Positions 1 through 64,000 of a DNA stretch of 64,000 nucleotides are shown here, piece by piece (within the stretch, counting starts at the first letter, position 1; each line of letters starts with the position of its first letter). The notes beneath the pieces were generated by a model that saw only the letters and a list, made by a program, of their open reading frames with translations, was not told the DNA's origin and did not search any database. The stretch is from Emticicia sp. 21SJ11W-3. GTDB taxonomy: Bacteria > Bacteroidota > Bacteroidia > Cytophagales > Spirosomataceae. The stretch covers positions 3,720,001-3,784,000 of the forward strand of contig NZ_CP092074.1 in NCBI RefSeq assembly GCF_024138715.1, in the 5' to 3' direction. The position numbers and the translations under genes were made by a program.

Positions 1-148
1 CGGCCATGCCTGCCGGATGCTCCAGAGTGGTAACATGAGCGTGCTTGAAGTTTGCTTTGCCAATGGTTTCAATAACGTTTCCAACTTTAACAGGCAATTT
101 AAAAACCGCACCCAGCTTACCCCCTCTGCATATCTTCGTAAATATCAT
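1..148 (-). CDS. Unrecognised protein, N-terminal fragment cut by window edge
   Basis: An open minus-strand frame enters from the left edge and ends at a start codon at 146-148, giving about 49 residues beginning MIFTKICRGG. An in-frame stop lies just upstream of this ATG, so the start is bounded. The segment (VKVGNVIETIGKANF, then HAHVTTLEHPAGMA) looks like real protein sequence with mixed hydrophobic and charged residues, but I do not recognise the family. The opposite-strand reading of the same bases has no convincing protein character. The rest of the gene lies outside the window. Confidence 0.45.
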   Translation of the reverse strand, partial: MIFTKICRGGKLGAVFKLPVKVGNVIETIGKANFKHAHVTTLEHPAGMA

Positions 149-172
149 GCAGGTTCTTTACGTTAAATTTAA

Positions 173-180
173 TACATTTG
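173..180 (+). promoter_or_regulatory. Bacteroidota -7 element (TACATTTG)
   Basis: TACATTTG matches the Bacteroidota -7 consensus TAnnTTTG. No TTG is seen at the ideal -33 distance. It would drive the Hpt gene with a leader of about 110 bases. Confidence 0.4.
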
Positions 181-298
181 TATCTAATCATGAAAACACC
201 GCTCATTCACTTGTTTTTGCTGTAAAAACTATAAGTTTTTGCGTTCATTCATTCAATTTTATAACTTTTAATGGCATTATCCGTCCCAAATAATCCAT

Positions 299-664
299 AT
301 GTTAGAAGCACATCAGTTTAACCCGGTTCTGGACAAAGAATTTTTATTAGAGAACTACGATACAGCAGAATATCTGTCTGAAGTAATGGGCGATTTTCTA
401 GCCCTGATGCCCGAAGAAATGGCAGAAATACAAGAGGCGCTTAATGATGGAGATAAAGACAGGCTCGTAAAAAAAATACATGCCATCAGCTCGGCTGTGG
501 GTTTTGTTGGCGGTATTCATTTGTCAGACAAAATGAAGGCCTTTGAGTATAAGGCAAAAAATGACGCCGCCTTTAATATTGCCAACGATGAAACCCGGGC
601 TCTGGTTACGGAGATAACCGATTTCATCAGCATCATCAAAGAAGAATATACCAGTTTAAATTAA
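299..664 (+). CDS. Hpt (histidine phosphotransfer) domain protein
   Basis: A 121-residue stand-alone phosphotransfer protein. The motif KKIHAISSAVGFVGG around His61 fits the Hpt signature HxxKSSxxxxG (His as phospho-acceptor, small residues packing around it), and the remainder reads as a helical bundle. It contains no kinase or receiver domain. It lies 230 bases upstream of a hybrid histidine kinase whose last domain is a receiver, which is the usual arrangement for a His-Asp-His-Asp phosphorelay, so it probably shuttles phosphate from that kinase to a downstream regulator. No output regulator is adjacent. The start at 299 leaves the expected N-terminal helix. A -7 element lies at 173-180 and a weak hairpin follows the gene. 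Confidence 0.85.
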   Translation: MLEAHQFNPVLDKEFLLENYDTAEYLSEVMGDFLALMPEEMAEIQEALNDGDKDRLVKKIHAISSAVGFVGGIHLSDKMKAFEYKAKNDAAFNIANDETRALVTEITDFISIIKEEYTSLN

Positions 665-738
665 TAGTCTTTTGCTGTAGGCTTGCCACCAAATATGGCC
701 CTCAGGTGGCAGGTATCTTCAGGCCGTTTCGCTTTATA

Positions 739-763
739 AGTTACTTATAGTAACTGTTTTATT
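739..763 (+). terminator. Weak hairpin with T-rich tail after the Hpt gene
   Basis: AGTTACT (739-745) pairs with AGTAACT (749-755) around a 3-base loop, followed by GTTTTATT. The stem is AT-rich, so this is only a possible terminator. Confidence 0.3.
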
Positions 764-846
764 GATTCAGTTGGCAAATACCACTCCTTGCGTTTAATGT
801 CAGAAGGTTTATGCATTTTTAAGATATTACTTGGCTTGGTTTTTGT

Positions 847-854
847 TATCTTTG
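847..854 (+). promoter_or_regulatory. Bacteroidota -7 element (TATCTTTG) of the hybrid kinase gene
   Basis: TATCTTTG is a perfect TAnnTTTG match 40 bases before the ATG at 894. Its position argues against the alternative upstream TTG start at 831, which would put the start codon upstream of the transcript. Confidence 0.55.
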
Positions 855-893
855 TTGCAGCACGATGTCATATATCTCAGGCAATTCGCTATT

Positions 894-3347
894 ATGAGCC
901 TACAAAACAATTCTCAGGTTATTGAGCCGGATGAACAAATCATCTGGGCAAATAAATATGTCAGGTTTTTTAAAAGCACGATAGGTATTCAGAATACCTT
1001 CGACAAAATGATGAACGTTTTGTTTCAGTCATTAAAAAAACTCGATATTGCCGATAAATTCTACTACGTTAATTTCCCTCAGCCCAATAAAGCTGTTATA
1101 ACGCATTCATCAGACCTTCAGCTGGTCGGGCGCAATATTCCCTTCCTCCAGGTTCAGGATATGCTCGATTGCAACTTTAAAGTAATTGAAGATACCGAAG
1201 GCCTTTTCAGTTTTGAAGAAACTGAAAAGAAAGTGATTGTACAGACCATTAAAACCGATCATACCTCTGGTTTGCTGGTAAAAGTCTGCCAGCCAGATAC
1301 GCCAATCAATAACGGATACCGTTATTTTTCTTTGCTGAGCAAGATACGGTTTGAAGAAATTGTATCTACCTACCAGACCACCACCGAACTCACTGAACTG
1401 AACATACGTTTTGAGTCTATTCTGAGTAAAAGCCCCATACCCATTGTATTTGTTGATGAAAGCGCCAATGGCGTATTTATGAACACCAAAGCCTATGATT
1501 TGTTCGGGTTGTCTTCTGATGTGCCAATTACCTCGCAAACCATAGCAGAGGGATTCAGCAACCTGCTTAACAAACTGCAGAACAAAGAGGAAGTTCAAAA
1601 CCGGATGCAGGAACTGATGTTCTCTAACTCAATAGACCGCTGGCGTTGGAAATTTGCCGCCCCTATAAACCGCACCTACAATGTAATTACGCAGCTGATA
1701 CACGTAAACAGGTATTCGGGCCGGATATGGATTTTTGAAGATGTAACCATTGAAGAGCAGGTAGAAGAACGCCTGCAGGATATTAACCATCAGCTGATTC
1801 ATCTGGCTGAAAAAGAACGCCGCGACAACCTGATGAAGACCACTTTTCTGGCTAACATGAGCCACGAAATACGCACCCCCATGAACGGCGTTATCGGGGC
1901 TGTGAGTCTGCTTGAGAACACGGCGCTTTCTAACGAACAGTTTGAACTGGTAAATATAATTAAGAAAAGCGGCGAAAGCCTCATTTCGCTGATTAACGAT
2001 ATCCTTGATTATTCAAAGATTGAGGCCGGAGAACTGGTAATTCAGCCCGAGGTTTTCTCGACAGTTGAGTTATTTGACGACTGCGTAGATGTTTTCTATG
2101 CCACTGCCCTTGAAAAAGGCATACAGTTAAGGGTTATGCTTAACCCTAATCTGCCGGTGTATGTTAAAGGCGACCGCAACCGGCTGCGGCAGATAGTGCT
2201 TAACTTTATTTCTAACGCCGTTAAATTTTCGCCGGTTGGCGCCTGGGTTACTATCAAGGTATCTGCAATTATTAAAGACGGCAAACCCACGTTATCTTGT
2301 AAGGTAATAGATCAGGGCAAAGGTATTGAAGCCGGCGAACAAGAGCTTATCTTTGACCGCTTCAAGCAACTAACCAACAAGCATTCGGGCGGTACAGGCC
2401 TTGGGCTGGCTATCTGTAAACGCCTGACCGAAATGATGGGCGGTGAAATTGGCGTAAAAAGCAAAGCCGGCCATGGTGCCGAATTTTTCTTTGAAATTCC
2501 ATACGAAAACACCGACTCCCGGCCTATTCTGATGGGCGACTTGTTTAACAAGTACGCCAATGCCGATACCTGTATCTGGTCGTTAAATGCAGAGCAAGCC
2601 GTTGAAACCTTCAACCAGTATTTTAAAGATAAAAAGCTGGAGCTGATATCGTCAAGCACGGTAGAGGGTTTCTTTAAGATTCCGATAAAACTGCCTTCAA
2701 TGATACTTATTGATTCTATGCAGGTAAATGGCAAGATGGAAGAAACCATCCGTTATTTGCATGAAATGGGTATCCCTGAAAGTGTGCCGGTTCTGGCTAT
2801 GTCGTACAGCCATGAGAAAGAGGCTAAATCGTGCGAGAAATGGGGATACAAAGAAGTGCTAATAAAACCATTAAAGTTGAAAAACTTAATGAAAATGGTT
2901 GAGAAATGGATATTTAAAAACGATATCGGCATTAAGCAGGTACAAAAGCAGGAAACTAAGCCAACTAAAATTCTGGCTAACCATAGCGTACTGGTAGTTG
3001 AAGACAACGAGTTTAACCAGAAGATTCTGAAACGGATACTGGAAGGGGTAATGGATAACTTTGATATTGTTGAAACAGGAGAAAAAGCCGTTGAAGAAGC
3101 CAGAAAAAACAAGTATGACCTGATTTTTATGGATATTCAGTTGCCGGGTATAAATGGTATCATGACCTCTAAACTTATCAGGGAAATTTATCAGGAAACC
3201 GACCAGCCGTTTATTATTGCCCTGACGGCCGATGTGTTTCTGAAAGACTCTTCTTCCCTGGAAGAAGCAGGCTTTGATGATTACCTGCCGAAACCGTACC
3301 GGCAGAAAGAAATTCTTACCAAGATTGAGAATTACCTGCAACGTTAG
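894..3347 (+). CDS. Hybrid sensor histidine kinase with PAS and receiver domains
   Basis: An 817-residue soluble hybrid kinase with no membrane segments. In order: an N-terminal region of unknown fold; a PAS-like domain around residues 170-290; the HisKA domain with the H-box FLANMSHEIRTPMNG (His324); a HATPase domain with the N-box (NAVKFS), a G1-type box (DQGKGIE) and GGTGLGLAI; a degenerate receiver-like domain (about 560-690, keeping a KPL motif); and a C-terminal receiver with DD at its start, phospho-acceptor Asp747 (FMDIQLPG) and KPYR. The sensory input is cytoplasmic. The upstream Hpt protein is the likely next step in the relay. The ATG at 894 was chosen over a TTG 21 codons upstream because the promoter element lies between them. 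Confidence 0.9.
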   Translation: MSLQNNSQVIEPDEQIIWANKYVRFFKSTIGIQNTFDKMMNVLFQSLKKLDIADKFYYVNFPQPNKAVITHSSDLQLVGRNIPFLQVQDMLDCNFKVIEDTEGLFSFEETEKKVIVQTIKTDHTSGLLVKVCQPDTPINNGYRYFSLLSKIRFEEIVSTYQTTTELTELNIRFESILSKSPIPIVFVDESANGVFMNTKAYDLFGLSSDVPITSQTIAEGFSNLLNKLQNKEEVQNRMQELMFSNSIDRWRWKFAAPINRTYNVITQLIHVNRYSGRIWIFEDVTIEEQVEERLQDINHQLIHLAEKERRDNLMKTTFLANMSHEIRTPMNGVIGAVSLLENTALSNEQFELVNIIKKSGESLISLINDILDYSKIEAGELVIQPEVFSTVELFDDCVDVFYATALEKGIQLRVMLNPNLPVYVKGDRNRLRQIVLNFISNAVKFSPVGAWVTIKVSAIIKDGKPTLSCKVIDQGKGIEAGEQELIFDRFKQLTNKHSGGTGLGLAICKRLTEMMGGEIGVKSKAGHGAEFFFEIPYENTDSRPILMGDLFNKYANADTCIWSLNAEQAVETFNQYFKDKKLELISSSTVEGFFKIPIKLPSMILIDSMQVNGKMEETIRYLHEMGIPESVPVLAMSYSHEKEAKSCEKWGYKEVLIKPLKLKNLMKMVEKWIFKNDIGIKQVQKQETKPTKILANHSVLVVEDNEFNQKILKRILEGVMDNFDIVETGEKAVEEARKNKYDLIFMDIQLPGINGIMTSKLIREIYQETDQPFIIALTADVFLKDSSSLEEAGFDDYLPKPYRQKEILTKIENYLQR

Positions 3348-3393
3348 GTAAAGATTTTACAGGGGCTCTGATACACACCAAACCCCTGCCCAC

Positions 3394-3430
3394 AAAAATA
3401 CCCGGGGCTTAGGTGCACCGGGTATTTTTT
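3394..3430. terminator. Bidirectional intrinsic terminator
   Basis: A 12-bp stem (3394-3405 with 3418-3429, core ATACCCGG/CCGGGTAT) is flanked by A-run and T-run arms, so it can terminate both the kinase gene on the plus strand and sufD arriving on the minus strand. Confidence 0.85.
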
Positions 3431-3447
3431 ATATAAAAAGCTGTATC

Positions 3448-4776
3448 TTACTTGCTTAATACACCGAGTTTTTCGGTAATCAGACCTTCCAGATATTCTT
3501 TGATTGAATCTATCTTGATTTGAGATACCACATCTTCGGCAAAGGCCAGTAACTGCAAACGTATCGCTTCGTTTTTGGGAATCCCGCGCGACTGCATGTA
3601 GAAAATGGCTTCGTCATTCAGTTTACCGGTGGTAGTACCGTGCGAACACTTCACGTCATCGGCCCATATTTCCAGCTGTGGTTTGGTATTCATAGTGGCC
3701 TCGTCAGACGTAACCACGTTGCGGCAGTTCTGATACGCATTTGTTTTTTGCGCATCTTCACGCACAAATATTTTACCATTAAACACCCCGGTTGACTTCT
3801 CCATCAATATACCCTTATACAGCTCGTTACTCTGGCAGTTAGGTTTCCGGTGGTCTACCAGTGTATGGTTATCTATGTGTTGCTTACCGCTGGGTACATA
3901 CAAACCAAAAAGATGGCTTTCAATGTGTTCGCCATCTAACACAATATTCAGGTTATTTCTTACAAAGCCACCGTTAACGGTAACCGTAGCGCCATAGAAA
4001 TAGCTTTTATCTTTCTGATACACCTGTGTAGTACCAATATGATGCGCTTTGTCGCTTTCGTTCTGTACTTTGTAGTAGTCGGCGCGGGCATCTTCGAAAA
4101 GCACAAACTCGGTAACAGTATTTATAAAGTATCTGTTATCACCAATTGTGCGGTAGGCTTCTGCAATTTTTACCTCTGCATTTTTACCTACTACAATCAG
4201 GTTCCGTACGTGCGCTCCTACGTCTTCTTTGCGGGTATCACCAATAAACCGTAGAATAACCGGTTCTTCAAGCGTTTTATTGTCTGCTATATATACCACA
4301 ACGCCATCTTTTGCCAAGGCAGTGTTCAGGGCTGTAAAAGCATCATTCTTGTAGTCGGCATACTGCCCGAAATACTGATTAACTATTTCAGGCATTTTTT
4401 GCTGAGCTTCGGCAAAAGGTACCACTTGCAGGTGTTCGCCAGGGCTTTCTATTTTAGACAGTTCGGCATGAAAAACACCATTTATAAAATACAGAACGTT
4501 ACCTTTCAGATTAGGCAGGTGAATATCCTGTAAGTCTTTATCGCTGAAATCAGAACCCGCATCAAAATTATAATTTTGTTTGGTAAGCGCTGAAACATTG
4601 CTGTATTTCCACTCTTCATGCTTGATAGTGGGAAAACCCAGCCTGTCAAAGTTTTTCATGGCCTCAATACGTAACTGGTTTACAGGCAAAACACTCTTGC
4701 CGTTCAGTTGCGCCTCAAGGGTCTGAAAATCAGCCATTAACTGATTTTTTAAATCTTTATTTTCTATAGAACTCAT
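3448..4776 (-). CDS. sufD: Fe-S cluster assembly protein SufD
   Basis: A 442-residue SufD family protein, the scaffold partner in the SufBCD complex that assembles Fe-S clusters in the cytoplasm. Its features are the N-terminal helical segment (FPTIKHEEWKYSNVS, a strongly conserved SufD patch) and the right-handed beta-helix core, with IVVGKNAEVKIAEAY and the C-terminal CSHGTTTGKLNDEAIFYMQSRG block shared by SufB and SufD. The conserved Cys-Ser-His-Gly is intact. It is the last gene of a tight sufC-rid-sufD run, 1 base after the Rid gene. The usual partner sufB is not in this window. Confidence 0.95.
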   Translation of the reverse strand: MSSIENKDLKNQLMADFQTLEAQLNGKSVLPVNQLRIEAMKNFDRLGFPTIKHEEWKYSNVSALTKQNYNFDAGSDFSDKDLQDIHLPNLKGNVLYFINGVFHAELSKIESPGEHLQVVPFAEAQQKMPEIVNQYFGQYADYKNDAFTALNTALAKDGVVVYIADNKTLEEPVILRFIGDTRKEDVGAHVRNLIVVGKNAEVKIAEAYRTIGDNRYFINTVTEFVLFEDARADYYKVQNESDKAHHIGTTQVYQKDKSYFYGATVTVNGGFVRNNLNIVLDGEHIESHLFGLYVPSGKQHIDNHTLVDHRKPNCQSNELYKGILMEKSTGVFNGKIFVREDAQKTNAYQNCRNVVTSDEATMNTKPQLEIWADDVKCSHGTTTGKLNDEAIFYMQSRGIPKNEAIRLQLLAFAEDVVSQIKIDSIKEYLEGLITEKLGVLSK

Positions 4777-4777
4777 C

Positions 4778-5158
4778 TTATAATTCTGCTACTGCTTCTA
4801 ATTCTATTTGATAACCAAAATGCAATTCTTTAACAGGAATGATAGACCGGCCAGGTTTGTGGTTTCCGAAAAAAGTGGCATAAAGCTGATTAACAACTCC
4901 CCAGTGGTCTCCGTCTGTAATGTACACCGTTGTTTTCACAACCTTGGTGGCATCGCTTCCGGCTTCTGCCAGTATTTGTTTCAGATTATCAAAAACCACG
5001 GCGGCCTGTTCTTCAATTCCGGATTCAACAGGCAGCTTTTCAGAAGTTTTAATTTTAATGGGTAATATGCCCGATGTAAAAACAAGACCGTTGCTCACAA
5101 CGGCGTGTGCATAATGACCTGCGGGTTGCAGACTGCCGGATACCTGAACGGTTATCAT
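4778..5158 (-). CDS. Rid family (RidA/YjgF-like) protein inside the suf operon
   Basis: A 126-residue Rid/YjgF family protein, close to the usual 125-130 length. Recognisable blocks are HAVVSNGLVFTSGILPI, QAAVVFDNLKQILAEAG, KTTVYITDGDHW and the C-terminal KPGRSIIPVKELHFG, with an Arg at the position that in RidA binds the carboxylate of enamine/imine intermediates. RidA enzymes hydrolyse reactive 2-aminoacrylate and similar imines released by PLP enzymes. The gene sits 1 base before sufD and 9 bases after sufC, so it must be co-transcribed with Fe-S assembly genes. SufS, a PLP cysteine desulfurase, generates the sulfur for this pathway, which suggests protection against PLP side products. That link is inference. 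The exact Rid subgroup cannot be assigned by eye. Confidence 0.9.
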   Translation of the reverse strand: MITVQVSGSLQPAGHYAHAVVSNGLVFTSGILPIKIKTSEKLPVESGIEEQAAVVFDNLKQILAEAGSDATKVVKTTVYITDGDHWGVVNQLYATFFGNHKPGRSIIPVKELHFGYQIELEAVAEL

Positions 5159-5167
5159 AACTGATAC

Positions 5168-5932
5168 TTACGCTACTTCAAGCGAATCAACCTCGGCTTT
5201 AATCCAGTCGTAGCCTTTTTCTTCCAGCTCAAGGGCCAGTTCTTTGGTGCCACTTTTAACAATTCTTCCTTTGTATAGAACGTGTACAAAGTCTGGTACG
5301 ATGTAATCAAGCAGACGCTGATAGTGCGTAACTACAATAAAAGAGCGGTTTTCGTCTCTTAGTTTATTAACACCTTCGGCTACAATTCTGAGTGCGTCAA
5401 TATCAAGGCCAGAGTCGGTTTCGTCAAGAATACAAAGCTGCGGCTCAAGCATGGCCATCTGGAAAATCTCGTTACGTTTTTTCTCACCGCCAGAGAACCC
5501 TTCGTTCAATGAGCGTTTCAGCAGGGTGTCGTCAATTTTTACCAGCTTCGCTTTTTCTTTCATTCTTTTCAGAAACTGCGCGGCATCAAGCGACTCCTGC
5601 CCGTTATATTTACGGATTTCGTTCAGAGCAGTTTTCAGGAAATTAATGGTGGTTACGCCGGGTATTTCAACCGGGTACTGAAATGCAAGAAAGATGCCTT
5701 CTGCGGCTCTTTCTTCAGGAGACATATCTAGTAAATCTTTACCGTTAAATTCAACGGTACCGCTGGTTATTTCATAGTCTTCTCTACCTGCCAGAACAGA
5801 AGCAAGCGTACTTTTACCCGAGCCGTTTGGCCCCATAATGGCATGAACTTCGCCGGGTTTTACTTCAAAATTTATTCCACGTAATATTTCCTTCTCCTCA
5901 ATTCTCGCGTGTAAATTACTGATAGTGAGCAT
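5168..5932 (-). CDS. sufC: Fe-S assembly ATPase SufC
   Basis: A 254-residue ABC-type ATPase of the SufBCD complex. Walker A is GPNGSGKST (about residues 34-42), followed by LAGREDYE, the Q-loop (LAFQYPVEIPG, a SufC hallmark), the signature FSGGEKKRNE, Walker B and D-loop (CILDETDSGLDIDAL), and the switch His in VVTHYQRLL. All catalytic residues are present. It is the first gene of the sufC-rid-sufD unit, with a -7 promoter element about 75 bases upstream. In many Bacteroidota sufB precedes sufC. Here the upstream neighbour is an unrelated cyclase gene 262 bases away. Confidence 0.97.
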   Translation of the reverse strand: MLTISNLHARIEEKEILRGINFEVKPGEVHAIMGPNGSGKSTLASVLAGREDYEITSGTVEFNGKDLLDMSPEERAAEGIFLAFQYPVEIPGVTTINFLKTALNEIRKYNGQESLDAAQFLKRMKEKAKLVKIDDTLLKRSLNEGFSGGEKKRNEIFQMAMLEPQLCILDETDSGLDIDALRIVAEGVNKLRDENRSFIVVTHYQRLLDYIVPDFVHVLYKGRIVKSGTKELALELEEKGYDWIKAEVDSLEVA

Positions 5933-6007
5933 TTTTTAAGCTTTATTTTAAATGATACTTGACTACAGACGGTTTGTGTACTCTTTTAGATTCTAAAAAT
6001 TAAACTG

Positions 6008-6015
6008 CAAAGATA
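6008..6015 (-). promoter_or_regulatory. -7 element (TATCTTTG on minus strand) for sufC-rid-sufD
   Basis: The plus strand reads CAAAGATA, i.e. TATCTTTG on the minus strand, about 75 bases upstream of the sufC start. This supports an independent promoter for the suf operon. No clear -33 TTG at ideal spacing. Confidence 0.55.
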
Positions 6016-6194
6016 CAACCAAAATAACCAAGATGCTATTCTTATTTTTTTAATTAATAACCCCAAATAAGGGCTGCTCGTTCCGTATGTTCTTTAAAAT
6101 TTAACTGATTATCAACAAAATCTGCAAGAAACAACCCATTTGCCGCTAAACATCTGGCAATAAAACAAATAAGCAAAAGCAGATATAGGCAACC

Positions 6195-7241
6195 TTATGC
6201 AACTACCTCATACAATTTAACCGCCTGGGCTTTGTTTTTAAGGCTGGTTTCGCCTACCTCCTGGCAATTGAAAGACTCCTTCACTTTTTCGTAGGTAGCC
6301 TGGCTGATGATAATCTGGCTTGGTTTGGCTGCTGCCTGCAGGCGCTGGGCAGTGTTTACGGTGTCGCCAATTACTGTGTAATCAAGGCGGCGCAAAGAAG
6401 CCGACCCGATGTTGCCTGATATCATCTCGCCGGTGTTTACACCAATTGAAACCTTAGGCGTATAAGTAGCATGATTAGGCAATACCTCTTCAATTTTGGC
6501 AATGGCCGACCGCACCGCCAGAGATGCTTCAATGGCGCGGTCTAGGTGGTAATCTCCCTTAAAAACAGCCATTACGGCATCGCCCATAAATTTATCAACG
6601 TAGCCACCCTGCTCTATGATACCCTTCACCATTACATCAAAATATTTGTTGATGAGGTTCACCACAGTATCGGGCGTTTCTTTCTCTGAAATAGATGTAA
6701 ACCCGCATATATCAATAAAAACTACGGTAGCCTCTATGGTTTCGTTGGCCGTGAGCGAGGTCTCAAACTCGTGGCTGTTCATGAATTTCAGCACGGTTTC
6801 ATCTACATACATTTTAAGAATGTTGTTTTCTTTGATGGCCTGTAGTGTCTGCCGTAACTGAATCACGTGCTTGATGGTTTTCTCAACGGTAAGCTCCAGG
6901 TCTTCAAAGTTAATGGGCTTGGTCAGGAAATCAAAAGCGCCCCGGTTCATTGCCACCCTGATGTTGTCCATGTCGCCGTAGGCAGATACAATAACAGCTT
7001 TCAAAAGCGGGTTTACGTCTGAAATCTTACTCAACAGCGTGAGGCCGTCCATTTCCGGCATATTGATATCGCTCAGTATCATATCAATATCCGGTGCTTC
7101 CTGCAATATCTTCAGAGCTTCCACACCATTTTGTGCAAAGCTGAACTCATAGGTTTTCTCTCGAATCTGTCTACGGAATTTCTGTTTGATGAGCGTTTCC
7201 AAATCTGCCTCATCGTCCACTACCATTATTTTGGCGTTCAT
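6195..7241 (-). CDS. Response regulator fused to a class III adenylate/guanylate cyclase
   Basis: A 348-residue two-domain protein. Residues 1-125 are a receiver (DD at 9-10, phospho-acceptor Asp58 in [14 protein letters not shown] at 108-110). Residues 170-348 are a class III nucleotide cyclase: metal-binding Asp177 (VVFIDICGF) and Asp221 ([11 protein letters not shown]), base-contacting Lys217, Thr289 in [11 protein letters not shown], and the transition-state pair Asn296/Arg300. Thr in place of Asp at the second base-selecting position is typical of class IIIb cyclases. All catalytic residues are present, so it should make cAMP (cGMP cannot be excluded) under control of phosphorylation. 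It overlaps the preceding receiver gene by 4 bases and ends a kinase-kinase-receiver-cyclase run. A cyclic-nucleotide-binding protein is encoded about 6.5 kb away. Confidence 0.93.
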
Positions 7242-7612
7242 ATCGAGCTTTTAAGTTTTTGTTTTAATTCTGCAAAATCCAAAGGCTTGGTCAGGAAATC
7301 GTTCGCCCCAAGGCTCATGGCCTGGGCATGACTTTGCTCGTCTCCATAAGCAGTAATCATCATCACAGTTGGCGGTGCTTTGGGCGATTCAGACCGTATT
7401 TGCCTGAGTAGCTCAAGCCCGCTCATGCCCGGCATGTTGATGTCTGACAAAATAAGAATAGCCTCTAAATCCTGCCCTTCCAGATACGTAAGCGCTTCTT
7501 CTCCTGAGCCGCTGAAAGCAAACTCAAACTCACCAGAACGTATCTCTCTTCGAAAGCGCTGCTGAAATAATGTTCTTACGTCTTCTTCGTCGTCAACAAC
7601 TAAAATTTTCAT
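7238..7612 (-). CDS. Single-domain response regulator
   Basis: A 124-residue receiver domain with no output domain: VVDDEED at the N terminus, phospho-acceptor Asp57 ([10 protein letters not shown]), Thr in MMITAYG, and LTKPLDF. It closely resembles the receiver of the cyclase protein that follows (shared FRRxIR and SDINMPxM/GL blocks), suggesting duplication. It overlaps the cyclase start by 4 bases (ATGA type), implying translational coupling. A TATCTTTG on the minus strand (7644-7651) overlaps the stop codon of the upstream kinase and could be an internal promoter, although it also encodes the last two codons and the stop. Confidence 0.93.
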
Positions 7613-7642
7613 TTTTACCGGGTTATTCTATTAATTATTATG

Positions 7643-9790
7643 TCAAAGATAAGGCAATTTGATAACAAACGTTGTTCCCTCTCCTTCTTTTGTTTCTACA
7701 TTGAGGGTTCCGCCGTGGCCTTTGGTAATGATGTCATACGCCAGCGACAGCCCCAGACCCGTACCCTGCCCTGTAGGTTTGGTAGTAAAAAACGGCTGAA
7801 AAATCTTGCTTTTTAAGGCGTCTGGTATGCCCACCCCATTATCTGTTACTTTTATTTCAATCTGGTTGCCTATTTGCCGGGTCTGTACAATTACCTGCCC
7901 CTTACCCTCCATATCTTTAATGGCATAAAAGGCATTGTTGATAAGATTAAGCAATACCCGGCCAAAATCCTGTGCAATAACCGGCACTTTGGGCAGGTTG
8001 GCATCCAGGTCTGTTTTAAAATCGGCGTTAAAGCTCTTGTCTTTAGCCCTTATCCCATGATACGCCAGCCGAAGGTATTCTTCGGCCATGGCGTTTAAGT
8101 CTGTCGGTTCTTTTTTGCCTGCACTTGAGCGCGAATGCTCAAGCATACCCCGCACAATGCTGCTGGCTCTTTTGCCATGATGGTTAATTTTCTCGAGGTT
8201 CTGGGCAATGTCGCCTAACAATTCTTCTTCCAGCGCTTCGTCTCGTTCAGGTCTGGCGCGTTCTTCCTGGAGCTCATCAATCAGTTCTTTGCTCAGTTCA
8301 GAGAAATTATTGACAAAATTAAGCGGATTCTGAATCTCATGGGCTATTCCGGCGGTGAGTTCTCCCAAGGATGCCAGCTTTTCGCTTTGTATCAGCTGGG
8401 TCTGTGTTTTTTTCAAATCATCCAGCGACCTGGCCAGTTCGGCTGTGCGTTCTGCTACCTGCTTTTCCAGCATTTCGTTCTGGGCGGTCAGTATCTGTTG
8501 TTTCTCCTGCTCATGAGCCAGGTTTTCTGCCGATAGTTCTTCAATTTCGATGAGTTTTCTGGTCAGAGACTTATGCGTTCTTGAATACTCTCTTACCAGC
8601 GACAGCGAAAGCCCGATGGGTATGCTGAAAAACATAATCACAATGATAAACAGGCCTATGGTTAACACAACGCTATCTGATCCGGCACCCGAAAAACCAC
8701 CTATCATTAACGTAATAACACCGGCTGCCGCACTAAAGGCTACCACCACAAGCGAGTAAATGGGTACTTTAGCGTTAGAGTCTCCTCTTTTTTCTGCCAG
8801 AATACTAACTCTGATGAAATCAACAAACAACAGCAGAAAAGGCAACCATACCTCAACATACAAAGGCAATTCTATGGCAAAAATATTGCACAATAGGCCG
8901 CCTGTAACCAATAAAGCCACAGCATAAAAAATTGGGCCGTATTTCTGATTGAGATACTGATACAACGAAACGTTAATCAGCAAAATGCCCAGGTAGGTGG
9001 CCGTCAGGGTAATAAGGCTCAGTATCTCTCTATTAGAAATATCGGTTTGAATCTGCTCAAAACCGCGAAGAAAAAAGCCTATGGTAAGAAACAACATGGT
9101 AAGACCTAGGCTGAGGCTAACTTTCTTGACAGGGTTTGAGACGAAAAACAGGAAATGCAAAAGGGCAAAAACAAGAAACACCCCGGCAAACAGGTAATTA
9201 AACCCAAGAGACCGATGCGATTTTCTCTCTATAAAATTGCCGATGTCTTGTGTTTTAAAAATCTTCAAACCAAATATCTGCGAGCTGGTGCCCGGATAAA
9301 AGAAATTATTGCCAGAAAACGAGTACCTAACTGCCAGCACATGTATATTGGTATCGGCCATGTTAATAGGCAGTGCAGTGGCATAGGCTTGTGTTTTTTC
9401 TTTAGAAGGGTCGGTACTAACTACCCCCAGTTTATGAAGCAATACGCCATCAAGATAAATTTCAGATGCGCCCATCTGGTTTACAATGAGCGTCAATGGC
9501 TTATTTACAAATTCTTTGGTTACCTGCATCGGGCGTCTCAACCAAGCAATTTTCGCCTTAGCCAGATCCGGATGGTCATTCATCGACTCAAGAACCGTTA
9601 TTTTGTTCCATAAGCTGTCGTTAAAATCAGGCTTTGCCCATAACTTGTTATCGCCGGCGTGCCACTTCCAGTGATTCGCCAGGCCAACACCAATTTCAGG
9701 AATATCGTCTACAGGGCTAAAAACTATTTTTTTCTGAGCCTGACTCTGAAAAACTACAAAAACTATAAACAACAGGTATATATGCTTCAT
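7643..9790 (-). CDS. 7TM sensor histidine kinase (7TMR-DISM-like)
   Basis: A 715-residue membrane kinase. It has a signal peptide (MKHIYLLFIVFVVFQSQAQ), then a periplasmic jelly-roll-like region of about 170 residues (DFNDSLWNKI, WLRRPM, IYLDGVLLHKLG) resembling galactose-binding-like sensor modules. Seven or so hydrophobic segments follow (about 195-400), then a coiled coil (about 405-470), HisKA with GIAHEIQNPLNFVNNFSEL (His484), and HATPase (NLINNAFYAI, DNGVGIP, PFFTTKPTGQGTGLGLSL). The HEIQNPLNF box and FFTTKP motif define a kinase subtype common in Bacteroidota. The next gene in the run (9878-11248) has an almost identical kinase core with a different membrane part. Confidence 0.93.
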   Translation of the reverse strand: MKHIYLLFIVFVVFQSQAQKKIVFSPVDDIPEIGVGLANHWKWHAGDNKLWAKPDFNDSLWNKITVLESMNDHPDLAKAKIAWLRRPMQVTKEFVNKPLTLIVNQMGASEIYLDGVLLHKLGVVSTDPSKEKTQAYATALPINMADTNIHVLAVRYSFSGNNFFYPGTSSQIFGLKIFKTQDIGNFIERKSHRSLGFNYLFAGVFLVFALLHFLFFVSNPVKKVSLSLGLTMLFLTIGFFLRGFEQIQTDISNREILSLITLTATYLGILLINVSLYQYLNQKYGPIFYAVALLVTGGLLCNIFAIELPLYVEVWLPFLLLFVDFIRVSILAEKRGDSNAKVPIYSLVVVAFSAAAGVITLMIGGFSGAGSDSVVLTIGLFIIVIMFFSIPIGLSLSLVREYSRTHKSLTRKLIEIEELSAENLAHEQEKQQILTAQNEMLEKQVAERTAELARSLDDLKKTQTQLIQSEKLASLGELTAGIAHEIQNPLNFVNNFSELSKELIDELQEERARPERDEALEEELLGDIAQNLEKINHHGKRASSIVRGMLEHSRSSAGKKEPTDLNAMAEEYLRLAYHGIRAKDKSFNADFKTDLDANLPKVPVIAQDFGRVLLNLINNAFYAIKDMEGKGQVIVQTRQIGNQIEIKVTDNGVGIPDALKSKIFQPFFTTKPTGQGTGLGLSLAYDIITKGHGGTLNVETKEGEGTTFVIKLPYL

Positions 9791-9877
9791 GCAGGGTAAA
9801 AAACTATCTCTTTAAAATTGAGTATTGGATTAATTTTGATTTAACGATTGGTGAGTTGACTATACCCGGATATTTTT

Positions 9878-11248
9878 TTACCCAACCGGTATTGTAATCA
9901 GAAATTCGGTTCCTTCTCCTTCAACAGACGTTACGTCCAGTGTTCCGCCATGCCCTTTGCTGATAATATCAAAAGCCAGCGATAAGCCCAGCCCTGTGCC
10001 CTGCCCCGTAGGTTTGGTTGTAAAAAACGGCTGAAAAATCTTGTTCCTTACGCTCTCGGGTATTCCGGTTCCGTTGTCTTTTACACGAATAATTATTTCA
10101 TTGTCTTTTTTATTCATCTGGGTTATTACCTCAAGGGTGGGCTTGTAACCGTTCAGGTTTTGCCTGGCTTTTTCCTGCACGGCATAAAAACCGTTGTTGA
10201 AAAGGTTAAGCAACACCCGGCCAAAATCTTGCGGAATAATATTTACCTTAGGCACATCGGGGTCCAGGTGAGTTTTAAAATCGGCATTGAAGGTTTTGTC
10301 TTTGGCACGCAACCCATGGTAAGACAACCGCAGGTATTCATCGGCCAGGTCGTTTATATCGGTTTCTTCTTTTTGGCCTGTGCTTGCCCGGCTGTGTTGC
10401 AGCATACCGCGCACTATGCTGGCCGCGCGCTTGCCATGATGGTTAATTTTCTCCTGATTCTGCACCAGGTCGCTCACCAAATCGGCAATCAGGTCTTTGT
10501 CCTGCTCGTCTCTTTCCAGTTCCTCTTGCAGTTCTTTGGCCAATTCAACACTTAGTTCAGAGAAGTTATTCACAAAATTCAACGGATTCTGTATCTCATG
10601 CGCAATTCCGGCCGTCAGTTCACCGAGCGATGCCATTTTTTCTGCCTGCACCAGTTGTTTCTGGGTAGATATCAGCTCTTCAACGGTTTCTTCCAGCGCT
10701 TCTTTCTGTTTTAGCAACTCGGCTGTTCTTTGGGCAACCTGATATTCCAGCTCTAGCTTTTTGGCTTCGTTGCGCAGGCGTTCTTCTTCTGCTTTCTGCC
10801 TTTGCTGCAACTCAACTTTGTTTTGCTTGTGGGCATAAAAACCAAAGCCAATCATCCAGCAAACGGCAAAACCCTGAGCAATGTCAAACAGTTCAGAGTA
10901 TTCATTAAAAAAGGACCGTGCTACCAGCCTCAGCAAACCATTGGCAATAAAAACAGTTGCCAGCGGAAAAACCGCTGTCCATAAAACATTGGTGCTACGG
11001 TTGTATCTGGCCTTATATATAAAGAAAGACCCTATCAGTACGAAGATTTCGTAGAAATGGTATTTGAAAAATCTGAACCAGGGAAGCTGCGAAATAACAA
11101 TAACCGGAATTACATACAGCCAGCCCCGCTTCAGCAGCATATCCTTCTCAGGAAACCTTTTTGCTGTATCATAATAGGTTCTAAGAAACCTGAATACTAA
11201 AAAGGTAAAAAGGGTTTTCTGCGCTAAGTCACTAAAATCAAATTTCAT
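9878..11248 (-). CDS. Membrane histidine kinase, paralogue of the downstream 7TM kinase
   Basis: A 456-residue kinase with about four hydrophobic segments in residues 10-145 and no large periplasmic domain. A coiled coil (about 145-205) is followed by HisKA with GIAHEIQNPLNFVNNFSEL (His217) and HATPase with NLFNNGFYAV, DNGTGIP and PFFTTKPTGQGTGLGLSL. The catalytic half is nearly superimposable on that of the 715-residue kinase (shared KINHHGKRA, SIVRGMLxHSR and YHGxRAKDKxFNADFKT blocks), so the two arose by duplication with exchange of the sensor part. It is the first gene of the four-gene run; the gap to the next kinase is 87 bases. Confidence 0.92.
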   Translation of the reverse strand: MKFDFSDLAQKTLFTFLVFRFLRTYYDTAKRFPEKDMLLKRGWLYVIPVIVISQLPWFRFFKYHFYEIFVLIGSFFIYKARYNRSTNVLWTAVFPLATVFIANGLLRLVARSFFNEYSELFDIAQGFAVCWMIGFGFYAHKQNKVELQQRQKAEEERLRNEAKKLELEYQVAQRTAELLKQKEALEETVEELISTQKQLVQAEKMASLGELTAGIAHEIQNPLNFVNNFSELSVELAKELQEELERDEQDKDLIADLVSDLVQNQEKINHHGKRAASIVRGMLQHSRASTGQKEETDINDLADEYLRLSYHGLRAKDKTFNADFKTHLDPDVPKVNIIPQDFGRVLLNLFNNGFYAVQEKARQNLNGYKPTLEVITQMNKKDNEIIIRVKDNGTGIPESVRNKIFQPFFTTKPTGQGTGLGLSLAFDIISKGHGGTLDVTSVEGEGTEFLITIPVG

Positions 11249-11555
11249 AAAACGGGCAGAATTAGTCAGTCATTTGGTTAATAAATTAAATTGGCGGTGT
11301 AATAATAACCTTAGTTTGCCTGGCCTCCAAACATGGCAGGCGTTTCCGGTTGTGGCGGGCACTGCTTACCTGCACTTCTGAATTTAATCAAAAATAACGA
11401 AAATCCTTCAAAATCCAATTTTAGAGCCGGTTTAGCACAAAATTTGTACTGATTGTAGTAAAAAAGAAACAGCTTTGGATTATTTGAATAAAATTTGTGA
11501 CAATATTTGCACCATAAATACACGAAAGGCAATAGGGCAAAAAAACTGGCAGTAA
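11249..11555. other. Divergent intergenic region
   Basis: 307 bases between the kinase cluster and the HD-domain gene. It must hold both divergent promoters. On the plus strand an AT-rich stretch ending CAATATTTGCACC (about 11511-11523) is a one-mismatch TAnnTTTG candidate for the HD gene. No clear minus-strand -7 element, RNA gene or ORF was found. Confidence 0.4.
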
Positions 11556-12137
11556 ATGGATATTCAGAAAGCAGAAAACTATGTTTTTGATAAACTTGAC
11601 GAGAATTTATCAGATTCGCTCTATTATCATGGTGTGCATCATACAATTGACGTAACCAATGCTGCACTGCAACTGGCCGTTGCAGAGGGCATAAATGATA
11701 GTGAAACGCTGATATTGATACAAACGGCTGCGCTTTACCATGACATAGGCTTTATAATCACTTACAACGAACATGAAGCAGAAAGTTGCCGACTTGCCCG
11801 GGTATCGTTGCCGAATTTTGGTTACAATCATAGCCAAATTGAGGTTATCTGTGGCATGATAAAGGCCACCAGAATACCGCAAAGCCCGACCACCCATCTG
11901 GAAAGAATTATTGCTGATGCCGATTTGGATTATCTGGGCCGGGACGATTTCGAGGCGGTTGCCCAAACACTTTTTGATGAATTACAAGAACGCGAACTGG
12001 TTACCGACCACGACAGCTGGAACAAAATACAGATTAATTTTCTGGAAAATCACCAGTACTGGACAGAAACCGCCCGCCAATGGCGAAACGAAGCGAAGCA
12101 AAAACGTCTGAGTGAGTTGAAGGCTATGTATGCCTAA
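11556..12137 (+). CDS. HD domain phosphohydrolase
   Basis: A 193-residue HD-superfamily protein. It shows YYHGVHHTIDVT (first metal His), LYHDIGF (the HD pair), EHEAESCRLA and ADADLDYLGRDDF (distal Asp), the expected metal-ligand set for a small metal-dependent phosphohydrolase. HD proteins act on nucleotides and cyclic or hyperphosphorylated nucleotides, so a role in turning over a nucleotide signal near the cyclase cluster is possible but not shown. It is transcribed divergently from the kinase-cyclase run. The substrate cannot be read from the sequence. Confidence 0.85.
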   Translation: MDIQKAENYVFDKLDENLSDSLYYHGVHHTIDVTNAALQLAVAEGINDSETLILIQTAALYHDIGFIITYNEHEAESCRLARVSLPNFGYNHSQIEVICGMIKATRIPQSPTTHLERIIADADLDYLGRDDFEAVAQTLFDELQERELVTDHDSWNKIQINFLENHQYWTETARQWRNEAKQKRLSELKAMYA

Positions 12138-12285
12138 GAACATATTTAAAATTACATTGAGTAAATTCTATTATCAATTTACGTTACACGGCCTACGGCA
12201 TCTCTAAAATTTAAAGATACTCTAAGTAAGTAATCAAACGCAATTATAAAATTCCAGTTGCTGCCTAAAAAAATTACTAAATCTT

Positions 12286-13458
12286 ATGTTTACATTACAA
12301 GAACGAATAGAATACGCCCATCAAAGTCTTAGAGTTACCCTCTCTCATCCATTAACAATTAAAGTTGCTGATGAACTATTAAAATTAGATTTAATTGCTC
12401 TTGTTGACCATTTTAAAAAAGAAATGCATGAGAACTTTGAACATTGGTATGAAAAACACGAGCCAAGATTAAAAGAAAGAAATGAAAAGATAGGCTGTGT
12501 TTTTTTTGAACATTCTTACCCTTATTATGCTGAAGATACTCGTGCCGACGCATTTGGTATATCTTCAGATAGTCCGAGAGATGAATATGGATTATATTCT
12601 CATTATGACGTAATGGAAGATTTTGAAGGAAGTGGTGAAATAACGCTAAAAACATTCAAACCACTTGCACTATTTGAAGAAATGCCCGAAGAACGCAAAG
12701 ATGATAATGATTTTTATTCAGAAAAAGGATATGTATTAGATACCTATTACTTTGTCAATAGCTTGATAATCGGTACGGCCATAAAAGAGATTTTTTACAC
12801 ATCTAAATTTGCAACCATATGTGAAAGACCTTTTTTCCTAGAGATTCAAGAGCACGATATGTCAACTAGTCATCATGTATTAGCTTATCTTTTTTCAGAC
12901 CGGGACGAGAGAGAAGACCTAAAAAGTTTTAATTATGATTTACTCAACTATGAGATAGAAACTCTATTTGAAAATGCAATTACTCATATAAAAGTACTTG
13001 CAGACCCACCTCCAATATATAATATCAAATTTTTAATTTCTAATTATGAATGTTCACTTTTGTTTGAAGACAAACAATCATCAGATGAAGAGGTGAAAAG
13101 GTTAACACCACTAAGTGAAGGTTGGATAAAATTTTATCAGAGTGAAGGTAACTCATATTGGGAAAATCGTTCAAGAGAGGAGTTAGCCAGATTGGATAGA
13201 AATTACAACTCTTACAATACCAAAAATTCTATTTTTATAGAAAATTTTTCAATTTTTTCAATCCCTAAAGAACATGATAGTCGATTTAACCAAAATTATT
13301 TTTTAAACGATAAAGAAAAGTTAGAAATAATAGGCAGAATGATTGATGAAGCTTTTAAGAAAAATCAATCAAGATTGAAAGGCCTGAATTTAGATAATGA
13401 TTGCATACTTATCGCTTTTGGAGATGACTATTTGAATAGAAAAACATGGAAAATTTAA
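12286..13458 (+). CDS. AT-rich orphan protein of unknown function
   Basis: A 390-residue protein I do not recognise. It has no signal peptide or membrane segment and is rich in Glu, Asp, Tyr, Phe and Lys (for example EIFYTSKFATICERPF, EIQEHDMSTSHH). Base and codon use are strikingly AT-rich (AAT, TTA, GAA and ATT dominate) compared with the neighbours on both sides, which suggests acquisition by transfer. It is a single gene with its own 148-base leader region and no partner in the same direction. No catalytic motif stands out. Confidence 0.8.
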   Translation: MFTLQERIEYAHQSLRVTLSHPLTIKVADELLKLDLIALVDHFKKEMHENFEHWYEKHEPRLKERNEKIGCVFFEHSYPYYAEDTRADAFGISSDSPRDEYGLYSHYDVMEDFEGSGEITLKTFKPLALFEEMPEERKDDNDFYSEKGYVLDTYYFVNSLIIGTAIKEIFYTSKFATICERPFFLEIQEHDMSTSHHVLAYLFSDRDEREDLKSFNYDLLNYEIETLFENAITHIKVLADPPPIYNIKFLISNYECSLLFEDKQSSDEEVKRLTPLSEGWIKFYQSEGNSYWENRSREELARLDRNYNSYNTKNSIFIENFSIFSIPKEHDSRFNQNYFLNDKEKLEIIGRMIDEAFKKNQSRLKGLNLDNDCILIAFGDDYLNRKTWKI

Positions 13459-13609
13459 ACATCTGAATAAAGGTTTGTTTAGCGTATATTTAAATTTTGC
13501 TTTCTTAAAAAAAAGTACATAACATTTATCAGAATAGGTGTATTCTGTATATATAGTCATCGAACCGGCGAAACGGCGGTTACATCGCAAAAATAAAACA
13601 CAGTCTCAT

Positions 13610-13661
13610 AAAAAATCACTTTGACGGTCGATTAATACGCCTAAGCTCAGACCACCGTCAA
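13610..13661 (-). terminator. Possible terminator at the 3' end of the CNBD gene
   Basis: On the minus strand TTGACGGT pairs with ACCGTCAA (13654-13661 with 13621-13628) around a 25-base loop containing the stop codon, with a run of six T about 6 bases downstream. The loop is long, so confidence is limited. Confidence 0.35.
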
Positions 13662-16600
13662 TCGTTTCAGTTTATCATTCTGCCTGCGTATACGCTGGCA
13701 GAGTATTCGTAGCACACTACGCAATAACTCATCGCGCTCTTCCATCAGGTCATAGAAATCGTCCTGATCAATTCTGAAAAGCAGCACATCACTTTTTGCA
13801 ACAGCGGTAGCCGAACGAGGTTCGGAGTCGAGCAGGGCCAGTTCGCCAAAAATATCTCCTTTGCCCATGGTGGCAAAAAGTACATCATGGTCTACAATGC
13901 CAATCTCGCCCGAATAAATAACGTACATGCAATTACCGATGGCTCCTTTCTGAAAAACCTCTTCTCCTTCGTGGTACGTTACCTCATTCATAATTGGCAC
14001 AATAGAGGTAAGCACGTTTTCTGGTGTTTCGGCAAACAACTGTGTGTTTTTTAATACAATTACACGCTCTAGTTCAGATATTTCGTTTTCATCATGTCCG
14101 TGTTGCATAGCTATTATTTCTTTATATTTTTCTTTCAGATAAAGGTCTTTTTTAACAATGGCCGCGGTTGCTTCCTGAAACAGTTTTTTCTGATTCAACA
14201 GGTATTTTTCAAAGAGCTGGTTATACTGCCCCCTCAGATTCCACGATTTCAGCGCCACCACTATTGTCCAGTCTCCAAAGGCATTGCTGCCTTTTTCAAG
14301 TATATACTCGATGATTGGCACAGGCACGGGTTTTTCAGTAAAATAGGCCACAAAAACCTGAATTTTCTTGTCAATCTCAGAATCGTCAAGTATTGCGTGC
14401 AAACATTTGTAAATAGCCCTCGGAATAATGTTATCCAGAATCTCGAGCGCGTTGGCTCTCTTTTCTTTTGATGAATGCTCAACACCCATCATGGCATCCT
14501 GCACCATTTCTTTTTCATACAGCAGCATCAACAAATAAAAAATCCGGTTTGAAGACTGCCCCAGCTCATAATTGAGTATGTCTTCATCCAGCACACCAAA
14601 ACCATTCAGCAACTGATAGGCATGAGCCAGTTCTTCCTGTAGCAGATTCTCAAACAAAGCTTCATAGTTGTCGCTATTGGTGCGTCTGCCCAGCACTTTA
14701 AGCGCCATTTGCCGCACGTTCAGCGACTCATTCTGTGCCAGCCTGACCAACAGTCGTTCGCTGGCAAGGCTCTGGTATTTTTCGCTGAACAATACCACTT
14801 TTTGCAACAGTGCGGTATCTCCGCCTTTTGATAAGGCCTCTACTTCGGCAAATCCTCTGCCTCCGGATCTGATAAGGCTGTTAATAACTTTTTTACCCCA
14901 CTGGCGGTCTTCCAGCAAATGCACCAGACCTTTTATCAGCAAAGCCGAATCAATAGCCCCCGCTACCTCAATGGCTTTTTCTTTAATAGCGCCAGTACCT
15001 GTTTCAAGGCATATCCTTACTATAGTTTCGTATTCTTTCAGGCGTAGCAGTTCAATTATCTCAAGCGCTACAATCAGTTGCTCAGGTTTGGTTTCGTCGC
15101 ACAAGCGGTCAAGTTTTTCTTTGGCTTCATCATGTTGTACTCGCCAGCAGGCAATTATGGCGCCCTGTACGGTATATATGTTGTCAGAGTTAAGATAAAC
15201 CGACCGCTGCCCGGGGCTTGTTGCCTGCGCACAGGCAATTTCTGCCGATATCCGCCTTACCTGCGGGTTAAGCTCGTGTTCATTAAAACCCTGCAAAAAC
15301 TGTGAGTCAATAACCAGATGCTGGCTTTTAATAACGGTTAAAATATGCAGCCTTACTTTCTCAGAATTGTTCTTCAACAGAAAAGAAACCTGATTCTGAA
15401 TTACCTTTGGTTCAAATTTTACAATCCAGTCTATGGCGCTTATTACTTCTTCGGGTTTATCGCTGGTCAGATTTTTCAGAATAATACTCAGTGCGTCGCC
15501 CTGTACCACCAGCTCATTACTTTTCAGGAAGCGTTTGCTGAGTGCATTTTTCAACTCTATTATATAGCGTTTGTAGGCTTTGTTGAGAAAATACAAGGCC
15601 AGCCAAGACAATATTACGGTGAGGGCGAAAGCTATCCAGATTTGAGATGAATGCACAAAATAGGCAATCAGCAACAGGATACCGGCAATACCCATACCCA
15701 GTGGCTCATAAAAACCTTTTGCCAGGGTATGGCCTTTTAAACGCTGCTGGGTTGATAAGGGCTGAAACATAACCAGAAAAACCGGGTCGAAGGCCGTTCG
15801 GCGGAGTACCTCAAAGCACAGGTATGCAGCGCTGAAATCAAACAGAAGCGAGCTTTCGTCCTGCTTATAAGAAGACATCCCCACCAGAAACACCGACATC
15901 AGCAAAGTGCCGATAGGTAACAGCAGCAACGCGTTTTTGAGCCCGAATTTATCAATTACCTTGCTAGAAAACAGCAACTTCACTACGGTTGAGATGGCAT
16001 AGGTAATAGCCAGCAAATAGCCAACGAACGTGATAACATCGTGCTGTGAATGGAACTTGTACTTTACGTTTACAAAGAAATTGTACTCAATCCAAGTGGC
16101 CGAAGCCGCAATGGCTACCAGCCCGATACACATTTCAAAAACCAGCTGGCTACCGCCAAAAAGGGTTTCTACCATTCTGGACTCTGTATGCCTGCGTACT
16201 TTATTTTGATGATGACTAGGGATATCTGTAATTTCAAAAGTCTTTTTCTGTGTTAAAAAAGCCAGCAAAAAGGTTACAAATGCAACCAGTACCAATATGG
16301 CCAGCACCGAGGTAGAATGGATAAGCGCCGCCAGAATGGCGCCTATGGCCTTGGCTGGTACATCTCCTGAACCTATGACACTAAACAAACGTTTGCTCTG
16401 GCGTACATCAAAAACCAGGGCCGACACCCCCCAGAACTCAAGATTAACCAACAGATAGATAACCCTGAAGCCAACCATAATACCAATGGCCACCGCTGTT
16501 GAATGGTTAAAAAACAGAATAACGCCCATAATAATGGCCAGCACCAGCACCGCCAGCAACACACGTACGCTCAGTTTTTTCAGTACCAGATGATGCTCAT

Positions 16601-16853
16601 AATACTCGTAGATTTTCCCTACGCCCATCATGGCAAAAGTAGAAACAATATAAGCAATGGGCAGCGATACTTCGGGGTGGTGTTCCAGTAAAATCAGGTT
16701 CGCCGAAACATATACTAAAACGGTTCCTATACTAATAAAGAAATTGTGTAGGAAAAATAACAAAAGTAGTCTTGATTCTTTCGGGCGCTCATCAGTGCGG
16801 GTAGTCGCACTCATAATTTTAGATTCAACCATTTGCATTTTTAAAATGGACAA
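13647..16853 (-). CDS. Multidomain membrane protein: transporter-like, HEAT-like repeats, cyclic-nucleotide-binding domain
   Basis: A 1068-residue protein. Residues 25-425 contain about 12 hydrophobic segments resembling the MFS/ATP-ADP translocase (NTT) fold. Residues about 430-890 are helical and read as HEAT-like repeats (KVRLHILTVIKS, VRQMALKVLGR, KEKAIEVAGAI). Residues about 930-1055 are a cyclic-nucleotide-binding domain with the phosphate-binding cassette FGELALLDSEPRSATAV, including Gly1003, Glu1004 and Arg1013, the residues that contact cAMP in CRP and PKA. Binding should therefore be intact. It may be a nucleotide- or metabolite-sensing membrane protein gated by cAMP; transport itself is not proven. 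A cyclase gene lies about 6.5 kb away on the same strand. An alternative start (MSATTRTDE, codon 14) is possible. Confidence 0.85.
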   Translation of the reverse strand: MSILKMQMVESKIMSATTRTDERPKESRLLLLFFLHNFFISIGTVLVYVSANLILLEHHPEVSLPIAYIVSTFAMMGVGKIYEYYEHHLVLKKLSVRVLLAVLVLAIIMGVILFFNHSTAVAIGIMVGFRVIYLLVNLEFWGVSALVFDVRQSKRLFSVIGSGDVPAKAIGAILAALIHSTSVLAILVLVAFVTFLLAFLTQKKTFEITDIPSHHQNKVRRHTESRMVETLFGGSQLVFEMCIGLVAIAASATWIEYNFFVNVKYKFHSQHDVITFVGYLLAITYAISTVVKLLFSSKVIDKFGLKNALLLLPIGTLLMSVFLVGMSSYKQDESSLLFDFSAAYLCFEVLRRTAFDPVFLVMFQPLSTQQRLKGHTLAKGFYEPLGMGIAGILLLIAYFVHSSQIWIAFALTVILSWLALYFLNKAYKRYIIELKNALSKRFLKSNELVVQGDALSIILKNLTSDKPEEVISAIDWIVKFEPKVIQNQVSFLLKNNSEKVRLHILTVIKSQHLVIDSQFLQGFNEHELNPQVRRISAEIACAQATSPGQRSVYLNSDNIYTVQGAIIACWRVQHDEAKEKLDRLCDETKPEQLIVALEIIELLRLKEYETIVRICLETGTGAIKEKAIEVAGAIDSALLIKGLVHLLEDRQWGKKVINSLIRSGGRGFAEVEALSKGGDTALLQKVVLFSEKYQSLASERLLVRLAQNESLNVRQMALKVLGRRTNSDNYEALFENLLQEELAHAYQLLNGFGVLDEDILNYELGQSSNRIFYLLMLLYEKEMVQDAMMGVEHSSKEKRANALEILDNIIPRAIYKCLHAILDDSEIDKKIQVFVAYFTEKPVPVPIIEYILEKGSNAFGDWTIVVALKSWNLRGQYNQLFEKYLLNQKKLFQEATAAIVKKDLYLKEKYKEIIAMQHGHDENEISELERVIVLKNTQLFAETPENVLTSIVPIMNEVTYHEGEEVFQKGAIGNCMYVIYSGEIGIVDHDVLFATMGKGDIFGELALLDSEPRSATAVAKSDVLLFRIDQDDFYDLMEERDELLRSVLRILCQRIRRQNDKLKRLTVV

Positions 16854-16935
16854 CGCAATTTAGGAATGTTTTTTCAAAAGTTTGGTTCAATCTTAGAAAT
16901 TGTGAGTAAGAAAACACCAAGAAAAACACTCTGTT

Positions 16936-16965
16936 TTGTTATCAATGAGTTATCTTGTATTTTTG
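16936..16965 (+). promoter_or_regulatory. Bacteroidota promoter, TTG-N19-TATTTTTG
   Basis: TTG at 16936-16938 and TATTTTTG at 16958-16965 are separated by 19 bases, matching the -33/-7 consensus. The predicted transcription start is about 5 bases before the ATG at 16975, so the message would be almost leaderless. Confidence 0.65.
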
Positions 16966-16974
16966 CTAAATAAA

Positions 16975-17133
16975 ATGGCATTTTTCAACGAGCATATCAA
17001 TTCACTACCAAAGAACGCTTATCAGGTTTCTGATAGGGGCACTTCGGCTAAGCCATTATTATACCTACCCCTACTTATTCCTGTTACATTCTTTGCCATT
17101 CTGTTTTTTATGGCGCAATTTGGGTTTTACTAA
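16975..17133 (+). CDS. Small single-pass membrane protein
   Basis: A 52-residue ORF starting MAFFNEHINS with a polar N-terminal half and one hydrophobic segment (LLYLPLLIPVTFFAILFFMA, about residues 28-47), ending in QFGFY. A near-perfect promoter lies immediately upstream and points to this ATG rather than to the ATG at 16936, which lies inside the promoter. I do not recognise the family. It is 100 bases upstream of the arginine deiminase family gene in the same direction and may be co-transcribed with it. Confidence 0.5.
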   Translation: MAFFNEHINSLPKNAYQVSDRGTSAKPLLYLPLLIPVTFFAILFFMAQFGFY

Positions 17134-17234
17134 TGTGAATGTTAATTTATCTATCCCGAAGATTTAATCTTATGCTGCAGGTTAAATCAATCAACAATTC
17201 ATTCATAAAAACTCCCTTTAAAAGATACCTTGTT

Positions 17235-18671
17235 ATGTCAAATATATTTGTTTCTTCTGAAGTAGGCACTTTACGCCGCCTGATTATTCATAGCCCTGAT
17301 AGTGGTCTGGGCAAGGTTGTACCTTCAAAAGCGCAGGACTGGCTTTTTGAAGACATTGTGCATCTGCAAACCATGCGCCGCGACGAGTACGACTATTACG
17401 TTAAAATTCTGTTGTATTTTCTGGACCCTGAAAAGGTAAAAGGCAAGCTGAAAGAAATTGATGCCGATACCAGTCGTGATTTTTATAAACCTGAAAAAGA
17501 AAAGTATTTTCATTCAGACAAGGTAATTGAATTTGAAAAACTACTGAAAGACATTCTGGACCTGCCCGAAGTACGCACTCAGCTGGTAGCGGCCGTTTGT
17601 GCCGTGGAAGAGTGTTCGTTTCAGTTTCAGAACCAGCTGGCTCATTTATCAGTAAATGAACTGGCAAAAGTGCTGATAACCGGCACCATGCCCAACAATA
17701 AAATGTTGTTTCCGCCAATACCGAATCTGATTTTTACACGAGACATAGGCATCGTAGTAAACGACCACCTGTTGCTTAACAAACCTGCCAAATATGCCCG
17801 CACGCGTGAGTCGCTGCTGGCCAGGTACATCTTTTTTAACCATGCCCTTTTTGCTGATTTAAGAGGAAAAATAATTGAGATTACCGAAGATGAAAACCAC
17901 TTTTTGCTGCCTGAAGATGAACAGGAAGACCGCCTGAACACCCTTGAAGGCGGAGACGTAATGATGGTAGCCCCTAACCACCTGCTGATTGGCGTTAGCG
18001 AACGCACCACAGTAGAGGCAGCCCGGCAGGCCATTGATTTGCTTTTTACCCGTAAGGTTGTGAAGAAGGTAACCATTGTGAAGATTCCGCAAAAAAGAGA
18101 TTACATGCACATTGATACCATATTTACACAAATAAAGTGTAATGTGTGGGTGCTGCTAGGGTCATTAGGCAGGGTACATGAAGAAGCCGAAAGGCAGATA
18201 ATATGGGAAAAACTGGGACAGAAACCCGGCTATGAATCGCTTACCATTAAGCAGTTTATCAATAAGGATGATGGTGTAAAAATACGCGACTTTGCTAATC
18301 TGGAAGACCTTCTTACCTCGGTTACCAAAGACGACCTGAATTGCTATGACGACATCAAGTTTATATACTCCGGCAATAACCAGTTTCCGTATGGCGCCCG
18401 TGAGCAATGGACAGACTCATGCAACCTGCTGGCATTGAAAGCCGGAGTGGCAATTGGCTACGACCGCAACGACCACACGGCACAGGCGTTCAGAAATGCA
18501 GGTTTTAAAACTATTCATGCCGCCGAATTGCTTGAAAAATTTGAAAATAACGAGTTAAACCCGGAAACATTGACCGATACCATTATTATGCTTCCGTCAG
18601 CCGAGCTCTCAAGAGCACGCGGCGGTTCTCATTGCATGAGCCTGCCCATTTTGCGCGAGAGCGCCATTTGA
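17235..18671 (+). CDS. Arginine deiminase family protein
   Basis: A 478-residue amidinotransferase/arginine deiminase superfamily protein. It keeps the family blocks: EVGTLRRLIIHSPD at the N terminus, IPNLIFTRDIG, LEGGDVMM (acidic substrate ligand), KRDYMHIDTIFT (catalytic His), CNLLALKAGVAIGY, and the C-terminal GGSHCMSLPI with the nucleophile Cys467. Arginine deiminase converts arginine to citrulline and ammonia. The protein is longer than bacterial ArcA (about 410 residues), with an enlarged insertion near residues 50-120, and no arcB or arcC neighbours are present, so the substrate is only probably arginine. A second superfamily member, CtlX, lies 20 kb away. The ATG at 17235 fits the conserved N terminus; upstream ATGs at 17139 and 17172 are in frame. 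Confidence 0.85.
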   Translation: MSNIFVSSEVGTLRRLIIHSPDSGLGKVVPSKAQDWLFEDIVHLQTMRRDEYDYYVKILLYFLDPEKVKGKLKEIDADTSRDFYKPEKEKYFHSDKVIEFEKLLKDILDLPEVRTQLVAAVCAVEECSFQFQNQLAHLSVNELAKVLITGTMPNNKMLFPPIPNLIFTRDIGIVVNDHLLLNKPAKYARTRESLLARYIFFNHALFADLRGKIIEITEDENHFLLPEDEQEDRLNTLEGGDVMMVAPNHLLIGVSERTTVEAARQAIDLLFTRKVVKKVTIVKIPQKRDYMHIDTIFTQIKCNVWVLLGSLGRVHEEAERQIIWEKLGQKPGYESLTIKQFINKDDGVKIRDFANLEDLLTSVTKDDLNCYDDIKFIYSGNNQFPYGAREQWTDSCNLLALKAGVAIGYDRNDHTAQAFRNAGFKTIHAAELLEKFENNELNPETLTDTIIMLPSAELSRARGGSHCMSLPILRESAI

Positions 18672-18807
18672 TAGCTTCCTTTTCTATGAATAAACTTGGT
18701 CGCTAAAAAAACAAAGGATTTCTTTAATTTATATAAGCCGACTGATTTAAGGCTACGTGAATAATCTCTTCTAGAGATAGAGGATAGGTATTCATTCGTT
18801 CTCAGGG

Positions 18808-18976
18808 TTTTGTATCCCGTCAGGGAAGTTATATCGGTAGAATATATTATGACCAAACAAACTGAGTCCCTTCGGGACGGTATATTTAATTCTCAGCCAA
18901 TGAATATACTATCCCTGACGGGATACAAAAGCATAACTTAAATCTTAATCTACTGATATTTCATCCCTACGGGACC
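18808..18976. repeat. Interspersed palindromic element, copy A
   Basis: A 19-base arm TTTTGTATCCCGTCAGGGA (18808-18826) is perfectly inverted at 18912-18930. Between them is the hairpin GTCCCTTCGGGAC (18866-18878), and a further ATCCCTACGGGAC unit follows near 18964. It lies in a 500-base region with no gene. Copy B (52877-53038) matches it over most of its length, and region C (57531-57981) contains related units. The rest of 18672-19172 shows no ORF or RNA gene that I recognise. Confidence 0.75.
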
Positions 18977-19172
18977 TAGTCTGTTAGAATTTCTTTTGAT
19001 ACTTAAAAGAATGCCTAATAAGTACGCTTCTAAAATAAAAACCTATGTTTAATTAGGGGGTAAATTTATTCACTGTCAAGTTAATATTTCCTTTAATTTT
19101 GAAAAATAAATTCAGGCTCATAACCCGTTCGGGGCGTTCCAAGAGTTTTATCCTAACACACTCAAATAAAAA

Positions 19173-20123
19173 ATGAAACACAAACTACTGTTCCTTTTTC
19201 TGATTTGCTCTGCTGCTGTTTTCGCACAAAAGAAATCTTATTATGTATTTACATCTTTCCGCGATAACGGGCAAGACGGCCTGCATCTGGCATTAAGTAA
19301 AAATGGCCATGACTGGTGGGCGCTAAAGGGCGACCAGTCTTTTTTGAAGCCACAGATTAATCACCCAGATAATCTGATGCGTGACCCCGACATTAAGCAA
19401 GGCCCTGATGGTACTTTTCACATGGTCTGGACGATCTCCTGGAATGGCAAGAATGGCCGGGTGATAGGCTACGCCAACTCAAAAGACCTGATAAACTGGT
19501 CGGCGCAAAAGGCAATACCTGTGCTAAAAAATGAAACAGGACTGGTTAGAAATGTATGGGCGCCTGAATTGTTTTATGATAAGGCACAGAAAGACTGGCT
19601 TATTATCTGGTCATCAACTATTAAAGGAAACGAAACCGTAGATAGCAGCAATCTGAGTGAAGACAAATATCACCACCGGTTTTATTATGTACGTACCAAA
19701 GATTTTGAGACGTTCAGCGAAACAAGTGTGTTTTATGACCCTGGCTTTAACTCAATTGATGCCACTTTGCTGGAAGATAAAGGCAAGTTTTATCTGTTTT
19801 TTAAGGACGAACGTTTGAAACCCGTCAGGAAAAACCTGCGTTTTGCGGTAGGCGATACCCCCGCCGGGCCATTCAGAAACCTGAGTGAGTCTTTTTCAGG
19901 CAGCTGGGTGGAGGGTCCGTCAGCTATCAAAATCGGCGATTATTATTATGTGTATTTCGACCACTACACCAAACCTCATTACTATGGCGCCTACCGTTCA
20001 ACAGACCTGGTTAACTGGCAGGAGGTTTCGCCCACCATCCATTTCCCGCAAGGCATGAGGCACGGCAGCATTATAAAAATCACAAAAAAACAAGCTAAAA
20101 AATTAGAGAATCTGGTTAATTAG
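19173..20123 (+). CDS. Secreted GH43-like five-bladed beta-propeller glycosidase
   Basis: A 316-residue exported protein with signal peptide MKHKLLFLFLICSAAVFAQ. The mature part resembles the GH43/GH62/GH117 propeller fold: RDPDIKQGPDGTFHMVW (an early acidic residue), NVWAPELFYD (the typical WAPE motif), FNSIDATLLEDKGKFYLFFKD, and WVEGPSAIKIGDYYYVYFD (EGP motif with the presumed acid Glu). These families hydrolyse arabinosides, xylosides and related plant or algal glycans. The substrate cannot be assigned. It is a single gene without SusC/SusD partners. It follows the palindromic repeat region and converges with the MetE-like gene. Confidence 0.78.
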   Translation: MKHKLLFLFLICSAAVFAQKKSYYVFTSFRDNGQDGLHLALSKNGHDWWALKGDQSFLKPQINHPDNLMRDPDIKQGPDGTFHMVWTISWNGKNGRVIGYANSKDLINWSAQKAIPVLKNETGLVRNVWAPELFYDKAQKDWLIIWSSTIKGNETVDSSNLSEDKYHHRFYYVRTKDFETFSETSVFYDPGFNSIDATLLEDKGKFYLFFKDERLKPVRKNLRFAVGDTPAGPFRNLSESFSGSWVEGPSAIKIGDYYYVYFDHYTKPHYYGAYRSTDLVNWQEVSPTIHFPQGMRHGSIIKITKKQAKKLENLVN

Positions 20124-20137
20124 TAATCACTCAATAA

Positions 20138-20184
20138 TCATTCGGGGCGATATAAGCGGCTTACATCTCCCCGAATGAATTTTA
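20138..20184. terminator. Hairpin between convergent genes
   Basis: TCATTCGGGG (20138-20147) pairs with CCCCGAATGA (20169-20178), a 10-bp stem with a 21-base loop, followed by ATTTTA. It sits between the convergent GH43-like and MetE-like genes. Confidence 0.5.
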
Positions 20185-20202
20185 ACAAAGCCTTACCCAA
20201 AA

Positions 20203-21243
20203 TTAAGCAAACCCCAGTTTTTGCCTTACTGCTTTGGCGCCGGCACACATGGCTTTCAGTTTCTGGCGCGATGCCCAGCGGGCCGTCTGGCTTAAGCCAC
20301 AATCTGGTGCAACAGCCAGTTTTTCTGCCGGCACATATTTCAGGCATAATTCAATCCGTTCAATTACATCCTGTATGGTTTCGCAGTAGTAGTTTTTCAC
20401 ATCTATGATACCAACGGCTACATCCATTTTTTGGGCAAATTCTGCCAAAAGCGCCACTTCGTCAAACTCGCGGTTAGCCATTTCAATATGAATCTCGTCT
20501 ACGTTCATATCCAGAAAATCAGGTAGCATCGGATATAGTTTTCTGTATCCAACCGGACGGCCTTTAAAATTGCCAAAACACAGGTGGGTTGAAACTCGGG
20601 CTTTACCCACCACCCCTTCAATAGTGCGGTTAAATATATCTACAAAGCGTTTGGTATCTTCTTTGTAAGCATAGCACGACATTGAGGGTTCATCAACGGT
20701 TATCTCGGTGCAACCGGCAGCCACAAGGTCTTCCAGTTCTTTTTTTACAAAAGGCAACAGCCCCTCAGTTACCTCAAAGCGGTCTTTATAGATTTTGCCA
20801 TCAGGCAGCATACGGCCCGAGAGCGTGTATGGCCCGGGCACTGAGGCTTTCAGGGTATGCCCTTCTGGTGCCAGCCTGGCCAGACGCTGGTATTCTTTAA
20901 CAGCACCCAAACCCCGCGGAGCAGTTAAAGGCTCTACTATTGAATGCTTGCCGCGTTGGTCGTGCGCGGGTGGCCCAAATTTGCGGGTTTCGGAATGATT
21001 CGGCTCCAGCCCTTTGATGAACCCGTAAAAAGAAAGGTTAAAGTCCAGCCGGGTTTGTTCTCCGTCGGTAATCACATCCAATCCGGCTGTGGTCTGGTCA
21101 TGAATGGCCGCCACAACGGCATCTTCAATCATTTCTTCAATATCTGCTGCCCCGAACTTTTCGAGGTTCATGGAAGAAAATTCAAGCCAACCCGGAAAAG
21201 GATAACTTCCCACAACGGTTGTTTTGATAGGTATAGGTTGCAT
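20203..21243 (-). CDS. Cobalamin-independent methionine synthase core (MetE C-terminal domain family)
   Basis: A 346-residue TIM-barrel protein corresponding to the catalytic C-terminal half of MetE ('core-MetE'). It shows TTVVGSYPFP at the N terminus, DVITDGEQTR, ITVDEPSMSCY, the zinc ligands His and Cys in VSTHLCFGNF, DEIHIEMANREFD and APDCGLSQTARW (third zinc Cys). These residues bind zinc and activate the thiol of homocysteine. The N-terminal folate domain of full MetE (about 750 residues) is absent, so the methyl donor may be a corrinoid protein or another methyl carrier rather than methyltetrahydrofolate-triglutamate. The gene stands alone, with an inverted-repeat element upstream. Confidence 0.88.
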   Translation of the reverse strand: MQPIPIKTTVVGSYPFPGWLEFSSMNLEKFGAADIEEMIEDAVVAAIHDQTTAGLDVITDGEQTRLDFNLSFYGFIKGLEPNHSETRKFGPPAHDQRGKHSIVEPLTAPRGLGAVKEYQRLARLAPEGHTLKASVPGPYTLSGRMLPDGKIYKDRFEVTEGLLPFVKKELEDLVAAGCTEITVDEPSMSCYAYKEDTKRFVDIFNRTIEGVVGKARVSTHLCFGNFKGRPVGYRKLYPMLPDFLDMNVDEIHIEMANREFDEVALLAEFAQKMDVAVGIIDVKNYYCETIQDVIERIELCLKYVPAEKLAVAPDCGLSQTARWASRQKLKAMCAGAKAVRQKLGFA

Positions 21244-21248
21244 AGTTT

Positions 21249-21419
21249 AATGAGTGAATGGGTGAGTTAGTGAGTGATTTGGTGAATGAGGGATTTTTGA
21301 CCTGGAATGGGCGCGGCTGATTTCAGGATTTGGCTCATTATGCCACCCGAAATGATTTACCTGAAAGTTTAGATTCACCATTCAGATAAAAATAGCTCAT
21401 TCGCTAAATTATTCAATCA
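21249..21419. repeat. Imperfect inverted-repeat element (GTGAATGAG type), copy 1
   Basis: The left part (21249-21290) is rich in GTGAATG/GAGTGA units and the right part (about 21372-21419) is their imperfect reverse complement (CTCATTCGCTAAAT, CAATCACTAA). A second, longer copy occupies 37440-37688. The region holds no ORF. It separates the MetE-like and DinB genes. Confidence 0.55.
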
Positions 21420-21863
21420 CTAATTAGCTGTTAATCGTCTATGATAATTGATTTGCCCTAAATGATAATTAAAATGCCCGTAAGTATGTATCAGAAAATA
21501 CTCGTTGGTGTCTTGGCCATTGTTGTACTCTTCAGTATGGTTACTGGCCAGGTGGTCTGGCGTCAGGGTGTTTAATACAGTGGGCAGCATTAATCGGGTG
21601 GCTTCAATTTTTTCAATCAGTTCTGCTCTTGGAACGTTTTTATCAGAGAATTCAACAGGTCTATTTCTCTCATAACCCGTATTGCCGAGTTGCGCACCAA
21701 TATAATGGTTCAGGTTTCCCATCAGATGCAGGCACAGATTCCCTGCCGAATTGCTTATTTCGCCTGGTGTTACCCAAAGTAAATCTTCAGTTTTATAGGC
21801 CTCTATCTCTCTTTTCAGCCTCAGCAAATCGCGGTCTAGTAGTTTAATTAAAGAAATAATCAT
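21420..21863 (-). CDS. DinB-like family protein (DUF1572-like)
   Basis: A 147-residue four-helix-bundle protein. Candidate metal ligands are the His residues in HLMGNLNHYIG and HTYGHFNYHLGQINYHRRL, the last being a typical DinB/YfiT pattern. Members are metal-dependent thiol transferases or hydrolases in some lineages, but most are uncharacterised. The gene is the last of a minus-strand run (ROK, SIS, GNAT, DinB), 10 bases after the GNAT gene. A second DinB family gene is at 56802-57317. Confidence 0.8.
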   Translation of the reverse strand: MIISLIKLLDRDLLRLKREIEAYKTEDLLWVTPGEISNSAGNLCLHLMGNLNHYIGAQLGNTGYERNRPVEFSDKNVPRAELIEKIEATRLMLPTVLNTLTPDHLASNHTEEYNNGQDTNEYFLIHTYGHFNYHLGQINYHRRLTAN

Positions 21864-21873
21864 ATTGTTTTTG

Positions 21874-22293
21874 TCATTTATTAGCTGTTAAATCCAAACC
21901 CATGCGCACATAATCTATACCGTTTTTCTGAAACACCGCCGAATCGGCCTTCATTCCGAACCGCTCATAAAACCCGATGGCCGTAAGGCGGGCATCGCAC
22001 CAAAGTTCATTTATACCCATTGCCAGCGCCTGTTCAATCATATATTGCAGCAATTGTGTGCCGTATCCCCTGCCCTGCACGGCCGTATCGGTGGCAAATT
22101 TTCTGAATTGCGCCTGATGACCATCGCGGAAAAGCGAAACAACCGACACCAGTTTACCATCTTCCAACAACCCGTAATGCAAACCTTCGGCATCATTAGG
22201 TAAAACCACAAAGTCGGGGTGCTGGTCGGGCCACATCACTTTGTGCCGCAATTGGCGTGTACCTTCTGCCTCTATTTGTTTCAGTTCAATCAA
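21874..22293 (-). CDS. GNAT family N-acetyltransferase
   Basis: A 139-residue acetyltransferase. Motif A, the acetyl-CoA pyrophosphate loop, is AVQGRGYGTQLLQYMIEQA (Q/RxxGxG/A), followed by ELWCDARLTAIGFYERFGM, the usual C-terminal beta-bulge region. The acceptor cannot be predicted. It lies between the SIS-domain gene (55-base gap) and the DinB gene (10-base gap), so it probably belongs to the same transcript as the amino-sugar-like genes upstream. ElaA-like short GNATs look similar. Confidence 0.88.
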   Translation of the reverse strand: MIELKQIEAEGTRQLRHKVMWPDQHPDFVVLPNDAEGLHYGLLEDGKLVSVVSLFRDGHQAQFRKFATDTAVQGRGYGTQLLQYMIEQALAMGINELWCDARLTAIGFYERFGMKADSAVFQKNGIDYVRMGLDLTANK

Positions 22294-22348
22294 TTTATTA
22301 GGTAGCGAGGTGGCCTCCGTTTGTGATTGCCTTATCTATTGACTGGTT

Positions 22349-23167
22349 TTATAAGCCAGAATTTTTGTTGGTGTCTGACACATAACTGGGCACACCCAGT
22401 TTTGCATACATACGGGCAATGCGGTGAGCATGCTCGTCGTAAGCGGCTTCAAATAATTCGGTAGCCCTTGTGGCTCCTACCAAAGCGCCAGCCGTAAGTA
22501 CTTTTGGCGGATGCCCCGCCTGTGTTAAATAATCGGCCACCTGTGCTTTAATGCTGTTGATAATCATGGCGCCACCAACCGTTGAACCCGGCGAAACCGG
22601 AGTATCCAGGTTAGGCACATATACCATAGAATCGCCTGCGGGGGCGCCGGTATCCAGTACTAAATCGGCAAAATCATCCAGTTTTTTATGGTCGGGTCGT
22701 TTGGTAGTACTGGCTTTCAGGTGGTCTTGGGTTACCAGTGCCACCACTTTAATACCCCTCTGCCTGAAAATCTCCGCCATCTCAACCGGCACTACATTGG
22801 TACCTGATGATGAAATAACCAGGGCGGTATCTAATGTAGATAAATCGAAATTACGCAGAATTTTATCTGCCAGGCCGCTCACGTTCTCCAGAAACATGGC
22901 CTGCCGTTGCCCGTTAGCGCCTACTACCAGATTATGGAACGTCAAAGAAAGCTCAACTATCGGATTAAACCCCGGGAACGAGCCGTAGCGCGGCCACATT
23001 TCTTCTACCATAATGCGACTATGGCCAGAGCCAAACACGTGCACCATTCGTCCGGCCAGAATCGAATCGGCAAACCAGCGGGCAGCCGTTTGTATTTCTG
23101 TTTCCTGTTTTTTTACGGTTTCCACAATTCCGGCACACTTGTTCAGATAATCCTGTATCACACTCAT
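22349..23167 (-). CDS. SIS domain sugar-phosphate isomerase-like protein
   Basis: A 272-residue SIS (sugar isomerase) domain protein. It shows HVFGSGHSRIMVEEMWPRYG, LVISSSGTNVVPVEMAE (phosphosugar-binding Ser-rich loop), VALVTQDH, and APAGDSMVYV. This resembles the UPF0309 group, which lacks the C-terminal helical region of MurQ. Such proteins are often placed with amino-sugar catabolism genes. It is 33 bases downstream of a ROK-family kinase, supporting a role on a phosphorylated sugar made by that kinase. The precise sugar is unknown. Confidence 0.85.
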   Translation of the reverse strand: MSVIQDYLNKCAGIVETVKKQETEIQTAARWFADSILAGRMVHVFGSGHSRIMVEEMWPRYGSFPGFNPIVELSLTFHNLVVGANGQRQAMFLENVSGLADKILRNFDLSTLDTALVISSSGTNVVPVEMAEIFRQRGIKVVALVTQDHLKASTTKRPDHKKLDDFADLVLDTGAPAGDSMVYVPNLDTPVSPGSTVGGAMIINSIKAQVADYLTQAGHPPKVLTAGALVGATRATELFEAAYDEHAHRIARMYAKLGVPSYVSDTNKNSGL

Positions 23168-23200
23168 GTTTATGTTCTTTTTTTTTATGTTGGTGAATAT

Positions 23201-24085
23201 CTATTTGGTAAGTACAAAACTGGCTGCACCAATGGCGCCGGCCATGTCGCCGAAGTAAGCCTGTGCAATGCTTGTTTTTTTATTGCCGGGGCGCCATTCG
23301 TACAAATCCATGAAAGTGGCCAGCGGCTCAAAAAGCGCTTCTTCAGCCAATGTGATTCCCCCCGCCAGCACCACCATTTCGGGCGATAATAAATTAGCAA
23401 TTGAACTGATAGCCAAAGCGAGTTTTCTGACCGACGAAAGCCACAAATAAGTAGCAAAGTGGTCGCCTTTACGGTAGGCCTCTACGAGTTCCCAGGTAGA
23501 ACTGTATTTTCCGTGACTTCTTTTTTCTATGGAATAATTACCAATGGCGTACTCAAGGCTACCAACCATACCTACTATGCTTTGGGTTTCTTCCTGGCTG
23601 TTAATAGATATATGCCCCAGATGCCCCGCCATTTGCCCAAGCCCCTGGTACAAATGCCCGTTTATTAAAATACCCCCGCCTACACCTGTACCCAGTGTAA
23701 GCAAAACCACGTTACGCTTGTCTTTGGCTACCCCGAATCTGGCTTCGGCCATCAAAGCTGCATGGGCGTCGTTCAGAACATAGGTAGCATCGCCCAGGTA
23801 CTCACCCCACATAAAATTCTCCAGGCCTTTCAGCCTGTTGGGTAAATAGGCAATACACTGGTTTTGCTCGTTGGGTAGCCCCGGCGCAGAAAGGCCAATG
23901 CCCAGAATGGGCTGCTGCAGATAATTTTTCAGGTACTCTACCATTTCTTTTACATTTTCCCGCCACGAGCCGTCGTCCGTTTCTTTGGTCGGAATATAAT
24001 GCTGCTTCAACACCTCACCATTGCGGTTAATGATTAAGCCTTTAATGTTGGTACCCCCTAAATCAACACCTATTACGTAAGACAT
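23201..24085 (-). CDS. ROK family sugar kinase lacking the zinc-binding cysteines
   Basis: A 294-residue ROK kinase. The ATP loop is GVDLGGTNIKG (residues 5-15), the catalytic Asp lies in YVLNDAHAALMAEARFG, and the second phosphate loop is LTLGTGVGGGILI. The motif GHLGHISIN follows, but the normal CxCGxxGCLE zinc motif is replaced by a segment reading QSIVGMVGSLE with no Cys. It has no N-terminal HTH, so it is an enzyme rather than a repressor. It probably phosphorylates a hexose or N-acetyl-hexosamine feeding the adjacent SIS isomerase. First gene of the ROK-SIS-GNAT-DinB run. Confidence 0.88.
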   Translation of the reverse strand: MSYVIGVDLGGTNIKGLIINRNGEVLKQHYIPTKETDDGSWRENVKEMVEYLKNYLQQPILGIGLSAPGLPNEQNQCIAYLPNRLKGLENFMWGEYLGDATYVLNDAHAALMAEARFGVAKDKRNVVLLTLGTGVGGGILINGHLYQGLGQMAGHLGHISINSQEETQSIVGMVGSLEYAIGNYSIEKRSHGKYSSTWELVEAYRKGDHFATYLWLSSVRKLALAISSIANLLSPEMVVLAGGITLAEEALFEPLATFMDLYEWRPGNKKTSIAQAYFGDMAGAIGAASFVLTK

Positions 24086-24123
24086 TTTCTATTGTCGGTT
24101 ACAGCTTATAGAACTATATTTTT

Positions 24124-24145
24124 GCCACAATGTATGCAATGTGGC
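24124..24145. promoter_or_regulatory. Palindrome upstream of the ROK gene, candidate operator
   Basis: GCCACAATG and CAATGTGGC form 9-base arms (one mismatch) with a 4-base spacer, 39-60 bases upstream of the ROK start codon. The position and size suit a repressor dimer. No regulator gene is adjacent. Confidence 0.4.
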
Positions 24146-24320
24146 CACTATGTTGCACAATTATAATGGATGATAAATAAAGACTACCGGTTATAACTAT
24201 CAATTGACTATGGTGAAACATGGTGTTCTTAATGAACATAGTGGTAAATTTATATGCTTCTGCTTTCAAATTCCGGCCGAACTGCAAGTTCGCCCCACAA
24301 ATCTGAAAATTTACACCCCC

Positions 24321-25100
24321 TTAGTATTGTCCTTCACTTACGCTCCAACCTCCATCCACAAACAGCGCTTGTCCGGTTGTAAAGCCCGAGGCATCAGACA
24401 TAAAGTATAACGCGGCGCCGTCCAGGTCTGCTGCTTGTCCGTTACGGCCGCCGTCTAAAGGTTGTTTGGTTTTAACAAAACCCATAATAACCTCATCTTT
24501 TGAGGCGCGCTGAGACATGGGCGTTTCTACCAAAGCCGGGGCAAGTACATTTACTCTTATATTATAAGGTGCGTAGTAAGCCGCAATAGATTTAGAAAAA
24601 CCTATAATGGCAGATTTAGTAGCGGCATAGGCATGCGTTGAAAAATATCTGGGCGAAGGCGAAACCCCCAGCACCGAACCCATGTTCAGAATGCTGCCTC
24701 CGGTACCCAGTTCTATAAACTTCCGTACGGCGGCCTGATTAGAAAGCATCAGGCTTGTAAGGTTTAATTCAAATGTCTTGTTCCAGCCGTCCAGGCTGAT
24801 TTCATGTAAGGGGCCATCGCCATATTTGCGCCCGCTGCCTCCGGCTACATGATACAACCCATCAAAACCACCCAGGTCGGCAATTGCCATTTCAATGGCT
24901 CTGTCGGCTGTTCCGGGGTTGGCGGCATCACCGCTCATGGCAATGGCGTTGTCTCCTAATTCAATTTCAGCGGCCACACAACTTTCAGGATTTCTGCCCA
25001 CTACTACCACTTTTGCCCCATTTTTTACGAAGGCCTTAGAGGCCGACAGCCCGAGGCCGGTTGTTCCTCCTATAACCACTATTTTCTTATCTTTCAGCAT
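24321..25100 (-). CDS. Short-chain dehydrogenase/reductase (SDR)
   Basis: A 259-residue classical SDR. The cofactor loop is GGTTGLGLSAS (a TGxxxGxG variant with Gly in the first position), HVAGG replaces NNAG, and the catalytic set is Ser in LNMGSVLG with Tyr and Lys in HAYAATKSA. The C-terminal DGGWSVSEGQY is typical. Val and Gly-Arg after the second strand (VVVVGRNPE) suggest preference for NADPH. Monocistronic, with a 220-base AT-rich region between it and the ROK operon. The substrate is unknown. Confidence 0.9.
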   Translation of the reverse strand: MLKDKKIVVIGGTTGLGLSASKAFVKNGAKVVVVGRNPESCVAAEIELGDNAIAMSGDAANPGTADRAIEMAIADLGGFDGLYHVAGGSGRKYGDGPLHEISLDGWNKTFELNLTSLMLSNQAAVRKFIELGTGGSILNMGSVLGVSPSPRYFSTHAYAATKSAIIGFSKSIAAYYAPYNIRVNVLAPALVETPMSQRASKDEVIMGFVKTKQPLDGGRNGQAADLDGAALYFMSDASGFTTGQALFVDGGWSVSEGQY

Positions 25101-25232
25101 GGCAGGTGTTTCAAAAATAGCCTAACAATTCCACAACTTGTCTATACAAGCAAAAGTAGTGAAAGAAAAAAACTTTGCAAATTTTTGTCGTCTTTTTTCA
25201 GATTGCCGTTGGGCGGCAGTTTAGAAACACAT

Positions 25233-25267
25233 AAAAAAAGGCACCGTTTTAGCTAACGGCGCCTTTT
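25233..25267 (-). terminator. Intrinsic terminator of the M48 protease gene
   Basis: On the minus strand AAAAGGCGCCGTT pairs with AACGGTGCCTTTT (one wobble) around a 6-base loop and ends in a run of seven T. It lies just past the M48 stop codon. Confidence 0.85.
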
Positions 25268-25288
25268 GAATCCAGAATTTGGCAGATT

Positions 25289-26125
25289 CTATTTTTTGGT
25301 TGCGTAAGTAGTATAGTATTTTTGCGCCTGCGGCATTTGCTTTTGCAGGTCTGCAATACGGTCTTCGTCAGCAGGGTGGGTTGATAACAATTTCGGTGGT
25401 TTCTGAGAATTCTTACCGGCATCGGCCATGCGCTGCCAGAAAGCCACCGCATTTTGTGGGTCATAGCCCGCCATAGCCATAAAAATCAGCCCCAGCTTAT
25501 CAGCTTCCGACTCCTGCTTGCGGCTGTTAGGCAATACATAACCCACCGAAGCACCCACACCTAAAACCTGACCCACCATTTCCATGGTTTGCTGATTACC
25601 GGTATAAACACCTGCGCCAATGGCCCCAAGGCTGGTTATACCCTGTGCAGCCATTGCCTGGCTCATACGCTCACGGCCGTGGCTGGCAATAGCATGGGCA
25701 ATCTCATGCCCCATTACAACGGCCACGCCGGCTTCGTCTTTACAAATAGGCAAAATGCCAGTGTAAAAACATACTTTTCCACCGGGCATACACCAGGCGT
25801 TTACTTCTTTACTTTGTACCAGTTTAAACTCCCACTGGTACCCGTTTATTACCTGGCTGTAGTTGTTCTGTATCAGATAATTTTCTACGGCAGTTTTAAT
25901 TCTACCCCCTACTCTGGCAATCATTTCGGCGTCACGCGTATTGGCCGACACCACCTTTGAGGTGTCCATAAACCCTTTGTACTCGGCGAAACTCATCTGT
26001 ATCATTTGCTCGTTTGATACCAGCCCGACGAACTGATTACGGCCCGTAAGAGGAACTTTCTGGCAAGACCAAATCAGCACAAATAATGCACTTGCTACTA
26101 AAGTAGATTTGAAAAAGGTTTTCAT
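25289..26125 (-). CDS. M48 family metalloprotease lipoprotein
   Basis: A 278-residue Ste24/HtpX-superfamily peptidase, probably a periplasmic lipoprotein: the signal MKTFFKSTLVASALFVLIWS is followed by Cys21 in a lipobox-like context. The zinc motif HEIAHAIASHG (HExxH) is present, and the third ligand Glu is in the QESEADKLG block. A glycine/alanine-rich segment between them and the C-terminal LLSTHPADEDRI are standard for the LoiP/BepA-like group, which degrades or repairs outer-membrane proteins. Monocistronic with a good terminator. Length is usual for the short bacterial M48B/C type without the TPR domain. Confidence 0.93.
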   Translation of the reverse strand: MKTFFKSTLVASALFVLIWSCQKVPLTGRNQFVGLVSNEQMIQMSFAEYKGFMDTSKVVSANTRDAEMIARVGGRIKTAVENYLIQNNYSQVINGYQWEFKLVQSKEVNAWCMPGGKVCFYTGILPICKDEAGVAVVMGHEIAHAIASHGRERMSQAMAAQGITSLGAIGAGVYTGNQQTMEMVGQVLGVGASVGYVLPNSRKQESEADKLGLIFMAMAGYDPQNAVAFWQRMADAGKNSQKPPKLLSTHPADEDRIADLQKQMPQAQKYYTTYATKK

Positions 26126-26269
26126 TGTATAATACTGTTATAATTAATGTTTATCTGTTGGATTTCAATTCAGAAATTCTCAAAATACTCCCGGTTCTCA
26201 CAAAAGAAGAATTTCAGATAAAGACTAAAAAATCAGACCATTATCTGCTGCTGAACTATGAAAATTCCC

Positions 26270-26277
26270 TATTTTTG
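26270..26277 (+). promoter_or_regulatory. -7 element (TATTTTTG) for the FAH family gene
   Basis: TATTTTTG, a perfect TAnnTTTG match, lies 91 bases before the ATG at 26368. No TTG at ideal -33 spacing. Confidence 0.45.
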
Positions 26278-26367
26278 CGAAATTTCTAAACTTTTATCCG
26301 CCTCAAAAGTACAGAAAAAATCATTACGCTCAATCAATACTTAATCTTTGAGGCCAGTCTTTAACGT

Positions 26368-26994
26368 ATGAAAATCATCGCTATCGGTCGTAATTACGCT
26401 GAACATATCAAGGAACTAAATAACGAACGCCCCGACGAACCTGTTATATTTACCAAGCCGGAAACTGCTATTTTAAAAAACGGAGAGTCTTTTTATTACC
26501 CTGATTTTTCTCAGGATATTCATCATGAAGTGGAAATCGTGTTAAAAATCAACAAAATGGGAAAAAATATTGAGGAAAAATTTGCCCATAAATACTATGA
26601 CGAGATAGGCATAGGAATTGATTTCACTGCCAGAGACATACAGGCAAAGCTCAAGGCAAAAGGTTTACCCTGGGACCTGGCGAAGGGATTCAACGGATCG
26701 GCTCCGGTTTCTGAGTTTGTATCTAAATCTAAATATGCAGATTTACAGAACCTTAATTTCAGTTTAGACCTCACAGACGCTAACGGAGAAACACAAACGC
26801 GCCAGCAGGGCAATACGTCTATGATGCTGTTCTCTTTTGATCACCTCATAGCCTTTGTATCAAGATATTTTACGCTAAAAACGGGCGATATTATTTTTAC
26901 CGGCACGCCGGCAGGTGTAGGACCCGTTAAAGTAGGCGACAAGTTAAGCGCCTTTATTGAAGGAGAAAAAATGCTCGAATTTGATGTAAAGTAA
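26368..26994 (+). CDS. Fumarylacetoacetate hydrolase (FAH) family protein
   Basis: A 208-residue FAH family enzyme. It contains IGRNYAEHIKEL at the N terminus, FTKPETAI, the metal-binding acidic residues in HHEVEIVLKI (HxExE), GIDFTARDIQ, LPWDLAKGFNGSAPVSEF, and the C-terminal TGDIIFTGTPAGVGPV. This short version belongs to the acylpyruvase/oxaloacetate decarboxylase branch (FAHD1-like). It acts on a beta-keto acid with a Mg ion in the cytoplasm. Single gene with its own promoter element. Exact substrate not determinable. Confidence 0.93.
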   Translation: MKIIAIGRNYAEHIKELNNERPDEPVIFTKPETAILKNGESFYYPDFSQDIHHEVEIVLKINKMGKNIEEKFAHKYYDEIGIGIDFTARDIQAKLKAKGLPWDLAKGFNGSAPVSEFVSKSKYADLQNLNFSLDLTDANGETQTRQQGNTSMMLFSFDHLIAFVSRYFTLKTGDIIFTGTPAGVGPVKVGDKLSAFIEGEKMLEFDVK

Positions 26995-27222
26995 TGCCGC
27001 CTGAGACGCAGTGCATTTTTATCTGATGCGTTAATGCCATTGAATACAAACGCATTACACCTCTGAAATATACAGTAATAATCTATTTATGTGAATTTAC
27101 ATTTATAGCCGTAAAACAATTGCTAGTTGCCAGTATTCCGGTCAGGGGAACACACCGGCAGCTGATTTGTTTATTCTTTCTATCTAAGGCCCAATGGTGC
27201 CTGTATCCACTCAAATCCTTAC

Positions 27223-29280
27223 ATGAAGATGCATCTACATTCTATCATATTAAAGAGAATTCTGAGTACTTTGTTACTGATTGTGGTGTTGGTGTCAGAC
27301 ACCTGCCTGAGCTATGCGCAGAAAGATAACAGTAACAACCGCGACATTTACCCGAAGGGCTACTTTATGTTTCCGATTGAGCCGGGTAAACAGGCCTCGC
27401 TTTCAGGAGGTTTTGCCGACCTGCGTACCAACCACTTTCATGCCGGGCTCGACATCCGCACCGGTGCTGTAGAAGGCTACAATGTTTACGCCGCCGCCGA
27501 TGGCTACGTGTCGCGTGTCAGGGTCATGAAGGGTGGCTACGGCAATGTATTGTACATAACGCATCCCAATGGGTTTACTACCGTTTATGGCCACTTAAAA
27601 AATTATAATCCTGCCATAGAAGCGTATCTTCGCGGTCGTGAATACGCCCAGAAAGTATGGGAAATTGAGCTAACACCCGGGCCTAATGAGCTAAAAGTAA
27701 AAAAAGGCGAGGTAATTGGTATTTCAGGTAACACCGGGGCATCTGGTGGGCCACACCTGCATTTTGAGATACGCGACGCACTTGAAAACGCCATCAATCC
27801 ACTTTTATTCGGTTTTGCAGAGGTAGAAGATTCTCAGCCGCCGGTAATTGAAAAAGTTATTCTGAAAACACTGAACGCCTACTCACGCGTGAATGGAGAA
27901 TTCGGCCGGGTTTCTATGACACCCAAAAGAACCAGCTCAGGCGATTATGTGCTGTCTACTACCGTGAAAGCTCAAGGAACCATCGGGCTGGAACTAAACA
28001 CCTACGACCGCAGCCAGACATCACCTTTCCGGATGGGAATCACCGAACTGGAAGTGGAGGTAGACGGTAAAAGCACCTATAAGCTGAATCTTGAAAAAAT
28101 GCCTTTTGATGTATCTAAAGACATTAACGTGCATATTGATTATGATTTATCTCAAACCAACGGCGTGCGCATTCAGAAATGCTATGTGGGTGATGGCAAC
28201 CGAATAACGGTGTATCAAACCGATAAAAACAAGGGCAGAATTGTTATTAACGACAATCAGTTGCACAGTGTTTATGTTAAAGTAAAAGACAGCTACGGCA
28301 ATACTACCGTTCTTACGTTTGCTATTCAGGGCGAAGCGCCTGTGCTGCAGGAAACCCCCGAAGGAGCCTCGGAGTCGGAAGAAGGCAATTTTTCTGGTAA
28401 TATTTCTACCTCTATTACCGAAAACACGCTGATGGTGAGGGCAAAAAATACCACGGCACCGTTTGCGGTGCTGCAAAACAAAGGCGTACCTACCAAGCTG
28501 CCGTTATCTTACAAGGCCAATAAAGATGCCGTTTATTTACATGACCTGAACCGCGGCATTGCCGACTTCGTGCAGGTAGATAACAGTTCGGCATTCCTGG
28601 GCATCAAGAAAGAAATCCTACCTCAGTTCGGACAGTTTTATGCCGAGCCAAACCTGAAACTCGATTTCACGAATGCGCTGTATGACACACTTTACCTGAC
28701 CACTTCGGTAATGGGTACACGCCTGACAATTAACACCGAGAAAATTCCGCTGAAAGATATGCTGACGGTGCTCTGGACACCCTCGGGCATGTCGATGTCT
28801 CCTAAAACAGGCGTTTACGATATTAACAACGGGCGCTCGTATCTGGGGGGTGTATGGATAGGCAATGCCATCCAATTTAAAACCAGGCGCCTGGGCGATT
28901 TCCAGTTATTAGCAGACAACCAGGCACCTTCCATCAGGCCGTCGCAGATAGACTCCACCTATCTCAGCTTTGTTATATCAGATAACCTTTCAGGTATAAA
29001 ATCATTCAATTGCTATGTAAATGGCCAGTGGGTGCTGATGGACTATGAATATAAAAATGGCCGTATATGGTCGATAAGGCAAAATGAAACCCAGACATTC
29101 AGTGGCGATTTAAGACTGGAAGTAACAGATAACGTGGGCAATGTAGCTTCGTATGAAACCAACATTGAAGAGTACGTAAAACAGAAAAAACAACAATTAA
29201 AAAAATCGAGAAAGAGACATGCACCTGCAAAAAGGAAGTCCGGCACCGGAGCTAAGCGCAAAAAATCAAAACGGCGTTGA
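27223..29280 (+). CDS. M23 family metallopeptidase with basic C-terminal tail
   Basis: A 685-residue exported protein with signal peptide (residues 1-33, ending SYAQ). The LytM/M23 peptidase domain is near the N terminus (about 60-205): zinc ligands in HFHAGLDIRTG, YGHLKNY and GPHLHFEIRD, complete for a peptidoglycan endopeptidase. The following 400 residues are beta-rich, with Ig-like segments (SYGNTTVLTFAIQG, LEVTDNVGNVASYETN). The last 35 residues are extremely basic (KKQQLKKSRKRH, KRKKSKRR). The final 62 bases overlap the start of the Bcp peroxiredoxin gene in another frame. The preceding 228 bases hold no gene. Confidence 0.92.
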   Translation: MKMHLHSIILKRILSTLLLIVVLVSDTCLSYAQKDNSNNRDIYPKGYFMFPIEPGKQASLSGGFADLRTNHFHAGLDIRTGAVEGYNVYAAADGYVSRVRVMKGGYGNVLYITHPNGFTTVYGHLKNYNPAIEAYLRGREYAQKVWEIELTPGPNELKVKKGEVIGISGNTGASGGPHLHFEIRDALENAINPLLFGFAEVEDSQPPVIEKVILKTLNAYSRVNGEFGRVSMTPKRTSSGDYVLSTTVKAQGTIGLELNTYDRSQTSPFRMGITELEVEVDGKSTYKLNLEKMPFDVSKDINVHIDYDLSQTNGVRIQKCYVGDGNRITVYQTDKNKGRIVINDNQLHSVYVKVKDSYGNTTVLTFAIQGEAPVLQETPEGASESEEGNFSGNISTSITENTLMVRAKNTTAPFAVLQNKGVPTKLPLSYKANKDAVYLHDLNRGIADFVQVDNSSAFLGIKKEILPQFGQFYAEPNLKLDFTNALYDTLYLTTSVMGTRLTINTEKIPLKDMLTVLWTPSGMSMSPKTGVYDINNGRSYLGGVWIGNAIQFKTRRLGDFQLLADNQAPSIRPSQIDSTYLSFVISDNLSGIKSFNCYVNGQWVLMDYEYKNGRIWSIRQNETQTFSGDLRLEVTDNVGNVASYETNIEEYVKQKKQQLKKSRKRHAPAKRKSGTGAKRKKSKRR

Positions 29281-29668
29281 AGTTAGCCTGAGCCATTATA
29301 TTGGTAGAAAAGTGGTTTTATATTTTTACCCGAAAGACAATACACCCACCTGCACCGCTGAGGCATGTAATTTAAGAGATAATTACCAGGCTTTGCTGGC
29401 GCAGGGTTATGTGGTGTTGGGTATTAGCGCAGACAAACAGAAAACGCATCAGAATTTTATAAAAAAATATGACCTGCCATTTGACCTGCTCACCGATACA
29501 GACAATGAAATAGCTAAAGCATTTGGCGTATGGGGCGAAAAGCAACTGTATGGCAGAAAGTACATGGGGGTGTTTCGTACTACTTTTATCATTGATTCCA
29601 ACGGCATTATTGAAGAGATTATAGAAAAGGTAGAATCAAAAAACCACGCACAGCAGATACTTAAATAA
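29219..29668 (+). CDS. bcp: Thioredoxin-dependent peroxiredoxin, Bcp type
   Basis: A 149-residue peroxiredoxin of the Bcp/PrxQ group, which reduces hydroperoxides using thioredoxin. It starts in the canonical way (KGSPAPELSAKNQNG) and has the active-site block FYPKDNTPTCTAEACNLRDN with peroxidatic Cys45 and resolving Cys50 (the CxxxxC spacing of the Bcp type), then ISADKQKTHQNFIKKYDLPF and the conserved Arg in GVFRTTFII. The conserved N terminus fixes the start at 29219, which lies 62 bases inside the preceding M23 gene. The 12-base gap to the DUF1295 gene suggests a transcript of three genes. Confidence 0.95.
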   Translation: MHLQKGSPAPELSAKNQNGVEVSLSHYIGRKVVLYFYPKDNTPTCTAEACNLRDNYQALLAQGYVVLGISADKQKTHQNFIKKYDLPFDLLTDTDNEIAKAFGVWGEKQLYGRKYMGVFRTTFIIDSNGIIEEIIEKVESKNHAQQILK

Positions 29669-29680
29669 ACCAAAGAAATT

Positions 29681-30502
29681 ATGAAACGTATTGTTTTGCT
29701 ATTGGCTGCCATAATTATGGCCGTTATGCTCATGCTCCAAAATTACCCTTTCTGGCAAAGTCTGGTTGCTGTTATTCCGTTTTTTACGGTTCTTTGGGTA
29801 CTAAGTCTGGTTTTAAAAAACACTGCTATTGTAGATATTTTCTGGGGATTCAGTTTTATGGCCATGGCGTGGTTCTACCGGGCATACATGGGTCTTCACG
29901 ACCACCGCTCAATGGTGTTCTGTATTATGGTTACTGTGTGGGGTGTAAGACTGACGCTTTATCTGGCTTCCAGAAACATTGGAAAAGATGAAGACTACCG
30001 GTACAAAGAATGGAGGAAAGAAAAAGGCAGTAAATGGCCACTGGTATCGTTCTTTCAGGTTTTTATGCTGCAGGGCTTTTTGCTCTGGGTTATGTCTACG
30101 CTGTTTGCACCGGCCATGTCATCTAATTTTACATCATTAAAGCTGGCCGATTATCTGGGGCTTGCCGCGTGGTCGGTTGGTTTCTTGTTTGAGTCTATCG
30201 GCGACTGGCAACTGGCCACTTTCAAAAAAAATCCCGAAAACAAAGGCAAAGTACTACAAACCGGCCTTTGGGGACTTACCCGGCACCCTAATTATTTTGG
30301 AGACGCCCTGCAATGGTGGGGTTATTATCTGTTTGCCTGCACCACCGGGCAGTATCTGTATGTTTTCAGCCCTTTATTGATGACATTCCTGCTCGTGAGG
30401 GTTTCTGGTGTGGCACTGCTTGAGAAACGGCTGGCCGAAACCAAGCCCGAATATGCCAGATATATGAAACGGGTGTCATCATTCATACCCGGCGTTTTTT
30501 AG
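29681..30502 (+). CDS. DUF1295 / steroid 5-alpha-reductase-like membrane protein
   Basis: A 273-residue integral membrane protein with about seven hydrophobic segments. The DUF1295 hallmarks are WGVRLTLYLASRN, YRYKEWRKEKG, and the C-terminal TGLWGLTRHPNYFGDALQWWGYY, the NADPH-binding region shared with steroid reductases and isoprenylcysteine methyltransferases. A reductase acting on a membrane lipid is likely but the substrate is not known. It follows bcp by 12 bases, pointing to co-expression. Confidence 0.9.
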   Translation: MKRIVLLLAAIIMAVMLMLQNYPFWQSLVAVIPFFTVLWVLSLVLKNTAIVDIFWGFSFMAMAWFYRAYMGLHDHRSMVFCIMVTVWGVRLTLYLASRNIGKDEDYRYKEWRKEKGSKWPLVSFFQVFMLQGFLLWVMSTLFAPAMSSNFTSLKLADYLGLAAWSVGFLFESIGDWQLATFKKNPENKGKVLQTGLWGLTRHPNYFGDALQWWGYYLFACTTGQYLYVFSPLLMTFLLVRVSGVALLEKRLAETKPEYARYMKRVSSFIPGVF

Positions 30503-30613
30503 TATCAGCTATAAATACCTAAGTATTGCGCCTTGCATCTATTTAAAAACCAAGATGTATTATGTACTTTTGTAAAAATTAATACAAAACCATTTTTTTT
30601 TAAATTTCTCAGC

Positions 30614-30621
30614 TATATTTG
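30614..30621 (+). promoter_or_regulatory. -7 element (TATATTTG) for the transketolase operon
   Basis: TATATTTG lies 38 bases before the transketolase start. A second candidate, TACTTTTG, is at 30564-30571. Both match TAnnTTTG without an obvious -33 TTG at ideal spacing. Confidence 0.45.
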
Positions 30622-30658
30622 TATTAATTGTTTTTTTGACACTTAATAAATCTTTTAA

Positions 30659-31531
30659 ATGCAGAACCAAGAATTACGAGCAATTGCGGTACAAGTACGC
30701 CGGGATATTGTTAGAATGGTGCATGCCTGCCAGTCCGGCCATCCGGGCGGTTCGCTAGGCTGCGCTGATTTATTTGTTGCGCTATATTTCCAGCAAATGA
30801 AAATCAATAACAGAAAAGGTAAAGGCGGCTATCTTTCATTTAATATGGACGGTACCGGAGAAGACCTCTTCTTTCTTTCTAACGGGCACATTTCGCCGGT
30901 GTTTTATTCCACCCTGGCCCGCAGAGGGTATTTCGACGTAAAAGAACTGGCAACTTTCCGTAAAATTGATTCAAGGCTGCAAGGGCACCCTACCACGCAC
31001 GAGCACCTTCCGGGTATACGTGTGGCCTCTGGTTCGTTAGGCCAGGGCTTGTCTGTAGCTATTGGCGCTGCACTGGCCAAACGCCTGAACGGCGACAAAA
31101 ATCTGGTTTATTGCCTGATGGGTGACGGCGAGCAACAGGAAGGCCAGGTTTGGGAAGCAGCACAGGCCGCTCCACACCACAAGCTGGACAACCTGATTGC
31201 CGTGATAGACCTGAACGGCCAGCAGATAGACGGCCCTACTGAAAAAGTAATGAGCAACCGCGACCTGAAAGCCAAATACAAGGCTTTTGGCTGGAACGTA
31301 ATAGATATAAAAGACGGTAATGATATGGATCAGGTAGTGGCGGGGCTTCGTAAAGCCAAACGCCTGACAGGCAAAGGGCAACCAATTATGATTTTGCTCA
31401 AAACAGAAATGGGTGCCGGAGTAGATTACATGATGGGTAGCCACAAATGGCATGGTGTAGCGCCAAACGACGAGCAACTGAAAGTAGCGCTTGACCAGCT
31501 GGTAAACACCGGAACCATTGGGGATTATTGA
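30659..31531 (+). CDS. Transketolase, N-terminal (thiamine diphosphate-binding) subunit
   Basis: A 290-residue protein equal to the N-terminal half of transketolase. It includes CQSGHPGGSLGCADL, SNGHISPVFYSTLARRGY, GHPTTHEHLPG, SGSLGQGLSVAIGAAL, and the ThDP/metal motif GDGEQQEGQVWEAA...DLNGQQIDG. Transketolase transfers two-carbon units in the pentose phosphate pathway; in many bacteria the enzyme is split into two adjacent genes. The C-terminal subunit is encoded at 33137, and the 1.6 kb between them is occupied by two AT-rich foreign-looking genes, the first of which overlaps the stop codon of this gene. Confidence 0.95.
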   Translation: MQNQELRAIAVQVRRDIVRMVHACQSGHPGGSLGCADLFVALYFQQMKINNRKGKGGYLSFNMDGTGEDLFFLSNGHISPVFYSTLARRGYFDVKELATFRKIDSRLQGHPTTHEHLPGIRVASGSLGQGLSVAIGAALAKRLNGDKNLVYCLMGDGEQQEGQVWEAAQAAPHHKLDNLIAVIDLNGQQIDGPTEKVMSNRDLKAKYKAFGWNVIDIKDGNDMDQVVAGLRKAKRLTGKGQPIMILLKTEMGAGVDYMMGSHKWHGVAPNDEQLKVALDQLVNTGTIGDY

Positions 31532-32565
31532 TAAATCATATTGCTTTGAAAATAAAGTCTCTGAATATTAAGAACTTCAAATCGATTGTTGATATAACCA
31601 TCAACGAGCCGAATCCTTTTACCGTTTTCGTTGGACCCAATGGAAGCGGTAAATCTAATATTTTTGAGGCTTTGGAGTTTGGAGCAGAATGCTTTAAATA
31701 CCCTCAATCAATATTAAATTTTGGTGGTAAGAATTCTATATTTCATGGCAACCCCGACCTTTGGAAAGTATTGTCTCTGTTTGGTGATTATCAAGATATA
31801 AAAAATAAAAACACAGAAGAATACGATACAATTAGGATAAGAATGGATCTTTTTAATTCAGAAGAAAAAGCGAAACTTTCTTTAGAATTTCAACCACCTA
31901 ATAGTCCTATGTCTCCATCTGTAAACTACGAAAATGAAGAGAGATTTAAAATAATTAAAAACTTTTCAAGAATATTACAGAACAAAAATAGACATAATTA
32001 TACTGATGGAACAAAGTTAAACCCGTCGGGCGATAATCTTGAAAAAGTTTTAAAACGTTTGTTAAATTTCCCTTTAATTAAAGAGGAAATTGTTGAATGG
32101 CTAGATTTATTTATCCCCGAATTTGAGGATATTGAAATTAAAAAAAGTGAATTCAGCAGTAATGAAGATCTTCTAATTTATCAGAAGCATTATAAAAAGC
32201 CCTTTGGCAAAGAATTAATCTCTAATGGTACCTTCAATATTCTTTGCTTGCTTACGGCTGTTTTTCAATCTGACGAACCTCAATTTCTTTGTATTGAAGA
32301 ACCAGAAAATGGTCTTCATCCGAAAGTTGTGAAACAATTGGTTAATTTCTTCAGAGATGCTTGTGAAGAAAAGGGACATTATATTTGGTTAAATACACAT
32401 TCTCAATCTTTAGCTTCAGTTCTAGAGCCTAAAGAGATTATTCTGGTAAATAAAATTGAAGGACAAACCCAAATCAAGCAATTTGGTAAAGACTTTAACC
32501 TATATGGATTACCAATGGACGAAGCCTGGTTATCGAACGCATTAGGAGGAGGTTTACCATGGTAA
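31528..32565 (+). CDS. AAA15/OLD-like ATPase of a two-gene putative defence module
   Basis: A 345-residue SMC/RecF-like ATPase (AAA_21 type). It opens with LNIKNFKSI, Walker A is GPNGSGKSN (36-44), a signature-like segment is ISNGTFNILCLL (231-242), Walker B with D-loop is FLCIEEPENGLHP (253-265), and the switch His is in NTHSQS (His291). There is no zinc hook or long coiled coil. No ATG is available: the reading frame starts at TTG 31528, overlapping the transketolase stop by 4 bases, or at TTG 31546. It overlaps the next gene by 7 bases. AT-rich codon use contrasts with the transketolase genes on both sides. ATPases of this type pair with TOPRIM-like effectors in AbiL-, PARIS- and OLD-like anti-phage systems. 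Confidence 0.88.
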   Translation: MINHIALKIKSLNIKNFKSIVDITINEPNPFTVFVGPNGSGKSNIFEALEFGAECFKYPQSILNFGGKNSIFHGNPDLWKVLSLFGDYQDIKNKNTEEYDTIRIRMDLFNSEEKAKLSLEFQPPNSPMSPSVNYENEERFKIIKNFSRILQNKNRHNYTDGTKLNPSGDNLEKVLKRLLNFPLIKEEIVEWLDLFIPEFEDIEIKKSEFSSNEDLLIYQKHYKKPFGKELISNGTFNILCLLTAVFQSDEPQFLCIEEPENGLHPKVVKQLVNFFRDACEEKGHYIWLNTHSQSLASVLEPKEIILVNKIEGQTQIKQFGKDFNLYGLPMDEAWLSNALGGGLPW

Positions 32566-33122
32566 AGCTTGGAATTATATGCGAAGGTGAATCTGAGACA
32601 ATTATCTTTAATTCTGATATTTTCAAAAATTGGCTAAGTTCATTCAATATTGAACTAGCGAGTGTTCAGGAAACTGGCTCTATCAATCAATTTTTTGATG
32701 GAAGATTCGAATCTCACAGAGCATTGATGCTCAAGAAAGGCGTTGACTTCATAGTGGCTTTAATAGATTTGGATAAAGAGCCATGTCTAGTACAACATAA
32801 GAACAAAGTTAATGCGAAAGAAACCGACATTGTTGCGGTTGCTGTAAAAGAATTTGAATCATGGTATTTGGCAGATAGTGATGCGCTCAGCAAAGTTTTA
32901 AATATTGAAATTTGCATAACGCATCCTGAAAATATTCAGGAACCATTTAAGGAAATGGTCTCTATCAATAAAGGTACAGCCCTAGGTAAAAGCAAGCCGC
33001 TTTTAGCCAGAAAAATGCTGAGAGCAAATTTCTCAATAGAAAACGCCGCTAACCACCCCAATTGCCCGAGTGCAAAGTATTTTATTAATAAGTTACAATC
33101 ATTAAGTAGAACTCATAGTTAA
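32559..33122 (+). CDS. DUF4276-like TOPRIM-fold protein, partner of the ATPase
   Basis: A 187-residue protein whose motifs fit the TOPRIM-like DUF4276 group. These are an N-terminal acidic loop after the first strand (IICEGESET, Glu9/Glu13), a second acidic pair in VALIDLDKEPC (Asp70/Asp72), and EFESWYLADSDAL (Glu100, Trp102, Asp106), which matches the FEAWLLAD-like block of that family. TOPRIM domains use such acids to bind metal and cut or join nucleic acid. The ATG sits inside the last codons of the ATPase gene (ATGGTAA overlap), so the two are translationally coupled. Codon use is AT-rich like the ATPase. The most likely role is the effector of an abortive defence pair. This is family-based inference. 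Confidence 0.75.
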   Translation: MVKLGIICEGESETIIFNSDIFKNWLSSFNIELASVQETGSINQFFDGRFESHRALMLKKGVDFIVALIDLDKEPCLVQHKNKVNAKETDIVAVAVKEFESWYLADSDALSKVLNIEICITHPENIQEPFKEMVSINKGTALGKSKPLLARKMLRANFSIENAANHPNCPSAKYFINKLQSLSRTHS

Positions 33123-33136
33123 AGAATAACATCGTT

Positions 33137-34093
33137 ATGACAAAATACACTTTTACCGAGAAAAAAGACACACGTTCGGGCTTTGGTGCCGGTATGACCG
33201 AGTTAGGCCGAACCAACCCCAATGTAGTAACGCTCTGTGCCGACCTGGTTGGCTCTCTTAAAATAGATACTTTCATTAAAGAAAACCCTGAGCGTTTCAT
33301 TCAGTGCGGTATTGCCGAAGCCAACATGATAGGCGTTGCCGCAGGGCTTACTATTGGCGGCAAAATACCTTTTGCCACAACTTTTGCCAATTTTGGCTCA
33401 AGCCGGGTATATGACCAGATTCGCCAGTCGGTTGCTTATTCAGATAAAAACGTAAAAATTGCGGTGTCGCACGCGGGTCTTACATTGGGTGAAGACGGCG
33501 CCACGCACCAGATTCTGGAAGACCTGGCCATGATGCGTTCATTGCCTAACATGACCGTACTAAACCCTTGCGATTTTAACCAGACTAAAGCTGCTACCAT
33601 AGCAGCCGCTAACTGGAAGGGTCCGGTTTATTTGCGATTCGGCCGTCCGGTTATGCCTGTTTTCACAGCGCCCGACCAGGTTTTTGAAATTGGTAAAGCA
33701 TGGATGGTAAGTGAGGGTAAAGATGTAACCATAATTGCTACCGGCCACCTGGTTTGGGAAGCCATTCAGGCAGCAGAGCAACTGGAAGCACAGGGTATCA
33801 GCGCCGAAATCCTGAACATACATACCATTAAACCTTTAGACGAAAAAGCCATCATAAAGAGTGTGCGCAAAACCAGATGTGTGGTTACCTGCGAAGAACA
33901 CCAGGCTAACGGCGGTTTAGGCGATGCTGTTGCTCAAACACTGGTTAGAAACTTCCTGGCTCCGCAAGAGTACGTGGCCGTTAATAACTCATTCGGTGAA
34001 TCAGGCACGCCAGCTCAGTTGATGGAGAAATATGGTCTTTCTGCTAAAAATATTATAGAGAAAGCATTAAAAGTAATTCAACGAAAACAATAA
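33137..34093 (+). CDS. Transketolase, C-terminal subunit
   Basis: A 318-residue protein corresponding to the pyrimidine-binding and C-terminal domains of transketolase. It contains DTRSGFGAGMTELGRTNPNVV, CGIAEANMIGVAAGLTIGG (with the Glu that activates thiamine diphosphate), FATTFANFGSSRVYDQIRQSVAY, SHAGLTLGEDGATHQ, and EEHQANGGLGDAV. It completes the enzyme whose N-terminal half is encoded at 30659. The 14-base gap after the TOPRIM-like gene shows that both inserted genes are read through in the same direction, so the subunits probably remain on one transcript. Confidence 0.95.
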   Translation: MTKYTFTEKKDTRSGFGAGMTELGRTNPNVVTLCADLVGSLKIDTFIKENPERFIQCGIAEANMIGVAAGLTIGGKIPFATTFANFGSSRVYDQIRQSVAYSDKNVKIAVSHAGLTLGEDGATHQILEDLAMMRSLPNMTVLNPCDFNQTKAATIAAANWKGPVYLRFGRPVMPVFTAPDQVFEIGKAWMVSEGKDVTIIATGHLVWEAIQAAEQLEAQGISAEILNIHTIKPLDEKAIIKSVRKTRCVVTCEEHQANGGLGDAVAQTLVRNFLAPQEYVAVNNSFGESGTPAQLMEKYGLSAKNIIEKALKVIQRKQ

Positions 34094-34125
34094 AACCACC
34101 AGGTTGTTTGTTAGAATAGGAAGTT

Positions 34126-34166
34126 AAACCCACCACAACCCGCATAACACGGGTAGTGGTGGGTTT
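34126..34166 (+). terminator. Hairpin after the transketolase operon
   Basis: AAACCCACCAC (34126-34136) pairs with GTGGTGGGTTT (34156-34166), with an inner CCCG/CGGG stem. The 11-bp outer stem ends in only three T, so it may act as a weak terminator or an mRNA-end stabiliser. Confidence 0.55.
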
Positions 34167-34201
34167 ACTGAAAACAACAAATAAACCAATAATCCGTAAA
34201 A

Positions 34202-34762
34202 ATGCAGATTTCCGATCAAGAGTTAGTCGGTTTAATACAAGATCCGGAGCAGCGTAATCATGCGTTTGAAATGCTGATAAAAAAATATCAGCAAAAAATT
34301 TACTGGCATATCCGTAAAATGGTGATTGACCACGACGACGCCGACGATGTGCTTCAGGAAACCTTCATAAAAATCTGGCAGGGCTTGCTGAATTTCAGAG
34401 GCGACGCCCAACTCTACACCTGGATATACAGGATAGCCACCAACGAATCATTAAACTTCTTACAGAAAAAACGTAGACAGAATCATGTGCCGCTTGAAAA
34501 CGAAGACAGCACTGACCTGCTGAACACGCTTGAAAGCGCGGTGTCGCAAGATTATATTTCGGGCGATGAAATTCAATTAAAACTGCAAAAAGCCCTGCTT
34601 CAATTGCCCGACAAGCAAAGGCTGGTGTTTAATATGAAATATTACGACGACCTGAAATATGAAGATATTGCTGAAATAACAGGCACATCTGTAGGGGCTT
34701 TGAAGGCGTCATATCACCTGGCAGTGAAAAAAATTGAAGAATTTTTAAATAAAGAGTCCTGA
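34202..34762 (+). CDS. ECF-type RNA polymerase sigma factor
   Basis: A 186-residue sigma-70 family factor of the extracytoplasmic function type. Region 2 is FEMLIKKYQQKIYWHIRKM followed by DADDVLQETFIKIWQ (the conserved DAEDVxQEtF motif) and FRGDAQLYTWIYRIATNESLNFL. Region 4 is LPDKQRLVFNMKYYDDLKYEDIAEITGTSVGALKAS with a clear helix-turn-helix. It lacks regions 1 and 3. The gene 97 bases downstream encodes a single-pass membrane protein that may be its anti-sigma factor, and a Spy-like periplasmic protein follows, suggesting an envelope-stress module. Confidence 0.95.
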   Translation: MQISDQELVGLIQDPEQRNHAFEMLIKKYQQKIYWHIRKMVIDHDDADDVLQETFIKIWQGLLNFRGDAQLYTWIYRIATNESLNFLQKKRRQNHVPLENEDSTDLLNTLESAVSQDYISGDEIQLKLQKALLQLPDKQRLVFNMKYYDDLKYEDIAEITGTSVGALKASYHLAVKKIEEFLNKES

Positions 34763-34861
34763 TTATTTAAACCTTTTAAAAATTGACTTGTCAAAAACAC
34801 AATTCTAAAATCTTAAAAAGGTTATAAAGAACAGTTTAACTCACCGACTTATGAAAATGTG

Positions 34862-35602
34862 ATGAAAAATTCTATCAAAATAGCAGACATACCCAAAACC
34901 AATGTTTTTAAAGTGCCCGAAGGATACTTTAACGCCTTACCTGGGGTTATTCAGCATAGGGTGAGCCTGGAAGAAGAAGAAGAGCCGGCTGTAAGTTTTG
35001 GCAAACGGCAGCAGATGGCTGTACCCGCCAACTATTTTGATACGCTTTCGTCAAGAATCATGGGTCGCATTGCCAATCTTGAAACACAGGCTATTAAACT
35101 GGAAAGCCTGCCGAAAGTAAACATATTTAAAGTACCTGAAGGCTACTTTGAAAATGCAGCCGGAACCATAACCGCCGATGCGCGACTGCAAAGCATTGAG
35201 AAGAAGAATATTTTTGAAGTACCAGCCAATTACTTTGATGCGCTTCCGGCACGCATAATGCGCCAGACAGCCAAAGAAACCAAAACCATACAGGTAAACT
35301 GGTGGCAAAAAAGCCGTACGGTCTGGACAGCCGCCGCCAGCCTGGTACTAATGGTTGGCTTGGGGTTTGCAGTGCCTCAGTTCTCAGAGTCAGAATCTGA
35401 AGCGGCTTTTAACAAACTAAGCAAAGAAGACATTAACAATTATCTGGCTTCGCAAGACCTGAGCTATCTGGAATACGAAGTGGCGTCGTCTACCGAAAAG
35501 GCTTTGCCCAAAGAAATAGAAACCGGAATTATTGATAATCTCGGAGTTAACAAAGCTGATATCCGCGAGCATCTTGAAAGCCAGGACATCGAAGATATCT
35601 GA
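34862..35602 (+). CDS. Putative membrane anti-sigma protein with four VPxxYF repeats
   Basis: A 246-residue protein with one membrane segment (about 155-172, AAASLVLMVGLGFAVP) after a Lys/Arg-Trp-rich stretch. The cytoplasmic N-terminal part contains four copies of a motif of the form NxFxVPxxYFxxLPxxI, at about residues 14-30 (KVPEGYF), 52-66 (VPANYF), 87-103 (KVPEGYF) and 116-132 (VPANYF). The C-terminal part is acidic. Position directly after an ECF sigma gene and single-pass topology suggest an anti-sigma factor, but no zinc HxxxCxxC motif is visible. The start is ATG 34862; a GTG at 34859 is in frame. Confidence 0.75.
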   Translation: MKNSIKIADIPKTNVFKVPEGYFNALPGVIQHRVSLEEEEEPAVSFGKRQQMAVPANYFDTLSSRIMGRIANLETQAIKLESLPKVNIFKVPEGYFENAAGTITADARLQSIEKKNIFEVPANYFDALPARIMRQTAKETKTIQVNWWQKSRTVWTAAASLVLMVGLGFAVPQFSESESEAAFNKLSKEDINNYLASQDLSYLEYEVASSTEKALPKEIETGIIDNLGVNKADIREHLESQDIEDI

Positions 35603-35645
35603 TAGTTATCTGCGCTCTGCCATTCCTAATGAACAAACAAACTTT

Positions 35646-36074
35646 ATGAAACATATCCTTATAATTATTCTGGCATTACCTATGCTTTCTTTTTCGCAAA
35701 ACCGCCATGGTGTGGTCGGCGACAGGTTTGAGAAAATCCAAAGTGCCAAAATAGGTTTAATTACAGAAAAACTCAATCTTACTACAGAGCAGGCTCCGCA
35801 GTTCTGGTCGGTCTATAACGAATACCAGAGCAAGAAGTTTGAGCTGCGCCGAAGCATAAAAAAAACGCTTGATGAGGCCAATTCGCTGACCGCCTCCGAC
35901 GATAAAATTACCGCTTCTCAAAGGCAGGCAATTGCCTACAAAAAGAAAGAAATAGAGTTGGAAGAAGAATACATGGGTAAATTATTAAAAACCATTACCC
36001 CCAAGCAATATGCTGAACTGAAACGTACAGAGCAGAATTTCAACAAAAAATTAATGGAAAAACTGCACGAATAA
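35646..36074 (+). CDS. Spy/CpxP-like periplasmic protein
   Basis: A 142-residue exported helical protein with signal peptide MKHILIIILALPMLSFSQ. The mature part carries KIGLITEKLNLTTEQAPQFW (LTxxQ-like motif of the Spy/CpxP group), then long charged helices and KTITPKQYAELKRTEQNF, a second LTPxQ-like copy. Such proteins act as periplasmic chaperones or stress sensors. It is the third gene after the sigma and the putative anti-sigma, so may be a target or co-sensor of that regulon. The ATG at 35646 gives a clean signal peptide; an in-frame upstream start at 35532 would overlap the previous gene and hide the signal. Confidence 0.8.
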   Translation: MKHILIIILALPMLSFSQNRHGVVGDRFEKIQSAKIGLITEKLNLTTEQAPQFWSVYNEYQSKKFELRRSIKKTLDEANSLTASDDKITASQRQAIAYKKKEIELEEEYMGKLLKTITPKQYAELKRTEQNFNKKLMEKLHE

Positions 36075-36087
36075 GCATTAAAAAAAC

Positions 36088-36126
36088 AAAAAAAGGTCGG
36101 TGAGCGCATACTCACCGACCTTTTTT
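36088..36126 (+). terminator. Strong intrinsic terminator of the sigma operon
   Basis: AAAAGGTCGGTGAG (36091-36104) pairs with CTCACCGACCTTTT around a 6-base loop and is followed by a run of six T, with A residues on the left arm. Confidence 0.92.
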
Positions 36127-36160
36127 ATTACAATTAACTTCCATACGCACAAATTTTCTA

Positions 36161-36168
36161 TATTTTTG
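36161..36168 (+). promoter_or_regulatory. -7 element (TATTTTTG) for alaA
   Basis: A perfect TAnnTTTG match 24 bases before the alaA start. Confidence 0.5.
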
Positions 36169-36191
36169 TGTAGTATTTATCGCCCGCAAGT

Positions 36192-37433
36192 ATGTCGCAA
36201 CAAATCAATAAAAGTAACCGTCTTAATAACCTGAGTTATGCCATCCGTGGCCCTGTGTTTGATAAAGCACAGCAACTGGAAGCCTTGGGGCAAAAAATCA
36301 TTAATCTGAACATCGGTAACCCGGCGCCTTTCGGCTTTGATGTACCCGACGAAATTGTGCACGATATGATCATGAATATCCGCAATGCACAGGGGTATTC
36401 GCATCATCTGGGTATTTTTCCGGCACGTAAGGCCATTATGCACTACACACAGCAGATTGGTATACATGGTGTAACCATTGACGACATCTTTATTGGCAAC
36501 GGCGTTAGCGAGCTGATTGTGATGACCATGCAGGCTTTGCTTAACGAGGGAGACGAAATCCTTATCCCATCGCCTGACTATCCGTTGTGGACCACCTCAG
36601 TGGCGCTATCAGGCGGCAAGCCGGTGCACTATGTTTGTGACGAAGAGTCTGACTGGAACCCGGATCTGGAAGATATGAGGCGTAAAATAACCCGCAAAAC
36701 CAAAGGTATTGTTATTATAAACCCGAACAACCCTACTGGTGCCGTATATAGCCGCGAAGTGCTGGAAGGCATTGTAAAACTGGCTGCTGAGCATAACCTG
36801 ATTATCTTCTCAGACGAGATTTATGATAAAATACTCTACGACGGCAACAAGCATATACCAATTGCTACCCTGACCGACGACGTATTTATTATGACTTACG
36901 GAGGCTTGTCTAAAAACTATCGTGCGGCGGGTTTCCGTGGTGGCTGGGTAATACTGAGCGGTGCTGTACAAAAGGCAAAATCTTTTGTAGAGGGCTTTAA
37001 TCTGCTGGCCAGTATGCGTTTGTGCGCCAATGTGCCTACACAATATGCCATACAAACTGCACTGGGTGGTTACCAGAGTATCAACGACCTCGTTGCGCCT
37101 GAAGGCCGCCTGTGTAAACAACGCGATTTGATTCATTACCGCATTACTGATATTCCGGGCATTACTTGTGTAAAACCCAAAGGGGCTTTGTATCTGTTCC
37201 CGAAAATTGACCTGAAGAAATTTACACTGAAAGACGACGAACAGTTTGTTTTCGACCTGCTGTCAGAACAAAAAGTGCTGGTGGTGTCTGGTACCGGATT
37301 CAATTATAGCAAAGGCGACCACTTCCGGATTGTGTTTCTGCCCTCAGCAGAAGAACTGGAAACAGCCTCTAACCGAATCAGACTTTTTCTGGAAGGCCAC
37401 CGAGTAAAACTGGAAGAACTGGAACTGGCGTGA
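36192..37433 (+). CDS. alaA: Alanine-synthesising aminotransferase AlaA
   Basis: A 413-residue PLP aminotransferase (class I), colinear and very similar to E. coli AlaA (glutamate-pyruvate aminotransferase). It shares YAIRGPVFDKAQQLE, LNIGNPAPFGFDVPDEI, IFIGNGVSELIVMTMQALL, IPSPDYPLWT, IVIINPNNPTGAVYS, IIFSDEIYDKILYDG and FRGGW. The Schiff-base lysine is in YGGLSKNYRAAG, and MRLCANVPTQYAIQTALGG also matches. It transfers the amino group of glutamate to pyruvate in the cytoplasm. Independent transcription unit bounded by a terminator upstream and an inverted-repeat element downstream. Confidence 0.95.
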   Translation: MSQQINKSNRLNNLSYAIRGPVFDKAQQLEALGQKIINLNIGNPAPFGFDVPDEIVHDMIMNIRNAQGYSHHLGIFPARKAIMHYTQQIGIHGVTIDDIFIGNGVSELIVMTMQALLNEGDEILIPSPDYPLWTTSVALSGGKPVHYVCDEESDWNPDLEDMRRKITRKTKGIVIINPNNPTGAVYSREVLEGIVKLAAEHNLIIFSDEIYDKILYDGNKHIPIATLTDDVFIMTYGGLSKNYRAAGFRGGWVILSGAVQKAKSFVEGFNLLASMRLCANVPTQYAIQTALGGYQSINDLVAPEGRLCKQRDLIHYRITDIPGITCVKPKGALYLFPKIDLKKFTLKDDEQFVFDLLSEQKVLVVSGTGFNYSKGDHFRIVFLPSAEELETASNRIRLFLEGHRVKLEELELA

Positions 37434-37439
37434 AAACCT

Positions 37440-37688
37440 ATTGATTGATTTAGTGAATGAGTGATTGCCGCTGCGGTGATGGTAATCGCGAATAATGAAT
37501 GAGCGAATGGTGAATGATTATGAACTTTATCCTGAGCTTGCACCATTTGAATTGATTCAATATTTGTGCCGAAGGGCAAAAGAAATTCTGATGCACGTAA
37601 TTGGTCGCTATGCTTCACTATTCACTAATTCGCAATTCACCATTCGTAATTAATTAATCACTCATTTACCAATTCACTCAATAAACTT
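37440..37688. repeat. Imperfect inverted-repeat element (GTGAATGAG type), copy 2
   Basis: The left arm (37440-37465, TTTAGTGAATGAGTGATT) is imperfectly inverted at about 37653-37688 (AATCACTCATTTACCAATTC). An inner pair (GCGAATGGTGAATGATT near 37503 and AATTCACCATTCG near 37634) is also inverted. The centre contains CCTGAGCTTG near 37541 and CCGAAGGG near 37570, the two halves of a common bacterial intergenic repeat (CCTGAGCTTGTCGAAGG) here separated by about 25 bases. No ORF. Confidence 0.6.
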
Positions 37689-37691
37689 ACT

Positions 37692-38624
37692 ATGCAAGCG
37701 CAAGCAACTTCAAACATATTGATGATTCGCCCTGTCAACTTTGCTTTTAATCTGCAAACTGCCGAAAGTAATGCTTTTCAGGATACCGACACACAGGCGT
37801 TAGATTTGGCGTTAACACAAGAAAACGCACTGAAAGAATTTGATGCAATGGTAAGCCGTTTGCGTGCCATTGGCGTGAATGTGATAGTTTACGAGGATAC
37901 CCCCCAGCCTTTTACCCCCGATAGTATTTTCCCGAATAACTGGGTGTCGTTTCATCATAGTGGCAAGGTGTGCCTGTACCCCATGCAGGCCGAAAACCGT
38001 CGTCTGGAACGACGAACTGATATTATTGATGATTTGAGTGCCAAATACCATGTTGAGACAATTATAGATTTAACCCACTTTGAGCAGGAGGAAAAGTTTC
38101 TGGAAGGAACCGGCAGCCTGGTACTAGACCGCATGCACCGCATTGCTTATGCCTGTATTTCACCGCGTACCAACGAAGAGGTCTTGGCAGCCTGGGAAAA
38201 ACAAATGAATGGTTATAAGATTGTAAAATTTGGTGCCGTAGATGCAAACGATAAAGAGATTTACCATACTAATGTAATGATGTGCATCGGTGATAACTTT
38301 GCCGTGATTTGCCTGCAAGCCATTAAAGACCTTGACGAGCGACTGATGGTAAAAGAAAGCCTTGAAAGCACAGGCAAAAATGTAATTGAGATTACGCTTG
38401 AGCAGATGAATGCCTTTGCTGGCAATATGTTGTTTGTGCTAAATCAGAAAGAGCATCGTTTCCTAGTGATGTCCACTAAAGCCTGTGAGTCTCTCACGCA
38501 AGCACAGAAAAACCAATTAAGCGAATACGCCGATATACTAGATTTTGACTTAAATACTATAGAAACCTGCGGTGGAGGCTCGGCCCGTTGCATGATGGCA
38601 GAAGTACATTTGCCTGAGAGGTGA
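37692..38624 (+). CDS. ctlX: Amidinotransferase family citrulline hydrolase CtlX
   Basis: A 310-residue member of the arginine deiminase/amidinotransferase superfamily, matching the CtlX group (citrulline utilisation hydrolase). It starts ILMIRPVNFAFN (MxRPxxF), has PDSIFPNNWVSFH, EGTGSLVLDR (acidic ligand), IYHTNVMMCIGDNFAVIC (catalytic His), and the C-terminal ETCGGGSARCMMAEVHLP with nucleophile Cys. Together with the arginine deiminase family protein at 17235 it could form a route from arginine through citrulline, though the genes are far apart and that is inference. It is preceded by an inverted-repeat region and follows alaA in the same direction. Confidence 0.9.
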   Translation: MQAQATSNILMIRPVNFAFNLQTAESNAFQDTDTQALDLALTQENALKEFDAMVSRLRAIGVNVIVYEDTPQPFTPDSIFPNNWVSFHHSGKVCLYPMQAENRRLERRTDIIDDLSAKYHVETIIDLTHFEQEEKFLEGTGSLVLDRMHRIAYACISPRTNEEVLAAWEKQMNGYKIVKFGAVDANDKEIYHTNVMMCIGDNFAVICLQAIKDLDERLMVKESLESTGKNVIEITLEQMNAFAGNMLFVLNQKEHRFLVMSTKACESLTQAQKNQLSEYADILDFDLNTIETCGGGSARCMMAEVHLPER

Positions 38625-38644
38625 GATTTAAGATTTAATTCTAT

Positions 38645-38962
38645 CTACTTCTTCTTTCTGTATTTATATTTCAGATATATTCCTTGCGCCAAAGCCACCA
38701 CACTGATAATGCCTACCATTATCCATCTAATAGGCTTTAATTGCTCATAAAATAGGACATATAATCCAGTGAAAATGACGACTGCAATGGCATAGAGAAT
38801 AAATCTGTTAGCCTTGCCCCGATTATATTCTTTAAAAGCCTGCGTAACAATCAGCACCGTATCAGTGTCAGTATATTCTTCTTTCAGTTCAGCTTTCACT
38901 TCGCTATAAGTAGCACCACGTTTAAATTTTTTAATCTGGGCTATAACTTCCTGTTCGAACAT
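38645..38962 (-). CDS. Small two-helix membrane protein of unknown function
   Basis: A 105-residue protein. Its N-terminal 50 residues are soluble and charged, predicted helical (FEQEVIAQIKKFKRG, YSEVKAELKEEYTD). Two membrane helices follow (about 53-71 and 77-97) and the tail is very basic (KYKYRKKK). I do not recognise the family. It converges with ctlX and lies on its own, 114 bases from deoC. Composition is somewhat AT-rich. Confidence 0.65.
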   Translation of the reverse strand: MFEQEVIAQIKKFKRGATYSEVKAELKEEYTDTDTVLIVTQAFKEYNRGKANRFILYAIAVVIFTGLYVLFYEQLKPIRWIMVGIISVVALAQGIYLKYKYRKKK

Positions 38963-39076
38963 ATACCAATCAGATAAGAGTCAGCACTATTTGCTTTCAC
39001 TAAAATACTACATTTCTGAAATTGATGATGTACGAAGGCTAAAAATTTATTTTCCGGTTCCAGACGCATTCATTCT

Positions 39077-39748
39077 TCAATATCCTCCCACACCCTCCAA
39101 TCCTTTCAAAATAGCAACGCCTGCTGAAGTACCTAATCTAGCCGCTCCGGCTTCTATAAAACCTATGGCTTGTTCGTACGTTTGTATACCGCCTGATGCC
39201 TTTATTTTCACGTTTTCGGGCAATATCTGTCTCAAGATTTTTACCTGCTCCAAATCTGCGCCTTTGGGGGCAAACCCTGTGGAGGTCTTTACGAAATCAG
39301 CCCCGGCTTCTTCACAAATCTCACAGGCAATGCTCAAATCAAAATTATCCAGATAAGCTGTTTCTATAATCACTTTCAACACAGCGTCGCGGCTATGCGC
39401 CTGCTCTGCCAATGCCTTTATCTCTTCTTTTACCGTGATATAGGCCATCGACTTAAAGGCATTGATATTCATGACCATATCCAGTTCGTCGGCTCCGTCA
39501 GCCAGCGCTTTTTCTGCTTCAGCCAACTTGGTAGCTGTTGTGTTATAGCCTAACGGGAAACCTATTACCGTACAAACTTTAGCCTCACTGTAAACCAAAA
39601 TATCTTTTACAAAAGACACATAATGCGGAGGCACGCAGGCAGCATAAAACCGGTGCTGATAAATTTCTTCACACAGCTTCCTGAAATCCATTTCGGTAGC
39701 TGTAGGTTTCAATAAGGTATGGTCTATGTACTGGGCAAGGTTATTCAT
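39077..39748 (-). CDS. deoC: Deoxyribose-phosphate aldolase
   Basis: A 223-residue DERA of the short bacterial type. It has YIDHTLLKPTATEMDF at the N terminus, VCTVIGFPLGYN, GADELDMVMNINAFKS, LKVIIETAYL (the Lys of the catalytic dyad in the family-conserved KVI segment), DFVKTSTGFAPKGA and the Schiff-base lysine in VKIKASGGI. It cleaves deoxyribose-5-phosphate to glyceraldehyde-3-phosphate and acetaldehyde. It is downstream of the HDAC-like gene with a 73-base gap holding a GC-rich hairpin. No other nucleoside catabolism genes are nearby. Confidence 0.97.
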   Translation of the reverse strand: MNNLAQYIDHTLLKPTATEMDFRKLCEEIYQHRFYAACVPPHYVSFVKDILVYSEAKVCTVIGFPLGYNTTATKLAEAEKALADGADELDMVMNINAFKSMAYITVKEEIKALAEQAHSRDAVLKVIIETAYLDNFDLSIACEICEEAGADFVKTSTGFAPKGADLEQVKILRQILPENVKIKASGGIQTYEQAIGFIEAGAARLGTSAGVAILKGLEGVGGY

Positions 39749-39759
39749 TATATGCGTAT

Positions 39760-39778
39760 CCCGGACTGGTAGTCCGGG
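39760..39778. repeat. GC-rich palindrome between deoC and the HDAC-like gene
   Basis: CCCGGACT-GGT-AGTCCGGG is a perfect 8-bp stem with a 3-base loop, followed on the plus strand by GTTTTAATT. It is a hairpin in the gap between two same-strand genes; it lacks a T-run in their direction of transcription, so it may be a processing or stability element. Confidence 0.6.
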
Positions 39779-39821
39779 GTTTTAATTGCCAGAGGATAAA
39801 TGAAATTATAGTAAATGTAAG

Positions 39822-40724
39822 CTAAAAAAACAGTTTTTCAGCCAGCCTAAAAGTATTACAGTGTGCCTCTACAATATCGGCAATGCGTGGCGAATACCCT
39901 CCGCCCATCGAAACCACAACCGGAATATTATGTTGCCTGGCCTGCTCAAAAACAAAGGCATCACGGCGGGCGCAACCTTCCATAGAAACCTTCAATTTGC
40001 CCAGTTTGTCAGAAGCCAGAATATCAACACCAGAAATGTAAAAGATAAACTGTGGTTTTACCTTCTCTATCAATCGGGGCAGGGTATCGAAAAGAAGATT
40101 CAGGTAATGGGTGTCTTCACAATAAGTAGGCAGTTCAATATCAAGGTCTGAGCGTTCTTTTTTCAGCGGATAATTCTCTTTGCCGTGCATAGAGAAAGTA
40201 AAAACCCGTGGCTCATTCTCAAATATAACAGCCGTTCCATTGCCCTGATGCACATCGAGGTCTACCACCAGAATCTGCTTCGCCAGTTGCCTGGCAAGTA
40301 GATAATGTGCTGCTACAGCCACATCGTTCAGCAGGCAAAAACCTTCTCCCCTGTCGGCATACGCATGGTGCGTACCTCCGGCAATGTTCATTGAAACGCC
40401 ATATTCAAACGCATACTTACAGCAATCAATTGTTCCCTGGGTAATTATCAGTTCACGCTGAACGAGCCTTTCAGTAACCGGAAAACCAATGCGGCGTTCC
40501 ATGCGCGCATCAATCCTGAGGTTAAGCAGGTCATCAAAATACTGTTTGTTATGCACGCCCAGCACCCATCCAGGGTCAACAGAAGCAGGAGAAAAGAAAT
40601 TTTCAGCCGTGCAGGTTCCTTCATATAGCAACTGCTCGTGTATCAGCTCATATTTCATCATCGGAAAACGATGGCCTTCCGGTAGCGGGTGTGTATAAAT
40701 AGAATCGTAGGCAATTTTAAGCAC
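39822..40724 (-). CDS. Histone deacetylase family protein
   Basis: A 300-residue arginase/deacetylase-fold protein of the HDAC superfamily (acetoin utilisation/acetylpolyamine amidohydrolase-like). It has GGTHHAYADRGEGFCLLNDVAVAA (tandem catalytic His, FCxxND), VDLDVHQGNGTA (zinc-binding Asp and His), FSMHGKENYP and YISGVDILASDKLG (second zinc Asp). All zinc and catalytic residues are present. Bacterial members deacetylate polyamines or other small amides. In a minus-strand run DUF4834-DoxX-HDAC-DeoC; 5 bases separate it from the DoxX gene, so they share a transcript. Confidence 0.92.
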   Translation of the reverse strand: MLKIAYDSIYTHPLPEGHRFPMMKYELIHEQLLYEGTCTAENFFSPASVDPGWVLGVHNKQYFDDLLNLRIDARMERRIGFPVTERLVQRELIITQGTIDCCKYAFEYGVSMNIAGGTHHAYADRGEGFCLLNDVAVAAHYLLARQLAKQILVVDLDVHQGNGTAVIFENEPRVFTFSMHGKENYPLKKERSDLDIELPTYCEDTHYLNLLFDTLPRLIEKVKPQFIFYISGVDILASDKLGKLKVSMEGCARRDAFVFEQARQHNIPVVVSMGGGYSPRIADIVEAHCNTFRLAEKLFF

Positions 40725-40729
40725 AGCTA

Positions 40730-41140
40730 TTATTTGAACAAGCGGGAGTCTACTGAATATCTGCCGGGGCCAGTCAATAAAATTACCAGAAACCCAACCA
40801 GAAACAAAATACCATGTTCTTTATCGCCGATGGGGTCTGGGCCGTGAACCACAAACGCAATAACTGCCATACAAACTACCAGAATAACTGCAGCCGGGCG
40901 CGTAAGCAAGCCCAGAAGAATGAGTATAGAACAGAAAAACTCGGCAAATATAGTAAGCGCCTGCGACACAACCGGAGAAACGTGCAGTGGATCAGGGAAG
41001 TCGTGGTCGCCATTAATGAAACTCTGTAATTTACCATAACCGTGCGTAAGCAGAAAACCGGCAAATACAACTCTTAATAATAGGATAGCAAAACTAACCT
41101 GGCGGTTCAGGTCTAAAGGGGTAACAAAATTTCTAAGCAT
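40730..41140 (-). CDS. DoxX family membrane protein
   Basis: A 136-residue protein with four hydrophobic segments (about 15-36, 57-77, 82-101, 109-126). The DoxX pattern is seen in LLLRVVFAGFLLTHGYGKLQ, SPVVSQALTIFAEFFCSILILLG and GLLTRPAAVILVVCM. Family members are small quinone- or redox-linked membrane proteins of largely unknown role. Lies 5 bases upstream of the HDAC-like gene and 6 bases after the DUF4834 gene. Confidence 0.88.
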   Translation of the reverse strand: MLRNFVTPLDLNRQVSFAILLLRVVFAGFLLTHGYGKLQSFINGDHDFPDPLHVSPVVSQALTIFAEFFCSILILLGLLTRPAAVILVVCMAVIAFVVHGPDPIGDKEHGILFLVGFLVILLTGPGRYSVDSRLFK

Positions 41141-41146
41141 ATTTAA

Positions 41147-41383
41147 CTATTTAATTTCTTCATAATCTACATACTGGCCACCTTCATAGCCACCCTTTTT
41201 AGCGGCTGGCGGCGTTTGTTTTACTTTTACGTCCCCTTCTTTTCCGCGTTGTTTCTCCATAATATCATTATAGCGTTTTTGCTCCTTGGCAATTTGTTTG
41301 CCCACCAGTAATTCAAAAAGAAAGTTTCTGAATACAGGTACAAAAACTATCAGAAGAATAAAAATCAGAATGTATTTAAACAT
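41147..41383 (-). CDS. DUF4834 family small membrane protein
   Basis: A 78-residue protein with one N-terminal membrane helix (MFKYILIFILLIVFVPVF) and a charged, Gly-rich tail ending GGQYVDYEEIK. This layout, with the conserved C-terminal G-E/Q-Y-V-D-Y-E-E/D-I, is the DUF4834 family common in Bacteroidota. The ATG at 41383 gives the normal family length; a longer upstream reading has no membrane-protein N terminus and would run through the promoter. First gene of the DUF4834-DoxX-HDAC-DeoC run. Confidence 0.8.
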   Translation of the reverse strand: MFKYILIFILLIVFVPVFRNFLFELLVGKQIAKEQKRYNDIMEKQRGKEGDVKVKQTPPAAKKGGYEGGQYVDYEEIK

Positions 41384-41432
41384 GACCTTGGTTTCCGGAC
41401 AGGAAATTTTAATAATTAAACTGAATACAATA

Positions 41433-41465
41433 CAAATGTAATTTGTTTTTACAGATGTGGTACAA
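41433..41465 (-). promoter_or_regulatory. Promoter of the DUF4834-DoxX-HDAC run (TTG-N22-TACATTTG)
   Basis: On the minus strand TACATTTG (41433-41440) lies 22 bases downstream of TTG (41463-41465), about 50 bases before the DUF4834 ATG. The remaining bases up to 41656 hold nothing recognisable. Confidence 0.55.
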
Positions 41466-41656
41466 TCACCCACCAAAATTAATTCCGATTTAAGACCCCG
41501 GCAAACTACGAGCCACACCGGCATGTACTGCTGCCATTTAATAACGCAAAACAAGCTGTATTTGTTACCTGTTATTTTTCAATTATCCTATTGCCCGCAG
41601 GCAGTATGCTTATTAAAGTTTAATAGCAACAAGACAGGCCTTCAATTAACTGATAA

Positions 41657-43039
41657 TCAGCGAAATGCAACTCTCCACACTTTCCCTGTAAGGTCGGTAA
41701 TAAACAATTCATTTCCTACTTTTTCTGCGTCTGTCAGCTTAAAAAAACCGCTTACCAGCCGGGTGGTCTTTACCAGGTAATTATTGTCTGCGGTGTTAAA
41801 AATTAATTGTAACCAACACAAATCGCCGCCTCTGTCCTGTTCTGGGCTATATCCACCAATTGCCTCCTCGGGTGAATACGCCAATACAAAACCGGCACCC
41901 TTAAAAGGCGCTTTAAAAGAGCTATCAACATCAAAAACCAAACCCACCGGAGACCGATGACCCGTAAAAGTAGTGATTGAGGCACACTGGTACATTTTTC
42001 CGCTGGTCGGGTCCCGTAACCATTTAGCATCCGGGCCCAGATTTTTTACAGGCTCTGTAAAAACAACATTACCGGGTCTTTGCGGATACGCCGCGTCATT
42101 ATAAAAAATATTTCTTTTTAGCGCATCTGCGGGTAACAGCTTATCTTTTTCAGGCCTGAAACCAGCAAACTGCATTGGGGTATCATTTCCACCCATCCTC
42201 CACGGAAACCCATAATGATGATGGTGCCGAAGCCAGTTCAGTTCTTCGGGGTCATCTCTATCGCCAGAGTTCTCTACCCCAAACAAATGCCCGTTACCAG
42301 CAAAGGCCATGTCGAATTCATTTCTTACGCCGCTGGCAAAAACATACCCACTGGCATATAAGGCCTCGTCATTATTGGGTAGATATACATTAACAGCATT
42401 GACCGGGATTCTGAAAATTTTGGCAGTAAGCGGCACCTCCCTCAGTCCGGTATATATGCCTGCGTCTTTTATTTCTCCGTGGTCGGTTCTTGAGCCGCTG
42501 GCAATATACAATGAGTCTTTAGCTGGTGACAAACACACCCCGGCAAAGGCGTGGTCATACAAAGTACCGGAAGACGGGTAAGCCTCTGTTACCAGCATGG
42601 TAATCCAATCTTTTGAGCCATCCGGCCTGATAGTACATTTTTCTACCAGGCCATAACCCACCGAGCTTTCTGAATCGTTATTATTGCCTACCAGAATTAA
42701 TGTATTTTCAAAAAACACCATTCCCTGAAGGTAATTAATCTTGTGTTCGTCTGTATTAATAAAGACCGTTTCGTCGCCTGAGGTACCATTAATAATCGGA
42801 ATCCTGAACACGTTGCCGTCTGTGTTGCAGGTATATAAAACGGCATTGAGGCTATCGTACACAATACGAACAGGTAAATGACTGAGCGTTTTAAACAAAC
42901 GCACGCTGATGTTTTCAGCAAATGCCTTTGCTACTACAGGCTTGCTGTTTATACTGTCTTTTACCTCTGCCGGCTGTATCTGCGCCCTGGTTGAGCCTTG
43001 GGCGGCTATGAGCACTATCATAAAAATCAGTCTTATCAT
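41657..43039 (-). CDS. Secreted PQQ-type sugar dehydrogenase-like beta-propeller protein
   Basis: A 460-residue exported protein (signal MIRLIFMIVLIAAQGSTRAQ). The blades resemble the glucose/sorbosone dehydrogenase (GSDH) family: DHAFAGVCLSPAKDSLYIASGSRTD, FASGVRNEFDMAFAGNGHLFG, VENSGDRDDPEELNWLRHH, and GHRSPVGLVFDVDSS. In true soluble glucose dehydrogenases a His and two Arg contact PQQ and substrate; His and Arg residues occur at the matching regions (DHAFAG, SGVRNEFD), but PQQ binding cannot be confirmed by eye. It probably acts in the periplasm. Monocistronic. Confidence 0.8.
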   Translation of the reverse strand: MIRLIFMIVLIAAQGSTRAQIQPAEVKDSINSKPVVAKAFAENISVRLFKTLSHLPVRIVYDSLNAVLYTCNTDGNVFRIPIINGTSGDETVFINTDEHKINYLQGMVFFENTLILVGNNNDSESSVGYGLVEKCTIRPDGSKDWITMLVTEAYPSSGTLYDHAFAGVCLSPAKDSLYIASGSRTDHGEIKDAGIYTGLREVPLTAKIFRIPVNAVNVYLPNNDEALYASGYVFASGVRNEFDMAFAGNGHLFGVENSGDRDDPEELNWLRHHHHYGFPWRMGGNDTPMQFAGFRPEKDKLLPADALKRNIFYNDAAYPQRPGNVVFTEPVKNLGPDAKWLRDPTSGKMYQCASITTFTGHRSPVGLVFDVDSSFKAPFKGAGFVLAYSPEEAIGGYSPEQDRGGDLCWLQLIFNTADNNYLVKTTRLVSGFFKLTDAEKVGNELFITDLTGKVWRVAFR

Positions 43040-43273
43040 TTTTATCAGTTCAAAGTCGGCATTAATAGATTTTTATATAACGCTAACTACAACTGGTGTG
43101 TTTCGACTTAATTTTTTATTAATCAGGTGCCATTCCAATCCATTTCTATTAAGAAGTTTAACTTTTTTGGAAATAATAGATAAAAACTAAACTCAATTTG
43201 TGAATTAACATCTGAAAAAACTTTTTTTTGCATTAGTTTTATGGTGAATCTCAAAAAGTAATAAATTATTAAA

Positions 43274-44719
43274 ATGTCTACACTGGAGCGACAGGTAACA
43301 AAGCGTCTGACAAAATTTTATATACTTGCTCTGACAGCCGTAGCCGTTCTATCAATTACAGGGCAAATGCTGATTCAGCATTCATTAAAAGAAACCCTTG
43401 ACGACGCCCACGTAGTAAACATTGCAGGACGCCAGCGAATGCTCAGCCAGCGTTTATCTAAAATGGCTATTCTGCTTACCAGTACCGACCGTTTTTCGGA
43501 CGAAGCCAATTACTACGAAAAAGACTTTGCTGAAACCCTGACACTCTGGACTAAATGCCACGAAGGCTTTATGAAAGGCAGCGTGCAGTTTTCGCAGGAA
43601 GTAGCTGTAAAGAACTCAGCAAGTACGGTTGCCATGCTGCAGGAACTTGACCCGGTTTTCAGGTTGATAAAAAACAGAATGGAACTGATTGGCAACGAAA
43701 AAACAGCCAACAAACATAAAATACTGGATGAGGTACTTCTGAACGAACGACTGTACCTGAACCAGATGGATAAAATTGTGTTTCAATATGACCAGGAGGC
43801 AGAAGCAAGAGTAAAACGGGTACAAAATATTGAATTACTGCTTTTTGTTGTAACAATCAGCATACTGGTTTTAGAAGGCCTGCTTATTTTCAGACCCCTT
43901 ACACATTATATAAAACAGGTTATAAAGAAACTTCTTGATTCAGAAGAAGCCCTGCAACAAAAAAACCTTGAGCTGAGTATGGCCAATCAGAAACTACTGG
44001 AAGCACAAGAGAATATTATAAAGATAACGGCCGAAAAATATGAACTGATAAGAAAAGAAGACAACGTGCGCTCTGGCGCGCTGCTTGAAGGACAGGAAGA
44101 AGAACGCCGGAGGCTATCAAGAGAGCTGCATGATGGCATCGGGCAAATGTTAACCGGCCTGAAACTGAATAGCGAAAGGCTGAAAGATGTATTGCCCACA
44201 AACGAAAAACAGAAGCGTATACTTGAAGAGCATAATAAATTGATAGACGAAACCATTGGCGCAACCCGCGAGGTGTCGTTCAATCTTATGCCGCCCATAC
44301 TGACTGATTTCGGATTGGGTGCTGCTATCAGGTTACTGGCTGAAAATACCACAAGAAGTACCGGAATAAAACTGACCTTTGAAAGCAATCTGGACAACCT
44401 TAGGCTCAACAGCAATTTAGAAGTAAATCTGTACAGAATAGTACAGGAGGCTCTCAATAATATAATGAAGCATGCCAAAGCCACCGAAGTGTTCATATCG
44501 CTCAACAAAACCAAGACCGAAGTTGAGCTGTTAATTACAGATAACGGAATTGGATTTGACCCAAAAAGTATAAAAAATGAATCTGCCATTAACAATGGGC
44601 TGTCTAATATGCAAACACGCGTACATTTGTCGGGCGGACAGCTGAAAATCCATTCAATACCAACCAAAGGAACCCAAATAATAGTAAAAATACCCAAACA
44701 ATATGCTAAACAAAATTAA
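43274..44719 (+). CDS. NarX-like sensor histidine kinase (PilJ-type input, HisKA_3)
   Basis: A 481-residue membrane kinase. It has TM1 (about 15-36), then a periplasmic domain starting VVNIAGRQRMLSQRLSKMA, the P-box-like motif of NarX/PilJ type sensors that bind small anions, TM2 (about 190-207), a coiled coil, HisKA_3 with EEERRRLSRELHDGIGQMLT (His286), and HATPase (QEALNNIMKHAKA, DNGIGFD, GLSNMQTRV). It overlaps the next response regulator gene by 17 bases. The P-box suggests nitrate/nitrite sensing, but no nitrate reductase is in the window, so the ligand is open. Confidence 0.9.
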   Translation: MSTLERQVTKRLTKFYILALTAVAVLSITGQMLIQHSLKETLDDAHVVNIAGRQRMLSQRLSKMAILLTSTDRFSDEANYYEKDFAETLTLWTKCHEGFMKGSVQFSQEVAVKNSASTVAMLQELDPVFRLIKNRMELIGNEKTANKHKILDEVLLNERLYLNQMDKIVFQYDQEAEARVKRVQNIELLLFVVTISILVLEGLLIFRPLTHYIKQVIKKLLDSEEALQQKNLELSMANQKLLEAQENIIKITAEKYELIRKEDNVRSGALLEGQEEERRRLSRELHDGIGQMLTGLKLNSERLKDVLPTNEKQKRILEEHNKLIDETIGATREVSFNLMPPILTDFGLGAAIRLLAENTTRSTGIKLTFESNLDNLRLNSNLEVNLYRIVQEALNNIMKHAKATEVFISLNKTKTEVELLITDNGIGFDPKSIKNESAINNGLSNMQTRVHLSGGQLKIHSIPTKGTQIIVKIPKQYAKQN

Positions 44720-45359
44720 ACTGTTGGTTGTTGATGACCACGCGATTGTACGCAGGGGCATTATCAATTTACTTGAAGAGGAAGAAAACATTGAAATTGC
44801 AGGAGAAGCCTCTGACGGCACCGAAGCCCTGGAGGGAATAAAAGAACTGAAACCGGATGTAGTACTGCTTGATTTGTCTATGCCCAAAATGACAGGCCTG
44901 GAAGTGACCCGGATTATATCGCAGAAATACCCCACAGTAAAGCCACTCATTTTTTCTATGCATAATAATCAGGAGTACATGGTATCAGCAGTTGAAAACG
45001 GCGCAATGGGTTATTTGCTGAAAGACACCAGCAAGGAAGAAATCTTAAAAGCCATTAGTACAGTGGCAGCTGGGCAAAAGTACTTCCCCCCTACTGTATC
45101 GGCCATGATTATCGACGGACTGATGAACGAGCGAAAAAACAGTGCATCAGCCATAAGGAAAGAGGCCTCAGCGATAGTAGATTCGTTGTCGAAACAGGAA
45201 AAAGTAATTCTTAGCTATATAGTAGAAGGGTTGAGCAGCCAGGAAATATCAGAAAAACTGAACCTGAGCGTAAGAACGGTCTCTAACCACCGGGCAAATA
45301 TTTTGCGTAAAACCCACGTTAGAAACACTGCAGAGCTGGTTCGGCTGGCTGTAGAATAG
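44703..45359 (+). CDS. NarL/LuxR family response regulator
   Basis: A 218-residue regulator. The receiver domain has VVDDHAIVRRGI at the N terminus, phospho-acceptor Asp57 (VVLLDLSMPKMTG), and a KDTSKEE lysine motif. The C-terminal LuxR-type HTH reads LSYIVEGLSSQEISEKLNLS, followed by VRTVSNHRANILRK, the recognition helix. It is translationally coupled with the preceding NarX-like kinase (17-base overlap), so they form a two-component pair. Targets not identifiable here. The 215 bases after it carry only the tRNA promoter. Confidence 0.95.
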   Translation: MLNKIKLLVVDDHAIVRRGIINLLEEEENIEIAGEASDGTEALEGIKELKPDVVLLDLSMPKMTGLEVTRIISQKYPTVKPLIFSMHNNQEYMVSAVENGAMGYLLKDTSKEEILKAISTVAAGQKYFPPTVSAMIIDGLMNERKNSASAIRKEASAIVDSLSKQEKVILSYIVEGLSSQEISEKLNLSVRTVSNHRANILRKTHVRNTAELVRLAVE

Positions 45360-45507
45360 CAGCAACGCTGCCAAAGCACTTATTTGCCGTAGAAAACACA
45401 AAAAGGCGGCAAAACTTATCAACACCCTAAAACATTGACCATAAGAAGTTTCAGTCCATAAAAAACCTATTGTTCAGCAATTATTTAAAATATTTTTCAG
45501 ATTTTAT

Positions 45508-45538
45508 TTGACACATATACCTGAAACGCCTAATTTTG
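45508..45538 (+). promoter_or_regulatory. Promoter of tRNA-Asn (TTG-N20-TAATTTTG)
   Basis: TTG at 45508-45510, a 20-base spacer and TAATTTTG at 45531-45538 fit the Bacteroidota consensus exactly. The start point would be about 30 bases upstream of the mature tRNA. Confidence 0.75.
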
Positions 45539-45574
45539 CACCACGATTTCAGAAAAGGGAATCGCGGCAAAGAT

Positions 45575-45648
45575 TCCCGAATAGCTCAGTCGGTTAGAGC
45601 ATCTGACTGTTAATCAGAGGGTCGCTGGTTCGAGCCCAGCTTCGGGAG
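45575..45648 (+). tRNA. tRNA-Asn (anticodon GTT)
   Basis: A complete cloverleaf: acceptor stem TCCCGAA/TTCGGGA, D arm with AGCTCAGTCGGTTAGAGC, anticodon stem TCTGA/TCAGA with loop CTGTTAA (GTT), T arm GCTGGTTCGAGCCCAGC, and discriminator G. No CCA is encoded; the next bases are CAT. Confidence 0.97.
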
Positions 45649-45656
45649 CATCAAGT

Positions 45657-45690
45657 AAAGCACTTAGCAGCAATGTTAGGTGCTTTTTTT
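45657..45690 (+). terminator. Terminator after tRNA-Asn
   Basis: AAAGCACTTA (45657-45666) pairs with TAGGTGCTTT (45677-45686, one wobble) followed by further T. It sits right after the tRNA and before the convergent bestrophin gene. Confidence 0.8.
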
Positions 45691-45732
45691 CTACCCAAAA
45701 TTTGTAAAGATATTCTAATTAAACCGGGGCAA

Positions 45733-46638
45733 TCACGGCTTTATTTTATTTCTTACCTCGTTACAATTTTGTTCAATTGTTTGGCAGATTTCGTTAATTG
45801 TTACAGAGGTTTTATTTTCAGAGAAGGGTTCTCCAAACAAGTTGGCCAGTTTATTGATAGTCAGAAAAGCTGAACTGATAATAACCATAATCGGAATGGC
45901 CAGCAACTCAAATCCACTATTTTCTCCACCCAGGTCAATGTCTCCTATAAATACCGGAATCAGTACCACATAAAAGCTGACAATAATCCTTGTAAAAGCA
46001 CTATAAATCATTAAAAATGGCGTATTCCTGATTCTCTCAGCTTTCCCCTGAATCTCATAAAACCGGTTAATGTGTTGCATTAAATCGCCTTTTTCTACGT
46101 TTGCTTTTTCAGAAAAACCGGCTTCAATACTTACTGCCAGTGCAACCAGTATTTCATTTGAAATTTTATTTCCTGTATCAACCTTAAACTCATCAAGTAT
46201 TTGTTTTGATTCCGCGCTAAAGACTGGCTTGAAATTATGATGCATTTCATTCTTTAACTGCCGGATATACAAGACCGCCATGTCAATCAATTTCGCTGCC
46301 TGAAGAGTACCGTCAGTTCTGGCGGTTTCGCGCATATTCTCAGGATTCCCAAAATAAACGTATATTTTTGTAACAAAACTTCGGGTGTTGTTGGTCAACT
46401 CACCAAAAATCTTTCTCGCTTCCCACCACCTGTCATAGGCAGAATTCATTCTGAATCCCAGGAAAAACGCCACGGCCAGTCCAAATACAGAACCGATTTG
46501 CCCCGAAACTTTGTAAATATGGTCTCCAAAATACTCTTCAATAACAAGCACCAAAATTGCATACACCGTTGTAAGCACAATAAATGGCGAAGCGATTTTC
46601 AACAATTGAAGTAGGCCTTCCTTTTCAGTTTTTATCAT
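45733..46638 (-). CDS. Bestrophin family ion channel-like protein
   Basis: A 301-residue membrane protein of the bestrophin/UPF0187 family. It has FIVLTTVYAILVLVIEEYFG, VSGQIGSVFGLAVAFFLGFRMNSAYDRWWEARKIFGELTNNTRSF (the conserved FRxNxxYdRWWEgR block), and ERIRNTPFLMIYSAFTR with helix pairs. Bacterial bestrophins form pentameric channels, often for cations or chloride. Last gene of a membrane-protein run (VIT, DUF2231-like, bestrophin) transcribed on the minus strand; 29 bases separate it from the gene before it. Confidence 0.9.
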   Translation of the reverse strand: MIKTEKEGLLQLLKIASPFIVLTTVYAILVLVIEEYFGDHIYKVSGQIGSVFGLAVAFFLGFRMNSAYDRWWEARKIFGELTNNTRSFVTKIYVYFGNPENMRETARTDGTLQAAKLIDMAVLYIRQLKNEMHHNFKPVFSAESKQILDEFKVDTGNKISNEILVALAVSIEAGFSEKANVEKGDLMQHINRFYEIQGKAERIRNTPFLMIYSAFTRIIVSFYVVLIPVFIGDIDLGGENSGFELLAIPIMVIISSAFLTINKLANLFGEPFSENKTSVTINEICQTIEQNCNEVRNKIKP

Positions 46639-46667
46639 TTTACCTGCCCGGCTTGTTTACTTTTCTG

Positions 46668-47135
46668 TTATTTATCGTCAGCTGGTTGTTGGTAACCTTT
46701 TCTTATTTCAGTATGACGTATTTCTCCGCCTGTTGTTCCGGTTTGTCTGCCAAAGTATATTACTATTAAAGCCAGCACCAAAGCGCCATTTGACACCATT
46801 GAAGCAAAGCTCTTACCCTTAAAGCTAGCCCATAGACCCAAAGCAGACAAGCCACCCAAAACATAGACAACCAGGGCAAAGGATTCTGCTATTTCCTCAT
46901 GATTTTTAATGTCATTTTCTGTCACCCCGCTAATTTTCTCTGCCACTTCTTCTGCGCCTTCACCAGTTGCCATTGCCGCCATGGCAGCAAATGCGCCCAG
47001 AACAAAAATCATCAGACCTGTACGTTTAACAGCCTCAGATTTAGAAATAATGCCCGTTATCAATACTATTACACCAACAATAGGGAAAACTATTGGTAAA
47101 TGATTGACTACTAAATGCCAGTGTGCTCCGTTCAT
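46668..47135 (-). CDS. Four-helix membrane protein, DUF2231-like
   Basis: A 155-residue protein with four hydrophobic segments (about 12-30, 38-58, 82-102, 112-128). The N terminus MNGAHWHLVVNHLPIVFP, with His residues near the first helix, and the GEGAEEVAEKI loop recall DUF2231 proteins, in which paired His residues may bind heme. The last 20 residues are polar. The gap to the VIT gene before it is 18 bases, so they are probably co-transcribed. Function unknown. Confidence 0.7.
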   Translation of the reverse strand: MNGAHWHLVVNHLPIVFPIVGVIVLITGIISKSEAVKRTGLMIFVLGAFAAMAAMATGEGAEEVAEKISGVTENDIKNHEEIAESFALVVYVLGGLSALGLWASFKGKSFASMVSNGALVLALIVIYFGRQTGTTGGEIRHTEIRKGYQQPADDK

Positions 47136-47153
47136 AATACAAATGTTTAAGTG

Positions 47154-47855
47154 TTACACATTAACGCCAAAAAGATATCCAACAAAAGCAGAGAGTGCCA
47201 TAGCTATGGTACCCCACACCGTAATGCGCAAAATAGCCTTGGCAATACCAGACCCGCCCGTTTTTGCTGCGGTTGCCCCAAGTAAAACCAGAAAAACAAT
47301 AGTAAATCCGTAAAGCCAGTATTCCATGCCCTTTACAGGCGCAAATAGGATAACCAGCAATGGTAATACGCCACCAACACAAAAAGAAGCGCCAGAAGCC
47401 AATGCAGCCTGTATAGGATTAGCCTGACTGATTTCGTTAATGCCTAACTCATCTCTCATGTGTGTACCCAAAGCATCTTTTTCGGTTAGTTCAATAGCAA
47501 CCTGCATGGCTGTTTCTTTTTTCAGGCCTCGTCTTTCATAAATCTGAGCCAGAATTTTCAATTCCTCTTCTGGCATTTCGGCCAGTTCCTGCTTTTCTCT
47601 TTCTATATCAGCTTTTTCTGTGTCTGTCTGAGAACTAACCGATACATACTCGCCTGCTGCCATAGACAATGCACCGGCAACTAACCCTGCAACAGTAGCC
47701 AATACGATGGGCTCTCTGGTTATACTTGCGGCTGAAACACCAATAGCAAGGCTCGAAATAGATATAATGCCATCATTAGCACCCAAAACCGCTGCTCTTA
47801 ACCAGTTACTACGGTGTATGTAATGGCTGTCTAAGTAATTGTCAATTGTTACCAT
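47154..47855 (-). CDS. VIT1/CCC1 family iron/manganese transporter-like protein
   Basis: A 233-residue membrane protein of the VIT family. The conserved start is HRSNWLRAAVLGANDGIIS, followed by SIAIG-type helix I, GLVAGALSMAAGEYVSVSSQ with the family Gly-Ala-Gly pattern, the soluble acidic helix (ELAEMPEEELKILAQIYERRGL) that binds metal in plant VIT1, and LGASFCVGG-like helices. It exports or sequesters iron or manganese. The start at 47855 is chosen from the conserved N terminus; a further 12 codons upstream are in frame. A good promoter lies just upstream. Confidence 0.92.
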   Translation of the reverse strand: MVTIDNYLDSHYIHRSNWLRAAVLGANDGIISISSLAIGVSAASITREPIVLATVAGLVAGALSMAAGEYVSVSSQTDTEKADIEREKQELAEMPEEELKILAQIYERRGLKKETAMQVAIELTEKDALGTHMRDELGINEISQANPIQAALASGASFCVGGVLPLLVILFAPVKGMEYWLYGFTIVFLVLLGATAAKTGGSGIAKAILRITVWGTIAMALSAFVGYLFGVNV

Positions 47856-47907
47856 AATTGTCTTAAATTTAGGCGGCAGAGGAATAAACACCCTAATGAA
47901 TAAAGAA

Positions 47908-47915
47908 CAAAGCTA
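47908..47915 (-). promoter_or_regulatory. -7 element (TAGCTTTG, minus strand) for the VIT-bestrophin run
   Basis: CAAAGCTA on the plus strand equals TAGCTTTG on the minus strand, about 53 bases upstream of the VIT start. A minus-strand TTG occurs about 24 bases further up, slightly long. Confidence 0.45.
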
Positions 47916-48043
47916 GTTTATTCTTTATATGAAAAAACACAAGAGCAAAGAAAATCAACGAAAGATACCACAAACCTGATTTAAGGTACTGAAAAACGTC
48001 AGAACCTGTTAATAGTAAACCTATAGAAGAAGCGTTTATAACA

Positions 48044-48505
48044 TTATACGGATATCTGGTTTGAAAGATACTGGCTGTAACTTTCAATTATTTTTAGCAG
48101 ATTGCCCTTGGTGAGCGGTTTATTTACATACAGTCTGACGTCTTTGTTTTGTTCTGCCCGCCCCTTGTCTGCAGGGTCTATTGACGACGTAAGCATAACA
48201 ATAAAAACACCTTCTCTCAACTTTTCATCAATTGTACAGTAATTTTCAAGAAAGGCCCACCCATCCATAACAGGCATATTGATATCAAGCAAAACCAACC
48301 CGGGCAACAATCTGTTTTCTATTCCTTCAAATGCGCCTTTGCCTGTCAGGTAGTCAAGTGCCTCTTGCCCAGACATTACCACTTCAACCGGGTATGCCAG
48401 TTCGCAGTTTTTTATTAACTTCTGATGCATAAAGTTGATAATCTTGTCATCATCAACCAGCAAAACACATCGTTTTTGTTCATTTTTTTCTATATTGTTC
48501 ATCAT
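48044..48505 (-). CDS. Single-domain response regulator
   Basis: A 153-residue receiver of the Rcp1/CheY-like type. It has LLVDDDKIINFMHQ at the N terminus, phospho-acceptor Asp74 in LVLLDINMPVMDGWAFLE, Thr-Ser in MLTSSIDP, and KPLTKGN. Extra residues between beta-2 and the acceptor and the long C-terminal helix fit this subtype. No output domain. It follows the GAF/PAS protein in the same direction with a 135-base gap, so the two may work together. Confidence 0.93.
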   Translation of the reverse strand: MMNNIEKNEQKRCVLLVDDDKIINFMHQKLIKNCELAYPVEVVMSGQEALDYLTGKGAFEGIENRLLPGLVLLDINMPVMDGWAFLENYCTIDEKLREGVFIVMLTSSIDPADKGRAEQNKDVRLYVNKPLTKGNLLKIIESYSQYLSNQISV

Positions 48506-48640
48506 GGCTATAACTTAATAAAGTTTTCAACTTACTATTTCAAACTGAAATAATCACTCTGTTTTATCTTCCGTCTACTTTAAAAAGTCAAAAAAAATTA
48601 AGCAGTTTACTATATCTGTCTTCTGTTGTGTTATTTAATT

Positions 48641-49756
48641 TCAATTGTCAGCAACAGCTGTTTTCATATCAGTCAGGTCTCTTGTTACCTTTGTAAACCC
48701 AATTACTTCATGTTTATCATCATGTATGGCTGTAATAACCACGCTTCCCCAAAACCGTGACCCATCTTTACGTACGCGCCAGCCTTCATCTTTCACAAAC
48801 CCTTTATCTATGGCCTGGTTTAATAAATATTGCGGACGTTCCGCCTGCCGGTCTTCGGGGGTGTAAAACGTTGAGAAATGCCTACCAATTATATCAATGG
48901 CTTTATAGCCCTTTATTTTTGCAGCCCCGGTGTTCCAGTTTTCTATCTTTCCGTCTCTGTCGAGCAAAATTATGGCATAGTCTTCAATCTCTTCTACCAT
49001 TTTATTAAACCTTACCATTCTCAGGTCTTTTTCAGGAATGGTTTCATTCACAATTGCCGAAATTTTTTTATCCAGAATGCTCGTTGCTTCCTGAATCATT
49101 TCTATCCATTCCTTGTCAACTGTCTGGTAACCCTCTTTAATCAGATTCACCAAACCCATAATAGTAGTGAGAGGATGCCTTACCTCGTGCGACTGAATCT
49201 GGGCAATTTTAAGCAGTGATTTATTCCTTTCCTCAATTTCAGCAATTTTATAATTTAGAATCCTGTTGCTCAATTCAAGCTCCATCAGGTTCGTTATCTG
49301 TTTGGCCAATAAAGCCAAAGTCTTTTGCTGGGTTGCATTTAAAGAGTTGGGCTTCAGGTCGTACAAACAGAGAGAACCCACCACCAGATTATTACTTAAT
49401 ATAAGCGGTGCGCCTGCGTAGAATCTCACAAATGGTTCAGAATAAACCAAAGGATTATTGTTTAAACGGCTATCATTGGTGGTGTCTTGTACAATCTGCA
49501 TCTGGCTTGAATCAACAACCAAATTACAGAATGCAGTTTCACGGGGCATTACTTCAGCGTTATAACCAGACCTAACCTTTAGCCAGTTAGACTTCTCATC
49601 CAATAAGGATATCATAGAAACGGGAACCTCACATAATTCAGCAACCAAATCAACTATTTCCTGATAATCTTTTTGTTTGTCAAACTCAATTTCTAGCAAT
49701 TGATGTACGGCTTCAACCCTTCTTTTTTCCAGTAAACTTTTATCAATCATTGTCAA
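48641..49756 (-). CDS. GAF-HisKA-PAS protein lacking an ATPase domain
   Basis: A 371-residue soluble sensor. It has a GAF domain (about 25-165, with VPVSMISLLDEKSNWLKVRSG and YAGAPLILSNNLVVGSLCLYD), a dimerisation helix with the H-box-like QIQSHEVRHPLTTIMGLVN (His190), and a PAS domain (about 250-360, with GDGKIENWN-like and FYTPEDRQAERP, WRVRKDGSRFWGSVVI). It ends 13 residues after the PAS domain, so no HATPase domain follows and the histidine could only be phosphorylated by another kinase. Adjacent to a lone receiver gene. Sensor adaptor role is an inference. Confidence 0.85.
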   Translation of the reverse strand: MTMIDKSLLEKRRVEAVHQLLEIEFDKQKDYQEIVDLVAELCEVPVSMISLLDEKSNWLKVRSGYNAEVMPRETAFCNLVVDSSQMQIVQDTTNDSRLNNNPLVYSEPFVRFYAGAPLILSNNLVVGSLCLYDLKPNSLNATQQKTLALLAKQITNLMELELSNRILNYKIAEIEERNKSLLKIAQIQSHEVRHPLTTIMGLVNLIKEGYQTVDKEWIEMIQEATSILDKKISAIVNETIPEKDLRMVRFNKMVEEIEDYAIILLDRDGKIENWNTGAAKIKGYKAIDIIGRHFSTFYTPEDRQAERPQYLLNQAIDKGFVKDEGWRVRKDGSRFWGSVVITAIHDDKHEVIGFTKVTRDLTDMKTAVADN

Positions 49757-50238
49757 ATAAATTGAAATCAGAAACTCACGATATTTTCAATACATCTGAG
49801 CGGATTTTAGACTTTAACAATAAGTTAATTATAAGAAGTCACATGATGTTTTAAGGATCAAAGCAAAAATTGCACCATACAATAAATATTATGCTATTTT
49901 TTTAGAATATCAGCTGAGTTTATTAATCCACTAAATACCCGGATTAAGAACATGATTAATTGCAATTATATAAAATTTTAGAAATACTTACAAACGAATA
50001 GTAAAATCAAATTCGGTACTATAAATTTTACCTTTAGTAGCTCAATGCCCGTGTTAATCTTTTAATTCTCCACAACCCTGCTGCTTTTTTTAAAGCAAAA
50101 ACCTCATTTTAAATATTTAACATACCGTTAAATGCACTCGGTAAAACCCCAGGGCATTTGAACAGGCAAAGTACACTATCCTTGATTTTTTATAACGCCT
50201 GCCCGTTTTAACGGCTGGTCTTAAAATGAATTAAGTTA
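49757..50238. other. AT-rich intergenic region without a gene
   Basis: About 480 bases between the divergent sensor and GTPase genes. I see no ORF with protein character and no RNA gene. Its right end leads into the palindromic operator region of the GTPase gene. Confidence 0.5.
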
Positions 50239-50291
50239 AAATAATCTATATTTCAAATGCAACATTGTTGCATTTGAAATATAGATTATTT
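50239..50291 (+). promoter_or_regulatory. 53-base perfect palindrome upstream of the zinc-type GTPase, candidate operator
   Basis: Arms of 26 bases (50239-50264 and 50266-50291) are perfect reverse complements around one central T; the core is TGCAACATTGTTGCA. The -33 TTG (50268-50270) of the GTPase promoter lies just off the centre and the arm ends in the first base of the -7 element. Such a site suits a dimeric or oligomeric repressor; a Zur/Fur-type regulator is a reasonable guess because of the downstream gene. Confidence 0.75.
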
Positions 50292-50298
50292 ACATTTG
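50268..50298 (+). promoter_or_regulatory. Promoter of the COG0523 GTPase gene (TTG-N20-TACATTTG)
   Basis: TTG at 50268-50270, 20-base spacer, TACATTTG at 50291-50298. The spacing is ideal, and the ATG is 27 bases downstream. Confidence 0.8.
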
Positions 50299-50313
50299 CA
50301 ACAATATTGCAAA
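50295..50313 (+). promoter_or_regulatory. Second inverted repeat overlapping the -7 element
   Basis: TTTGCAA and TTGCAAA form 7-base inverted arms with a 5-base spacer. It overlaps the end of the -7 element and the expected transcription start, and shares the TTGCAA/TGCAAC sequence with the centre of the large palindrome, consistent with two sites for one repressor. Confidence 0.65.
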
Positions 50314-50325
50314 AACAGATTTACG

Positions 50326-51537
50326 ATGAAGAAATTACCCGTTACTGTTTTATCTGGCTTTTTAGGCGCCGGTAAAACTACCCTGCTTAACCATATATTG
50401 CACAATAAAGAAGGGCTAAAAGTAGCCGTTATTGTGAACGACATGAGCGAAGTAAACATTGATGCACAACTGGTTGAAAAAGAAAACACGTTGTCGCGCA
50501 CTGAAGAAAGACTGGTGGAGATGTCGAACGGATGTATCTGTTGTACCCTGCGTGAAGATTTAATGATAGAAGTTGAAAAACTGGCCAAAGAAAAACGTTT
50601 TGATTACCTGCTCATAGAATCGACGGGTATTTCAGAGCCGGTTCCGGTAGCGCAGACCTTCAGTTTTGTTGACGAACAGAACGGCATTAATTTGTCTGAC
50701 TGGGCTTATATTGATTGCATGGTAACAGTAGTTGATGCCTTCAATTTTGGTAAAGATTTCGGGTCGGCCGATACCGTAACCACCAGGAATATGAATGAAA
50801 ATGAACCTGACCACCGAACCATTGTTAACCTGTTGACAGACCAGATAGAATTTGCGGATGTAATTATTCTGAACAAGACAGACCTCATTACGCCTTATCA
50901 GCTGGGCGAGCTAAAAGCAGTTATACATTCGCTCAATCCGGGGGCAAAAATCATTCAATCGGCGTTTAGCAAAGTAAATCCCGGCGAAATCATCAATACC
51001 GGTTTGTTTGATTATGACAAAGCGGAGGCATCTGCCGGATGGATTCAGGAGCTTGAAAACCGGAAAAACGGCAAGGACCACGTGCCCGAAACTGAAGAGT
51101 ACGGTATCAGCAGTTTTGTTTTCAGAGATAAGCGCCCATTTCACCCTGAACGATTCTGGAACTACCTTTCAGACAACTGGCACGCGGGTATTATCCGTTC
51201 GAAGGGTTTATTCTGGATTGCATCACGCCCCGACGAAGCTCTTAACTGGAGCCAGGCCGGTGGCTCGCTCCGTGCCGAAGGCGCGGGGGTTTGGTGGGCA
51301 AGTATGCCCTTTAAACAGCGGATACGCTATGCCTCTTTTGTACATAACCAGTCTGTAATTGAAAGCCGCTGGGATAAGCGTTTCGGCGACAGACAAAACG
51401 AACTGGTTTTTATAGGGCAGGATTTGAACAGAGGCCTGATTGAGGCCGAGCTGGAATTTTGCCTTTGCACTGAAGAAGAAATACAGCAGATGGAAAAGGG
51501 TAGCAGATTCAAAGACCCATTTCCGTTATTTAACTAA
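50326..51537 (+). CDS. COG0523 GTPase, zinc metallochaperone type (ZigA/ZNG1-like)
   Basis: A 403-residue CobW/COG0523 G3E GTPase. Walker A is [13 protein letters not shown] (about 11-23). The metal-binding motif is CICC (Cys70, Cys72, Cys73) in [13 protein letters not shown]; the guanine motif NKTD follows Glu-Ser-Thr-Gly ([11 protein letters not shown]). The C-terminal CobW_C domain is long (about 240-403), as in ZigA-type proteins rather than CobW. These enzymes load zinc onto client enzymes under zinc limitation and are usually repressed by Zur. The ATG at 50326 follows the promoter by 27 bases; a TTG at 50296 lies inside the promoter. Confidence 0.92.
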
Positions 51538-51555
51538 TACTGAATTAATTGATGC

Positions 51556-51590
51556 AACAGCCCGGGCCTATGGTTCGGGTTGTTTTTTTT
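51556..51590 (+). terminator. Intrinsic terminator after the GTPase gene
   Basis: AACAGCCCG (51556-51564) pairs with CGGGTTGTT (51576-51584, one wobble) around an 11-base loop and is followed by a T-run. Confidence 0.85.
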
Positions 51591-51759
51591 GCCTTTACTG
51601 CTTGGTAGTTGCCAATCTAGGCCGTTTATTGTTCATTCAATTGGCAAAATAAAAAAATTTGCTGGTGGCTACTCAACTTCTATTCATTTTGTGTAATATT
51701 GCCTATACATTTTGTGTAGCAACAAAGTAACGGCATAAACAGGCCTTTTTTAAAAAAAC

Positions 51760-52605
51760 ATGAAACCCATTCAGTTTGAATTGTTTGAACCTGCAGATAC
51801 AAAAGAAAAGCGCAGCAAACTGGGCCATGCGCACATTGCTTATCAGCAGGCATCGTCAATACTTACCGAAGGCAAAGGCGCTTTAAAGAGCTTCGACTAC
51901 ACCCTTAACCCCTACTCGGGCTGCTCTTTTGCCTGCAGCTACTGCTATGCCGCATTCTTTACGCGGTCGGAGGAAGAACAAAATAACTGGGGATATTGGG
52001 TTAGAGTAAAAGAAAATGCGTTGCAGTTACTTATGAAACACAGAAAAGCGCCCATGATAAACAAATCAATTTACATGAGCAGCGCAACAGACCCCTACCA
52101 ACCGCTTGAAAGAGAACTGGAGCTTACCCGAAGCCTGGTGCAGGAGCTTGTAAAGTATCATAAAGTGCGGTTGGTGGTGCAAACCCGCAGCCCCCTGGTA
52201 ACGCGCGATATAGACCTTTTTAAGCAATTTGAGTCAATTCAGGTGAATATGAGCATTACAACCGACAGCGAAGAGGTCCGCAAGACCTTTGAGCCGGTGT
52301 GTTCGTCAATCAATGCTCGTTTAAAAGCTATCAAAGAGGTGCAAGAGGCAGGCATCAATACCTGTATTTCGTTATCGCCCCTGCTTCCAGTTGAAAACGC
52401 AACAACATTTGCGCAAAGGTTACTTGAAACCGGCGCAAAGAAATACTATATCCAGGGGTTTCATTTCAGCAAAACCAAATTTGTATCAGGCACAAGAGAA
52501 GAAGCGCTTAAACTGATACAGAAAACTGATTGGAACGACCGCAAATTCAACGAGACACTAGAAACGTTAAGAGCGCACCTGCCCAATCTTAAACAACTGG
52601 TATAA
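51760..52605 (+). CDS. Radical SAM protein, SplB-like family
   Basis: A 281-residue radical SAM protein. The cluster motif is in NPYSGCSFACSYCYAAFF (CxxxCxxC). Downstream are SSATDPYQPLERELELTRS and SPLVTRDIDLF with SITTDSEEVRKTFEPVCSS, all typical of the Rv2578c/SplB-like group. True spore photoproduct lyase has a conserved Cys for hydrogen return in another place, so this is not assigned as SplB. Function in this family is largely unknown. Monocistronic. The upstream region contains two copies of ATTTTGTGTA (near 51688 and 51717). Confidence 0.9.
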   Translation: MKPIQFELFEPADTKEKRSKLGHAHIAYQQASSILTEGKGALKSFDYTLNPYSGCSFACSYCYAAFFTRSEEEQNNWGYWVRVKENALQLLMKHRKAPMINKSIYMSSATDPYQPLERELELTRSLVQELVKYHKVRLVVQTRSPLVTRDIDLFKQFESIQVNMSITTDSEEVRKTFEPVCSSINARLKAIKEVQEAGINTCISLSPLLPVENATTFAQRLLETGAKKYYIQGFHFSKTKFVSGTREEALKLIQKTDWNDRKFNETLETLRAHLPNLKQLV

Positions 52606-52876
52606 ACAGTAGAACCCATACTTTTTTCATAACAGCAAACGAAGGAGGTTTATTTTTTATACGATACGCAATCAGGCAAAAATAATGCATTACAACAAAT
52701 AAAAGTAAAAACACCCGTAGTGCATTTTGAATCGGAGAATCTAAGCTGCCAATATATATTCTAAAGGGTTTGATTGAACCATTCAGTTCAACATCTTCAA
52801 GTCATTTGATGCAGCAATGAATCTGCACTTGTTTGGGATTGCTTTTAGATTGATTCTGCGCTTTTTGAAAGATTGG

Positions 52877-53038
52877 GTATCTCGTAGGGATATTATATCG
52901 GTAGAAAATATGGCTGATACACGTCTAAAGTCCCATCGGGACGATATATTAAGTACTCAACAATAAATATATTATCCCTGACGGGATACGCAGCAATAAG
53001 TCAAATCTACGTCTACTGATATACCATCCCTACGGGAT
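52877..53038. repeat. Interspersed palindromic element, copy B
   Basis: In the 693-base gene-free region 52606-53298. It follows the same order as copy A: GTATCTCGTAGGGAT, ATATCGGTAGAA, the hairpin GTCCCATCGGGAC (52930-52942), ATATATT, ATCCCTGACGGGATAC (about 52974), AAATCT, TCTACTGATAT, ATCCCTACGGGAT. Homology with copy A extends across about 160 bases. The remainder of the gap is AT-rich and shows no gene. Confidence 0.75.
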
Positions 53039-53232
53039 TCCGTTTGAATGGAAGGTTAACTGATTAAATTCAACAATCTTTGATTAGTGCTAATTTGAGG
53101 TCTATTAGTGTATTCATCTTAAATTCACCACGAATTAAAAACTTAAGATATTATTTTTTTAATCGGCCAAAGGTCTGCTTTTATTCAGTATTACCGCTTT
53201 ACTTTTCAGTTTTTAATAATCCTTATTATTTC

Positions 53233-53240
53233 TACTTTTG
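53233..53240 (+). promoter_or_regulatory. -7 element (TACTTTTG) for the UroD-like/adenylation operon
   Basis: TACTTTTG matches TAnnTTTG about 59 bases before the ATG at 53299. Confidence 0.5.
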
Positions 53241-53298
53241 CAATTAGCCACTTATATAAACTATTGAGTCCTCTTTAACCTATTCCGAGCCAAATATC

Positions 53299-54228
53299 AT
53301 GCAAAGTCTTGTTTCGTTTTGGAAGCATCATCCGGTTGCCGACCAGAAGGCCGAAACTCTGGCGCAAAGCACGCTTGAGTTTCAACAAAAATTTAATTCC
53401 GATTTTATAAAAATTACCCCGGCCGGTAGCTGGCAGGCTGTATGCCACGGTGTAGAAGACATCTGGAATGGCGACTACCTGGGTAGACGCATTATTACCA
53501 AAACCATAATTAACAACCCTCAGGACTGGCTCCGGCTTCCTGATTTCACCCAAACAAAACCCCAGTTGCTGCAAGAAATAGCAGGCGCCTGCCGCCAGGT
53601 TTACAATAAAACCACCAATGGCACACCAGTTGTTTCTACGGTTTTCTGTCCAGTTTCGCAGGCAGTTCAAATGGCCGGGCTGCCTGTCTTTCTGCAGCAT
53701 GTAGCAACAAACCCGGATGAGGTTCAGGCAGGTCTGGAAAGAATTACCCAAAACACCCTCTATGTAATTAATGAACTGATTGCGGCGGGTTCTAAAGGAA
53801 TTTATTTTGTTACCCAGCACATGCGCAATGGCGCTTTGCCGCCAGAAACCTATAAACTATTCGGTGAGCCGTACGATACCCAATGCCTCAATGCCTGTAA
53901 AGACCTTCAGTTCAGTTTTTTTCATATTCATGGCGAAGATGTTTACTTTTCACTGAGCAATATACCTGCCAATTGTTACATTCATTACGAATACAGTACC
54001 CAGACCCACATTGATGAAACATGGAAGCAACCATTAGCAAACCGCTTACTATGTGGGCTGCCTGCATCAGAAATGGCACTATGCCAAACAGAAAGCGAAA
54101 TGCTGCAACTCATTAATGAAAAAAGTACTGGCGATATAGTTACCTGCGGCTGCGTATTGCCGCTTGATTTCGCCGATGAAAGCATCCGGCAATGGATGGC
54201 CGTTGCCAAAACAATAAAAAGTTTATGA
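53299..54228 (+). CDS. Uroporphyrinogen decarboxylase (UroD/MtaA) family protein
   Basis: A 309-residue UroD-superfamily TIM-barrel protein. It has the N-terminal WKHHPVADQKAETLA, DFIKITPAGSWQAVCHGVEDIW, FCPVSQAVQMAG, FVTQHMRNG, FHIHGEDVYF and a C-terminal GDIVTCGCVLPLDF. True UroD (about 350 residues) has a different substrate-binding Arg/Asp N terminus, which I do not see, so this is one of the family members acting on other substrates, such as methyl transfer from corrinoid or activation of thiols. It overlaps the next gene by 4 bases (ATGA), so the pair is translationally coupled with an adenylation-carrier-thioesterase protein. Confidence 0.82.
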   Translation: MQSLVSFWKHHPVADQKAETLAQSTLEFQQKFNSDFIKITPAGSWQAVCHGVEDIWNGDYLGRRIITKTIINNPQDWLRLPDFTQTKPQLLQEIAGACRQVYNKTTNGTPVVSTVFCPVSQAVQMAGLPVFLQHVATNPDEVQAGLERITQNTLYVINELIAAGSKGIYFVTQHMRNGALPPETYKLFGEPYDTQCLNACKDLQFSFFHIHGEDVYFSLSNIPANCYIHYEYSTQTHIDETWKQPLANRLLCGLPASEMALCQTESEMLQLINEKSTGDIVTCGCVLPLDFADESIRQWMAVAKTIKSL

Positions 54229-56759
54229 GCTTAGATTTCCAGGGCCCGGAAGATGTACAGTTCAGGAAATTTGAACAAACCTGGCTAGACTTACCAGTTT
54301 TCAAAATCTTTGAAGAAGTTGTAAGAAGGAATCCTGATAAAATTGCTCTTCAATCAGATGCTGCTCAGTTAAGCTATCAGGCAACCTTCCAGCTGGCTTG
54401 TACGCTTGCAGGGGTTATCAACGCCCAAAGCACCCAAAAAGAGCCCATTGGCATCGCCTTGCCTAATGATATGTTTTTTCCGGTGGCCATGCTGGCCGCA
54501 CTGGCATCCGGCTGTGGGTATGTACCACTGGATATAGACCTGCCTGAAGCCCGCAACCGTCTGATTATAGAACAATCAGGGGTAAAATCTGTCATTACTT
54601 TAGCTGAACTGGCAGATTCTTATCGGGCATTCCATCCAATCTGTATTGATGCGCTTACCTCAAATACCGAAGAAACGTTTGTATGCTCGGCCCATGCAGA
54701 AGACCTGGCATATATTATTTACACTTCCGGTTCTACAGGTGTACCCAAAGGGGTGTATCAGAACCAGCGAAATCTGCTGCATGATGTAATGCAATATACC
54801 AACTCTGTGCATCTGAACGAAAACGACCGCCTGACGCTGCTGTATTCGCCAAGTGTAAACGGAGCCATCAGAGACATTTACGGCGCTTTACTGAACGGTG
54901 CCACCCTGATTATCAAAAACCTGAAAAAAGGTGGCTTGTATGATTTGAGCCAATTCATCCGTCAGGAAGGCATCACGGTTTACCACTCCATCCCCAATAT
55001 TTTCAGAACTTTTCTAAAACTGAATCCGGCAAAAACAGACCTCTCAAAGGTGAGGCTGATTTATCTGGCAGGAGACCGTATTTATAATGCCGATGTAGCA
55101 TTGTACAAATCATTTTTTGGTGCTGACTGCCTGCTTTACGTAGGCATTGGCGCTACCGAAATTGCTACCATTTACAGGCAGTGGTTTATTAATCATAAGA
55201 CTGTTATCAATCAGGAACTTATACCACTTGGGTATTCTGTTGAGGACAGAAAAATGCTGTTGGTTGGCGAAGACAATACGCCCGTACCAGATGGAGAACC
55301 CGGAGAAATAACCGTTAGCAGCCCTTACATTTCGTTGGGATACTGGAAAAATGCTGATCAAACCAGAACATCATTCAGCACAGACCCCACCCATCCGGAA
55401 ATAAGAACTTACAGAACCGGAGACCTGGGAAGAATTAATCAGGACGGATTGCTTGAATTTATTGGTCGCAAGGATAATCAGGTTAAAATAAACGGATACC
55501 GAGTTGAATTGAGCGAAATTGAAGGGGCATTAATGAAACACCCCGCCATTGACCGATGCGGAGTGATAGTACACACACAAAGCCAGCATAATGCGCTGTT
55601 TGCTTTTTTTATCAGCAAAACTGTTCTCGCCGAACCGATACTGAAAGAATGGCTGGCAGAGCAATTACCCGCATATATGATTCCTCAAAGGTGTATTCAG
55701 GTTAATGATATACCCACTTTGCATAATTTTAAAAACGACAGCAAAGCGCTGAAAGCATTGGCCGAAAAATATGCAACACAACCTAGTGAAACGGATGCCT
55801 CCAGTACCGATGAAGATTTTCTATACCAAACGCTTAAACAAACCTGGTGTAAGTTTCTGGACAAAAAATCGTTCGATAACGATGTTTCGTGGAAGAATGC
55901 AGGTGGTGATTCGGTAAATGCCGTTAACTTTCTGGTGCAACTTGAATCTGATTTGTGTACCACCCTACCCACCGACTGGATTCACGGGGCTATGACACCC
56001 CGCGAGATTTATGGTATTTTAAAGGCGATGGATATTCAGATAAAAGACAAATCTGGTTATAGTATTTATGTTTTTCCGGCGGTTATCGGAATAACGGAAA
56101 GCACAAGGGTATTTCTCAATAATTTGTCTGAACACGTAAGCATCAATATCATAAGCTATCCTGATTTTTCATTGTTAGCTGCCAGAAACCGCAACTGGGA
56201 CTACGCCATTAAGAAAATATTTGAGCAGATGCCTGACTACAACCAACCTAACGTGGGGTATCTGGGTATTTGTACGGGGGGCTTGATAATGAATAAAATC
56301 ATTACCGCCCGTCATCTGCGAAACTATCTTTACCTGGGAATCGTGGAAGGCTTGCCAAAAATGAATACGGTGTTCCCTAAAGACAGTTTCTTTAAAAGAA
56401 CAAAAGATTATCTGGAAAGGGGCGATTTTATTCAGTATGGTTTAAGAATGGTGTATGTTCGCTCAGCACTGGCAAGAAAACTGGTTTATGGGCTGGAAGA
56501 GCGCCTGAATATCAAAATCTTTATTCCATCGCTTTTATGGTACCATTATTACCAACTGGAGGCAAGCCCGATAGATGCTCCTTTATGGTATTATGGCTGT
56601 GATGGCTCTTACTACGACCCGAGTGGCTCGCCCTGGAAACCCTATTTTAGCGAAATACATACCATCAGCCTGAATGGCGGGCATTTAGATATGCTGGATG
56701 AACATAATGCCCCCGTTGTTATCAAACATCTGGTAGAAACCGTTTTAAAACCAACCTAA
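54225..56759 (+). CDS. NRPS-like A-T-TE monomodular enzyme
   Basis: An 844-residue protein. The AMP-binding (A) domain spans about 20-500: IIYTSGSTGVPKG (core A3), the substrate-pocket region with Asn212 where amino-acid-activating domains keep Asp, IYLAGDRIYN, YRTGDLGRIN (A7), and GRKDNQVKINGYRVELSEIEG (A8). The carrier domain has GGDSVNAV, with Ser563 ready for phosphopantetheine. A thioesterase-like alpha/beta-hydrolase follows (about 625-844): the nucleophile elbow is GICTGG with Cys683 instead of Ser, and the likely catalytic His820 lies in LNGGHLDML. No condensation domain. The ATG overlaps the UroD-like stop. The product is unknown. Confidence 0.88.
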   Translation: MSLDFQGPEDVQFRKFEQTWLDLPVFKIFEEVVRRNPDKIALQSDAAQLSYQATFQLACTLAGVINAQSTQKEPIGIALPNDMFFPVAMLAALASGCGYVPLDIDLPEARNRLIIEQSGVKSVITLAELADSYRAFHPICIDALTSNTEETFVCSAHAEDLAYIIYTSGSTGVPKGVYQNQRNLLHDVMQYTNSVHLNENDRLTLLYSPSVNGAIRDIYGALLNGATLIIKNLKKGGLYDLSQFIRQEGITVYHSIPNIFRTFLKLNPAKTDLSKVRLIYLAGDRIYNADVALYKSFFGADCLLYVGIGATEIATIYRQWFINHKTVINQELIPLGYSVEDRKMLLVGEDNTPVPDGEPGEITVSSPYISLGYWKNADQTRTSFSTDPTHPEIRTYRTGDLGRINQDGLLEFIGRKDNQVKINGYRVELSEIEGALMKHPAIDRCGVIVHTQSQHNALFAFFISKTVLAEPILKEWLAEQLPAYMIPQRCIQVNDIPTLHNFKNDSKALKALAEKYATQPSETDASSTDEDFLYQTLKQTWCKFLDKKSFDNDVSWKNAGGDSVNAVNFLVQLESDLCTTLPTDWIHGAMTPREIYGILKAMDIQIKDKSGYSIYVFPAVIGITESTRVFLNNLSEHVSINIISYPDFSLLAARNRNWDYAIKKIFEQMPDYNQPNVGYLGICTGGLIMNKIITARHLRNYLYLGIVEGLPKMNTVFPKDSFFKRTKDYLERGDFIQYGLRMVYVRSALARKLVYGLEERLNIKIFIPSLLWYHYYQLEASPIDAPLWYYGCDGSYYDPSGSPWKPYFSEIHTISLNGGHLDMLDEHNAPVVIKHLVETVLKPT

Positions 56760-56801
56760 AAATTGAGTAAGTGCATTGAGGCCCCCTTTTTACCCGCCCG
56801 A

Positions 56802-57317
56802 CTACAAGGTTTCGTAACGTTCTTTTATAATATTCAGATGCCAGCGCTGGTGCCCAACCATAATAAACCCAATGCCCAGCACAGAGTATGTACCTCTGAA
56901 TGATAACCCAGAACGGAGCAGCATCTCGTCGGTAAATGATTTGAAAAGCATAATAGAAGTTTCTCTCACCAACTTAAACTCGGTTAGCAGGTCATCAAAG
57001 CTGCGCTCATTGGCTATCGTATTTCTTGCATATTCTTCTTCGTCAAAAGACGGCATCCGGGCGGTTTCTCCACGTGCAAAGCATAAGGCACGGCAGGCAA
57101 AAATCCTTTCAGTGTCTATCATGTGTTGCAGAATATCTCTGATAGTCCATTTGCCGGGCGCATACACCTTGTCGCCAATGCTTTTCCATAAGTCTATGGG
57201 AAGATTATCGAATTCATCCCGGCTTGTCTCCAGGGCTTCGTTCAATTCCACATCATCGGCCAGATGAATGTATCTGTCAAAAAACTCGGGCATTGGGTAA
57301 ATTTCAGCTTTTGTCAT
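56802..57317 (-). CDS. DinB-like family protein
   Basis: A 171-residue DinB_2-type four-helix protein. The candidate metal-ligand His residues are in RDILQHMIDTERIFACR and VGHQRWHLNIIKERY, and SIGDKVYAPGKWTIRDIL is the typical motif before the first His. DinB-fold proteins include bacillithiol transferases; this member is only assigned by fold. Single gene converging with the adenylation operon and separated by 42 bases from it. The 690 bases beyond its start contain repeat region C. Confidence 0.88.
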   Translation of the reverse strand: MTKAEIYPMPEFFDRYIHLADDVELNEALETSRDEFDNLPIDLWKSIGDKVYAPGKWTIRDILQHMIDTERIFACRALCFARGETARMPSFDEEEYARNTIANERSFDDLLTEFKLVRETSIMLFKSFTDEMLLRSGLSFRGTYSVLGIGFIMVGHQRWHLNIIKERYETL

Positions 57318-57530
57318 TTTTTGTATGTGATTGATTCCTTTAAAATACTATGATAGCTTTCGGGTATAATCAGAAAAACAATTTTTGTAGCAGCCATAAA
57401 ACCTTCATTTCAGCAGCAAAATTATGCCAAAGAATTGGAATGAAACAGACAAGTAGCTGATATTTTGAGCCAGAAGTAAGTTCAATTATAAAGTAATTTA
57501 GTTTTTAATTATCATTTGAAGAATAATATA

Positions 57531-57981
57531 GCATCCCTACGGGATATTGATTGTTATTTGGATGTACATATTCTACAAATATACCGTCCCTAACAGGAAT
57601 ACAAAATTTGTTCACTTTTCAATGAATATGAAATTTCATCAGTTCCCAAGTCCCAGAGGGACGATATATCAGTAGAAATCTATGTTTGAGCTATTCCAAT
57701 ATCCCAATTACGAGATATCGCATTTATCCACGACATTCTAATGCTATTACAATACCGTCTCTAACAGGAATACAAAATTTGTTCGCTTTTCAATGAATAT
57801 GATATTTCATCAGTTCCCAAGTCCCAGAGGGACAATATATCTGTAGAAATTTCTATTTGAGCCATTCCAATATCCCGTAGGGATAATATATTAAGAATCC
57901 ATGTTTTAAATATATTATCTTTCCGGGATATTGCTTATTATTGAATGAACATTCTCGACAGATATTTCGTCCCTCCGGGAC
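57531..57981. repeat. Interspersed palindromic element, expanded region C with a 171-base tandem unit
   Basis: The region 57318-58006 has no gene. It contains TCCCTACGGGA near 57533, then two direct copies of a 125-base segment (57581-57705 and 57752-57876, roughly 90 per cent identical) at a period of 171 bases. Each carries GTCCCAGAGGGAC and GATATATCAGTAGAAA-like sequence seen in copies A and B. It finishes with ATCCCGTAGGGAT near 57872 and GTCCCTCCGGGAC (57969-57981). Confidence 0.75.
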
Positions 57982-58006
57982 TTGCAAAATGACTATCACC
58001 TAACTC

Positions 58007-58702
58007 CTACTTTATAGACTGATGAATAAGCTCATAAAAACCCTGGCGATAACTATCCGAAATCGGAATAAGGGTGTTTTGTATCCTGATTCGGTCTTTT
58101 TCAATTGAATCTATTTTGTCAATAGCAACCATATAAGACTTATGCACGCGACAGACAATGGCAGGCGGTATGTCCTGTTCAAAATCAGTAAAAGTCTGTA
58201 AGGTCATAATCTTTCTGGTTTTGGTATGAATCTGCCTGTAATCGCCCTTACCTTCAATAAACAGCAGCTCATCGAACATAATTTTTTCAAGCCTGTATTC
58301 AGTTTTAACAAAGATAAACTTTATGGGTTGAGGCGGCTCCTGCTTTGTAAAATATTCCTGCACACGTTCAACGGCCTGCACAAAGCGCTCAAAAGTAAAA
58401 GGTTTCAACAGGTAGTCAGACACTTTCAGATCGAAGCCCTTAATGGCGTATTCATGGTAGGCTGTGGTCAAAATTACACGGCTCTTTAGATTAGCGGTTT
58501 CCAGTAGACGTATCCCCGAAAAATCGCCCAGATTAATATCCAGAAACAAGAGGTCAACCGATTGCGATTTCAGAAAAACCAGTGCATCAAGGGCATTGTC
58601 AAATGTACCCGACAAATGCAAAAATGGCAGTTTTTTCACATAATTTTGCAACCGCTCTGCGGCCAGAGGCTCGTCTTCAACTATTATACAGCTAATCTTC
58701 AT
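58007..58702 (-). CDS. LytTR family response regulator
   Basis: A 231-residue regulator. The receiver has IIVEDEPLAAERLQNYVKK, phospho-acceptor Asp55 in LLFLDINLGDFSGI, and KPFTFERFVQAVE. The C-terminal LytTR DNA-binding domain shows EKIMFDELLFIEGKGDYRQIHT, RVHKSYMVAIDKIDSIEKDRI and LIPISDSYRQGFYELI. It overlaps the kinase gene before it by 11 bases, so both are translated together and form a LytS/LytTR pair located at the end of an ABC exporter operon, which they may regulate. Confidence 0.95.
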   Translation of the reverse strand: MKISCIIVEDEPLAAERLQNYVKKLPFLHLSGTFDNALDALVFLKSQSVDLLFLDINLGDFSGIRLLETANLKSRVILTTAYHEYAIKGFDLKVSDYLLKPFTFERFVQAVERVQEYFTKQEPPQPIKFIFVKTEYRLEKIMFDELLFIEGKGDYRQIHTKTRKIMTLQTFTDFEQDIPPAIVCRVHKSYMVAIDKIDSIEKDRIRIQNTLIPISDSYRQGFYELIHQSIK

Positions 58703-59753
58703 AAATACACAATTCCAATTTTACAGAATAAATATCGGTGGTTTTATTGATTACCAGCGTATGCCTGCCGGGATACAGCAATTCCAGCCTTTTACTGATT
58801 AACTCATTACCCAAGCCCCCGTACTCCTGCTTCAGCCCGGAAACTGAGTACCTGTTTTCGCAATCAAAAATCAGTGCCTGTTCCTTTACCTCAATACTGA
58901 TTCTGATTACATTTTCATTTTTCTTATTGTCGGCATGTTTAAATGCATTCTCAATAAAAGGCAGCAGAATCATCGGTGATATTTCAACCTGGTCTGCCCT
59001 ACCCACAACCCTGAAAATGACATAATTCGGGTTGGCAGTTCTTATCCTCTGCAAGTCAATATACTGCTCAATGTTAATCAGTTCTCTGCTCAGCAAAATC
59101 CTTTCGGTCTTGGTTTCGTAAAGCATAAAGCGCATAATGCCCGACAATTTATTGAGGTATAATGAGGCCTGGCCGGCATTTTTGGTTATGAGTACGTCTA
59201 TATTATTAAGGGTATTGAACAAAAAATGCGGGCTTATCTGAGACTTTATCAGGGCAAGCTCCATCTCAAAGTGCTTGCGTGTCAGTTCTTCTTTCCATTT
59301 CAGTTCGGCATACCACCTGATAAACCCTCTGGTCAGCAGCCCCATTCCGCCATTGAGAATAGCAATTATGGTGATCACGGTTAGTATCGTAACTATGGCC
59401 ACGTAGTTTTCGCTAAAAACCCCGGGTCCTATTTTATAGTTGTGCAAAACAGACATAACCGCAGCACTAAAAAAGCTGATACCAATGGCCGCCAGAATAC
59501 CCGTTACAAAGAGAAGCAGGATATTCCGGCGTATCAGAAATTTATCAAACAACAGGTGATAAAAGACATAAAAACCCAAAATGGCAGGCAATAAGGTAAA
59601 AGATGCCATAAAAACAGTAAAAGAGAAATCGGTAAAAAGTGGTATGGTTTTCATTTTTGCGCCCACCTGCAAGCACAAAATAATGATAAACAACAGGAAA
59701 AGATACAATATCCAATAGCCTGCGTGTAAAGCCATTACCACTATTTTTTTCAT
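58692..59753 (-). CDS. LytS-type sensor histidine kinase
   Basis: A 353-residue membrane kinase of the His_kinase (LytS/YehU) family. About four transmembrane segments lie in the first 150 residues. The H-box is LIKSQISPHFLFNTLNNIDVL, where His follows Ser-Pro; the ATPase part has PMILLPFIENAFKHA, RYSVSGLKQEYGGLGNELIS and KRLELLYPGRHTL. The start at 59753 (MKKIVVMALHAGYW) is 4 bases after the permease stop; a longer reading would overlap the permease. It partners the LytTR regulator next to it. Confidence 0.92.
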   Translation of the reverse strand: MKKIVVMALHAGYWILYLFLLFIIILCLQVGAKMKTIPLFTDFSFTVFMASFTLLPAILGFYVFYHLLFDKFLIRRNILLLFVTGILAAIGISFFSAAVMSVLHNYKIGPGVFSENYVAIVTILTVITIIAILNGGMGLLTRGFIRWYAELKWKEELTRKHFEMELALIKSQISPHFLFNTLNNIDVLITKNAGQASLYLNKLSGIMRFMLYETKTERILLSRELINIEQYIDLQRIRTANPNYVIFRVVGRADQVEISPMILLPFIENAFKHADNKKNENVIRISIEVKEQALIFDCENRYSVSGLKQEYGGLGNELISKRLELLYPGRHTLVINKTTDIYSVKLELCIYED

Positions 59754-59757
59754 TGGC

Positions 59758-60540
59758 TCAGCCTTTTTCTTTTTTTGAAATATACAGTAAATATCCCAAC
59801 AAAGTAAACCCAATAAAATATCCTAATGCCCAGTAATGAAAATTTACCTGTGGAGGCCTGGGGCTGCCCTGGTTACCGCCTGAAAACAGGTAATATTGCG
59901 TGTAAGTATATGGTATGGTATAACCGTATTTCCATTGCAGACCAATTAAGGCTGTCAGCAATAGACCTATACCCACACTAAAAGGCACCAGAAAATTTTT
60001 AAACTGCAAACTTACAAGATACTGAATGGCCACAATAGGCAGGCAGTCAAGAAAATAAAAGGAGGTGTTCTCAAGCATGGTAAGCAATGGAAAGTCATGC
60101 TTGAAAAAATCGGTATTGCCACGAACTAAAGAAGGAATAAGCGCCGACAGATAAATACCAATATTGAAGAGCATAAAAAACTGCAAGAGCATTACAATTA
60201 TAACTGCAAACTTGCTGAAGAAAACGGTTGTGTAGCTCTGCGGAGTGGTGTGTAGTTGTTTCCAGGTATTGTTTCTGAACTCCAGCTGGGTTATCAGGCT
60301 TGTAGAAAGAATAACACCCATAGGCAGCAAAAATATAGCCATAAACTGCCAGCTGCGTCTTTGCAGCAAATCCCAGAAAACCGGCATTTTGGCCTCTGCC
60401 AGAAAATCTGCAGGATAAAACAACCCTCTGCACGTAAAAATGAGCGGAATAAAGAATGCCCCCACAAATACCAGCCAAAACGCCAGTGTACCTTTCTTTT
60501 TGAGCCATTCGCTCTGAAAACTATGTATAAATATTTGCAT
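59758..60540 (-). CDS. ABC transporter permease (ABC-2 type)
   Basis: A 260-residue integral membrane protein with six hydrophobic segments, beginning with a cytoplasmic FQSEWLKKKGTLAFWLVFVGAFFIP. The block LITQLEFRNNTWKQLHTTPQSYTTVFFSKF is typical of ABC-2 exporter permeases encoded beside a DrrA/CcmA-type ATPase. The substrate could be an antimicrobial peptide or lipid. It lies 2 bases after the ATPase gene and 4 bases before the kinase gene, forming a compact operon. Confidence 0.9.
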   Translation of the reverse strand: MQIFIHSFQSEWLKKKGTLAFWLVFVGAFFIPLIFTCRGLFYPADFLAEAKMPVFWDLLQRRSWQFMAIFLLPMGVILSTSLITQLEFRNNTWKQLHTTPQSYTTVFFSKFAVIIVMLLQFFMLFNIGIYLSALIPSLVRGNTDFFKHDFPLLTMLENTSFYFLDCLPIVAIQYLVSLQFKNFLVPFSVGIGLLLTALIGLQWKYGYTIPYTYTQYYLFSGGNQGSPRPPQVNFHYWALGYFIGFTLLGYLLYISKKEKG

Positions 60541-60542
60541 TA

Positions 60543-61448
60543 TCAGTTACTGGTTAGGTTCATAAAAATACTTTCAAGGTCATTGGCATAGGTCTGTATA
60601 CCATAAACCTCTATGCTGTTTTCAACCAATGACCGGTTGATTTGCGCAATACCCGGTTTTGCCAGGTTATCTACCTCCAGGCGGTCTTTTACAATACGGG
60701 CGGCAAAGTTGCGCTCTTGTAACAGTTGCAAAGCGCCGGTGTTATTGTCGGTATCAAAATAAATGACGGATGCCTGTTGCTGGCGTTTCATGAGGTCGGC
60801 CAGTGAGCTTTCAAACAGCATTTTGCCTTTATGAATAATACCTACATCTGTTACCAGTTTTTCAATTTCTGCCAGCAAGTGGCTTGAAATAATAATGGTA
60901 ATACCCTGATTCTGGTTCAGTGTGCGCAAAAGCTCACGCATTTCAACAATACCGCTGGGGTCCAGGCCGTTGGTGGGTTCGTCGAGAATCAATAAAGACG
61001 GGCTGTGCAACAAGGCAACGGCAATGCCCAGCCGTTGTTTCATACCCAACGAGAACTGACCGGCTTTCTTACTGCCGGTATGCCCCAGCCCTACCAGTTG
61101 CAGCACTTCGGGAATACGGTTTTCAGGCGACTGATACACCCTCTGCCATACCTTCAGGTTTTCGGTAGCGGAAAGATGCCCGTACAAAGACGGACTCTCA
61201 ATGAGCGAACCCAGCCTGGCCAGTATATCCAGCCGGTTGGCTTCAAAGGGTTTTCCGAAAATTTCAATTTCTCCCTTCTGTTTTTTCAACAGCCCGAGAA
61301 TAAGCCTGAGGGTGGTGGTCTTTCCGGCTCCGTTTGGCCCCAGAAAACCATAGATACTACCCTCTTTTACGCTCAGGCTGATGTCGTTCAGCACATATTC
61401 GCGATTGGCAAACTGATGCGACACATTAGATACTTGAATAGTGGTCAT
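60543..61448 (-). CDS. ABC transporter ATP-binding protein (ABC-2/CcmA type)
   Basis: A 301-residue ABC ATPase. Walker A is GPNGAGKTT (36-44), the Q-loop lies in ARLGSLIESPSLYGHLSATENL, the signature FSLGMKQRLGIAVAL (a variant LSGGQ), Walker B LLILDEPTNGLDPSGI and the switch His in IIISSHLLAEIEKL. The C-terminal extension of about 75 residues is common in bacteriocin- or drug-exporter ATPases. First gene of the four-gene exporter/two-component operon. A -7 element lies 21-28 bases upstream. Confidence 0.95.
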   Translation of the reverse strand: MTTIQVSNVSHQFANREYVLNDISLSVKEGSIYGFLGPNGAGKTTTLRLILGLLKKQKGEIEIFGKPFEANRLDILARLGSLIESPSLYGHLSATENLKVWQRVYQSPENRIPEVLQLVGLGHTGSKKAGQFSLGMKQRLGIAVALLHSPSLLILDEPTNGLDPSGIVEMRELLRTLNQNQGITIIISSHLLAEIEKLVTDVGIIHKGKMLFESSLADLMKRQQQASVIYFDTDNNTGALQLLQERNFAARIVKDRLEVDNLAKPGIAQINRSLVENSIEVYGIQTYANDLESIFMNLTSN

Positions 61449-61468
61449 AATAGCTTCTTTTGTTTACT

Positions 61469-61476
61469 CAAAACTA
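61469..61476 (-). promoter_or_regulatory. -7 element (TAGTTTTG on minus strand) for the exporter operon
   Basis: CAAAACTA on the plus strand equals TAGTTTTG on the minus strand, 21 bases before the ATPase ATG. A TTG equivalent lies about 23 bases further upstream (61500-61502). Confidence 0.55.
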
Positions 61477-61589
61477 AGATTACAGATTTCAGGATGAAAC
61501 AATTTTAGGTCAACAGGCAATAATCATCTGTTAAATGGCGTAATCATCAGGTATAATTCAATGTATAGGTTAAATCCTGAAAATTGCGT

Positions 61590-61597
61590 TAACTTTG
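61590..61597 (+). promoter_or_regulatory. -7 element (TAACTTTG) for the beta-barrel gene
   Basis: TAACTTTG matches TAnnTTTG, 73 bases upstream of the ATG at 61670. The nearby in-frame ATG at 61595 overlaps this element and is therefore not the start. Confidence 0.5.
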
Positions 61598-61669
61598 ATG
61601 AATTACCTGATACCTTCTGAACGCAATTTCAGGCTTCACTTTCTGCATAACTCACTTTCACAATCATTT

Positions 61670-62365
61670 ATGAAAAAGCAAAAAATTCTTTTACTAATCA
61701 GCCTGTTTTTACTGGCAGGTTTCAGTTACTCATTTGATGCCCGGGCGCAGAAAAAACTCAGTTACGGTGTCAAAGCAGGGCTTAACCTTTCAACATCTAC
61801 TTTTACACCTTATGCTTACAATGAGAATAATCCAAAGGCCGGGTTTCAGGCAGGTATAACCGGCGAATACCAACTTCAAGGAGGCATTTATGTTCAGTCT
61901 GAGTTGATGTTTACCACCAAAGGTGTGGTTTACAAAGGGGAAGAGATATGGATTGGGTCTGCAAACCCGCCCACAACCCAATATAAAAACACAATTGACC
62001 AGCTCTACGTACAAGTGCCGATAAAGCTGGCTTATAAATTAAGCCTGAAACCTGGTATGCGCTTGTTTGTTAATGGCGGCTACTATGCTGCTTACGGAGC
62101 TGGCGGAAACGATAAACTGAAAAGCCAATATATAGGAATTGACAAACCCGAGGAGACGCAAACCCGTAAAACTTTTGAGTATTCAGTCATCAATAGATTT
62201 GATCATGGCATAAGCACCGGATTCGGTATCGAATACTGGGATTGGACTGTTGGAGTAAATTACGAATCAGGATTGAGAGACCTGCAATATAAGTACATGG
62301 CAGGCCCGGATGTATATAGCTATAAGAACCGTAATGTTTCTTTTACGATTGGGTATCGATTATAG
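61670..62365 (+). CDS. Outer membrane beta-barrel protein (PorT-like)
   Basis: A 231-residue exported protein with signal peptide MKKQKILLLISLFLLAGFSYS and following Asp-Ala-Arg-Ala-Gln. The mature part begins with KLSYGVKAGLNLST (the common start of Bacteroidota OMP_b-brl_2 porins), continues with alternating beta strands such as FQAGITGEYQLQGGIYVQSELMF and FVNGGYYAAYGAGG, and ends with a terminal strand (VSFTIGYRL) suited to barrel assembly. The role is structural or transport; a specific function is not evident. Followed by a lipoprotein gene 110 bases downstream. Confidence 0.88.
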   Translation: MKKQKILLLISLFLLAGFSYSFDARAQKKLSYGVKAGLNLSTSTFTPYAYNENNPKAGFQAGITGEYQLQGGIYVQSELMFTTKGVVYKGEEIWIGSANPPTTQYKNTIDQLYVQVPIKLAYKLSLKPGMRLFVNGGYYAAYGAGGNDKLKSQYIGIDKPEETQTRKTFEYSVINRFDHGISTGFGIEYWDWTVGVNYESGLRDLQYKYMAGPDVYSYKNRNVSFTIGYRL

Positions 62366-62475
62366 GAAATGTTAAATTTTATTAATTTCATAAATACCTT
62401 ACAACCATTTTGCAATTTGAAGCATCATTGGTATAAAGGTTCTCTAACTCTTTTACAAAATTTCTCATACAAATC

Positions 62476-62988
62476 ATGAAAAAAACGCTCATTGGTTTTG
62501 GCATTCTTTCGCTGCTTTATTTAAGCTCATGTAAGACCTCGGCCGATGAGGTACCGGCTTTGAACCGCGTTAAGGCAGAATCAATTCTCGATTTTGACTG
62601 CGTCCGCAACTCAGCCGATGTGCCATTAACCATTGCAGATGCTAAAAAAGGAATTTATGGCGAATGGCAGCTGAAAGGTACCATTTTATATGCTCCGCTG
62701 CCAGAAGACCTACCTGATATAAGACTAAAAATATCAGAAAAAAGTACCGGCAAACAACTGGTTGAGATATTTGAAAATGGCAAACTGGCCAAAACCATGA
62801 CCTTCGACTTTACACAAGGGCAAGTAGATAAGCTATATTGGGTAACCCTTAAACCAGACTTTGAAACCTTTGCCGATGGTAGCTATAACTACATCAGAGG
62901 TACTATCAGACTTTGCCCAACAGAACTGATGATTGATAACGGCATGGCCTTTGATGCGCCTGCGTATCTTTACAGAAAAATAAAATAA
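62476..62988 (+). CDS. Hypothetical lipoprotein
   Basis: A 170-residue protein with lipoprotein signal MKKTLIGFGILSLLYLSSC (lipobox LSSC, Cys19). The mature part has a segment IYGEWQLKGTILYA, then beta-rich sequence with TGKQLVEIFENGKLAKTM and YNYIRGTIRLCPTELMIDNGM, resembling the lipocalin-like/META-type small domains seen in Bacteroidota but not firmly recognised. It follows the beta-barrel gene in the same direction and converges with the GH95-like gene. Anchored in the inner or outer membrane. Confidence 0.7.
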   Translation: MKKTLIGFGILSLLYLSSCKTSADEVPALNRVKAESILDFDCVRNSADVPLTIADAKKGIYGEWQLKGTILYAPLPEDLPDIRLKISEKSTGKQLVEIFENGKLAKTMTFDFTQGQVDKLYWVTLKPDFETFADGSYNYIRGTIRLCPTELMIDNGMAFDAPAYLYRKIK

Positions 62989-63021
62989 GTAAAAAATATT
63001 GTACTAATCTATTATAAATCG

Positions 63022-63052
63022 GGGGATGTTTCTGTTACAGAAACTCCCTTTT
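63022..63052 (+). terminator. Hairpin between convergent genes
   Basis: GTTTCTG (63028-63034) pairs with CAGAAAC (63038-63044); outer GGG/CCC bases extend the stem with small bulges, followed by TTTT. Confidence 0.45.
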
Positions 63053-63057
63053 GGTAT

Positions 63058-64000
63058 TTATTCGTAACCATTTCTTACCACTATTTCTCCGCCTTTTGCA
63101 AAGTTCAGTTCCATCATATTACCTGGCAGTGTTTTAACCGCCACACCCTTGCGGGTCTGAAAATAATGGGTTTTAAAAGGTAACTTTAATAGGGCTTTAC
63201 CACCTTTTTCAGCTACTATTTTAATGGCATCTACCTGCCCGGCTTCCTTACTTGCACTCACCAGAAATGCCCCTTCTGCCCTTAGCTGTTCAAAACTTAC
63301 TTGCTGCCAGCCATTGGGTATGGCCGGAAAAACCTCAATAAAACCTGCGTAGCTATGTAGCAGCATTTCCTGCACACCGGCTGCAAATGCAAAGTTACCT
63401 TCTAAGGTAAACGGCCTGTAAGTAAAGGTAGACTTACCTGTCTTGGTCTGGTCGCCGTTGAGATGAAAAGAATTGATAGAACAAAAAGCAGTAGCAAAGT
63501 CTTTTAAAGCCCTGGCGGCTCCTTCTCCGTCTTTGGCTCTGGTTTTAAGACTGCCCAGCCATGCGTAAGAATAACCACACCACAAACCGGGGCCTGTCTT
63601 TTCAAGCAGTTGTATGGTGTTTTTGATTATGGTTTGCTCTTTTACACCATTTTCCCAGCGGATTTCGCTCAATGGATGAATGGCCATCAAATGAGAAAAA
63701 TGCCTGTGCGACTGATTATAGGGCAAATTTCGGGCAAACTTCAACTCATTATTTTCGCTCAGATAATAATCAGAAAACTCCGCGTGAATCTGTTCATAAT
63801 GCCTGGCCTCGGCAGTTAGTTTCAATTCTTTGGCCAGCTCTGCCGCTTTGGCAAAAACATATTTCATCAGGGCAAGGTCATAATTGGTATTTTCGCTGAA
63901 CCAGGACCCTCTGCTATTTTCATTAATCTCCGGGCTGGTGCTTAGTGGTAATTGCCTTTTACCGGCTGCATCTTTATAGGTGATTTGTTCCAGATGCCGC
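63058..64000 (-). CDS. GH95-like alpha-L-fucosidase family glycosidase, C-terminal part (cut by window edge)
   Basis: The reading frame is open to the right window edge, giving about 314 residues of the C-terminal end of an (alpha/alpha)6-barrel GH95 family protein. Reading from the edge, it has LPLSTSPEINENSRGSW, FSENTNYDLALMKYVFAKA, HRHFSHLMAIHPL, GPGLWCGYSYAWLG, and FTLEGNFAFAAGVQEMLLHS. The last block normally reads DGNFG with a catalytic Asp; here it is Glu-Gly-Asn-Phe-Ala, so activity may be altered or the family branch is a different one. The C-terminal beta-sandwich follows. The start and signal peptide lie outside the window. Confidence 0.82.
   Translation of the reverse strand, partial: RHLEQITYKDAAGKRQLPLSTSPEINENSRGSWFSENTNYDLALMKYVFAKAAELAKELKLTAEARHYEQIHAEFSDYYLSENNELKFARNLPYNQSHRHFSHLMAIHPLSEIRWENGVKEQTIIKNTIQLLEKTGPGLWCGYSYAWLGSLKTRAKDGEGAARALKDFATAFCSINSFHLNGDQTKTGKSTFTYRPFTLEGNFAFAAGVQEMLLHSYAGFIEVFPAIPNGWQQVSFEQLRAEGAFLVSASKEAGQVDAIKIVAEKGGKALLKLPFKTHYFQTRKGVAVKTLPGNMMELNFAKGGEIVVRNGYE

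Follow-up and report, generated by a model that had tools for sequence, protein, structure and literature searches.

Ralfuranone synthetase is an NRPS-like enzyme in which adenylation (A), carrier (T) and thioesterase (TE) domains follow one another as A-T-TE, and the A-domain code for aromatic keto acids is VAEFSGGACK. The accessible sections of PMC9047271 and PMC10316625 describe the same A-T-TE order, with no condensation domain, in fungal quinone and furanone synthetases, whose substrates are aromatic α-keto acids lacking an α-amino group that are condensed by the TE. In A domains activating α-amino acids, Asp at GrsA position 235 is the rule (accessible parts of PMC11355689 and PMC11253843), with McyG, which has Val there and binds L-Phe, as a known exception (PMC11253843, same parts). 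As for the UroD superfamily, the portion of PMC10418091 at hand gives a His-Cys-Cys zinc-site rule for S-methyltransferases. A literature search covering few subscription papers returned no description of a UroD gene paired with an A-T-TE gene, the arrangement that we describe here.

The pair, carried by Emticicia-type bacteria, lies in a 64-kb window, the whole stretch of 64,000 nucleotides that was analysed (Table 1). As the first-pass annotation had it, the stop codon of the UroD-family gene overlaps the start codon of the A-T-TE gene in an ATGA, and because the genes overlap, their translation is probably coupled. The neighbors, a radical SAM gene ending at 52605 upstream and a DinB gene at 56802-57317 on the opposite strand downstream, are unrelated to the pair, and no adjacent regulator or transporter gene is present in the 64-kb window.

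Table 1. Features of the UroD/A-T-TE gene pair (positions in the window)
Feature	Position	Strand	Evidence
Possible promoter, TACTTTTG	53233..53240	+	Match to the Bacteroidota -7 pattern TAnnTTTG; weak evidence
UroD-family gene, 309 aa (P0001)	53299..54228	+	ORF; PF01208 URO-D 9.3e-15; N-terminus short, starting near FWKHHP motif
His209-Ile-His211, over His-x-Cys of MtaA zinc site	53923..53931	+	Profile alignment to 4ay7; invariant in 12/12 paired UroDs and 20/20 A2 rows
Cys285, over Cys of MtaA GCG motif	54151..54153	+	Profile alignment to 4ay7; invariant in 12/12 paired UroDs, in at least 90 % of 20 A2 rows
ATGA stop/start overlap	54225..54228	+	Sequence; TGA 54226-54228 over ATG 54225-54227
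A-T-TE single-module synthetase, 844 aa from ATG 54225 (P0002)	54225..56759	+	ORF, Pfam
Adenylation domain, residues 29-503	54309..55733	+	PF00501 and PF13193
Asn212, GrsA position 235	54858..54860	+	Alignment; SVNGAIRD begins at residue 210
Arg216, GrsA position 239	54870..54872	+	Invariant in 13/13 orthologues
Carrier domain	55827..56012	+	PF00550; pantetheine Ser563 at 55911-55913, Ser in 13/13 orthologues
Thioesterase-like α/β hydrolase domain	56052..56756	+	Homology to a rhizobial relative; no direct Pfam thioesterase match
Cys683, nucleophile position in elbow GICTG	56271..56273	+	GICTGG begins at 681; Cys in 12/13 orthologues
Glu708, acid directly after strand β6	56346..56348	+	Asp in 10/13, Glu in 3/13 orthologues
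His820, presumed catalytic His	56682..56684	+	In 12/12 orthologues whose contig extends there

As for P0002, Pfam identifies AMP-binding (1e-57), AMP-binding_C (4e-8) and PP-binding (1e-5) domains and no condensation domain, and none is adjacent. Asn212 aligns over the Asp in FSFDGSALDIF of LgrA, which places it at the α-amino-binding position (GrsA Asp235), as had been proposed from the sequence. Position 235 is N, S, G or I among the aligned orthologues and Asp in 0/13, so that the conserved pocket Asp named beforehand as contrary evidence is absent, and P0002 and its orthologues depart from the Asp235 rule to which McyG is the known exception. The nine other pocket positions are kept while 235 drifts, save for an I/L exchange at 331; the pocket reads xGRHYAGT(I/L)K in 13/13 orthologues and NGRHYAGTIK in the host protein. 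A drifting residue 235 in an otherwise near-fixed pocket argues for one shared substrate, an acid without an ordinary α-amino group, whose end facing Arg216 is, judging from the alignment, probably polar or anionic. The earlier suggestion of such an acid is strengthened by this pattern and is at the same time unproven, since McyG shows that a pocket can lack the Asp and still take an amino acid. The invariant Arg216 was absent from the first-pass annotation. Because the AlphaFold prediction of the whole A-T-TE chain from 7 sequences was poor (pLDDT 61, with a badly folded A domain), the pocket assignment is based on sequence alignment, and the Foldseek list for that model was not used for it. 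A DhbE-type aryl-acid A domain was rejected: the A5 motif QQVxFMAEGL is absent, the region reading LYVGIGATE, and Asn235 is the sole feature that P0002 shares with this type as described in the available part of PMC11253843. We also discarded the idea that His254 is diagnostic of a carboxylate-binding pocket, the same His (position 278) being present in three ordinary Asp235 A domains of the host's order (L051-L053).

Of the alternatives, the strongest has the A domain activating an α-amino dicarboxylate at its distal carboxyl, as ACV synthetase (ACVS) does with aminoadipate, with Arg216 holding the α-carboxylate and the amino group lying deep in the pocket, so that Asp235 would be unneeded. 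Two aminoadipate codes on record, EPRNIVEFVK and DPRHFVMRAK, have Arg at 239, and the latter also has His at 278; P0002 matches DPRHFVMRAK at both positions. However, these codes were not found in the literature that we searched, and His 278 is background rather than a signature, given its occurrence in L051-L053. ACVS does adenylate the δ-carboxyl of aminoadipate, but in this enzyme the α-amino group appears crucial, according to the accessible part of PMC7147772. We therefore regard activation of a distal carboxyl as unlikely, and favor an acid lacking the ordinary α-amino group.

The carrier domain could be primed by the product of the one gene in the host genome with a 4'-phosphopantetheinyl-transferase-family match. 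The C-terminal domain of P0002 has no Pfam thioesterase match, nor has any of seven isolated TE domains, one of which (1/7) matched the α/β-hydrolase Ndr at 2.4e-4. Its identity as a TE comes from profile homology: hhalign pairs it with a rhizobial relative (probability 96.2, E 2e-9), and PF00975 is recognised in the two rhizobial proteins (1.3e-13 and 6.5e-16). The match to the G871 TE was weak (probability 32.7, E 4.7e-4, 84 columns), and hmmsearch of the PDB with the TE profile gave a best E of 0.21, to septins, with weak rows for TesA and surfactin TE. With A, carrier and profile-assigned TE domains in one chain and no condensation domain, P0002 is an NRPS-like A-T-TE protein. The unusual elbow reported earlier, GICTGG with Cys683, is confirmed, and its Cys recurs in 12/13 orthologues: L031, with Leu, is the one departure at the nucleophile position, and the elbow of the G008 protein reads STCSG. 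The contig of L027 stops inside the TE, leaving its His unread.

A Cys at the nucleophile position raises the alternative that the TE closes a strained β-lactone or β-lactam, as do ObiF and SulM, which use Cys (PMC11298585, in the part available). An acid does follow β7 in 12/12 aligned orthologues, by eye and in a loosely aligned region, and it is after β7, not β6, that ObiF and SulM carry their catalytic Asp (same part of PMC11298585). In contrast, an acid follows β6 (position 708) in 13/13 orthologues, like AB3403, and there is no adjacent condensation domain. Closure of such a ring thus appears improbable, and we keep the broader reading of a Cys thioesterase that releases a single activated acid.

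P0001 belongs to the UroD superfamily by its PF01208 match and its UroD fold (AlphaFold model pLDDT 93.6). By Z, the top structural match is MtaA (4ay7; Z 30.3 over 298 residues, 2.7 Å, 13 % identity); by Foldseek E-value, HemE (4zr8) ranks first against the model, with HemE Z values of up to 28.5. A phmmer search of the PDB with a single UroD sequence returned 0 matches at E 0.1. A HemE paralogue acting as HemE was rejected: the only HemE (TIGR01464) of the host is another gene (G000:C1:5154368-5155357), and HemE is not among the NCBIfam matches of P0001. In the alignment to MtaA the putative zinc triad of P0001 is His-His-Cys, as against His-Cys-Cys, and its residues are conserved in the A2 alignment, whose 20 rows come from Bacteroidota, Chloroflexi and Rokubacteria. 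Thiol activation by the UroD protein, which the first-pass annotation had entertained, is not established, the triad differing from that of known S-methyltransferases.

It could still be argued that P0001, like MtaA and MtbA, works as a corrinoid-dependent S-methyltransferase and only supplies a methylated thiol: methyltransferases of the MtaA/CmuA type give its best sequence hits, and MtaA heads the structural ranking by Z. However, the second ligand is His where the rule in the accessible portion of PMC10418091 calls for Cys, and the host's two PF02607 proteins, one MetH-like (by eye) and one MerR-type regulator with a B12 domain, both lie away from the cassette. No corrinoid protein stands next to the cassette, and a stand-alone one was not found by the PF02607 profile search of the genome. 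We regard this role as no less doubtful than β-lactone or β-lactam closure.

The intact pair, in the same order and on the same strand, occurs in at least 12 distinct Bacteroidota loci with differing flanks. At a 13th (G008) an intact A-T-TE frame follows a decayed UroD remnant, and at a 14th (G020) the A-T-TE gene sits at a contig edge, where its partner cannot be judged; G020 is outside the residue counts, while G008 is inside the 13-orthologue counts and outside the trees. The UroD and A-T-TE trees have 9/9 splits in common, and the distance correlation between the two genes is 0.979, a value reached by 0/2000 permutations. The two genes are associated, and not by chance: random association across genomes, which had been named as the result that would count against the pairing, is ruled out by the intact loci and the congruent trees, and for chance neighborhood, now practically inconceivable, only the G008 locus with its decayed UroD could be cited.

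Among 222 genomes of the host family, at least 9 have the UroD and at least 11 the A-T-TE (above 700 bits), the 11 being the same 9 plus G008 and G020. All tallies are minima, with 2 A-T-TE candidates scored per genome in one survey and 4 in another, and up to 6, 5 and 10 UroD candidates in three surveys; contigs were scanned with two peptide patterns, which divergent UroDs can escape. In one survey, 7/12 genomes with a UroD match had a weak one (E 2.3e-11 to 9e-4, L010-L016) belonging to other UroD branches, which were not counted; no A-T-TE was seen near them in the stretches examined. Loci representing one and the same contig, by its length and coordinates, were merged before counting (L006/L021/L026/L058/L076; L007/L022/L028/L059/L074; L009/L017/L024/L046/L049; L008/L023/L060/L079; L030/L061/L064/L075; L047/L050/L054; L062/L065/L080; L063/L066/L081). 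The unit is sporadic (at least 9/222 host-family genomes), the pair in G899 has an IstB transposition gene (PF01695, 4.8e-70) just before it on the upstream side, and that of E. oligotrophica is plasmid-borne; the cassette is best read as horizontally moving. The UroD remnant in the sister genome and the signs of mobility lay outside the view of the first-pass annotation. The intact A-T-TE beside a decayed UroD at G008 could mean that the pathway manages without the UroD step, or that this locus, whose elbow reads STCSG, is dying.

Co-inheritance across Bacteroidota implies that both enzymes share a task. We consider it rather probable that they form a horizontally moving two-gene biosynthetic cassette, its product best read as a small non-amino-acid metabolite, and for its chemistry and order of steps we infer the following. 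The A domain would adenylate a small carboxylic acid without an ordinary α-amino group, its polar or anionic far end held by Arg216 in a pocket lined by His254 and Tyr280. The acid would be loaded onto Ser563-pantetheine, and the Cys683-His820 thioesterase would take over the acyl group and release the product, which could be a free acid, an ester, a lactone or the result of self-condensation. Through a metal site predicted at His209/His211/Cys285, the UroD-fold protein may carry out alkyl transfer or dealkylation at a heteroatom in either the substrate or the product, or some other transformation of one of them. More tentatively, P0001 might represent a UroD-fold metalloenzyme that is the dedicated partner of a carrier synthetase, possibly acting on the pantetheine-bound acyl group through a His-His-Cys site undescribed for the superfamily in the parts of the literature examined, and the mobile unit might make small acid-derived metabolites of a new class. 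With two genes, one carrier and one release step, the system is minimal. It offers an unusually clean route to the role of an uncharacterised UroD branch and to the kind of product that a Cys thioesterase forms when it is given just one activated acid, while the drift of 235 within a fixed pocket is a natural experiment on the role of that residue in A domains.

Compared with known systems, P0002 appears to differ from the quinone/furanone synthetases in its pocket (NGRHYAGTIK instead of VAEFSGGACK), and it has a Cys nucleophile and a UroD partner gene. P0001 resembles the methylcobalamin:CoM methyltransferases MtaA/MtbA in fold and zinc-ligand positions, and differs in its His-His-Cys triad, the lack of a corrinoid partner detectable by PF02607 and the low identity; with HemE, a separate gene in the host, it shares the fold. 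In WRHFP-type UroDs from Chloroflexi, Rokubacteria and Proteobacteria, H209 and H211 are likewise invariant and Cys285 nearly so in the 20 A2 rows, which cover Bacteroidota, Chloroflexi and Rokubacteria; an A-T-TE match was found at 0/13 of their loci (L032-L044), several of them on short contigs. In the four plasmid copies examined, the UroDs of Gemmobacter and Microvirga adjoin tripartite tricarboxylate transporter genes, and those of Polaromonas and Thermomicrobium have no such genes annotated nearby. With ObiF and SulM, whose products are small (PMC11298585, available part), P0002 shares a Cys nucleophile, assigned in P0002 by its position, but it has a conserved β6 acid and a single module; AB3403 combines, like P0002, a Cys nucleophile with the usual β6 acid position. 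The rhizobial plasmid A-T-TE proteins of Mesorhizobium and Bradyrhizobium differ in their Ser nucleophile, in having no UroD in view and in their FkbM methyltransferase and/or aldo-keto reductase neighbors, but they share with P0002 the domain order, Arg 239, the lack of Asp 235 and the A-domain clade.

As for the organisation of the locus, the UroD-family gene and the adenylation-carrier-thioesterase (A-T-TE) gene stand alone as a two-gene unit in the window, within a host genome of 5.18 Mb on one contig. The first-pass annotation had described overlapping genes with no condensation domain or transporter adjacent, and both points are confirmed: the start of the second gene lies within the stop of the first (ATGA, 54225-54228), and no condensation domain, transporter or regulator adjoins the pair in the window. 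Its nearest neighbours are a radical SAM gene (end 52605) and, encoded on the opposite strand, a DinB gene. An inverted repeat 5' of the pair (30-nt arms, 83% complementary) looks like a repetitive extragenic element.

Coordinates of the gene pair and of related features (window positions unless a locus is named)
Feature	Coordinates	Strand	Remarks
UroD-family gene	53299-54228	+	
A-T-TE gene	54225-56759	+	844 residues; start within ATGA stop of UroD gene
Inverted repeat arms	52876-52905 / 53012-53041		5' of the pair
Third overlapping gene, L031	13346-15226		626 residues; asparagine-synthetase/lasso-cyclase-like
GNAT-like gene and A-T-TE	L085:5475-8784; L086:3971-7283		same family as window
FkbM gene and A-T-TE, Mesorhizobium japonicum pMLb	L018:10844-14625		
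Loading module and NRPS, Nostoc sp. UHCC 0926 plasmid	L087:10266-17416		unannotated
A-T-TE-like stretch, Mesorhizobium sp. AR07 plasmid	L071:6001-11651		unannotated

Wherever close relatives of the UroD protein were found, an A-T-TE gene came next on the same strand (12 distinct loci, window included), and the genes flanking the pair varied from locus to locus. Random association was the alternative; the genes are linked across genomes and the pairing is real. In a survey of 222 genomes of the family, UroD occurs in at least 9 and the A-T-TE (above 700 bits) in at least 11, namely those 9, G020, whose contig stops upstream of the A-T-TE, and G008, in which no UroD gene is called beside it. Directly 5' of the A-T-TE in G008, the UroD C-terminus survives as two successive pieces whose frames differ and in which the Cys is replaced; they score 29.3 and 26.2 bits against the UroD of Emticicia sp. 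BO119 (joint E 5.4e-7) and 24.6 and 21.2 bits against that of the window, the top single-piece score in 50 simple shuffles being 25.8 bits. Because these pieces remain, G008 looks like a decayed pair. Among 390 genomes of the order, UroD is present in at least 3, the same 3 with an A-T-TE above 700 bits; among the matches listed for 395 genomes of the phylum, UroD appears at E 1e-20 only in the window's own genome. One compared locus, NZ_JAAALB010000018.1, named Cellulophaga sp. BC115SP, corresponds to a genome of the window's family (G863), and its name looks wrong.

The two genes have been inherited together. Their trees (FastTree, 12 pairs) have 9/9 splits in common, one with a support of 0.29 in the UroD tree and another without a value owing to rooting, and their pairwise distances correlate at 0.979 (a value that none of 2000 label permutations reached), congruence that is expected of any two co-inherited genes. 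The window's genus, as grouped, also holds BO119 and E. oligotrophica (pEMTOL02, 100,312 bases), whose pair is plasmid-borne. In another genome, G899, a transposase frame and an IstB gene (PF01695, 4.8e-70) precede the pair. Two divergent pair types occur in one genus, with UroD identities of 36-39%. This patchy occurrence, with divergent types within a genus, suggests that the two genes were transferred jointly or that they were lost and gained as a unit long ago.

The pocket of the window's A domain reads N-G-R-H-Y-A-G-T-I-K (GrsA positions 235-517) when mapped by alignment to LgrA and by known GrsA motifs. Of 13 orthologues, eight carry N at position 235 (Asn212 in the window), one carries S, two G and two I, and none Asp; position 331 is I or L, and the remaining positions are invariant. 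Such drift within an otherwise fixed pocket is expected when nothing binds at 235, which strengthens the proposal of an acid without a normal α-amino group. PMC11253843, the source of the position list, reports Asp235 loss for hydroxy-acid and aryl-acid A domains; it also describes McyG, which has Val at 235 yet binds L-Phe. Given the weight of this exception, we hold with moderate confidence the explanation that we prefer, a horizontally moving two-gene biosynthetic cassette making a small non-amino-acid metabolite. Three ordinary A domains of the order that were read (L051-L053) keep Asp235 and lack Arg216 (position 239), a residue that is common to rhizobial A-T-TE proteins and a Nostoc loading module, both also without Asp235. 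Together with the window-type A domains, the rhizobial and Nostoc proteins fall into one clade (support 1.0; internal order weak), which we infer to comprise A domains for acids whose distal group is polar or anionic.

Several related units were seen elsewhere. On pMLb, the place that UroD has in the Bacteroidota pair is taken by a gene for an FkbM methyltransferase, which overlaps that of a distant A-T-TE with Arg239. The Nostoc plasmid encodes an A-carrier loading module (Arg239, Ala235) followed by an NRPS whose A domain we take to read as a Thr code, with sugar-transfer-like genes nearby as judged by eye. The AR07 stretch lies beside nadE and asnB genes. In L085 and L086, a GNAT-like gene (assigned by a Pfam match in L086) overlaps a different A-T-TE with a Ser elbow (GFSFG), the pocket SAASSGATIK and no Asp235; survey scores pick out open frames of ~850-875 aa in G869, G870, G872 and G873.

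As for the UroD protein, its predicted structure (pLDDT 93.6) is nearest by Z to MtaA (4ay7, 30.3), then to HemE proteins (up to 28.5), whereas Foldseek E-values place HemE first and MtaA second, so the fold alone is indecisive. MtaA is the only match at E 0.001 in a profile search of the PDB, its His-x-Cys and Cys, which we take to be zinc ligands, aligning with His209-x-His211 and Cys285. Both His residues are present in 20/20 relatives, and Cys285 is nearly invariant in the same set. The His-Cys-Cys rule in PMC10418091 is consistent with this assignment of the MtaA ligands. A HemE gene lies elsewhere in the genome, where PF02607 is found only in a MetH-like protein and a MerR-type regulator. 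In both Gemmobacter and Microvirga, a distant relative adjoins tripartite tricarboxylate transporter genes, a neighbourhood that by analogy would resemble small-acid uptake operons. Together, these findings fit a predicted zinc enzyme with a small acid as its substrate; its reaction would be alkyl transfer, which we rate as the likeliest single chemistry, or a related step.

The Cys elbow that the first-pass annotation noted in place of GxSxG holds in 12/13 orthologues, with His820 in 12/12 of those extending that far and the acid at 708 in 13/13. The one locus without it, L031, has Leu and a third overlapping gene, and its release step may therefore be altered. In the SulM paper (PMC11298585), Cys and an acid after β7 are linked to strained-ring closure; the present thioesterases combine Cys with acids after both β6 and β7 and so may or may not be of that type. 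The pair is a minimal, testable and mobile pathway; it is a variant within the known A-T-TE kind and not a new kind of machine.
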